Of a stretch of DNA of 25,899 nucleotides, positions 1-25,899 are shown piece by piece. Position 1 is the first letter of the stretch; each line of letters starts with the position of its first letter. This DNA comes from a virus. Where the stretch lies: positions 1 through 25,899 of the IMG/VR virus record IMGVR_UViG_3300042450_000011, one strand, 5' to 3'. A program made the position numbers and the translations under genes. The notes below the pieces were generated by a model. That model made no database searches and had not been told where the DNA came from. It worked only from the letters and a program-made list of their open reading frames with translations.

Positions 1-8
1 ATTATATT

Positions 9-57
9 AATGACTACGAGGGGGTAGCCTCTCGAATTATTGCGTAGCTAAGTCATT
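9..57. repeat. Nested inverted repeats (hairpin) upstream of terS
   Basis: The inner arms CGAGGGG (17-23) and CCTCTCG (28-34) pair over seven positions, one of them G-T, around a GTAG loop. The outer arms AATGACT (9-15) and AGTCATT (51-57) are perfectly complementary. This could be a terminator of an upstream transcript, a terminase-binding or packaging-site element, or a structured leader. No T-run follows, so the terminator reading is weak. Confidence 0.45.
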
Positions 58-132
58 GAAAGACAAAGAGAAACTAAAAAAAAGACGCGACCTTCCTGAG
101 CATAGCGCGCAGGCAATTACGCGAAAACCAGT

Positions 133-161
133 TTGACAAATGTCAGAATTAATACTTAGAC
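133..161 (+). promoter_or_regulatory. Possible promoter -35 with overlapping operator-like repeat
   Basis: A consensus TTGACA hexamer lies at 133-138 and overlaps the inverted repeat TGACA-AA-TGTCA (134-145). At the expected 17-base spacing the -10 region reads TTAGAC, a poor match to TATAAT, so a standard sigma-70 promoter is not well supported. The position just before the first late gene makes a regulated late promoter plausible but unproven. Confidence 0.2.
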
Positions 162-168
162 TCCGCGC

Positions 169-636
169 ATGAACCGAAAAGCCCCAGAATTACACCTGAT
201 CGACGGAACGCACAAACGTGCAGCGATTCAAGCCGCGCCGATCCCGGACCAACTCAAAAAAAGAATCCCGCAAGCTGAGTGGATGGACAACTATGACGCT
301 TGGGACAAAGCGCAGTTCATAGATGAGACTTCCGAATTCTTATATGAGGTCTACGGCATAGGCAACAATCAAGACAAGCACGCACTGGCGATGCTGGCAG
401 ACCATATCGACACTTATATAAAATGCACCAAAGGCATTTCAGCTAATGGCGTGATTATTAAGTTTGACAACTCGGCGGTCGGAGCAAATCCTTATATCAA
501 TATTCGCAACAAAACTATGACGCTAATCATTCAGCTAATGAATGAACTAGGATTGACCCCTCGGAGCCGCTTGGCATCCGGTAAGGTCGAGTCTGAAAGT
601 GAAGTAGCTATCTTCATGCGAGGTCCAGAAGGTTGA
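169..636 (+). CDS. terS: Terminase small subunit (P27-like)
   Basis: This 155-residue protein looks like a P27-family small terminase subunit. Such subunits bind the packaging site on phage DNA and load the large subunit. The N-terminus (PELHLIDGTHKR) matches the short basic 'L..L.GT.KR' entry of that family, and the C-terminal half contains a helical 'MNELGLTPRSRL' segment, a pattern common to the family (LGLTP.SR). Length is within the usual 130-170 residues. The stop codon overlaps the TTG start of the large terminase by four bases (TTGA), which also supports the pairing. The ATG has no clear Shine-Dalgarno sequence, but the family-like N-terminus supports it. The alternative, an unrelated DNA-binding protein, is unlikely given the neighbour. 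Confidence 0.85.
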   Translation: MNRKAPELHLIDGTHKRAAIQAAPIPDQLKKRIPQAEWMDNYDAWDKAQFIDETSEFLYEVYGIGNNQDKHALAMLADHIDTYIKCTKGISANGVIIKFDNSAVGANPYINIRNKTMTLIIQLMNELGLTPRSRLASGKVESESEVAIFMRGPEG

Positions 637-2300
637 GTTGGGAAGATGGCGTCCTTTACGCAAAGGCTGTAGTACGGGGTGATGAAAGTGTCTGCACCGA
701 AATTCGTCTATCCTGTCAGCGATTCCTTAATCAGTACGAAAACCAAGAATGGGAATGGGAGTTCGACGCTCGTTATGTCGAACACGTCTTAGGATTCGCG
801 TCTCGTCTCGTTCATACCAAAGGCCCACTAGCTGGTCAGCCTATCGTACTCGCCCCATTTCAAGAACTGTTGATCTGCGCGGTTTACGGCTTTCGTAAGA
901 AGGGCGATAGAAAAAAGCGAATGGTAACGGATGTAATACTATTCATCCCTCGCAAGTCTGGGAAGTCTACGCTCACCGCGGTGATTGCACTTTATGAACT
1001 GGTCTGCGGAGAGAAGGGTTCTGAGGTCTTTACTGTCGCAACCAATAGAGAACAAGCCACAATCGTTTTTGATGCAGCTAAAGGCTTCATAGAGAGTATG
1101 GAGAACCCTCTAATGGCTAATCAGTTCGTAGTGAGCAAGTATGAGATAAAAAGAAAGGGCGATACGCAGTCGATGTTCAAAGCATTGTCCCGCGATACCA
1201 AAAAGACGGGCGATGGGAAAAACCCTTCGTGCGTTATCGTAGATGAAGCGGCGCAGGTACTCGACCGAAACACTATCGAAGTATTACATTCTGGGATGGT
1301 GGCAAGAAAGAACCCGCTACGGATATATATTACAACGGCGTCATTTACTAAAGACACAAAGTTCCACGAGGATTTGGTGATGTACAAGTCTATGCTGCAC
1401 GGGGAGGCGGTAGATAACCCTCGGTGGTTCGGTTTGCTCTATGGACTCGATCTACAAGATGACTGGCACGATCCGGCGGTCTGGGGGAAAGCTAACCCGA
1501 TGCACGGCGTATCAGTATTTGAAGAAGCAATTAAACAACGAGCCGACGAAGCAAGTCACAAACCAGCGGCACTTAATGAGTTCCTATGCAAGACGCTGAA
1601 TGTATTTGTATCTGCTAACACCGCGTGGATCGACCGCCAGCACTGGGATGACCCGATATGTATCAAAGAACCTAGACCAGAACCCGAAGCCGTGTTTATG
1701 GGATTCGATCTGGCAGCTACGCGAGATCTGAACGCTGTCTGCACTTTAAAGCGATACGGGGAATTGGACTTTGACGCGGAGTGGAAGTTCTTTTTGCCGG
1801 AAGAAGGTTTGGCTTTAATACCTAACCACTATCAAGATATATTTAGGGTTGCTATCGCCAGCGGGATACTACAGATCACAGAAGGCAACGTGATGGACGA
1901 TAGAGAAATCTCCGACTACATTAAATCGCAGTGCGAGATATATGATGTGAAAGAAGTAGGATATGACGCTTACAACGCGGCTTCGATTGTAGCCCGATTG
2001 CATGATGCTGGCGTACCAGTAAAAAAAGTAGGACAGGGAATGGGCGTATTAAATAACCCATCAAAGTTCATTGAAAAGATGATTATGAGCAAACAGATCA
2101 CGCACAGGGGCAATCCGTTTGTCGGATGGCAGCTAGGAAATTGCGAAGTGTACACGGACGTTAATTCAAATATAAAAGTAAGGAAGAACGAGGCTGACAA
2201 ATCGGCGAAGGTAGATGGTATTATCGCTTTAATTATTGCAGCGCATTGTGCATTAGATAACCCATTCGTTTCAAATAGCTTCGGTTTCAGAAGTTTTTGA
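633..2300 (+). CDS. terL: Terminase large subunit
   Basis: This is the ATPase-nuclease motor that cuts concatemeric DNA and pumps it into the prohead through the portal. The 555-residue length is typical of the HK97/Terminase_1-type family. The Walker A motif PRKSGKST is at residues 106-113 and the Walker B motif CVIVDE at about 200-205, with the DE pair being D204/E205. Candidate nuclease metal ligands are D359 (FMGFDLAA), D445 (VGYDAYN) and D528 (AKVDGIIAL). The start is TTG at 633, overlapping the terS stop; a GAGG at 620-623 can serve as ribosome site, and the following residues (YAKAVVRGDE...C.RFL) match the usual start of this family. No truncation is seen. Confidence 0.95.
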   Translation: MSWEDGVLYAKAVVRGDESVCTEIRLSCQRFLNQYENQEWEWEFDARYVEHVLGFASRLVHTKGPLAGQPIVLAPFQELLICAVYGFRKKGDRKKRMVTDVILFIPRKSGKSTLTAVIALYELVCGEKGSEVFTVATNREQATIVFDAAKGFIESMENPLMANQFVVSKYEIKRKGDTQSMFKALSRDTKKTGDGKNPSCVIVDEAAQVLDRNTIEVLHSGMVARKNPLRIYITTASFTKDTKFHEDLVMYKSMLHGEAVDNPRWFGLLYGLDLQDDWHDPAVWGKANPMHGVSVFEEAIKQRADEASHKPAALNEFLCKTLNVFVSANTAWIDRQHWDDPICIKEPRPEPEAVFMGFDLAATRDLNAVCTLKRYGELDFDAEWKFFLPEEGLALIPNHYQDIFRVAIASGILQITEGNVMDDREISDYIKSQCEIYDVKEVGYDAYNAASIVARLHDAGVPVKKVGQGMGVLNNPSKFIEKMIMSKQITHRGNPFVGWQLGNCEVYTDVNSNIKVRKNEADKSAKVDGIIALIIAAHCALDNPFVSNSFGFRSF

Positions 2301-2331
2301 TGTAATATCAGGGAAATTTGCGGGGGTTTCG

Positions 2332-3726
2332 ATGGGTATACTAGATATTTTTAAGAGTAAAGCCACACTTCAAAAGGAAGCTAATACAGTTCTGGGGCAG
2401 TTACAACTAGGGAATCAGGTTGTCTACGCCACCGCAGGTCAGCAGTCCACCTCCTCGCAGCTACTCTATGTAACAACTAGCAGCACTACGGTCGCAGGTC
2501 GCGTTATAGATGTATCCGCACTGACGCGGAACTCTACTATTATGTCGTGCGTAGGGGTTAAGGCTCGATCGCTGGCACAATGCTCTCTGTCTGTAATGTC
2601 TAAGAACGATGACGGCACTTTTACCAACGCCCTTACTGATCCGAAGATAGGCAATAGAGAGAAGGCTAAAGCGAAACAGGTTCTAGCATTGCTAACGAAC
2701 CCTAATAACTTTCAGAGTCAGTACGAGTTCTGGTATCAGTGGTGTATGTGGCAAGACATAAGCGGCGAGTCGTTCACGCTATGGTGGAGAAAAGACCAGA
2801 AGGATAGTCTATCGACCCCGCTAGAAATGTATATGCTGGATTCGACCCTTATTACGGTTATTCTGAATCCTACCCGCTATCCTTCATATCGCCTCTCTAC
2901 CCCGTCCTATGGGTTCAGTAAGGATCAGCCGCTAGAATCTCATCAAGTTATGCACATTAAAGAAGCCCCGTGGCAGGGATCAAGCGGGTTTAATAAGGGC
3001 ATATTGGCAACGGAGTTAGTAGCACTCGATCAGGACATAGACGTTTACGCCAACTTCATTATGCAGAACGGCGCGAAGCCCTCTGGCATTTTTACTACCG
3101 ATCAAGTTATCCCAGACGCAAAGTATAAAGAAGTAGCAAGCCGTCTCAAAGAGACGTGGAACGCAATGACGGGAAGTAGGAATACAGACTTGAGTAAAGC
3201 AGGTCAGGGAATGTTATTAGATCAGGGGATGCAATATACCCCGGTCGATATGTTGACTTTGCAAGACGCTCAGACTGCTGAATTAAAGATTCAGACTATG
3301 AAGCGGATATGTGGACTATTCGGCGTATCTCCTCAAATGATAGGGGTATCCGATGGGAAATTTAATAACACTCAAACTATGCTCGACGAGTTCTACAAAA
3401 CAACTATGTACCCGATGATTATCAACATAGAGCAGAAGTTGAAACAGCATCTATTAAAAGGCTACCCTAACCTTTCGATCCGATTTGATACTAAAGACTT
3501 TCTAAAGGGTGCAGCCCTAGATCAAATGAATTTTGTGGTAGCCGGAGTATCTAACGGGATATTTACCCCAAATGAAGCGAGAGAATATTTGAATATGGAT
3601 ATGATCGCTGATGGAGATGAGTTAACAGGTGGCACAGATGGTGGTATGATAGCTGGAACAAGTCCACAAGATACTGGCGGTGGCGGCGGGAATCAAACGA
3701 GTAAAATGAACATAGGAAAAACATGA
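2332..3726 (+). CDS. Portal protein (HK97 type)
   Basis: This 464-residue protein forms the dodecameric ring at one capsid vertex through which DNA enters and leaves, and to which the connector binds. Support comes from its position between terminase and protease, its length (HK97-type portals are about 400-500 residues), and family-like features. These include an N-terminal 'SALTRNSTIMSCVGVKARSLAQ' type segment, a central 'VMHIKEAPWQGSSGFNKG' segment, and the clip/stem-like 'RICGLFGVSPQMIG' followed by 'NNTQTMLDEFYKTTMYPMI'. The C-terminus is glycine-rich (GGGGG) and probably disordered. A GGGGG run at 2321-2325 serves as ribosome site. The end overlaps the next small ORF by four bases (ATGA). 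Confidence 0.93.
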   Translation: MGILDIFKSKATLQKEANTVLGQLQLGNQVVYATAGQQSTSSQLLYVTTSSTTVAGRVIDVSALTRNSTIMSCVGVKARSLAQCSLSVMSKNDDGTFTNALTDPKIGNREKAKAKQVLALLTNPNNFQSQYEFWYQWCMWQDISGESFTLWWRKDQKDSLSTPLEMYMLDSTLITVILNPTRYPSYRLSTPSYGFSKDQPLESHQVMHIKEAPWQGSSGFNKGILATELVALDQDIDVYANFIMQNGAKPSGIFTTDQVIPDAKYKEVASRLKETWNAMTGSRNTDLSKAGQGMLLDQGMQYTPVDMLTLQDAQTAELKIQTMKRICGLFGVSPQMIGVSDGKFNNTQTMLDEFYKTTMYPMIINIEQKLKQHLLKGYPNLSIRFDTKDFLKGAALDQMNFVVAGVSNGIFTPNEAREYLNMDMIADGDELTGGTDGGMIAGTSPQDTGGGGGNQTSKMNIGKT

Positions 3727-3920
3727 GCATTCTCGATAAGATACTAAGTTTTTTTGCTAAACAAGTGCGGAAGTCAGACGTTATTATTCCGGTTATTCTT
3801 GAGAAGCCACACACTATAAAAGATAACAATCAATCTATTAACAGTGGGGCAGTCAATGAAAAATCTGATGCTGGTTTGCGAAGCGAAACTAAGCCTAGAC
3901 GAAAGCGAGTCAAGCAGTAA
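3723..3920 (+). CDS. Small basic protein of unknown function, overlapping the protease gene
   Basis: I do not recognise this 65-residue product. Its N-terminus is hydrophobic/amphipathic (MSILDKILSFFAKQVRK) and its C-terminus strongly basic (KPRRKRVKQ). The start overlaps the portal stop (ATGA), and the last 65 bases run in another frame through the start of the prohead protease. The portal-to-protease distance is otherwise too large for this compact operon, which favours a real gene. It could also serve mainly to couple translation of the protease. The coding signal is modest. Confidence 0.5.
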   Translation: MSILDKILSFFAKQVRKSDVIIPVILEKPHTIKDNNQSINSGAVNEKSDAGLRSETKPRRKRVKQ

Positions 3921-4638
3921 TCGAGGCAACATAGAGGCTCGTGCTACTACTTGGGGTGCGAGAGAAGGACTAGACGGCAGGCGATTTAACTATCAGCCCG
4001 AAGGCTTTGCTCAATGGGCTGAAAATTTCCACAAAATGGAAAAGCCGCTACCTATGTTCTTAAACCATAACGACAGCGGTATGCCTGTCGGTCAGTGGAA
4101 CGAGTTTATCTTTGATGAAGAAGGTATGACCGCCAAAGGGCAGATCTACATGAATACAGTAGGCGGCTCTGATCTTCATTCTGTATTAAAAGAATCTCCC
4201 AATATGTTCGGTGGCGTTTCTGTCGGCGCATACGCTGATGAAGCCATTATGGTTGACGCAGAAGGAAATCCATCACAAGAGGCTGACGGATACTTTAGAA
4301 TTACTAAAGGCGGTCTGCGGGAAGTCTCTGTCGTAATGTACCCTAACAATCCTAATTCAGAAATCAGTAGGCTGGAAGCATTTAATGCTGAAGGACAGCT
4401 AATGATTCGAGTAATCGAAAAGACTCTGCGGGAAGCAGGGTTAACGCGAAAAGATGCGACCACCGCATCTATGGTATTCAAGAAAATAGTGGATGCGCGG
4501 GAAGCCACCCATAAAAATCTTGACACTCAACCAACTCAGGGGGAGCCTGATGCGGTGGCAACAAAGCAAGCCGACGAAATTCTTAAAGCCCTAAAAGAGC
4601 GGGAATTACTGAAGGCATTAAATCAACGTCTTAAATAA
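3856..4638 (+). CDS. Prohead maturation protease (HK97 family, S78-like)
   Basis: This serine protease is expected to cleave the scaffold domain from the capsid protein, and then itself, inside the prohead. The reading frame is open from a GTG at 3844, but I place the start at ATG 3856, seven bases after a GGGG at 3846-3849, giving 260 residues. The likely catalytic His is H71 (FLNHND) and the likely Ser is S122 (GGVSVGAY), spaced as in the family. The segment GGLREVSVVMYPNNPNSEI matches the family signature around 'L.EVS.V..PANP.A'. The C-terminal third is charged and helical (DEILKALKERELLKAL), a possible internal scaffold-interaction tail. The gene sits directly before the capsid genes. 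Confidence 0.9.
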   Translation: MKNLMLVCEAKLSLDESESSSNRGNIEARATTWGAREGLDGRRFNYQPEGFAQWAENFHKMEKPLPMFLNHNDSGMPVGQWNEFIFDEEGMTAKGQIYMNTVGGSDLHSVLKESPNMFGGVSVGAYADEAIMVDAEGNPSQEADGYFRITKGGLREVSVVMYPNNPNSEISRLEAFNAEGQLMIRVIEKTLREAGLTRKDATTASMVFKKIVDAREATHKNLDTQPTQGEPDAVATKQADEILKALKERELLKALNQRLK

Positions 4639-4649
4639 AGGAAATCAAA

Positions 4650-5993
4650 ATGTTAGAAGTTATCGAGAAGCTAGACCATATCGAAGCAGCTAACACTGCC
4701 AAGATCGAAGAAATCAAAAGCGAAGTAAGTGTATCTCTGGAAGCTGTACGCACAGAAGTTGAGGAGAAAGTAGCCGCCCTAGAAGCTAAGGTTGCATCTA
4801 TTCAAATCCCTTCAATCATTCAGCCTAAAGCTAAGACCGTCTCGCAAGATGTGAACCGCAGAGTTAAGGAACAACTGAGCGACTTCACGAAGTCTAGTAG
4901 CCGGATGGAAAAAGAAATTAGCCTGTTCGAGAGCGATTCCCAGTATGACGCTTTCTTAAAAGAAGCCGCTGGCCTACAGGGTTCTGGCGCGGGTGTCGGC
5001 GGTCGTACTGCCTATGATCCTGTATTCGTTGCATTGCGTTTGGCTAATCCTATGCGCGGCGTATCACGCACCGTTGCAACTGATGGCTCTACCTATCAAT
5101 TCCGCGCCAAAATTGGCAACACTGGTCCGGCTTGGGGCTATCCTATCCAGAACAACGGATCGGCTACCACAGTCGCAACCAATATCTGGCAACTAACTTT
5201 GCAAGATATTAATGTTCAGTTCCCATTGCGTACCGCTGCATTGGACGATATTGACGGTCTGGAAAGCAACGTAGTCTCAGATATGTTGGTCGAGTTTAGT
5301 GAGCAAGAAGGCATCTCAATGATCCAGAACAACGATCAAAGTTCCGATGCTGGCGTAATCGCTGCTACTGGTGGTATCAATGGTCTGCGCGGTCTGAATC
5401 AGTACGCTGGTGGTAACGGTGCCTACGCTCCGGGTGTAACCACTACGGCTGCATACGGAACAAGCGGTACAGGCTCTAGCAGTGGATTGTCTAGCATCGC
5501 TACCTACGATCAGTTGGTAACGAATGGCAACGCCGCTGGCGCAGCAAACATCCAGTACAAGGACGTTATTAACTTCATCTATGCTTTGCCACAACAGTAT
5601 TGGACTACCTCTGCACGTTTCGTTATCAATCCAATCTTGCTTTCACAGATTCGCGGATTGACCGATGACAACGGCACGCCAGTATTCGAGCGTATGAGTC
5701 CTCTGGAAACAGACGGAATCGTAGGTCGCTTGTGTGGATTTGATGTTGTTGTAAACAAGTATCTGGATACCCCTAGTTACGCTGGCGTAAACAAAAATAA
5801 CCTTTACCCAATGTATTTTGGTGACTGGTCACGCGGGCATACCATCGTCGATCGTTTGAATATGGTTCTCCGCAGGTACGATCAGACTCTCCCCGGATTT
5901 ATTACTTTCTTCGGCGAGAAGCGTCTATGTACCAGCGTGGTTGATCCTTTCAGCATCATCCGTTACCGTTCAACCTATACGGCTAACGACTAA
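4650..5993 (+). CDS. Major capsid protein 1, with N-terminal delta (scaffold) domain
   Basis: This 447-residue protein is a major capsid protein of the HK97 fold. Residues 1 to about 105 form a charged, coiled-coil-like delta domain (VEEKVAALEAKVASIQ), which in HK97 acts as scaffold and is removed by the protease. The mature-like part begins near K107-E108 (KEAAGLQGSGAGVGG) and runs through family-like elements such as 'ANPMRGVSRTV' and 'PGFITFFGEKR'. A cleavage point near residue 107 is inferred by analogy with HK97, where it follows residue 103. An AAAGGA site (4637-4642) precedes the ATG. The gene follows the protease by 11 bases and is followed by a terminator-like hairpin. The next gene is a clear paralogue. 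Confidence 0.92.
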   Translation: MLEVIEKLDHIEAANTAKIEEIKSEVSVSLEAVRTEVEEKVAALEAKVASIQIPSIIQPKAKTVSQDVNRRVKEQLSDFTKSSSRMEKEISLFESDSQYDAFLKEAAGLQGSGAGVGGRTAYDPVFVALRLANPMRGVSRTVATDGSTYQFRAKIGNTGPAWGYPIQNNGSATTVATNIWQLTLQDINVQFPLRTAALDDIDGLESNVVSDMLVEFSEQEGISMIQNNDQSSDAGVIAATGGINGLRGLNQYAGGNGAYAPGVTTTAAYGTSGTGSSSGLSSIATYDQLVTNGNAAGAANIQYKDVINFIYALPQQYWTTSARFVINPILLSQIRGLTDDNGTPVFERMSPLETDGIVGRLCGFDVVVNKYLDTPSYAGVNKNNLYPMYFGDWSRGHTIVDRLNMVLRRYDQTLPGFITFFGEKRLCTSVVDPFSIIRYRSTYTAND

Positions 5994-6000
5994 GAAAACG

Positions 6001-6023
6001 CGGGGGAGAAATCCCCCGTCTTT
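6001..6023 (+). terminator. Hairpin with T-rich tail between the two capsid genes
   Basis: CGGGGGA (6001-6007) and TCCCCCG (6012-6018) form a perfect seven-base-pair stem closed by a GAAA tetraloop and followed by TCTTT. An upstream AAAAC tract could extend the pairing imperfectly. The structure lies seven bases after the capsid 1 stop and 25 bases before the capsid 2 start. It resembles an intrinsic terminator with a short T tract. Partial termination, or protection of the upstream mRNA from 3' decay, could set the ratio of the two capsid proteins. Neither role is shown by sequence alone. Confidence 0.6.
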
Positions 6024-6043
6024 CCAATTTAAAGGAAACTCAC

Positions 6044-7081
6044 ATGAGCCTAATTCTCGAAGCAGTAAAAACAGCATTGTCCGAGGGTCGGGCTGATGTT
6101 AGTTTGAAGGAAGCAGCCGGACTTACGGGTTCTGGTACTGGTGTCGGTGGTCGCGTTATTTACGATCAAGCCTTTGCGCCATTGCGATACGGCAACCCCT
6201 TTCGTATGTGTGGCGTTCGTGAAATAACCACTATCGGTTCTGATGAAGCCTTCGTAGTCAAGACAGGTAACGCTACAGTAATCCAAACCAGCACCACGAA
6301 CCCGTGGGGCTACAGCGTAAAGAATGATGTAGGCAACTACGCCACATCTTTCTGGCAAGTCTCTGTTAAATCTATTAATGCAGTTGTGCCTATTCGGACG
6401 GCAATTATGTCCGACATTAACGGACTCGACGAGAGCATTGTATCGGACATCGCTTTAGAATTTGCACAGCAAGAAGCCCTTTCTATGATGCTGAACAATG
6501 ACCAATCTAGCGGAGCATCAACACCCCAAACTGGTCAGGTTGACGGGCTGCGCGGATTAAATTTATATGATGGAAGTACCTCGGCAGCATCTTTCGGCAC
6601 TAGCGGATCAGCAACTACTAACGGTCGGCACACGATGCTACAGACAGCCGCAGCGTCTAAAACTGTTGTTACTTACAACGACCTTACCGCTTTAGCTTCT
6701 GCACTTCCTGCACAGTATTGGATGAGTCCGTGTACAGCGTGGATGATGCACCCAAACACAATTCAATTGTTTAGGCAATTGAAAGACACCGCTGGATTCC
6801 CAGTTCTATTTGAATCAGGTGATGATGATGGTGGTTCCGTATGTAGCATTTTTGGATTCCCCGTCATTCCAAACCCATACATGAGCCAATATGCGGCAAG
6901 TCGCTACCCTATCTATCTAGCCGCTTGGGATAGCTTTATGACCATTGCCGATAACGAGATGATGAGTATTCAACGTCTTGAGCAGTATCAGCCCGGATTT
7001 ATTTCTCTGTATGCAGAGAAGCGGGTATGTTCAACCATTCGTGATGTATTTGCTGGTGTGCGCGCAGTCTGTCCAGCATAG
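6044..7081 (+). CDS. Major capsid protein 2, delta-less paralogue
   Basis: This 345-residue protein aligns along its full length with the mature part of capsid protein 1. Shared blocks are KEAAGL.GSG.GVGGR..YD..F..LR..NP.R near the start, a central SDI/SDM..EF..QE..SM..NNDQSS, then DGLRGLN and ALP.QYW, and finally PGFI...EKR.C near the end. Before the KEAAG block it has only about 21 residues instead of about 106, so it lacks the scaffold domain. It keeps an AAAGGAAA ribosome site (6031-6038). It may be a second shell or vertex subunit co-assembling with protein 1, or a duplicate whose role has changed. The intact frame and the conserved core argue against a pseudogene. Confidence 0.85.
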   Translation: MSLILEAVKTALSEGRADVSLKEAAGLTGSGTGVGGRVIYDQAFAPLRYGNPFRMCGVREITTIGSDEAFVVKTGNATVIQTSTTNPWGYSVKNDVGNYATSFWQVSVKSINAVVPIRTAIMSDINGLDESIVSDIALEFAQQEALSMMLNNDQSSGASTPQTGQVDGLRGLNLYDGSTSAASFGTSGSATTNGRHTMLQTAAASKTVVTYNDLTALASALPAQYWMSPCTAWMMHPNTIQLFRQLKDTAGFPVLFESGDDDGGSVCSIFGFPVIPNPYMSQYAASRYPIYLAAWDSFMTIADNEMMSIQRLEQYQPGFISLYAEKRVCSTIRDVFAGVRAVCPA

Positions 7082-7091
7082 GGAGTGAACT

Positions 7092-7754
7092 ATGCCAGTC
7101 GAAAATATGACGCTATCGGAGTTTTTCGGGTCAAACCGAAATCCGTATAACTATGCAAAAGTAGAACAGATAGCGCGGGACACGGTAACGCAATGGCTCT
7201 CGCTTGAGGAAATAACGCAGCAGTTAAACTTATTTCAGGACGAATCTCAGGATGCTTATCTCGAAAGCATTGAACTAGCAACTCGATTTGCCATTGAAGA
7301 TTATTTAGGGATGGCTATATTCAGCACGCAGTTCAGAGTGTATTACGGCAATTCTGGTGTGTATGGTTCTGCACTTTATCTCGACTTGCCAGAAGTATCA
7401 ATTGGATCGACAGGAGTTACAGTCAACTCAGTTAGCTATTACGGAGTGAACAGTAATGCACCAATTACTCTGGCATCAAGTAACTATTTCTACGATCAGA
7501 CAGGGAATAGAGTTGTGGTATCAGCAATACCTACCACGCTTAATCAGACCTTTGCTAATCCGATCATAGTTACATACACGCAGAACGCCAACCCTATTGC
7601 GAATTATCCTGTCGTTAAACAGGCTGGATTAATGCTGCTTACGCACATCTATAACAACAGAAGTGCGACTAGCAACGGGGCAATGAATACAACTCAAATG
7701 ATTAGTTGGGGCGTGGATACTTTACTTCGACCATACAAGCCGCTTGTGATGTAA
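7092..7754 (+). CDS. Head-tail connector protein (HK97 gp6-like)
   Basis: This 220-residue protein resembles the gp6-like adaptor family, which docks under the portal ring in HK97-like phages. The helical N-terminal half contains the typical 'LFQDESQDAYLESIELATRFAIEDYLGMAI' arrangement, a series of short helices ending in an 'A...IE.YLG' segment. A beta-rich region follows (YLDLPEVSIGSTGVTVNSVSYYG), then a final helix with 'VKQAGLMLLTHIYNNRSA'. A GGGAG site (7081-7085) precedes the ATG at the right distance. The end overlaps the start of the next gene (TAATG). Confidence 0.8.
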   Translation: MPVENMTLSEFFGSNRNPYNYAKVEQIARDTVTQWLSLEEITQQLNLFQDESQDAYLESIELATRFAIEDYLGMAIFSTQFRVYYGNSGVYGSALYLDLPEVSIGSTGVTVNSVSYYGVNSNAPITLASSNYFYDQTGNRVVVSAIPTTLNQTFANPIIVTYTQNANPIANYPVVKQAGLMLLTHIYNNRSATSNGAMNTTQMISWGVDTLLRPYKPLVM

Positions 7755-8098
7755 TGACTATAGTTCGCTATGAGAACCTCACGATTAATAACGTCACCAA
7801 CGGGGTTGATACCGTTGGCGAATACACGACCACTATTACTCCGTGGTTTGAGACGCGAGGACTAATAGAGGATGTATCTAATTCATTACGGATAAGCGAG
7901 AGATATAGAGTCTATCAAGACTTGGTAAAGATCACGGTTAACTACACTCCGAACAATAAAGAGATCGTAGATAATCAAAACTTGTATAGTATTACTTGGC
8001 GCGGATTCGATTGGAGAATTACGGACATCAGGGAATCGAATGATCGGATGAAGGTAACTTATACTTGTTACCGCAACGACCCGGAGACGCCAGTATGA
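7754..8098 (+). CDS. Head-tail joining protein (stopper-like)
   Basis: The frame is open from a GTG at 7706, but the likely start is ATG 7754, which overlaps the preceding TAA (TAATG), giving 114 residues. The protein is beta-rich and has the SPP1 gp16 / phage head-tail-joining pattern. The segments 'GVDTVGEYTTTITPWFETRGLIEDVSNSLR' and 'NLYSITWRGFDWRITDIRESNDRMKVTYTCYR' (a 'G..y.i..v......r...l.c.r' ending) fit that family of about 110 residues. It would seal the connector and hold DNA in the head before tail attachment. Its place between connector and tail terminator agrees. Confidence 0.72.
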   Translation: MTIVRYENLTINNVTNGVDTVGEYTTTITPWFETRGLIEDVSNSLRISERYRVYQDLVKITVNYTPNNKEIVDNQNLYSITWRGFDWRITDIRESNDRMKVTYTCYRNDPETPV

Positions 8099-8520
8099 CA
8101 ACCCAGAATAATCCTTATGTGTACGCCCAAGCAATTCAATATCAACTGGCGGCGATTGTTGACCCCGTTCCAGTCTATGCAAACTTTAATCGGAACTGGG
8201 CAACAGAAGAAAAGTTTATAACGTGGCAACTGCGGAACGTCCATCAGCCCGTGTACACTGGACAGACTCAGGATAACAAAGGAATAGATACGCCGATCTT
8301 TCAGACTTCGATATTTTGTAAGGCTATGGCAGACGCTTTTAATCTGGGCAACACGATACTGCAAGAATTGCACGGCTACAGTGGATTATTCGGTAGTCTG
8401 GCAGAAGGATTTTTTATTGCTAAAGCTGACGTACACTGGTTATACAATACCTATGATAACGAGTTAGGCATGAATCAAATTATACTAGATGTAAAAATGG
8501 ACATTCCAACATCATCATAA
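8095..8520 (+). CDS. Probable tail terminator / completion protein
   Basis: The frame is open from a TTG at 8065, but ATG 8095 overlaps the previous stop (ATGA) and is preferred, giving 141 residues. The layout resembles tail-terminator proteins (DUF3168 / gpU type): a short N-terminal helix (YVYAQAIQYQLAAIVDPVPVYANF), a strand with 'FITWQLRNVHQPVY', a helix in the middle (FCKAMADAFNLGNTILQELHG), and a final strand. These proteins cap the tail tube and set the head-joining end. The assignment rests mostly on position, size and pattern; the match is not close enough to be certain. Confidence 0.5.
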   Translation: MTTQNNPYVYAQAIQYQLAAIVDPVPVYANFNRNWATEEKFITWQLRNVHQPVYTGQTQDNKGIDTPIFQTSIFCKAMADAFNLGNTILQELHGYSGLFGSLAEGFFIAKADVHWLYNTYDNELGMNQIILDVKMDIPTSS

Positions 8521-8556
8521 GACAAAATTTCTTAACTTTTATTTAAAGGAATTATT

Positions 8557-9081
8557 ATGGCACTGATTAATAAAATTTTACCCGGATACACAGCTACTCT
8601 CTGGATGCAATCTGCGGCAACTCCAACCCCTTTTTCTATTGCTAATCTTTCAACGTGGACAGGTTGGGTAGAAGAACTCGTAGGAACGTCTGCTGGAGGT
8701 GTAGGTTCTACAGGTATGGCGGTTCCTGTTGAGGCTGTACCTGCTTTTGGTTCTGATGATGCTGTAGCAGCTTACTCGGTCGCTGGCGCAAGAACTGGCG
8801 CGAAGGTCACGACGCAGAATCAAGTAACTTCATTAACGGTTACTTCTGCTTGGAATCCTGCCGACGTGGCACAATTGCAAATCCGTGAAGATGGATATGG
8901 CGGTACAGTTGTTCGCACCTATGTAGTAGCAGTTTATGACGGCACCGATACTGTCGCTTATGCCTTCAATGGTATGGTCGGTGGTTTGAAGTGGGATTTG
9001 CAGCCTAACGCTGAAAACAAGTTCGAGTTCACTATCCATCCTATTGGTGGATTGAACTACGGCTGGTCTAACAACACCTAA
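8557..9081 (+). CDS. Major tail tube protein
   Basis: This 174-residue protein is most likely the subunit that stacks in hexameric rings to form the tail tube. It starts with 'MALINKILPGYTATLWM', has a central 'TTQNQVTSLTVTSAWNPADVAQLQIREDGYGG' stretch, and ends in a beta-rich 'AENKFEFTIHPIGGLNYGW'. Composition is Ala/Gly/Thr/Val-rich, typical of tube proteins. A strong AAAGGA site (8545-8550) follows a 36-base gap, as expected for a highly expressed structural gene, and a hairpin follows the stop. Position just before the chaperone pair and tape measure supports the call. It could alternatively be a tail-assembly protein of similar fold. Confidence 0.8.
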   Translation: MALINKILPGYTATLWMQSAATPTPFSIANLSTWTGWVEELVGTSAGGVGSTGMAVPVEAVPAFGSDDAVAAYSVAGARTGAKVTTQNQVTSLTVTSAWNPADVAQLQIREDGYGGTVVRTYVVAVYDGTDTVAYAFNGMVGGLKWDLQPNAENKFEFTIHPIGGLNYGWSNNT

Positions 9082-9086
9082 GAGAT

Positions 9087-9108
9087 GAGCCGCCCTTCGG
9101 GGCGGTTC
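9087..9108 (+). promoter_or_regulatory. TTCG-loop hairpin after the tail tube gene
   Basis: CCGCCC (9090-9095), a TTCG tetraloop, and GGGCGG (9100-9105) form a perfect six-base-pair stem. G9087, A9088 and G9089 extend it by pairing with C9108, T9107 and T9106, one of these being G-T. No proper T tract follows. The 3' arm contains the only G-rich sequence upstream of ATG 9117, so the structure would hide the ribosome site of the next gene. It may lower expression after the abundant tube protein or stabilise the tube mRNA. Confidence 0.6.
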
Positions 9109-9116
9109 TACAATAT

Positions 9117-9341
9117 ATGACAACAAATAATTCCGCAGCACTTCTCGAATACATAATTCATCAGGCTAACTCAGGCCAGAAAAATTGGTTCAGTCACCAG
9201 CAGCAGCGCATAGCTGGAATTCATCTAGCCTATGAGATAGCAAAGAACCACGCCGACACAATGACGCCGGAGGAGGTAGCAGATTACACAGTCGCTCTGA
9301 ATAACGAAATCTATAAAAAGATAGTCGTTAAGGGTGAGTAA
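9117..9341 (+). CDS. Small protein of unknown function downstream of the tail tube
   Basis: I do not recognise this 74-residue product. It is predicted helical, with no membrane segment or signal peptide: a 'LLEYIIHQANSGQKNWFSHQQQRIAGIHLAYEIAKNH' helix pair followed by an acidic 'MTPEEVADYTVALNNEIYKKI' helix. The stop overlaps the next ATG (TAATG at 9339-9343). The only G-rich ribosome site candidate lies inside the TTCG hairpin. Its place between tube and tape measure suggests a tail-assembly role, but nothing in the sequence shows it. Confidence 0.6.
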   Translation: MTTNNSAALLEYIIHQANSGQKNWFSHQQQRIAGIHLAYEIAKNHADTMTPEEVADYTVALNNEIYKKIVVKGE

Positions 9342-9859
9342 TGGCTAACACCGCTAACACTACGGTAAAATTTACAGGCTTCAAAGAACTAAAAGATGTA
9401 TTTCAAGAGTTATCGGACAACTTTGGCCCAAAAGATAATCAAGCGATACTTAAAAAGTCCGTAAGACAGGCTATGCTGCCCGTTCTCGCTCAGGCAATAG
9501 CATTAGTCCCACGAGACACTGGCGCGCTGGCAGCGTCTCTACGGGTCGAATCTAGGCGTCCGACTGGAAAAGACAAGAGGTCAAAGTATATAAGCGAGAC
9601 TGATACAGTAATTGGGCTGGTTACAACGGCTCCCGGAAAGAAGTTAGCAAAAACGAAATTTACTAATAGAAAGACTGGTGAAAAGCAGGTCGGAATAAAA
9701 AGTGATATGAGAGCAGCAGCGGTAGAGTTTGGGACAAAGAATATGGTAGGAACTCCATTTCTACGTCCAGCATTAGAAGGAGAGGCGGGAATTGTACTTA
9801 ATCATCTATCAGGATTAATAAAACAAAACTTAGATAAATTTAAATCGAAGAAAATATAA
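9341..9859 (+). CDS. HK97 gp10-like minor tail/connector protein
   Basis: This 172-residue protein shows the HK97-gp10 pattern: 'FTGFKELKDVFQELSDNF' at the start, then 'ALVPRDTGALAASLRVE' and a late 'AAAVEFGTKNMVGTPFLRPALEGE'. The 'P.DTG.L..S' and 'EFGT....P.PFLRPA' motifs are hallmarks of that family, which in HK97 is involved in joining head to tail. In HK97-like phages it normally sits before the tail tube gene; here it follows it, an unusual order. A basic linker (about residues 65-120: GKDKRSKY, KKLAKTKFTNRKTGEKQ) interrupts the middle and may contact nucleic acid or partners. Confidence 0.8.
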   Translation: MANTANTTVKFTGFKELKDVFQELSDNFGPKDNQAILKKSVRQAMLPVLAQAIALVPRDTGALAASLRVESRRPTGKDKRSKYISETDTVIGLVTTAPGKKLAKTKFTNRKTGEKQVGIKSDMRAAAVEFGTKNMVGTPFLRPALEGEAGIVLNHLSGLIKQNLDKFKSKKI

Positions 9860-9870
9860 AAGGATAAGAC

Positions 9871-10338
9871 ATGAATAAGCTAGAGAAAGCATTAGGTTCA
9901 CAGTTCGTAAAGCATAAAGAAAGCGTAAGGACTCGCTCATTCACTATGGGCGGTCATACCTTTAAAGTTAAAGTACCGCTTACAAAAGAATTTGAGGAGA
10001 TGCAGGTTCGAATGGAGTTGATAGATGATGAAATCATCGACATTTACTACCAAGATCTGATTAAAGATTTAGAAGAAGGCGAGAACTGTCACATTACTGA
10101 GGACGATGTTCTGGTAGACGGCAACTCTATGAAGGCGGCGGCAACGAATAAAAGAATACTGGAGCAACGTATTACAGAACTATTCAGACTGCTAGTACCA
10201 GAAGAAGCAGACTTTGATATGGCTAACATCACCTACCCTATGATAGATGAGTTATTCCCTCTGCCGATTCAGCTACAGGTGATTAAGAATATCAGCGAGA
10301 CAGTCTCTCCCGGATACGAGGAAGCAAAGGGAAAATAA
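9871..10338 (+). CDS. Tail assembly chaperone, short form (gpG-like)
   Basis: This 155-residue protein has the position, size and behaviour of the lambda gpG analogue. Such chaperones coat the tape measure during tail assembly and are not in the finished tail. The N-terminal third is beta-like (SFTMGGHTFKVKVPLTKEFEEMQVRM), and the rest is helical and acidic with an embedded 'RILEQRITELFRLLVPEE'. An AAAGGA site lies just upstream. The last two sense codons, GGA AAA, precede the stop and form part of the slippery heptamer that lets some ribosomes enter the next frame. Sequence match to named chaperone families is not visible by eye, so the call rests on context and the frameshift. Confidence 0.75.
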   Translation: MNKLEKALGSQFVKHKESVRTRSFTMGGHTFKVKVPLTKEFEEMQVRMELIDDEIIDIYYQDLIKDLEEGENCHITEDDVLVDGNSMKAAATNKRILEQRITELFRLLVPEEADFDMANITYPMIDELFPLPIQLQVIKNISETVSPGYEEAKGK

Positions 10339-10682
10339 CGGGGTCAGTCCGTAGGCAGGTAAAAGCGATGCTTACGGCTAATGGAACTGATCCTGACAGC
10401 ATAGACGAAGAACGCTTTACCGATATTTGTATTATGTATGCCGACGGGCTTATCGGGAATCGTGGGATGTTAGAAGTGCTAGGATCATTGACTGGCGCGA
10501 TATATAATTACATGAGGTCGGAAAATCAGACCGCTTTTAAACTACAAGACATCATACCGAAGGCGTATGAATATTTATACCCACCGCTGACGAAGGAACA
10601 AAAAGACGCAGCCGCTAATACGGCTTTGCAAAGTTATATGAGATCAGCACCGAACGCACCCAAGAAAATCTTTAAGGGGTAA
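9871..10682 (+). CDS. Tail assembly chaperone, -1 frameshift fusion (gpGT-like)
   Basis: Slippage by one base at G GGA AAA (10329-10335) would carry ribosomes past the stop at 10336-10338 into the -1 frame. From the codon at 10335 that frame reads ITGSVRRQVKAM and continues with no stop to 10682, giving a fusion of about 270 residues. I checked the intervening codons one by one. Lambda makes its gpGT by the same mechanism at GGGAAAG. The fused tail (GDP-like 'ANGTDPDSIDEERFTDICIMYADG...') would be the gpT-like tape-measure-binding part. The efficiency cannot be read from the sequence. Confidence 0.78.
10329..10335 (+). promoter_or_regulatory. -1 ribosomal frameshift slippery heptamer GGGAAAA
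   Basis: The heptamer fits the X XXY YYZ rule in the zero frame (AAG GGA AAA TAA), so P- and A-site tRNAs can re-pair after sliding back. The zero-frame stop TAA follows at once, which also favours slippage. A small stem of ACGG (10338-10341) with CCGT (10349-10352) starts three bases after the heptamer; it is short and may contribute little. Lambda's own site also lacks a strong stimulatory structure. Confidence 0.8.
10368..10682 (+). CDS. Tail chaperone downstream frame (gpT-like)
   Basis: This 104-residue frame begins at an ATG but is open further upstream and continuous with the frameshift product. I therefore read it chiefly as the C-terminal part of the fused chaperone. It contains 'LTANGTDPDSIDEERFTDICIMYADGLIGNRGMLEVLGSLTGAIYNYM', helical and acidic, and ends in basic 'RSAPNAPKKIFKG'. 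An AGG at 10357-10359 eight bases before the ATG could allow some independent translation. Its stop is directly followed by the tape measure ATG, as gpT abuts the tape measure in lambda. Confidence 0.7.
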   Translation: MLTANGTDPDSIDEERFTDICIMYADGLIGNRGMLEVLGSLTGAIYNYMRSENQTAFKLQDIIPKAYEYLYPPLTKEQKDAAANTALQSYMRSAPNAPKKIFKG

Positions 10683-12635
10683 ATGATGGGAATGTTAGCA
10701 AGACTTGGCGTAGTTCTGGGGCTGGACTCAGCAGAGTTTCAGAAGGGCATTGAGGGTGCTGATCGCAGTCTCGCAAAATTTGCTCATAATGCACAGCAAG
10801 CCGCAACTCTAGCAAGTGCCGCGTTCGTTGCAATGACCTACAAGGCGTTATCTTACGGTGACGCTATCTCTGATACTGCCAAAGCTAATGAAGTCGCTGT
10901 AGCCTCTATACTAGCCCTTTCTAAGGGTTTAGCACAAAACGGGGGTAACGCAGACAACGCTACTAAACTTATATCATCATTTACTGCAAAGGTCGGCGAA
11001 GCCGCACAGGGTTCACTAGGCGCACAACAAGCCTTCGGTCGTTTGGGGGTTTCATTAAATGATCTAGCTAAACTAAGCCCCGATAAACTTTTTGACAAGA
11101 CGCTATATTCTATAGCTGCACTACAAGACCCTATTACTAGAAACGCTGCGGCTATGGAGATGTTCGGTCGCGCTGCGAAGGGGGTGGACTTTGTAGGTTT
11201 GGCTAACGGAACCCAAGTGGCGCGGGATAAGTTTAAGGCTTATGCGGCGGCGGTAGAAGAAGCCGGAAGGTTGCATGATGCTTTAAGCGCAAAAGCTGGT
11301 CAGACAATGTTGATGTTCACTAACGCGGTTATCCCTACGCTTGGGACGCTGTTCGATCACTGGAATAAAAATACCGCAGCGTCCAAATTCTTTTTTGAGA
11401 AATTAGAATGGTTTGTTAAACATGCGGCGGTTGGAATAAATACGCTGGCATCGGCGGTGGCTCAACTTGCCGATACTCTAGTATTTATGGGGTCATCATT
11501 AGCTAAAGTATTATCTGGTGACTTCAAAGGTATATCAGCAGCCTACGATGAATTAAAGGCAAAGAATCAAGCAACGTGGGCTGACAATCAGAAATTGATG
11601 CAGAGTATTTTTCACCCAGAAGAACAGGCTCCCTCTGGTGCGGCTGGTACGGGAAGATCTGTAACCGCTGCAAAAGACCCAGACGCTGCAAAGGCTTTAG
11701 CCCTAGATCATCAGATCGGTCTGGCAGAAAGACTATCCGCAGAATACATAAGGCAGAACAAACTTGCTTTAGATCAGGTAACGACTCGCGCTGAGATAGC
11801 GGTATACGCGCAACGCGAACAGAAAGTAAGAATGGACGTTCTTAATGTAGAACAACAACTTAGCAACCAAATCGCACAAGTAGAATTAAAGATTCTTGAC
11901 GCTCGAATTATGGGCAATGAGAAGCTGGCGGTAGTCCTAGAGCAGCAGCGAAACATCATACAAGAACAGGGAAGGATGTACGTCGAGCAGACCGAATCAA
12001 CGATCCGCAACATACAGTCCCAACAATATTCATTTACTTTTGGTTGGGAGAAATCTTTTAATCAGTTTAATGATGACGCTCAGAACTATGCCAATATGGG
12101 AGAGAACGCTTTTAGTATGTTCACCAATACTATTGGATCAGCGATAGATGAATTCGCAGCTAACGGAACCAAATCATTTGGCAAATTTACGCTAAGTATT
12201 ATAGCTGACATAGCTAAAATGATCGCTAAGTTCTACGCAATGCAATTGGCAATGATGGCGGTAGGATTTATTACGAGTGCGTTTGGTGGTGGTGGAATGG
12301 GGAAGGGTGGCTCAATGAAGGGCGGGTTTATGCCTTCTGGGATGACTGGCACTGGATTTGCAGCAGAAGGCGGAGAGATCGGCGGCCCAACTATCGTGGG
12401 AGAGAAAGGCCCAGAACTTTTTATCCCGTCCGGAAGGGGGAATGTCATACCGAACAATAGACTGTCGGATGCTCTTAGCCCTAGCACTCAACCATCGGTT
12501 GTATATAATGGCCCGTACATCGCGCAAATGTCAGCCATAGACACCCAATCAGCACTTCAGTTCCTATCGAAAAACAAAATGGGTGTATGGGCGGCGAATC
12601 AATCCGCGAACCGATCCGTTCCAGTGAACAGGTAA
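10683..12635 (+). CDS. Tail tape measure protein
   Basis: This 650-residue protein sets tail length and is probably ejected with the DNA. It is helix-rich with Ala/Gln-rich stretches (residues about 20-130 and 330-450). Its C-terminal part shows the typical tape-measure ending: a hydrophobic 'MAVGFITSAFGGGGMGKG' segment and then 'AEGGEIGGPTIVGEKGPELFIPSG'. At about 1.5 angstrom per residue the tail would be near 100 nm. Three in-frame ATGs lie close together (10683, 10686, 10692). The AAGGGG at 10674-10679 is better spaced for 10686, so the true start may be one codon later. The internal 'LTLATLASAAFVAMTYK'-like region may be membrane-active. It follows the chaperone pair directly. Confidence 0.92.
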   Translation: MMGMLARLGVVLGLDSAEFQKGIEGADRSLAKFAHNAQQAATLASAAFVAMTYKALSYGDAISDTAKANEVAVASILALSKGLAQNGGNADNATKLISSFTAKVGEAAQGSLGAQQAFGRLGVSLNDLAKLSPDKLFDKTLYSIAALQDPITRNAAAMEMFGRAAKGVDFVGLANGTQVARDKFKAYAAAVEEAGRLHDALSAKAGQTMLMFTNAVIPTLGTLFDHWNKNTAASKFFFEKLEWFVKHAAVGINTLASAVAQLADTLVFMGSSLAKVLSGDFKGISAAYDELKAKNQATWADNQKLMQSIFHPEEQAPSGAAGTGRSVTAAKDPDAAKALALDHQIGLAERLSAEYIRQNKLALDQVTTRAEIAVYAQREQKVRMDVLNVEQQLSNQIAQVELKILDARIMGNEKLAVVLEQQRNIIQEQGRMYVEQTESTIRNIQSQQYSFTFGWEKSFNQFNDDAQNYANMGENAFSMFTNTIGSAIDEFAANGTKSFGKFTLSIIADIAKMIAKFYAMQLAMMAVGFITSAFGGGGMGKGGSMKGGFMPSGMTGTGFAAEGGEIGGPTIVGEKGPELFIPSGRGNVIPNNRLSDALSPSTQPSVVYNGPYIAQMSAIDTQSALQFLSKNKMGVWAANQSANRSVPVNR

Positions 12636-12638
12636 ACT

Positions 12639-13319
12639 ATGAGCCTTAATACGATCTTAATTAATAGCGAGTCGGTAGGGATCAACGACCATCGCTTTGT
12701 CGGTCAAGTAGTCAGCCGGAATCAGAGAATAGCGACCGCAGAGATTGTAACGGTCGTTCCTTTCGCGTTCGAGATGAAGCCGCATAACTATTTGAAATAC
12801 AGCCAAAGCAGAGGGCTTCTTAATTCCCTACGAATTCCTGATAAGTCTTTAGAGCAATACTTGAATTTTGGTGCTACTGGATGGGTCAACTACATAGCAT
12901 ATCAGGGAGACATGAGTTCTGGCTCTATCGAATTATGCGAGTGGCAGATTGCATCAGCAGCAAAAGTTCTGGTACTTGGCTCCCTTCCTAGTATTGGCGC
13001 CGGACTCTATATAGTTAAAGCCGGAGACTTCTGTCAGGTCGGCAGATATTCCTACATTGCCACAGCAGACGTAGTTAGAGGCTCCGGGTTGACCGTTAAC
13101 ATCCCAGTCCACCGTAACCTAATCACAGAACTTCTCAGCCCCGTAGCGGCGGTTATAGGGCAGTATGGAACAACGGTAGCAATGGGTGGCAATTCTTATA
13201 CTGGCTGCACCTTCCCAGTTATCCTTCGGGACTACCCCGCCTACAACTTAATTCCGATGCAGAATGATTCGTTTATAAGTTGGCAGGGAACATTCAAAGC
13301 GTTTGAGGCAGTCCTATGA
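12639..13319 (+). CDS. Tail tip protein of unknown fold, downstream of tape measure
   Basis: This 226-residue protein occupies the place of the lambda gpM/gpL genes, but I cannot match it to them. It is beta-rich, with 'NSESVGINDHRFVGQVVSRNQRIATAEIVTVVPFAFEM' near the start and 'VLRDYPAYNLIPMQNDSFISWQGTFKAFEAVL' (with a final aromatic-rich strand) at the end. It has only three cysteines, so the iron-sulfur cluster typical of lambda gpL is unlikely. It is probably a distal tail or tip component that forms a ring between tube and tip. The ATG follows the tape-measure stop by three bases. The stop overlaps the next gene by four bases (ATGA). Confidence 0.65.
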   Translation: MSLNTILINSESVGINDHRFVGQVVSRNQRIATAEIVTVVPFAFEMKPHNYLKYSQSRGLLNSLRIPDKSLEQYLNFGATGWVNYIAYQGDMSSGSIELCEWQIASAAKVLVLGSLPSIGAGLYIVKAGDFCQVGRYSYIATADVVRGSGLTVNIPVHRNLITELLSPVAAVIGQYGTTVAMGGNSYTGCTFPVILRDYPAYNLIPMQNDSFISWQGTFKAFEAVL

Positions 13320-13921
13320 ATGTTATTCCACCAGTTGACGGCACTAATAACATTCGCTACGCGGACTTCCTTCGGATCACTACGCCGGAGGAGGTTTTTT
13401 TAATATCATCAGCCCCGTCTACACTTACCATTCCAGAAATAGACGCGCAACCATTCTCTGGTCTAGGGATATTATTAAAAGCGGGAGATGCGACTAGAGA
13501 TATAAAGTCTACAGCCAACGAGACTACATTCTCTTTTGCTGGAATTGATACGGCGTTTCTAGGCTTCGTATTAAGTAAGAATATAAAGGGTTCGCAGATC
13601 GAGGCGTGGAAAGGATTTTTCGGCACTAATGGAGAGTTGCTAACAACGGGCGGCACTGGTGGGCTATATCAATATTTTAACGGTTATATAACGAGCTTTG
13701 CTATTTCTGAGGAGTGGATAGAAGAAGCTAGATCGTATATTGGTGTTATAACGGTATCAGCCTCATCAATTCAAATGATTTTGCAGAATAGAACAGCCGG
13801 AAGATATACCAATGATAATGCGTGGCAATTTTTTGCTCCGGGGGATACGAGCATGAATAGAGTGGCTTTTATAACCACTATTAATTATAACTTCGGCAAA
13901 GATGCTAAAGCGAATTCGTGA
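13316..13921 (+). CDS. Minor tail protein (DUF2163/BR0599-like)
   Basis: This 201-residue protein resembles the DUF2163/BR0599-type minor tail proteins by its C-terminal pattern 'LQNRTAGRYTND..W..FAPGDTSM.RVAFI', a Gly/Arg/Asn-rich turn followed by a proline-Asp loop. The preceding part is beta-rich (TFSFAGIDTAFLGFVLSKNIKGSQIEAWKGFFG). It contains no cysteine, unlike lambda gpL. It would form part of the tail tip complex. ATG 13316 overlaps the upstream stop, and its own stop overlaps the GTG of the next gene (GTGA). The match is by pattern only. Confidence 0.6.
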   Translation: MNVIPPVDGTNNIRYADFLRITTPEEVFLISSAPSTLTIPEIDAQPFSGLGILLKAGDATRDIKSTANETTFSFAGIDTAFLGFVLSKNIKGSQIEAWKGFFGTNGELLTTGGTGGLYQYFNGYITSFAISEEWIEEARSYIGVITVSASSIQMILQNRTAGRYTNDNAWQFFAPGDTSMNRVAFITTINYNFGKDAKANS

Positions 13922-14361
13922 TAAGAAAATCTAATAAATTTGACAAAGCCGACTGGACTGAAATGCTGCGAATGTTTAAGCTGGAAAGCGACGTCGAGTT
14001 CCTTCGGGCATTAGAGAACCCAGACTGGTGGAGTCAGTTATTTGATACCATTAATTCTGGGCTAGGGATAATTTTTATAGAGCCGGGAAAGGGGTTGATA
14101 ATGGGGATGATAGTCCCTTCTTTGTGGTGTAATAAGACGTTCGGACTACATGAATTGGCGTGGTATGTGAAGCCAGAATACAGGAAGTCTACTGTAGGTT
14201 ATAGGCTATTTAATGAGTTTGTGAAATATGGAAACCAATTGAAGGATGATGGTAGGGTGACATATTTAGTTCTGGGTAAATTGCATAATAGCCCATCTTT
14301 GAATTACGGGAAATATGGATTTAAGAAAATGGAAGAAACGTGGATAAAAGATCTTTCTTAA
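13918..14361 (+). CDS. GNAT-family N-acetyltransferase
   Basis: This 147-residue protein looks like a GNAT acetyltransferase, which transfers acetyl from acetyl-CoA to an amine. The core is 'GLIMGMIVPSLWCNKTFGLHELAWYVKPEYRKSTVGYRLFNEFVKYG'. There 'ELAWYVKPEYR' is the beta4 strand, and 'RKSTVGYRL' stands at the CoA pyrophosphate loop (usually R/Q-x-x-G-x-G/A; here the first Gly is replaced). The end 'LNYGKYGFKKMEETW' is the usual beta6/beta7 segment. The start is GTG, overlapping the preceding stop; the end overlaps the next gene by 22 bases. It sits where lambda carries K and I. The substrate is unknown; it could be a virion protein, a host protein or a small molecule. Confidence 0.78.
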   Translation: MIRKSNKFDKADWTEMLRMFKLESDVEFLRALENPDWWSQLFDTINSGLGIIFIEPGKGLIMGMIVPSLWCNKTFGLHELAWYVKPEYRKSTVGYRLFNEFVKYGNQLKDDGRVTYLVLGKLHNSPSLNYGKYGFKKMEETWIKDLS

Positions 14362-17300
14362 ATAAAAGAACGTGGGTGCTTTTTGTCGGGCTTAGTACGC
14401 TGACATTCACAAGTCACGCTTATGCGTTTATTGTTACGTTAGCGACCTTTCTTGCAGTATCGCTTACAATATCGATGACTTTAGCCACAGCAATATCTAT
14501 GGCAATCAGTATGGTTGTATCGATGGCTATATCGTTTGCAGTCTCAGCGGTTATAGGTGGCCCGAACGCTCCCGGTGGTGGGGAGCAGCGCGATCCGGGA
14601 AACAGAACCCAGATACCTCCGGCTACATCTAACAAACTTCCTGTTGTCTATGGTGATTCGTGGATCGGTGGAACTGTAATAGATTTAAGCATAACCGATA
14701 ACGATCAGAAACTATTTTACGTTTTAGCTTTGAGCGAGGTTACGAATACCAACCCCGGTCAGACTGCCGATACAATTACTTTCGGGGATATTTACTTCGC
14801 TGGAAAGAAATGCGTATTTGATGAGACAAACAAGTATCAGGTTAACTCTCTGTTAGATGAGTCCACGGGAGAATCTGAGACGAATGTGAAAGCTAAAATT
14901 AATATATACCTCTATAGCAACGGCTCAAATACGCCGACAAATTCAGATCAAACAGCAATTCAAGTAATGTCAAATTCCAAGCTAATTTATAAATGGGATG
15001 AAACAAAGTTAATGACCAATTGCGCTTTCGCAATTGTTGTCCTTACTTATAGCGTCACAGCAAATATTAGGGGCTTGGCTCAGACTAGATTCCAAATAAA
15101 GAATAGCAGACACAAGCCGGGGGAATGTTTCTCAGACTTCTTGACAAACACTCGGTATGGCGCAGCAATCCCTTCAACTCAGATTGACACCACAAGCCTT
15201 ACGGCACTGGACGTTTATTCGGACGAGTCATTCACCTATACAGATTATAGTGGAGTGGTAACAACCCAGACTAGATTTAGGTTTGATGGGGCGGTAGACG
15301 CGGCTCGGACTATCATGAGTACGCTCCAGAACATGACCTCTAGCTGCGATTGCTTATTAAGATATGATGAGGTAACGGCTAAGTGGGGCGTGATCGTCCA
15401 GAAGCCCACATACACCGTAGCAATGGCGATAAATGATAGCAATATTATATCCTCGATACAGGTTACGCCTATTGACCTATCTAATTCATTCAATATTGCA
15501 GAGGTCAAGTTCCCCGACAAGTCTAATCAAGATGCGTTTAATACTTCAACTTTTGATCTAGCCCAAATTGATCCGGCACTTTTATTCCCTAATGAGCCAA
15601 TCAATAAGCAATCAATAACAGTTCCGTTCTGTAACAATAATGTACGCGCACAATATCTAGCTAACCGATTCTTAAAGGCTTCGCGGGAGGATTTGCAGGT
15701 CACTTGTTCTGTTGGGTTTGATGGACTCCAATTAGAAGCTGGTGATGTAATGACATTAACCAACGCTAATTATGGATGGGTAGATAAACTATTCAGAACT
15801 AACAAAGTATCTCAGACCTTTAAAGATGATGGGGCGATTGTAGTAAATCTGCTGCTGATGGAATTTAATCCAACCGTCTATGATGATGTGGCTATTACCG
15901 AATTTCAACCAAGTCCTAACACGGGTATCGGCGATCCGCTAGTATTTGGAACAGTGCCGCCACCAACAGTAGAGCAAGAATATCCGACTGCGGTTAACCC
16001 TTTATTCTTGGTGCAAGTAACGACTCCGGCTGCTGGTATCTCTCAGTATGCAGAACTCTACTACACTGCTTTCGCTGATCCTACAGAATCGCAGTTAATC
16101 TTTGCAGGTACTAGCGAGGTACAGGCTAACGGAACTCCGTGGAATACTAATACAGTTTTACCGTTAATCTCTTTAGCTGGCATACCTTCTGGAAATTGGT
16201 ATTTCGTCACTCGAATGATGAATAGTCTGGGAGCGTCTAGCTTCAGTCTGCCTAGTGCCGTTTTTGAATGGCGGCCCACGACCTTCCAATACTCAGAACA
16301 ATACTTAGTTATCGCTTACGCTGACGATATAGAAGGCGCGGGCTTCAATCTTAATCCTAGAGGGAAGTATTACTACGGATTGATTAATCAAAGCAGCATA
16401 ACGCCTAGTATTGATCCAGCAGCATACTCTTGGTATCTAGCCGAACCTGCTTTCGGAACGACCATCTATCCTGTTTACACAAATAGAACGGGAAGAAAAA
16501 TATCTTTTGACACAGGCTTCGCTATCTACGCTTCCGGCACTGCGGCCTTCATTCCGTATGACACAGCTTTATTCGATCCAACTCTCTGGGCGGCATTGCC
16601 TGACGGGACAAACTTTATTGACCTAGACGCAAGAACAGGGCAGTTATTAAAGGTAGGGACTACGAGTGTCGGAACTGGTGAAATATCTGTCTCTAATAAT
16701 CCTGATGGGGTCGTAGTCGCTTCACTTGCAAAACTTCCTTACGTCTGGGGTGAGGGGGTTTATACCTATACCACTTCGGCGGCTACTATCACCATTGACA
16801 TTTATGGGCGGGTGGTAGGCTTCACCGCGCCCGATACTTTTGAGATGACTATATCGACATTCACAGCGACAAGTGGACAGACATTCTTCCCGGTTTCTAG
16901 GGATGTAGCCTATATAGTTGGGCAGTGTTTCGTATTTAATCAAGGAACATTGTGCCAGACTTCAGAATACACGGACGCGGCTGGCGGGGTGACTTTCGGA
17001 ACAGGAGTAGTATTAGATAATATCATTACTGTTATATCTTTCAGATCGACTAATTCTGCTACAGGTTCTTATGCTTCATTCTCTCGATACTCGGCAACTC
17101 TAACGGATGCCGGACAGTATGTGGCTTCCGGTTTCACTTTAATCTCAGGATACGAACTTCTATTCTTGAATGGGACGGTAATGAATGAGCAAGATTACGA
17201 TATAGTCGGGCAGACCATTACAAACTTCCCTAGCATCACTACAGGCGAACTTGAGGTGATTCAGTGGACTGCGAATAATCTAAATCTGCCGAACGGAACG

Positions 17301-17513
17301 CCCGTTAACGTAGTAGTTCAAACCATAATAGGTCAGGTAACATACCCATTCTCATTCACTTCGGGTGGTTTTAATCTTTATCAAAACGGTGTATTATTAA
17401 AGTTAGGAACGGACTTTACGACTGTAGTTGGTGCATATACATTATCTAATGCTCCTGATACAGTTAACAACGTGATTCTCCAACAAACATTCGCACGAGC
17501 GGGGGCAGCATGA
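14340..17513 (+). CDS. Large tail tip protein (gpJ-like receptor/host-specificity protein)
   Basis: This 1057-residue protein is the tail-tip or central-tip protein of gpJ type. Residues about 12-70 are very hydrophobic (TLATFLAVSLTISM, MVVSMAISFAVSAVIGG), like a membrane-insertion or signal-like segment. They are followed by 'NKLPVVYGDSWIGGTVIDLS', the usual gpJ entry. The middle carries a 'GECFSDFLTNTRYGAAIPS' element, as in gpJ ('P..i...ll...rYG'), and the C-terminal part has fibronectin-like and fibre modules. Late segments such as 'GFNLYQNGVLLKLGTDFTTVVG' are common in phage fibres. The GTG start has GGAAG four bases upstream and lies within the acetyltransferase gene. The stop overlaps the next gene (ATGA). 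Confidence 0.85.
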   Translation: MDKRSFLNKRTWVLFVGLSTLTFTSHAYAFIVTLATFLAVSLTISMTLATAISMAISMVVSMAISFAVSAVIGGPNAPGGGEQRDPGNRTQIPPATSNKLPVVYGDSWIGGTVIDLSITDNDQKLFYVLALSEVTNTNPGQTADTITFGDIYFAGKKCVFDETNKYQVNSLLDESTGESETNVKAKINIYLYSNGSNTPTNSDQTAIQVMSNSKLIYKWDETKLMTNCAFAIVVLTYSVTANIRGLAQTRFQIKNSRHKPGECFSDFLTNTRYGAAIPSTQIDTTSLTALDVYSDESFTYTDYSGVVTTQTRFRFDGAVDAARTIMSTLQNMTSSCDCLLRYDEVTAKWGVIVQKPTYTVAMAINDSNIISSIQVTPIDLSNSFNIAEVKFPDKSNQDAFNTSTFDLAQIDPALLFPNEPINKQSITVPFCNNNVRAQYLANRFLKASREDLQVTCSVGFDGLQLEAGDVMTLTNANYGWVDKLFRTNKVSQTFKDDGAIVVNLLLMEFNPTVYDDVAITEFQPSPNTGIGDPLVFGTVPPPTVEQEYPTAVNPLFLVQVTTPAAGISQYAELYYTAFADPTESQLIFAGTSEVQANGTPWNTNTVLPLISLAGIPSGNWYFVTRMMNSLGASSFSLPSAVFEWRPTTFQYSEQYLVIAYADDIEGAGFNLNPRGKYYYGLINQSSITPSIDPAAYSWYLAEPAFGTTIYPVYTNRTGRKISFDTGFAIYASGTAAFIPYDTALFDPTLWAALPDGTNFIDLDARTGQLLKVGTTSVGTGEISVSNNPDGVVVASLAKLPYVWGEGVYTYTTSAATITIDIYGRVVGFTAPDTFEMTISTFTATSGQTFFPVSRDVAYIVGQCFVFNQGTLCQTSEYTDAAGGVTFGTGVVLDNIITVISFRSTNSATGSYASFSRYSATLTDAGQYVASGFTLISGYELLFLNGTVMNEQDYDIVGQTITNFPSITTGELEVIQWTANNLNLPNGTPVNVVVQTIIGQVTYPFSFTSGGFNLYQNGVLLKLGTDFTTVVGAYTLSNAPDTVNNVILQQTFARAGAA

Positions 17514-18292
17514 CAAATGCTTTTAATCTAAGTCAGTTAGCAAATAATACGAACTCATCGGGGCAGGTCACTCTAACTACGGGGGTTGCTGGAACGCTTC
17601 CTGTAGCTAACGGCGGCACTGGTGCAGCAACTTTAACTGCTAACAATCTATTAGTCGGGGCGGGAACTAGCGCGGTCACAGGCATTGCTGCGGGAACATC
17701 CGGCAACGTATTAACTTCTAATGGCACGACTTGGGCTTCTACTGCTGCTGCTGGCGGGGGCTTTGCCAATATGGTTGCCTATGTATCTCCGGGAACATGG
17801 ACTCTCCCACCGGGAATAACAAAAGCAAAAGTTACTGTAGTGGGGGCTGGTGGTAGGGGTTACGGAGTTTCTGGTCCAACTAATGTTTCTGGCCCCGGTG
17901 GAGGTGGTGGCGGTGGTGGAACTTCAATTATGTATATGAATGTAACTGGTCCGGTTGCTTATGCTGCTGGTACTGGTACATCTTCATTCGGCCCAACTCC
18001 AAGTGGTACAATTTCTGCAACTGCCGGTTCTGCTAGCCCCCCCGGAGCCGGTGGTGGCGGCGGCGCGGGTTCTGCGGGAACGCTGAATATACAAGGGAAC
18101 CCCGGAACGGCTGGTAGTGGCCCGGCGATTGGGGGAAAGGGTGGCGGGTCAACTGTTGGCGGGGGTGGCTTAGGCGGGGGCGGTCCCGGTCAAGTGGGTG
18201 GAAATTATGGTGGCGGTGGTGGTGGCAAAGGTCCGGGTACGGGACAAAATGGCGGCGCTGGCGCACCCGGTGTAGTTGTAATCGAATACTAA
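17510..18292 (+). CDS. Glycine-rich tail adhesin / fibre
   Basis: This 260-residue protein has two parts. Residues 1 to about 85 carry a fibre motif (LPVANGGTGAATLTANNLLVG, then a VLTSNGTTWAS segment) common near attachment parts of tail fibres. From 'PGTWTLPPGITKAKVTVVGAGG' the rest is glycine-rich, with many G-runs and Pro-Gly steps, and ends 'GAPGVVVIEY', a known ending of glycine-rich phage proteins. The pattern recalls gp38-type adhesins with polyglycine-II helices, which expose receptor-binding loops. No chaperone gene is evident nearby. It starts by ATGA overlap with the tip gene and would be presented at the tip. Receptor specificity cannot be inferred. Confidence 0.75.
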   Translation: MTNAFNLSQLANNTNSSGQVTLTTGVAGTLPVANGGTGAATLTANNLLVGAGTSAVTGIAAGTSGNVLTSNGTTWASTAAAGGGFANMVAYVSPGTWTLPPGITKAKVTVVGAGGRGYGVSGPTNVSGPGGGGGGGGTSIMYMNVTGPVAYAAGTGTSSFGPTPSGTISATAGSASPPGAGGGGGAGSAGTLNIQGNPGTAGSGPAIGGKGGGSTVGGGGLGGGGPGQVGGNYGGGGGGKGPGTGQNGGAGAPGVVVIEY

Positions 18293-18300
18293 GGAATAAT

Positions 18301-18522
18301 ATGAAAGCACTCATAGCATCAGAAGAAACGGTATCTCTAGCAGATGGAACTACAGGAGTCCGTCTATGCCAAGTCGAAGAAGATAAAAATATCTTTGTGG
18401 TTAGTACGGCATTATTCTGGGTTGACTGCGATAAAGACGTAACGCCTGATACGCACTATTGGAACGGAAAAAACATTACATTAAAACCACAAGAGGTAAT
18501 ACTTGAGACACCTGCAACCTGA
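18301..18522 (+). CDS. Small protein of unknown function before the oxygenases
   Basis: I do not recognise this 73-residue protein. It is beta-rich, with no signal peptide or membrane segment, and contains 'SEETVSLADGTTGVRLCQVEEDKNIFVV'. A somewhat similar stretch (GETINLSDNTFIARIDQ... VLVV) opens the third oxygenase (19687-20283), which hints at a shared small module. An AAGGA site lies six bases upstream. The end overlaps the next gene's start by 20 bases. A cytosolic or fibre-associated role is possible. Confidence 0.6.
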   Translation: MKALIASEETVSLADGTTGVRLCQVEEDKNIFVVSTALFWVDCDKDVTPDTHYWNGKNITLKPQEVILETPAT

Positions 18523-19132
18523 TCTATTAGATTATCTGCAAGAAAAGAAGAAGTACGGGCAAGCGTCTTGGTTATTTCAAACAGATAGGATAGAGCCTTT
18601 TGCCTATGCTGAAACCTTCACTCCGGCTCAGTGCAAAACGATTATCCAGATCGGTAAAAATGCAATATTGGATAAAGCTATAGTAGGTGGCGGGTCTGGT
18701 AAGTATGACGAGACTTGCCGCAAGAGTAGAACTAGCTGGCTATCTCCGGCAGACGGCAACGAATGGATATTTCAAAAGTTAACTGATACCGCAATGACTT
18801 TGAATGATCGGTTCTTTAAGTTTGATCTATTAGGCTTTGCAGAAGGCATCCAGTTCACGGAGTATGAATCTCCGGGTGGCAAGTACGATCCTCATGTGGA
18901 CTGTATGTATAACGGTAAGATCAGGAAGTTATCTATCTCAGTACAGCTATCGGATGAGAATGAATACGAGGGTGGGGATGTAATCTGTAACTATGGGAAT
19001 GAGATAGTTATGCCTCGCACTCAGGGGATGGCTTTAGCTTTTCCTAGTTATGCTCTACACGGGGTCAAGCCTGTAACCAAAGGCACTCGCTATAGTCTGG
19101 TAGCTTGGATCACTGGCCCACAGTTCAAATGA
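18503..19132 (+). CDS. 2OG-Fe(II) oxygenase 1 (PKHD/prolyl-hydroxylase-like)
   Basis: This 209-residue protein has the jelly-roll iron-binding motif of 2-oxoglutarate/Fe(II) dioxygenases, which hydroxylate a substrate using O2 and 2OG. The HxD pair is H131/D133 (YDPHVDC), the distal His is H186 (YALHGVKPV), and the 2OG-binding Arg is R196 (GTRYSL), ten residues later as usual. The core is 'LSISVQLSDENEYEGGDVIC', as in P4H/PKHD-type enzymes. The TTG start is supported by AAGAGG (18491-18496) six bases upstream. The end, with 'WITGPQFK', closely matches the ending of the next gene. The substrate is unknown; prolyl-like hydroxylation of a phage or host protein is one option. Confidence 0.88.
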   Translation: MRHLQPDLLDYLQEKKKYGQASWLFQTDRIEPFAYAETFTPAQCKTIIQIGKNAILDKAIVGGGSGKYDETCRKSRTSWLSPADGNEWIFQKLTDTAMTLNDRFFKFDLLGFAEGIQFTEYESPGGKYDPHVDCMYNGKIRKLSISVQLSDENEYEGGDVICNYGNEIVMPRTQGMALAFPSYALHGVKPVTKGTRYSLVAWITGPQFK

Positions 19133-19680
19133 AATATAGATATTATTATTACAATAATGTTTTGTCTAAAATAGAACGGGAAGAAATAATTATTCATTCA
19201 AGTTCGTGTAAAAAATTAATTGATACCCCGGCTAAAGACGTAAATAATGTCTCTATTAGAAAAACAGAAACCTCTACTTATTTACTTAAAGATATTGATG
19301 GAAGATTGGATGGAGTTTTAGATTTAATTCGGAATACTAATCAAGATGTGTTTGGTTATGATTTGTTCACAAGAAATCCGTCCGGCTTTAATATAAACAA
19401 ATACAAAGAAAATAAAAATGAATATCCGTATCATATTGACGAGCAAGAACTTGGGTCGGCTTCGGATGTAAAGCTGACGGCAATTTTGAATTTATCCAAA
19501 GACAAATATTTAGGGGGAGAATTTCAAATGTTTTTAGGAGATAACCATATAGTTAAAGAAATTAACAACCCTGGAGATTTGCTAATATTCCCATCAAATA
19601 TTTACCATAGGGTTCTGCCAGTAACCTCCGGGGAACGTATCACATTGAGTATGTGGTTCTATGGCCCGAACTATAAATAG
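19129..19680 (+). CDS. 2OG-Fe(II) oxygenase 2, unusually AT-rich
   Basis: This protein has 183 residues from ATG 19129, which overlaps the upstream stop (ATGA); an earlier in-frame ATG at 19105 would add eight. It carries H102/D104 (YHIDEQ), distal H160 (IYHRVLPV), and R170 (GERITL), all at family spacing. The C-terminus 'MWFYGPNYK' parallels 'AWITGPQFK' of the preceding gene, so the two are probably diverged relatives. Bases 19141-19440 are only about 27% G+C by hand count (82 of 300), against about 38-52% in nearby lines of the flanking oxygenases. That suggests it came from a different source. The substrate is unknown. Confidence 0.87.
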   Translation: MKYRYYYYNNVLSKIEREEIIIHSSSCKKLIDTPAKDVNNVSIRKTETSTYLLKDIDGRLDGVLDLIRNTNQDVFGYDLFTRNPSGFNINKYKENKNEYPYHIDEQELGSASDVKLTAILNLSKDKYLGGEFQMFLGDNHIVKEINNPGDLLIFPSNIYHRVLPVTSGERITLSMWFYGPNYK

Positions 19681-19686
19681 GACAAT

Positions 19687-20283
19687 ATGTTACAAGAGAT
19701 GAAAGTCGGCGAGACTATAAACCTATCAGACAATACGTTCATCGCTAGGATAGATCAGGGATGGGCTAATGAGAAGGGGGTTCTGGTAGTTCGTGCTGAC
19801 GGGGCAATGACTCCAACTATAGAAAAAGAATTATTCGCTCCTGAGATACACCAGAAGATTGTAGAGTTCATTAAGTCTGGGGCGTTTCTAGTTGAGAACG
19901 ATCCTAATGAATTCAAGAGGACTGGCGCACATAACATCCCATTCTTCTCATACATCCACCAGCAACTAGCGGAAGCAGCTTCAGAGATATTCGGAGAGAA
20001 GGTCAAGCCTTCCTATGTCTATACAAGTCTTTACGGGGATGCTGGCGTATGCCCTTTTCATACCGACCGCCCACAGTGCAAGTACACAATCGACTACTGC
20101 ATAGATCAGGACGAGACTTGGGATATATGGGTAGATGATAAGCCTTACACCCTACAGCCTAACGATGCTCTCTGCTACAGTGGAACGGATAGCCCTCACT
20201 TCAGAGAAAAGATTAAAGGGAAGTATTGCAACCTAGCTTTCTTCCACTTTGTTCCTGTAGATTTTGTCGGGAAACTAGATTAA
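19687..20283 (+). CDS. 2OG-Fe(II) oxygenase-like protein 3
   Basis: This 198-residue protein has a clear HxD (H125/D127 in CPFHTDRPQ) and distal His (H171 in SPHFREKI), followed by 'LAFFHFVP', an arrangement seen in 2OG-Fe(II) oxygenases of aquatic phages. The Arg normally about ten residues after the distal His is absent; C181 stands there, with R173 and K179 nearby, so 2OG binding may differ. Its N-terminal 45 residues (GETINLSDNTFIARIDQGWAN) lie outside the oxygenase core and resemble the small protein at 18301. An AGGAC-type weak ribosome site is at 19679-19683. Function and substrate are unknown. Confidence 0.8.
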   Translation: MLQEMKVGETINLSDNTFIARIDQGWANEKGVLVVRADGAMTPTIEKELFAPEIHQKIVEFIKSGAFLVENDPNEFKRTGAHNIPFFSYIHQQLAEAASEIFGEKVKPSYVYTSLYGDAGVCPFHTDRPQCKYTIDYCIDQDETWDIWVDDKPYTLQPNDALCYSGTDSPHFREKIKGKYCNLAFFHFVPVDFVGKLD

Positions 20284-20304
20284 AATCTCAACATAAGATA
20301 AAAC

Positions 20305-20325
20305 ATGACTGCACGGATTCGCTAG
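20305..20325 (+). CDS. Possible six-residue leader ORF (speculative)
   Basis: An ATG at 20305 opens ATG ACT GCA CGG ATT CGC TAG, encoding MTARIR, and its stop lies inside the hairpin loop described next. There is no good ribosome site. A leader controlling the hairpin is possible, but such short ORFs arise by chance, so I give it little weight. Confidence 0.12.
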   Translation: MTARIR

Positions 20326-20336
20326 TGAGCGAACCG
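20314..20336 (+). repeat. Hairpin in the gap before the 20359 gene
   Basis: CGG-TTCGCT pairs with AGCGAA-CCG, nine base pairs with one bulged A (20317) and an AGTG loop (20324-20327). It lies in the 75-base gap after the third oxygenase and 23 bases before the next GTG start. No T-run follows, so it is not a convincing terminator. It could act in RNA processing or mark a junction between modules. Confidence 0.5.
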
Positions 20337-20358
20337 AATTCCTAGTAAGGAGCAGATC

Positions 20359-20847
20359 GTGGCAGTATTTAACAAGAACTCCCTATCTCAAGTCAGCGGA
20401 TTCGACAATCCGATTATCGCTGGCGAACTCGTATACCAACAGTCTACCTTCTGGAATCTCGCGTTAACTAGCGATGATGGCGTAACGCCTGTAAATCTAA
20501 CTGGCGCGACCATAGACGCTCAGATTGTTCGTAGAACCCTATCCAATGTAAAAGACTCTCGCTACGGCCTGACTTTTGACATAACGAATTACACCCCGAC
20601 ACCTGACGCAATTCCTTTAACTATTGTCAACCGTGATAACGCTGCTGGATCGTTCACGCTTATCATAGACGATAGCTCGTGGGACTTGGTTGATGATGAC
20701 GCTCAACTGGCAATAAATTCAATTAATGGCGCGGGATTCTCTGGCCGCATTAAGATAGGCTTTGCCGCTGCGGGAAGCACTCCGGCAGAGGACAATATAA
20801 TCTTCCTTCTCTTTCTTATTCGCAGTGATGGCATTGTAAAGATCTGA
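20359..20847 (+). CDS. Structural protein, baseplate/fibre-associated (BppU-like pattern)
   Basis: This 162-residue beta-rich protein looks like the N-terminal part of baseplate or fibre-linked proteins: 'TFWNLALTSDDGVTPVNLTGATIDAQIVRR' matches the usual 'T..L.....G.P.DLTG.TA..QIR' opening. The middle has 'RDNAAGSFTLIIDDSSWDLV', and the end 'DNIIFLLFLIRSDGIVKI'. The GTG start has a good AAGGAG (20347-20352). It precedes a small protein and two large fibres, so it may anchor them. Exact role is inferred. Confidence 0.6.
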   Translation: MAVFNKNSLSQVSGFDNPIIAGELVYQQSTFWNLALTSDDGVTPVNLTGATIDAQIVRRTLSNVKDSRYGLTFDITNYTPTPDAIPLTIVNRDNAAGSFTLIIDDSSWDLVDDDAQLAINSINGAGFSGRIKIGFAAAGSTPAEDNIIFLLFLIRSDGIVKI

Positions 20848-20848
20848 T

Positions 20849-21082
20849 ATGGCTAACCTTAATGTAAACGTAACCGATGGGAATAATCTCACGGTACAGG
20901 TAACGCCAGTACCTAGACAAGTCATTCAGATAAATAGAGGCACTGGTGGGGGTAATAACAATCTTATCGCAGGTTATCCCGTGGTGATGAGCAATATTCA
21001 ATATCGGGATGTAGTAATGTTCGGTTCTAACGAATGGAACAATGTTAATCAAACCGAAATAACCGATGGTGGAAACTTTTAA
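20849..21082 (+). CDS. Small structural protein
   Basis: This 77-residue protein opens with 'NLNVNVTDGNNLTVQVTPVPRQVIQINRG' and ends in 'YRDVVMFGSNEWNNVNQTEITDGGNF'. The second part is a module frequent in phage fibres ('D....Y....W.N....ITDGG'). It lies one base after the previous stop, so translation is probably coupled. It could be a short fibre linker or a tail-tip accessory. I recognise the module but not the protein. Confidence 0.55.
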   Translation: MANLNVNVTDGNNLTVQVTPVPRQVIQINRGTGGGNNNLIAGYPVVMSNIQYRDVVMFGSNEWNNVNQTEITDGGNF

Positions 21083-21094
21083 GGAGTATTAAAA

Positions 21095-22372
21095 ATGGCA
21101 AACAAGATCAGAATTAAACGTAGGGCAAATGGCGGCGGGGCTGGCGCACCCGCTTCACTAGAGAACGCAGAACTAGCCTTTAACGAACAAACGAATATTC
21201 TGTACTACGGCACAGGAACGGGCGGTGCTGGTGGTACAGCTACCAGCATTATTACTATCGCTGGTAATGGCGCGTTTGTAGATCTGTCATCAGCACAGAC
21301 AGTCGATGGGATAAAAACGTTTACTGATGAAATTGTTGGCGATATTAGCGGCAATGCTGGAACAGTTACCGACGGCGTTTACACGACCGACGTTGGAACC
21401 GTTACCAACACAATGCTGGTAAATGATTCGGTTACAGTAGGAACCACAGAAATTACTTTAGGTTCTTCTGAGACTACCATCGTTGGCCTAGTTTCTGTTA
21501 CCTCTACCGACTTTGTTGGTGATCTAACTGGAACAGCCGATACCGCTACCGCTTTGGCTACAGGTCGCACCATCTCGATCACTGGTGATATTGCTTACAC
21601 CTCGGATGCTTTCGACGGCACAGCAGCAGTTACGGGAACAGGTACGCTTGCTACAGTAAATAGCAATGTAGGCACTTTCACCAAAGTGACCGTAAATGAA
21701 AAGGGTTTAGTAACGGCTGCGGTCGATGCTTCCATCTCTGATTTGACCGCGCCAACAGGTGATGTAGCTTGGGGAACTTACAAGATCACTGGTCTGGGCG
21801 ATCCTACCTCTGCTCAAGATGCTGCTACTAAAGCCTATGTAGATTCAGTCGCACAGGGTCTTGATCCAAAGGCTTCGTGCGTTGCTGCTACCACTGCTAA
21901 CATCACTTTATCTGGCGCACAAACGATTGACGGAATTTCAATCACCGCTGGTATGCGCGTGCTGGTAAAGAATCAAACGCTAGACGAGAACAACGGCATC
22001 TACCAATGCAACGCTGGTGCGTGGACTCGGACTACCGATGCAAATACTTGGGATTCTTTAATCGGTGCATTTACTTTTATCGAACAGGGAACCACACAAG
22101 CAGATAGCGGATGGGTTTGCTCAGTCAACTCTGGTGGAACGCTCGGAACGACTCCTGTAACTTGGGTTCAGTTCTCTGCCGCTGGTGCATATACCGCTGG
22201 CACAGGATTGACGCTGACAGGTAACGAGTTCTCGATTACTAACACCGCAGTAACCGCAGCAACCTACGGAACTACTGATGGTTTCTATACAACCACGTTC
22301 ACAGTTAACGCACAGGGGCAGTTAACCGATGCGGCTGATTATGAGATTAATGTGGACGGCGGCACGTTCTAA
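21095..22372 (+). CDS. Tail fibre protein 1
   Basis: This 425-residue modular fibre starts with 'MANKIRIKRRANGG' and 'LENAELAFNEQTNILYYG', the usual attachment-type opening. A triple-stranded shaft follows, rich in Gly/Thr/Val. It carries the 'DPTSAQDAATKAYVDS' element typical of phage fibres, followed by the domain 'VLVKNQTLDENNGIYQC...W.RT.DANT' (residues about 260-345), seen in many phage fibres. Residues 86-108 share a module with the next fibre. AAGGAG (21081-21086) precedes the ATG. It probably contributes to host recognition as a homotrimer. The C-terminal end is beta-rich (TTTFTVNAQGQLTDAADYEI). Confidence 0.82.
   Translation: MANKIRIKRRANGGGAGAPASLENAELAFNEQTNILYYGTGTGGAGGTATSIITIAGNGAFVDLSSAQTVDGIKTFTDEIVGDISGNAGTVTDGVYTTDVGTVTNTMLVNDSVTVGTTEITLGSSETTIVGLVSVTSTDFVGDLTGTADTATALATGRTISITGDIAYTSDAFDGTAAVTGTGTLATVNSNVGTFTKVTVNEKGLVTAAVDASISDLTAPTGDVAWGTYKITGLGDPTSAQDAATKAYVDSVAQGLDPKASCVAATTANITLSGAQTIDGISITAGMRVLVKNQTLDENNGIYQCNAGAWTRTTDANTWDSLIGAFTFIEQGTTQADSGWVCSVNSGGTLGTTPVTWVQFSAAGAYTAGTGLTLTGNEFSITNTAVTAATYGTTDGFYTTTFTVNAQGQLTDAADYEINVDGGTF
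21350..21418 (+). repeat. Fibre module shared by both fibre genes, copy 1
   Basis: Residues 86-108 of fibre 1 begin GNAGTVTDGVYTTD and continue TVTNTML. Fibre 2 carries nearly the same stretch at residues 165-187 (22901-22969). The DNA is also similar but not identical, with many third-position changes, which fits an old shared module or recombination between the two genes. Confidence 0.7.
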
Positions 22373-22382
22373 TTTAAACTCC

Positions 22383-22394
22383 GGCTATATAGCC
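22383..22394. repeat. Perfect palindrome GGCTATATAGCC between the fibre genes
   Basis: This 12-base perfect palindrome lies in the 36-base gap between the two fibre genes, just before the AAGGAG ribosome site (22396-22402 region). It could form a short hairpin, bind a dimeric regulator, or be chance. There is no T-run. Confidence 0.3.
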
Positions 22395-22408
22395 TAAAGG
22401 AGAGCCTA

Positions 22409-24871
22409 ATGGCAAACAGTATCAAGATCAAACGGTCGGCGGTTGCCGCTAAGGTTCCGCTGACTACTGATATAGAGTTGGGTGAACTTGCTATCAATAC
22501 ATACGATGGCAAACTTTATCTAAAGAAGGACGATGGAACAGAATCTATCGTCACGGTTAACACTGGCGGGGCTGGATCGGGGGATGTAGTTGGCCCCGGT
22601 TCATCTACCGACAACGCTATAACTCGATTTGATGGAGTGACCGGACTTCTCATCCAGAACTCTGCTGCTACGCTGGATGACTCCGGGGTAGTGTCTGTAT
22701 CAGGCGCGAACATATCGGGGCTTACAGCCTCCTCTGCGGTGGCTACAGACGGTTCTTATAATCTTGTTAGCGTGGCGAATACGGGAACGGGCAATAATGT
22801 TCTAGCAGATAGCCCGACTCTCATCACTCCGGCTCTCGGCACTCCTTCTGCTTTAGTCGGAACTAATATAAGCGGCACTGCCTCTGGTCTTTCAATTGGC
22901 GGCAATGCTGGAACGGTTACGGATGGTGTCTATACAACGGACACCTCGACCGTCACCAATACAATGCTGGCGGGTTCGATAGCGAACGCGAAGCTGGCCA
23001 ATTCAAATATTACAATAAACGGATCAGTTACAGCCCTCGGCGGCTCGGTCAGTGTCGGCACGGTTACTTCTGTTACCGCTACCAGCCCTATTTCATCCAG
23101 CGGCGGCGCGGCTCCTGATATAAGCATCAGTGCTGCTGGAGTAGCTACCTCCGGCTATCTAAGCGCGACGGATTGGAATACCTTTAACAACAAAGGCGAT
23201 GGGGCTGTAGACTCTATCACGGGAACAGCAAACGAGATAGACGTTTCCTCTCCGACTGGTGCGATAACTTTATCCCTACCAGCGACCATTAATGCAGATA
23301 CTACGGGATCGGCTGCGACCCTAACTACCCCGCGTGATATTGCTGGCGTATCGTTTGACGGATCGGCAAGTATCAATATTCCATTGTCTAACTTGTCAGA
23401 CGTAACATTTAGCACCCCGGTGGTTAATGAATTGCTCGGATTTAACGGCACCGCGTGGGTTAATGTTGCGCCTAACTCGGCATCAGCGGGAACAGGAGTG
23501 GTATTTTATAACGCTACTCCGATCATAACTGCGGCGGGAACTGACAACGATGTAGCTATTCTTACCTTTGCATCTATCCCAGTAACAACAGCAGAGCAGG
23601 TCATTACAGGAACAGCAGTTAATAATACTGTTTGCTTTTCTGCTTTTGTCACTACTGCGCTGAATAGAATTATATTTGATGCTGGCGTATATGACTTCAC
23701 GATATGGGCTGGTGTAAACAGTCGCGCTAACAACTCGTTTACAACCATTACCAGGCAGATATATACAGCCACTCCGTTTGTGGTTGGGACTGTAACTACC
23801 ACAGGCACAGGATCAAGCCGCACAGCTACAGCATCATCAGGAACGCCCTTTGCAACTTCGGTTATAGATGCTTCTGCTACGAATACAACTGCATCATTCT
23901 TGCAGACCCCCCAAGGGCTATATCAGATAACAGCTAGAACCTCTGATACTGTAGTAACTATTACCACACCTAGCGGATATACCAATGAATCGGCGGTTGC
24001 TGGCACTGTATGGAAGAAACTATTTGGAATTACTACCCCAGAAATAACATCTATATCCCCTAACTACACTGAATTCAGTATATATACAACTCAGCCTTCA
24101 ACTGTAGTTACTGCTGCAACGAAGATGGGTATTCTTGGGTTTGTTACTTCCGATCATACGAGAACTATATCCCTAACCTACAATGGCACAACCAGAAATA
24201 CCCACGTTAACACTCCTTTAGCTAACCTACACAATGACCTAGCTGGTCTAAATGGCGGTGCTGCCGATGAGTATTACCACTCGACCGCTGCGGAGTATGC
24301 TGGAACAGGTACAGGAGTATTTGTCCGGGCAACATCTCCGACACTCGTTACGCCAGCACTCGGCACTCCAACGGCTTTGGTCGGAACAAACATCTCCGGC
24401 ACAGCAACGGCTTTCACTGCGAGTAATGTAACTACTAACGCAAATTTAACTGGCCCAATAACGTCTGTAGGCAACGCCACAAGCATTGCTTCTCAGACAG
24501 GAACAGGGAGTACGTTCGTAGTAGCCACCTCTCCTGTATTGGTAACGCCTAACCTCGGCACACCATCAGCGGCAGTTTTAACTAATGCAACAGGTACGGC
24601 AACTGGTTTGACTGCTGGAACGGCTACAACTGCGAACGGGGTAGCTGCCGGGGTAGTCGCTGGCAAGATGATCTATGACCAGTTCACTGCTACGGCTGCT
24701 CAGACTACCTTTACCAGCAGCGTGACATATATATCTGGTAAGATCGAAGTGTATGCAAACGGCGTAAAAATGGTTAACGCTGCTGACGTAACGGTAACAA
24801 GCGGGACTTCAGTAGTATTCACAACTGGTGTAGCACTTAATACGAGAGTAGACCTAGTCTACCCAACATAA
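22409..24871 (+). CDS. Tail fibre protein 2 (large)
   Basis: This 820-residue fibre starts 'MANSIKIKRSAVAAKVPLTTDIELGELAINTYDGKLYLKKDDG', a common opening of long phage fibres. Residues about 75-300 are shaft-like repeats. Three copies of a TPALGTP-type repeat lie at residues 135-161, 643-669 and 708-734. Residues about 365-600 form a beta-rich domain, followed by 'AGLNGGAADEYYHSTAAEYAG', a known fibre motif. The C-terminal part 'KIEVYANGVKMVNAADVTVTSGTSVVF' resembles the end modules of other phage fibres. AAGGAG precedes the ATG. The tip or receptor-binding region is probably among the later domains. Start and stop are clear; the stop abuts the next ATG. Confidence 0.85.
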   Translation: MANSIKIKRSAVAAKVPLTTDIELGELAINTYDGKLYLKKDDGTESIVTVNTGGAGSGDVVGPGSSTDNAITRFDGVTGLLIQNSAATLDDSGVVSVSGANISGLTASSAVATDGSYNLVSVANTGTGNNVLADSPTLITPALGTPSALVGTNISGTASGLSIGGNAGTVTDGVYTTDTSTVTNTMLAGSIANAKLANSNITINGSVTALGGSVSVGTVTSVTATSPISSSGGAAPDISISAAGVATSGYLSATDWNTFNNKGDGAVDSITGTANEIDVSSPTGAITLSLPATINADTTGSAATLTTPRDIAGVSFDGSASINIPLSNLSDVTFSTPVVNELLGFNGTAWVNVAPNSASAGTGVVFYNATPIITAAGTDNDVAILTFASIPVTTAEQVITGTAVNNTVCFSAFVTTALNRIIFDAGVYDFTIWAGVNSRANNSFTTITRQIYTATPFVVGTVTTTGTGSSRTATASSGTPFATSVIDASATNTTASFLQTPQGLYQITARTSDTVVTITTPSGYTNESAVAGTVWKKLFGITTPEITSISPNYTEFSIYTTQPSTVVTAATKMGILGFVTSDHTRTISLTYNGTTRNTHVNTPLANLHNDLAGLNGGAADEYYHSTAAEYAGTGTGVFVRATSPTLVTPALGTPTALVGTNISGTATAFTASNVTTNANLTGPITSVGNATSIASQTGTGSTFVVATSPVLVTPNLGTPSAAVLTNATGTATGLTAGTATTANGVAAGVVAGKMIYDQFTATAAQTTFTSSVTYISGKIEVYANGVKMVNAADVTVTSGTSVVFTTGVALNTRVDLVYPT
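22811..22891 (+). repeat. Fibre TPALGTP-type repeat, copy 1
   Basis: This 27-residue repeat has the core TPALGTPSALVGTNISGTA. Copies 2 and 3 are at 24335-24415 and 24530-24610. Copies 1 and 2 are closest, while copy 3 is more diverged (TPNLGTPSAAVLTNATGTA). Such repeats are shaft elements in many phage fibres. Confidence 0.75.
22901..22969 (+). repeat. Fibre module shared by both fibre genes, copy 2
   Basis: This is the second copy of the 23-residue module at 21350-21418, starting GNAGTVTDGVYTTD. The two copies differ at two residues (VG in copy 1, TS in copy 2). Confidence 0.7.
24335..24415 (+). repeat. Fibre TPALGTP-type repeat, copy 2
   Basis: This is the second 27-residue copy, core TPALGTPTALVGTNISGTA, within residues 643-669 of fibre 2. 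Confidence 0.75.
24530..24610 (+). repeat. Fibre TPALGTP-type repeat, copy 3 (diverged)
   Basis: This is the third, more diverged copy, core TPNLGTPSAAVLTNATGTA, within residues 708-734 of fibre 2. Confidence 0.65.
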
Positions 24872-25105
24872 ATGGATGCTCAAACTCTAATCAATATCGG
24901 GGCTGGTGCGACACTGGCTACAGTCGGATGGCTCTGTCGTACTTTATGGGATGCGGTCGAGAGACTTAAAACAGATATTCAAAGGATCGAAGTCTGTTTA
25001 CCATCCAGCTACAGTAGAAAGGATGACATTCAGTGCCGCTTTGATAAGATAGATCTTACGTTAGAAAAGTTATTCGATAAGCTAGATACCAAAGCAGATA
25101 AATGA
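24872..25105 (+). CDS. Small membrane protein with coiled coil (lysis-associated candidate)
   Basis: This 77-residue protein has a probable single membrane segment near the start (LINIGAGATLATVGWLCRTLW). A charged helix follows with coiled-coil character (AVERLKTDIQRIEVCL, then KIDLTLEKLFDKLDTK). It lies directly before a holin-like protein and the spanins, so a holin or holin-regulator role is likely but not certain. The ATG abuts the fibre stop with no clear ribosome site, suggesting coupling. The stop overlaps the next ATG (ATGA). A tail-associated membrane protein is an alternative. Confidence 0.6.
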   Translation: MDAQTLINIGAGATLATVGWLCRTLWDAVERLKTDIQRIEVCLPSSYSRKDDIQCRFDKIDLTLEKLFDKLDTKADK

Positions 25106-25290
25106 AACAGGCTCATCATTCAAAGACGATTTGGTGGAACGCAGTATTAATTCTGTCTTTGGGATTAATAGAATTAGCCGCCACCACATTCCAATTTTTT
25201 ATCCAGCCCATCGTTTATGCTGGCCTAATCTTTGTCAGCAGTGCCGGAAATATGATTTTGAGATTCAAAACTACCGAACCGATTGAATGA
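25102..25290 (+). CDS. Holin-like protein
   Basis: This 62-residue protein has two probable membrane segments (about residues 10-30 and 34-54) joined by a short turn, a short basic N-terminus with KQAHHSK, and a hydrophilic tail. That is the class II holin pattern. A holin forms lesions in the inner membrane and times release of the endolysin. It overlaps its upstream and downstream neighbours by four bases (ATGA in both cases), as in other lysis cassettes. No close named family is recognised, so the holin call rests on topology and context. Confidence 0.65.
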   Translation: MKQAHHSKTIWWNAVLILSLGLIELAATTFQFFIQPIVYAGLIFVSSAGNMILRFKTTEPIE

Positions 25291-25769
25291 TTCCGTTTTT
25301 GTTAGCACTTCCGCTTGCCACTAAAATTGCAGCCGTTATAACGCTCTCTGTTGCATTATTCGGCACGGGGGTTTATCAGGGCATCAGAATTGGCGAAGCG
25401 TCGTGTAGAGAGGCTGTAATTGAGTCAGAGAGGCATACGGTACAGGCAATCACAGAACAGGTGCTGGTTACTGATAAAGTCATCACGGATTACTCAGCAA
25501 CTATTGGACAGGTACAGAAGCGGTCGAGGGAGATATTGAGAAATGCAAAAGTCGATAACAGTATTGTTTTGCCTTCTAGCTTTCGGGTGTTCCACGACTC
25601 TGCCGCCACGAACACCGTTCCCTCATCCCCCGACTTTATTGATGCTGCCACCGTCTCAATTGCAGACGTTACCGAAACCATCAACGCCAATTACGGTTCG
25701 TGCCACGAAAACATAACCCAACTCAACTCGCTGCAAGAATGGATTCGTAACCAATCGAAAATAGAATGA
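25287..25769 (+). CDS. Rz: i-spanin (Rz-like)
   Basis: This 160-residue protein has a hydrophobic N-terminal segment (residues about 3-30, LLALPLATKIAAVITLSVALFG) that would anchor it in the inner membrane. A periplasmic helical region follows, containing 'EQVLVTDKVITDYSATIGQVQKRSREIL', and a C-terminal 'NYGSCHENITQLNSLQEWI' of the Rz type. Length is close to lambda Rz (153). It pairs with the embedded o-spanin to fuse inner and outer membranes at lysis. The overlapping lipoprotein in the +1 frame is strong supporting evidence. The stop overlaps the endolysin ATG. Confidence 0.82.
   Translation: MIPFLLALPLATKIAAVITLSVALFGTGVYQGIRIGEASCREAVIESERHTVQAITEQVLVTDKVITDYSATIGQVQKRSREILRNAKVDNSIVLPSSFRVFHDSAATNTVPSSPDFIDAATVSIADVTETINANYGSCHENITQLNSLQEWIRNQSKIE
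25543..25716 (+). CDS. Rz1: o-spanin lipoprotein (Rz1-like), embedded in Rz
   Basis: This 57-residue ORF lies wholly inside the i-spanin gene in another frame. It opens with a signal peptide (MQKSITVLFCLLAF) and a lipobox-like LAFGC, so Cys16 is the predicted lipidated residue, with Ser at +2 compatible with outer-membrane sorting. The lipobox is slightly unusual (Phe at -2), but Leu stands at -4. The mature part is proline-rich: 11 of 42 residues, including PPRTPFPHPP. This is the hallmark of Rz1. I checked the frame codon by codon from 25543 to the TAA at 25714-25716. A GAGGG near 25525-25530 and GAG closer to the ATG are possible ribosome sites. Confidence 0.88.
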   Translation: MQKSITVLFCLLAFGCSTTLPPRTPFPHPPTLLMLPPSQLQTLPKPSTPITVRATKT

Positions 25770-25899
25770 AGCTATCCGAACACTTTACACTTGACGAAAT
25801 GACCGCTTCAGACGCGGCGCAACGACGGGGATGGGATAACACCCCTAATGCCGACCACACAGCTAATTTAATGCGACTGGCGGCGTTCCTAGAGCGAGT
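25766..25899 (+). CDS. Endolysin, peptidase M15-like (N-terminal fragment, cut by window end)
   Basis: This is the start of a gene that runs off the window; only about 44 residues are visible. They read 'LSEHFTLDEMTASDAAQRRG' and 'DNTPNADHTANLMRLAAFLE', which match the N-terminus of peptidase M15A-type endolysins ('LSEHFTL.EM..S..A.R.GIDN.P......NL..L'). M15A endolysins cut peptide cross-links of peptidoglycan. The zinc ligands lie beyond the window, so activity cannot be checked. The ATG overlaps the i-spanin stop (ATGA). Confidence 0.85.
   Translation, partial: MKLSEHFTLDEMTASDAAQRRGWDNTPNADHTANLMRLAAFLER

Follow-up and report, generated by a model that had tools for sequence, protein, structure and literature searches.

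The 25,899-nucleotide stretch of viral DNA analysed here (the window) raises the question of what three consecutive oxygenase genes behind an adhesin gene act upon. 2OG oxygenases are common yet unexplained genes of marine phages. The first-pass annotation had placed three 2OG-Fe(II) oxygenases at 18503-20283 and suggested that prolyl-type hydroxylation modifies the adhesin. All three ORFs are present at those coordinates and encode three different 2OG-Fe(II) oxygenases. The relevant features are as follows.

14340..17513, + strand: J-like protein of the tail tip, bounding the slot on the left (PF13550 match below its cut-off)
17510..17764, + strand: N-terminal part of the adhesin (MTNAFNLSQLANN...), which stays constant ahead of different tips
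17774..18292, + strand: glycine-rich tip of the adhesin, proposed substrate (15 Pro, 8 Pro-Gly steps)
18301..18522, + strand: 73-aa chaperone-like gene between the tip and the oxygenases, with homologues in the same place
18503..19132, + strand: Ox1, 2OG-Fe(II) oxygenase, PKHD/P4H-like (H131, D133, H186, R196)
19129..19680, + strand: Ox2, 2OG-Fe(II) oxygenase (PF13640; GC 0.319)
19687..20283, + strand: Ox3, divergent 2OG-Fe(II) oxygenase of a family mislabelled 'ferrochelatase' (H125, D127, H171)
20359..20847, + strand: conserved gene that bounds the slot on the right and served as the anchor (relatives in viral contigs)

Three 2OG-Fe(II) oxygenases

The HxD...H triads are intact as annotated (H131/D133/H186 in Ox1, H102/D104/H160 in Ox2 and H125/D127/H171 in Ox3). 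The Ox2 numbers are counted from the ATG at 19129, which overlaps the stop codon of Ox1, and become 110/112/168 from the TTG at 19105. Ox1 and Ox2 also share, as described previously, an Arg located ten positions past the distal His (R196 and R170) and a C-terminal W..GP.[FY]K. Both match PF13640 (1.7e-13, 51.8 bits and 1e-13, 52.5 bits, respectively; curated cut-off 27 bits), and the triad and the C-terminal Arg, which is predicted to bind 2OG, are invariant in 12 aligned sequences including these two. Ox1 matches phrog_61 at 3.6e-31, and its solved relatives are PiuC (8.2e-8), a transmembrane P4H (1.3e-4) and another P4H (0.002). The HxD-x(40-65)-H pattern by itself is found in 4 of the 32 stop-to-stop frames of at least 120 aa in the window, three of which are Ox1, Ox2 and Ox3; this rarity and the PF13640 matches of Ox1 and Ox2 rule out a chance motif. 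Ox1 starts with TTG and has no in-frame ATG in its first 60 codons, and its homologue in locus L004 has an ATG at the aligned position. Purifying selection acts on Ox1 and Ox3, judging by their dN/dS against L003 (0.068 and 0.065, respectively).

A Tet/JBP DNA-base oxygenase was ruled out because no Tet_JBP domain scored over the cut-off: none of the three proteins matched Tet/JBP at E ≤ 1, and the Ox3-Ox1 fusion described below reached 15.5 bits (cut-off 34.9). Membership in the PiuC/YbiX PKHD equivalog was likewise ruled out, with a best score of 61.1 bits against the NCBIfam cut-off of 143. PADLOC returned a generic 2OG model alone for Ox1 and Ox2.

Three oxygenases in a row had been considered unusual. 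They are not: groups of 4 to 10 neighbouring ones are found in other aquatic phages. Ox2 is missing in L003 and L016. The closest oxygenase-bearing relative found has no Ox2, and the GC content of this gene is much lower (0.319); Ox2 is an optional addition and probably a recent arrival.

Ox3 and the ferrochelatase label

Ox3 belongs to phrog_2954 (1.2e-24), a family labelled 'ferrochelatase', and showed no match to a 2OG Pfam family and none to a ferrochelatase domain in Pfam at E ≤ 1. Its structure model, with a pLDDT of 67 only, gave 26 Foldseek matches at E ≤ 0.001, which, judged by their titles and general knowledge, we take to be 2OG-type oxygenases. VIA-align superimposed the model on SnoN with a Z score of 13.8 and an rmsd of 3.0 over 156 residues, and the modelled chain has the double-stranded beta-helix fold. 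H125, D127 and H171 are invariant across 14 diverse sequences, and hhalign pairs the triad region of Ox3 with that of Ox1 (E 8.9e-5, probability 60). Because of its modelled fold, its triad and its natural fusion to an Ox1-type domain, Ox3 is an oxygenase, as are Ox1 and Ox2. A ferrochelatase function was rejected on the basis of the absent domain, the modelled 2OG-type fold and the invariant triad. Four proteins labelled ferrochelatase (S-PM2p237, HTVC023P gp67, PRSM4_049 and S-RIM32 gp209) showed no Pfam match at E ≤ 0.1.

The adhesin tip and the exchangeable slot

The AF2 model of the tip has a mean pLDDT of 90.4. Its best Foldseek match is the fibre of cyanophage Pam3 (7ypx; TMq 0.72, rmsd 3.4, E 1.5e-5), which the profile of the tip family also matches at 3.7e-10. 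As modelled, the tip has the Pam3-type fold, consisting of TNF-like and glycine-rich domains. The adhesin had been described as Pro/Gly-rich and just upstream of the oxygenases; the composition is confirmed, but the gene does not directly adjoin Ox1 because the 73-codon ORF at 18301-18522 intervenes. Homologues of this ORF are likewise placed in L003, L004 and L007, with a longer form in L013. Neither form has a solved relative in the solved-structure search (best E 1.3 for the 73-aa ORF), and the 73-aa ORF has a weak match to a PHROG whose function is not assigned. Its position suggests that it may act as a chaperone.

The same adhesin N-terminus precedes differing tips in L014, L015, L017, L018 and L031, whose J genes are 79-92% identical and whose slots differ. 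L014 and L018 (the latter on the same contig as L005) have a non-glycine tip, and their slots lack an intact oxygenase; all that is left of Ox3 there is its final 18-28 codons, at the junction. J and gene 20359 thus flank an exchangeable slot that holds the oxygenases together with a Pam3-fibre-like glycine-rich tip.

Relatives of gene 20359 in viral contigs were taken as the best 80 of 449 and the best 80 of 540. Loci that lack J (27) were dropped, and removal of 32 duplicates took the sample from 137 to 105 distinct slots, 12 of which are empty; the window and a MAG contig (L128) are part of this sample. A search of genome contigs gave 2 MAG contigs with a gene-20359 relative, which were not taken as host evidence. 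The oxygenase profiles were built from 26 seeds picked by reading: 18 hit a PHROG linked to oxygenases (for some of them just phrog_274 or phrog_2954, the labels of which are both disputed here), 6 were annotated as 2OG oxygenases in their records and 2 (L8d and L5ox) were assigned by alignment or by reading. Of the 19 slots that carry an oxygenase, 11 were scanned individually; the other eight are L002, L146, L149, L166, L177, L180, L182 and L190.

The first-pass annotation had asked for a correlation with the adhesin across relatives, and such a correlation was found: oxygenases accompany 13 of 35 glycine-rich tips and 6 of 58 others (Fisher p=0.0025), or 12 of 34 glycine-rich tips when the window is left out (p=0.0046). 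Its strength varies with the glycine cut-off (p=0.00094 at 0.27, 0.044 at 0.33, or 0.072 there with the window left out, and 0.16 at 0.36), and 22 of the 35 glycine-rich tips have no oxygenase in the slot.

Proline content of the tips

The glycine-rich tips linked to Ox1/Ox3-type enzymes contain on average 6.5% Pro (n=10), compared with 2.0% in those without them (n=19, p=4.9e-5). The 33 further tips located upstream of Ox3-Ox1 fusions contain 4.1-10% Pro versus 1.2-3.5% (p=2.3e-9). Pro alone among the 20 amino acids separates the tips in this way, the difference persists when related tips are clustered (44-60 clusters, p no larger than 6e-8), and the GC content of the enzyme-bearing loci is not higher. 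Proline-rich tips also occur on other backbones (L004 9.4%, L007 8.2% and L011 11.2%). In the enzyme-associated tips, Asp is lower, Asn is not higher and Lys is not significantly higher (p=0.06 and 0.52). The tip of L026, which has Ox1 without Ox3, contains 2.4% Pro. The type-B glycine-rich tips of L017, L019, L054 and L157 (no oxygenase, 1.2-3.5% Pro) and L182 (two oxygenases, 5.3% Pro) were left out of the test. The J protein is slightly richer in Pro in the enzyme-bearing contigs (4.73 vs 4.40%, p=0.015).

The suggestion of prolyl-type hydroxylation of the adhesin gains partial support, as Ox1/Ox3-type enzymes track the proline content of the tips. A single such role for all three enzymes is not supported: Ox2 is absent from the closest oxygenase-bearing relative found and has a much lower GC, and glycine-rich tips that accompany other oxygenase types (L047, L052 and L175) are not proline-rich. 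Pro-Gly was tested as a specific target motif and was unsupported: 29% of the prolines precede Gly, and Gly makes up 31% of the tips, so there is no enrichment beyond the glycine background and no target motif is resolved. A Pro-Gly-Thr-Trp/Phe-Thr entry motif occurs in 34 of 43 enzyme-associated tips versus 1 of 19, and is treated as post hoc because it was first noticed by eye in the alignment.

Ox3-Ox1 fusions and cultured phages

In 7 distinct slots, Ox3 and Ox1 are fused into one protein of 372-391 aa that keeps both triads. In all 7, the fusion lies behind a glycine-rich tip and a small ORF, with one more oxygenase gene between in L149. Among the fusion loci with at least 1.2 kb upstream (10 shorter ones were dropped), 26 of 70 have no glycine-rich tip by the rule used, and 18 of these 26 are located in apparent replication-gene neighbourhoods; the three neighbours checked at such loci are two DNA polymerases and an exonuclease. 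Two of the 10 replication-type fusion contigs that were read wholly or mostly carry a type-A glycine-rich tip elsewhere. A relative of Ox1 (CRP-810) and one of Ox2 (Mosig) are also located among replication genes.

Proline- and glycine-rich proteins are encoded upstream of the enzyme pair in P-RSM4 (9.4% Pro), S-CAM8 (8.2%) and S-SSM5 (8.8%). HTVC023P has four tandem genes of this kind upstream of the pair (7.6-12.9% Pro), and its fifth glycine-rich gene, which adjoins another 2OG gene, encodes 1.8% Pro. In P-RSM4, S-CAM8 and S-SSM5, a Nol-like carbamoyltransferase gene lies on the opposite strand between the glycine-rich gene and the Ox1-Ox3 pair. In L236, a Nol-like carbamoyltransferase gene directly precedes the fusion, and the contig (G008) also carries a glycine-rich tip. 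The ORFs in the slot of the window showed no carbamoyltransferase. Among the 11 named records that encode a relative of Ox3, seven (S-T4, S-SCSM1, S-CREM1, S-RIM32, S-PM2, ACG-2014f and AG-345-E08) have no comparable glycine-rich tip in the 10-19 kb examined, where S-T4 has solely a fibre rich in Gly and His, at 4.7% Pro. The arrangement is present in phages that are in culture, and the question is therefore directly testable.

Proposed function and alternative explanations

That tips accompanied by two of these enzymes are unusually proline-rich suggests that the virus modifies its own host-recognition protein. The sequence comparisons show that the enzymes are oxygenases, that the cassette is exchanged, that Ox1 and Ox3 are paired and can be fused, what fold the tip takes, and that tip proline goes with the enzymes; from this we infer that the tip is the substrate and proline the residue, with a possible effect on host range. 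The genes belong to a receptor-binding cassette of the tip, its chaperone-like partner and dedicated, putatively protein-modifying enzymes, which is exchanged whole, with J on one side and gene 20359 on the other. Ox1 and Ox3, encoded separately in the window and fused in relatives, would most likely hydroxylate tip prolines during virion assembly, and Ox2 would be an optional extra enzyme. Hydroxylation could alter how the tip loops form hydrogen bonds, how stable they are or the chemistry of their contacts with the receptor. A prolyl 4-hydroxylase activity is consistent with the proline content of the linked tips and with the P4H/PKHD relatives. Judged from these sequence comparisons, we consider hydroxylation of the prolines of the co-encoded tip by Ox1 and Ox3 within an exchangeable cassette, with Ox2 optional, to be somewhat better than an even bet.

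Genes of this type are usually interpreted in print as auxiliary or nucleic-acid enzymes. In a plastic late region they might serve the 2OG pool, DNA/RNA repair, base oxidation or host metabolism; in the portions available, Sullivan 2010 proposes effects on the 2OG level and cites DNA repair, and PMC11561400 and PMC9599517 treat 2OG oxygenase and 'ferrochelatase' as auxiliary metabolic genes. The fusions adjoining DNA polymerase or exonuclease genes, the relatives in CRP-810 and Mosig and the seven named records without a nearby glycine-rich tip fit such a role. It predicts neither co-swapping with the tip nor a difference in proline limited to those tips that Ox1/Ox3-type enzymes accompany, the four 'ferrochelatase' relatives of Ox3 have no ferrochelatase Pfam match, and no Tet/JBP match was found for Ox1, Ox2 or Ox3 at E ≤ 1; we regard it as rather unlikely. 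There is a small chance that the tip or another fibre is modified differently, the hydroxyl group being an intermediate for an O-carbamoyl or glycosyl group or being placed on another residue. The carbamoyltransferase genes beside the enzyme pair in three isolates and before the fusion in L236 point in this direction, but none was seen in the window's slot, those of the isolates are on the opposite strand, and the Asp, Asn and Lys contents of the tips argue against another residue. Finally, tip and enzymes might stay together through linkage alone, with a surface protein or receptor of the host as the target and the proline-rich tips being simply the lineage to which the enzymes were first linked. 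Kinship among the fusion-bearing tips is not fully removable and the slot is a recombination hot spot, but the proline association recurs on other backbones (L004/L007, L011, HTVC023P and the three cyanophages), which makes this explanation very improbable.

Tip hydroxylation by the Ox1-Ox3 pair can be extended to aquatic phages at large. They would then carry exchangeable cassettes of a polyglycine receptor-binding tip and its modifier, the hydroxylated prolines perhaps being O-carbamoylated in some phages by the Nol-like enzyme, and the widespread '2OG oxygenase plus ferrochelatase' pair of marine phages would modify virion proteins after translation and so serve host recognition instead of auxiliary metabolism. 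We put this extension forward tentatively, at a little under even chances. If the tip is modified, phage receptor recognition includes post-translational chemistry that is not visible in sequence alone, host-range prediction from genomes misses it, and the 'ferrochelatase' gene label in use needs correction.

Comparison with known systems

The tip fold, the profile match and the partner gene resemble fibre gp24 and chaperone gp25 of Pam3; the available portion of the Pam3 paper describes the fibre chaperone and mentions no modifying enzyme. The phage 'ferrochelatase' (phrog_2954, phrog_3531 and T4-GC 615, with Ox3 in the first of these) adjoins 2OG oxygenases in pelagiphages and cyanophages, as PMC9599517 reports in its accessible part. 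In print it is assigned to haem or auxiliary metabolism, whereas we reinterpret it as an oxygenase that partners Ox1 and is linked to an adhesin. Our literature search, which covered its sources in part, found no paper proposing tail-fibre hydroxylation by these phage enzymes. The nearest, PMC9301287, states in the text available that viral P4HA is abundant and that its use 'remains cryptic', and recalls collagen as a possible part of viral tail fibres.

PKHD-type hydroxylases (PiuC, YbiX and Sbal_3634) and prolyl 4-hydroxylases have PF13640, the HxD...H motif and the C-terminal Arg in common with Ox1 and Ox2, and among solved structures PiuC comes closest to Ox1. These enzymes belong to an iron-uptake or collagen context, whereas the window proteins lie in a phage tail-tip cassette and score far under the NCBIfam cut-offs (61 vs 143 bits and lower). 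The viral collagen hydroxylases PBCV-1 vCPH and mimivirus L230, from viruses of eukaryotes and with collagen-type substrates, share the fold; both are among the fold matches of Ox3, as remote relatives with 11% identity.

Organization and exchange of the slot

The window, a 25.9-kb virus record, carries a head-and-tail module consisting of terminase, portal, protease, two head-protein genes, tape measure, and J-like tail tip. The adjoining genes at 4650–5990 and 6044–7078 both match major-head-protein PHROGs (phrog_10). Between J, the tail-tip gene, and the conserved gene 20359 (right border) lies a stretch that we call the slot, which contains an adhesin, a small ORF, and three consecutive 2OG-Fe(II) oxygenase genes (Ox1, Ox2, and Ox3).

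Features of the slot in the window
14340–17513: J-like tail tip, left border of the slot
17510–18292: adhesin with a Gly-rich C-terminal tip
18301–18522: 73-codon ORF
18503–19132: Ox1 (PF13640, 1.7e-13; phrog_61)
19129–19680: Ox2 (PF13640, 1e-13; phrog_61)
19687–20283: Ox3 (phrog_2954, labelled ferrochelatase)

The HxD...H triads that the first-pass annotation named for Ox1, Ox2, and Ox3 are correct on re-reading the sequence. Ox1 and Ox3 are under purifying selection (dN/dS of 0.068 and 0.065 versus the relative L003). Ox2 has a GC content of 0.319, its neighbouring genes have 0.443 and 0.449, and it is missing from the close relative L003/L016.

Related slots were collected through their borders, by a J protein search (27 loci) and from gene 20359 (the 80 best of 449 relatives in one search and of 540 in another). 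This best-80 slot sample also includes the window and a MAG contig (L128). Apart from 27 loci without J, it gave 137 loci with both borders, which reduce to 105 distinct slots; 12 of these are empty. The slot is exchangeable: relatives share the adhesin N-terminus but differ in the tip and in the small gene after it. L014 and L018 (the L005 contig) have a non-Gly tip and a slot without an intact oxygenase, and keep only the last 18–28 codons of Ox3, adjoining gene 20359. This remnant beside a non-Gly tip shows that tip and enzymes were swapped jointly, in one direction or the other, with the break falling inside Ox3. Another oxygenase-like ORF of the L005 contig lies outside the slot (11302–11829, minus strand).

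Identity of Ox3

Ox3 is an oxygenase and not a ferrochelatase, and it matched no 2OG Pfam family. Its AlphaFold2 model, built from seven sequences, has a mean pLDDT of only 67. The model gave 26 Foldseek matches at E ≤ 0.001, including PHD2, mimivirus L230, and PBCV-1 vCPH; judging from the match titles, we take all 26 to be 2OG-type oxygenases. A second aligner returned SnoN at Z 13.8 (rmsd 3.0, 156 residues) and prolyl hydroxylases at Z 11–12. H125, D127, and H171 are invariant across 14 diverse members, and profile comparison pairs the Ox3 region with the triad region of Ox1 (E 8.9e-5, probability 60).

None of four isolate proteins annotated as ferrochelatase matched a Pfam family at E ≤ 0.1. 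A fifth, from S-SCSM1, bears a PF13640 domain at its C-terminus, and PF13640 is also found in the S-PM2 “DNA endonuclease V” and S-CAM8 “DNA endonuclease” proteins. 2OG oxygenases match phrog_2954, phrog_3531, phrog_274, and phrog_2297, which carry the names “ferrochelatase” and “DNA endonuclease (V)”. These names look wrong, and they recur in GenBank annotation.

Pairing and fusion of Ox1 and Ox3

In seven distinct slots of the best-80 slot sample (L103, L133, L146, L149, L161, L166, and L190), Ox3-type and Ox1-type domains form one protein of 372–391 residues. Both triads are intact in the fusions of all seven; PHROG matching of the fusion was run on L133, L103, and L161. A Gly-rich tip and then a small ORF precede each fusion; in L149, an extra oxygenase gene lies in between. 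The relatives of Ox1 and Ox3 are separate neighbouring genes in the phages P-RSM4, S-CAM8, and S-SSM5. In HTVC023P-type pelagiphages, a 2OG oxygenase is always adjacent to a “ferrochelatase”, according to PMC9599517. Based on the fusion and this constant adjacency, we argue that Ox1 and Ox3 work on one substrate.

Structure of the tip and the small gene behind it

The tip model, from 36 sequences, has a mean pLDDT of 90.4. Among solved structures, it is closest to the fibre of cyanophage Pam3 (7ypx, TMq 0.72, E 1.5e-5), with the Bxb1 tail tip second, and the tip family profile matches the Pam3 fibre by sequence (3.7e-10). The Pam3 paper describes a conserved glycine-rich stem with a variable distal end proposed as receptor-binding, and a phage chaperone, gp25, that helps fibre assembly. 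The 73-residue ORF of the window lies at a place where a chaperone of this kind could be expected and is a candidate for that role; PHROG and solved-structure searches gave it no chaperone match.

Association of the enzymes with proline-rich, Gly-rich tips

The first-pass annotation proposed prolyl-type hydroxylation of the Pro/Gly-rich adhesin or the fibres. A tip was called Gly-rich when its best 80-residue window reached 30% Gly. By this measure, oxygenases occur in 13/35 Gly-rich-tip slots versus 6/58 other-tip slots of the best-80 slot sample (Fisher one-sided p = 0.0025). The p value was 0.0002 when a related family of four was counted once (13/35 versus 3/55), 0.0046 when the window was removed (12/34 versus 6/58), and 0.00094, 0.044, and 0.16 at Gly cut-offs of 0.27, 0.33, and 0.36, so the outcome varies with the cut-off. 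The non-Gly tips with an oxygenase at the 0.30 cut-off in this sample are L027, L139, and L168/L177/L180/L182. The expected co-occurrence of oxygenases with the adhesin across relatives is therefore real as a link to Gly-rich tips, but it is neither exclusive nor obligatory.

If Ox1 and Ox3 act on tip prolines, tips carrying them should differ in proline. Type-A Gly-rich tips in the best-80 slot sample, measured over their final 170 residues, contain 2.0% proline (1.2–3.5%, n = 19) without any oxygenase and 6.5% (2.4–10%, n = 10) with Ox1, Ox3, or the fusion (p = 4.9e-5). In a separate scan anchored on the fusion alone (best 80 of 245), 70 loci had sufficient DNA upstream, and in 44 of these a Gly-rich tip lies no more than 1.5 kb away. 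After removal of redundant tips and of near-copies of slot-set tips, 33 remain; they contain 4.1–10% proline, with zero overlap with the enzyme-free set (p = 2.3e-9). After clustering of related tips, p lies between 1e-9 and 6e-8. Among the 20 amino acids, none but proline separates comparably (next p 0.011 in the slot set and 0.0066 in the fusion set). GC is not raised where the enzymes are present (0.393 and 0.367 versus 0.414), and J proline is slightly higher there (4.73 versus 4.40%, p = 0.015). Tip proline is 1.8, 3.5, and 1.8% in three slots with other oxygenase types only, 2.4% in L026, which has Ox1 and lacks Ox3, and 9.4, 8.2, and 11.2% on the other backbones L004, L007, and L011. 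Pro-Gly steps are not enriched, with 29% of tip prolines preceding Gly at an expectation of 31% from Gly content, so Pro-Gly is not supported as the target motif.

We scanned 18 stretches from 17 named records, picked from match lists, for Gly-rich ORFs. Four phages encode a protein rich in both Gly and proline upstream of an Ox1–Ox3 pair: P-RSM4 (9.4% Pro), S-CAM8 (8.2%), S-SSM5 (8.8%), and HTVC023P, which has four tandem Gly-rich genes (7.6–12.9%) and, between these and the enzymes, two further genes. A fifth Gly-rich gene of HTVC023P (1.8%) adjoins another 2OG gene. The stretches read from S-T4, S-SCSM1, S-CREM1, S-RIM32, S-PM2, ACG-2014f, and AG-345-E08 have an Ox3 relative and no such tip; a fibre of S-T4 is rich in Gly and His (4.7% Pro). 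In the isolate S-8S56 (L041, 2–1414; found via Ox1), a hypothetical gene and then two 2OG genes come after a collagen-like Gly-X-Y tail-fibre gene, a classic setting for a prolyl hydroxylase.

Proposed function

We think that Ox1 and Ox3 are tip-proline hydroxylases. They would hydroxylate prolines of the tip with 2OG and O2, before or during fibre assembly, and thereby may tune the tip loops that meet the receptor. The data show what the enzymes are, that they are paired, that the cassette is exchanged, and that they go with tip proline; we infer the tip as substrate, proline as residue, and this effect on the loops. PMC3037559, PMC9599517, and PMC11561400 treat the 2OG oxygenase/“ferrochelatase” pair as auxiliary metabolism; among the open-access papers searched, we found no proposal of fibre hydroxylation by phage Ox1/Ox3-type enzymes.

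In the best-80 fusion scan, 26/70 loci had no Gly-rich tip by the rule used. Among them, L205, L211, L213, L265, and L252–254 are borderline, truncated, or more distant, and 18 have gene contexts resembling replication modules; the three neighbours tested were DNA polymerase (L208 and L203) and exonuclease (L227). Ten contigs from these 18 loci and G008, the contig of the tip-less locus L236, were read wholly or mostly. Type-A Gly-rich tips were present on G006 (7.1% Pro), G011 (5.9, 5.3, and 3.5%), and G008 (4.1%). The other eight had none, and three of these carry a Gly/Ala-rich ORF that, on visual inspection, we did not take for a tip. Some enzymes of the Ox3–Ox1 family may thus act on a different substrate.

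A Nol-like carbamoyltransferase gene adjoins the Ox1–Ox3 pair in P-RSM4, S-CAM8, and S-SSM5, on the opposite strand between the Gly-rich gene and the pair, and precedes the fusion in L236. Its presence raises the further possibility that a hydroxyl made by tip-proline hydroxylation is carbamoylated. The slot of the window has no carbamoyltransferase gene. This neighbour of the pair or fusion is recorded at L236, L272, L273, and L296.

Oxygenase runs in other phages

Three consecutive oxygenase genes, previously regarded as unusual, are ordinary. L008–L010 have four in succession, and in S-CREM1 one JmjC gene stands in a row with eight genes annotated as 2OG, with no fibre gene visibly adjoining. 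L011 has ten oxygenase-family genes in ~7 kb, with two other ORFs interspersed, downstream of a Gly-rich adhesin-like gene; seven match phrog_61 or phrog_81, two phrog_274 only, and one phrog_2954/3531, the labels of phrog_274 and phrog_2954/3531 being disputed. Six oxygenase-family genes of S-CAM8 are flanked by tail-fibre genes, and among those of S-PM2 lie genes for a short tail fibre and for a tail-assembly chaperone. The L027 slot holds a large insertion including a 233-residue ORF (13810–14511) that adjoins a phrog_81-type oxygenase and, by its His boxes, resembles a fatty-acid desaturase.
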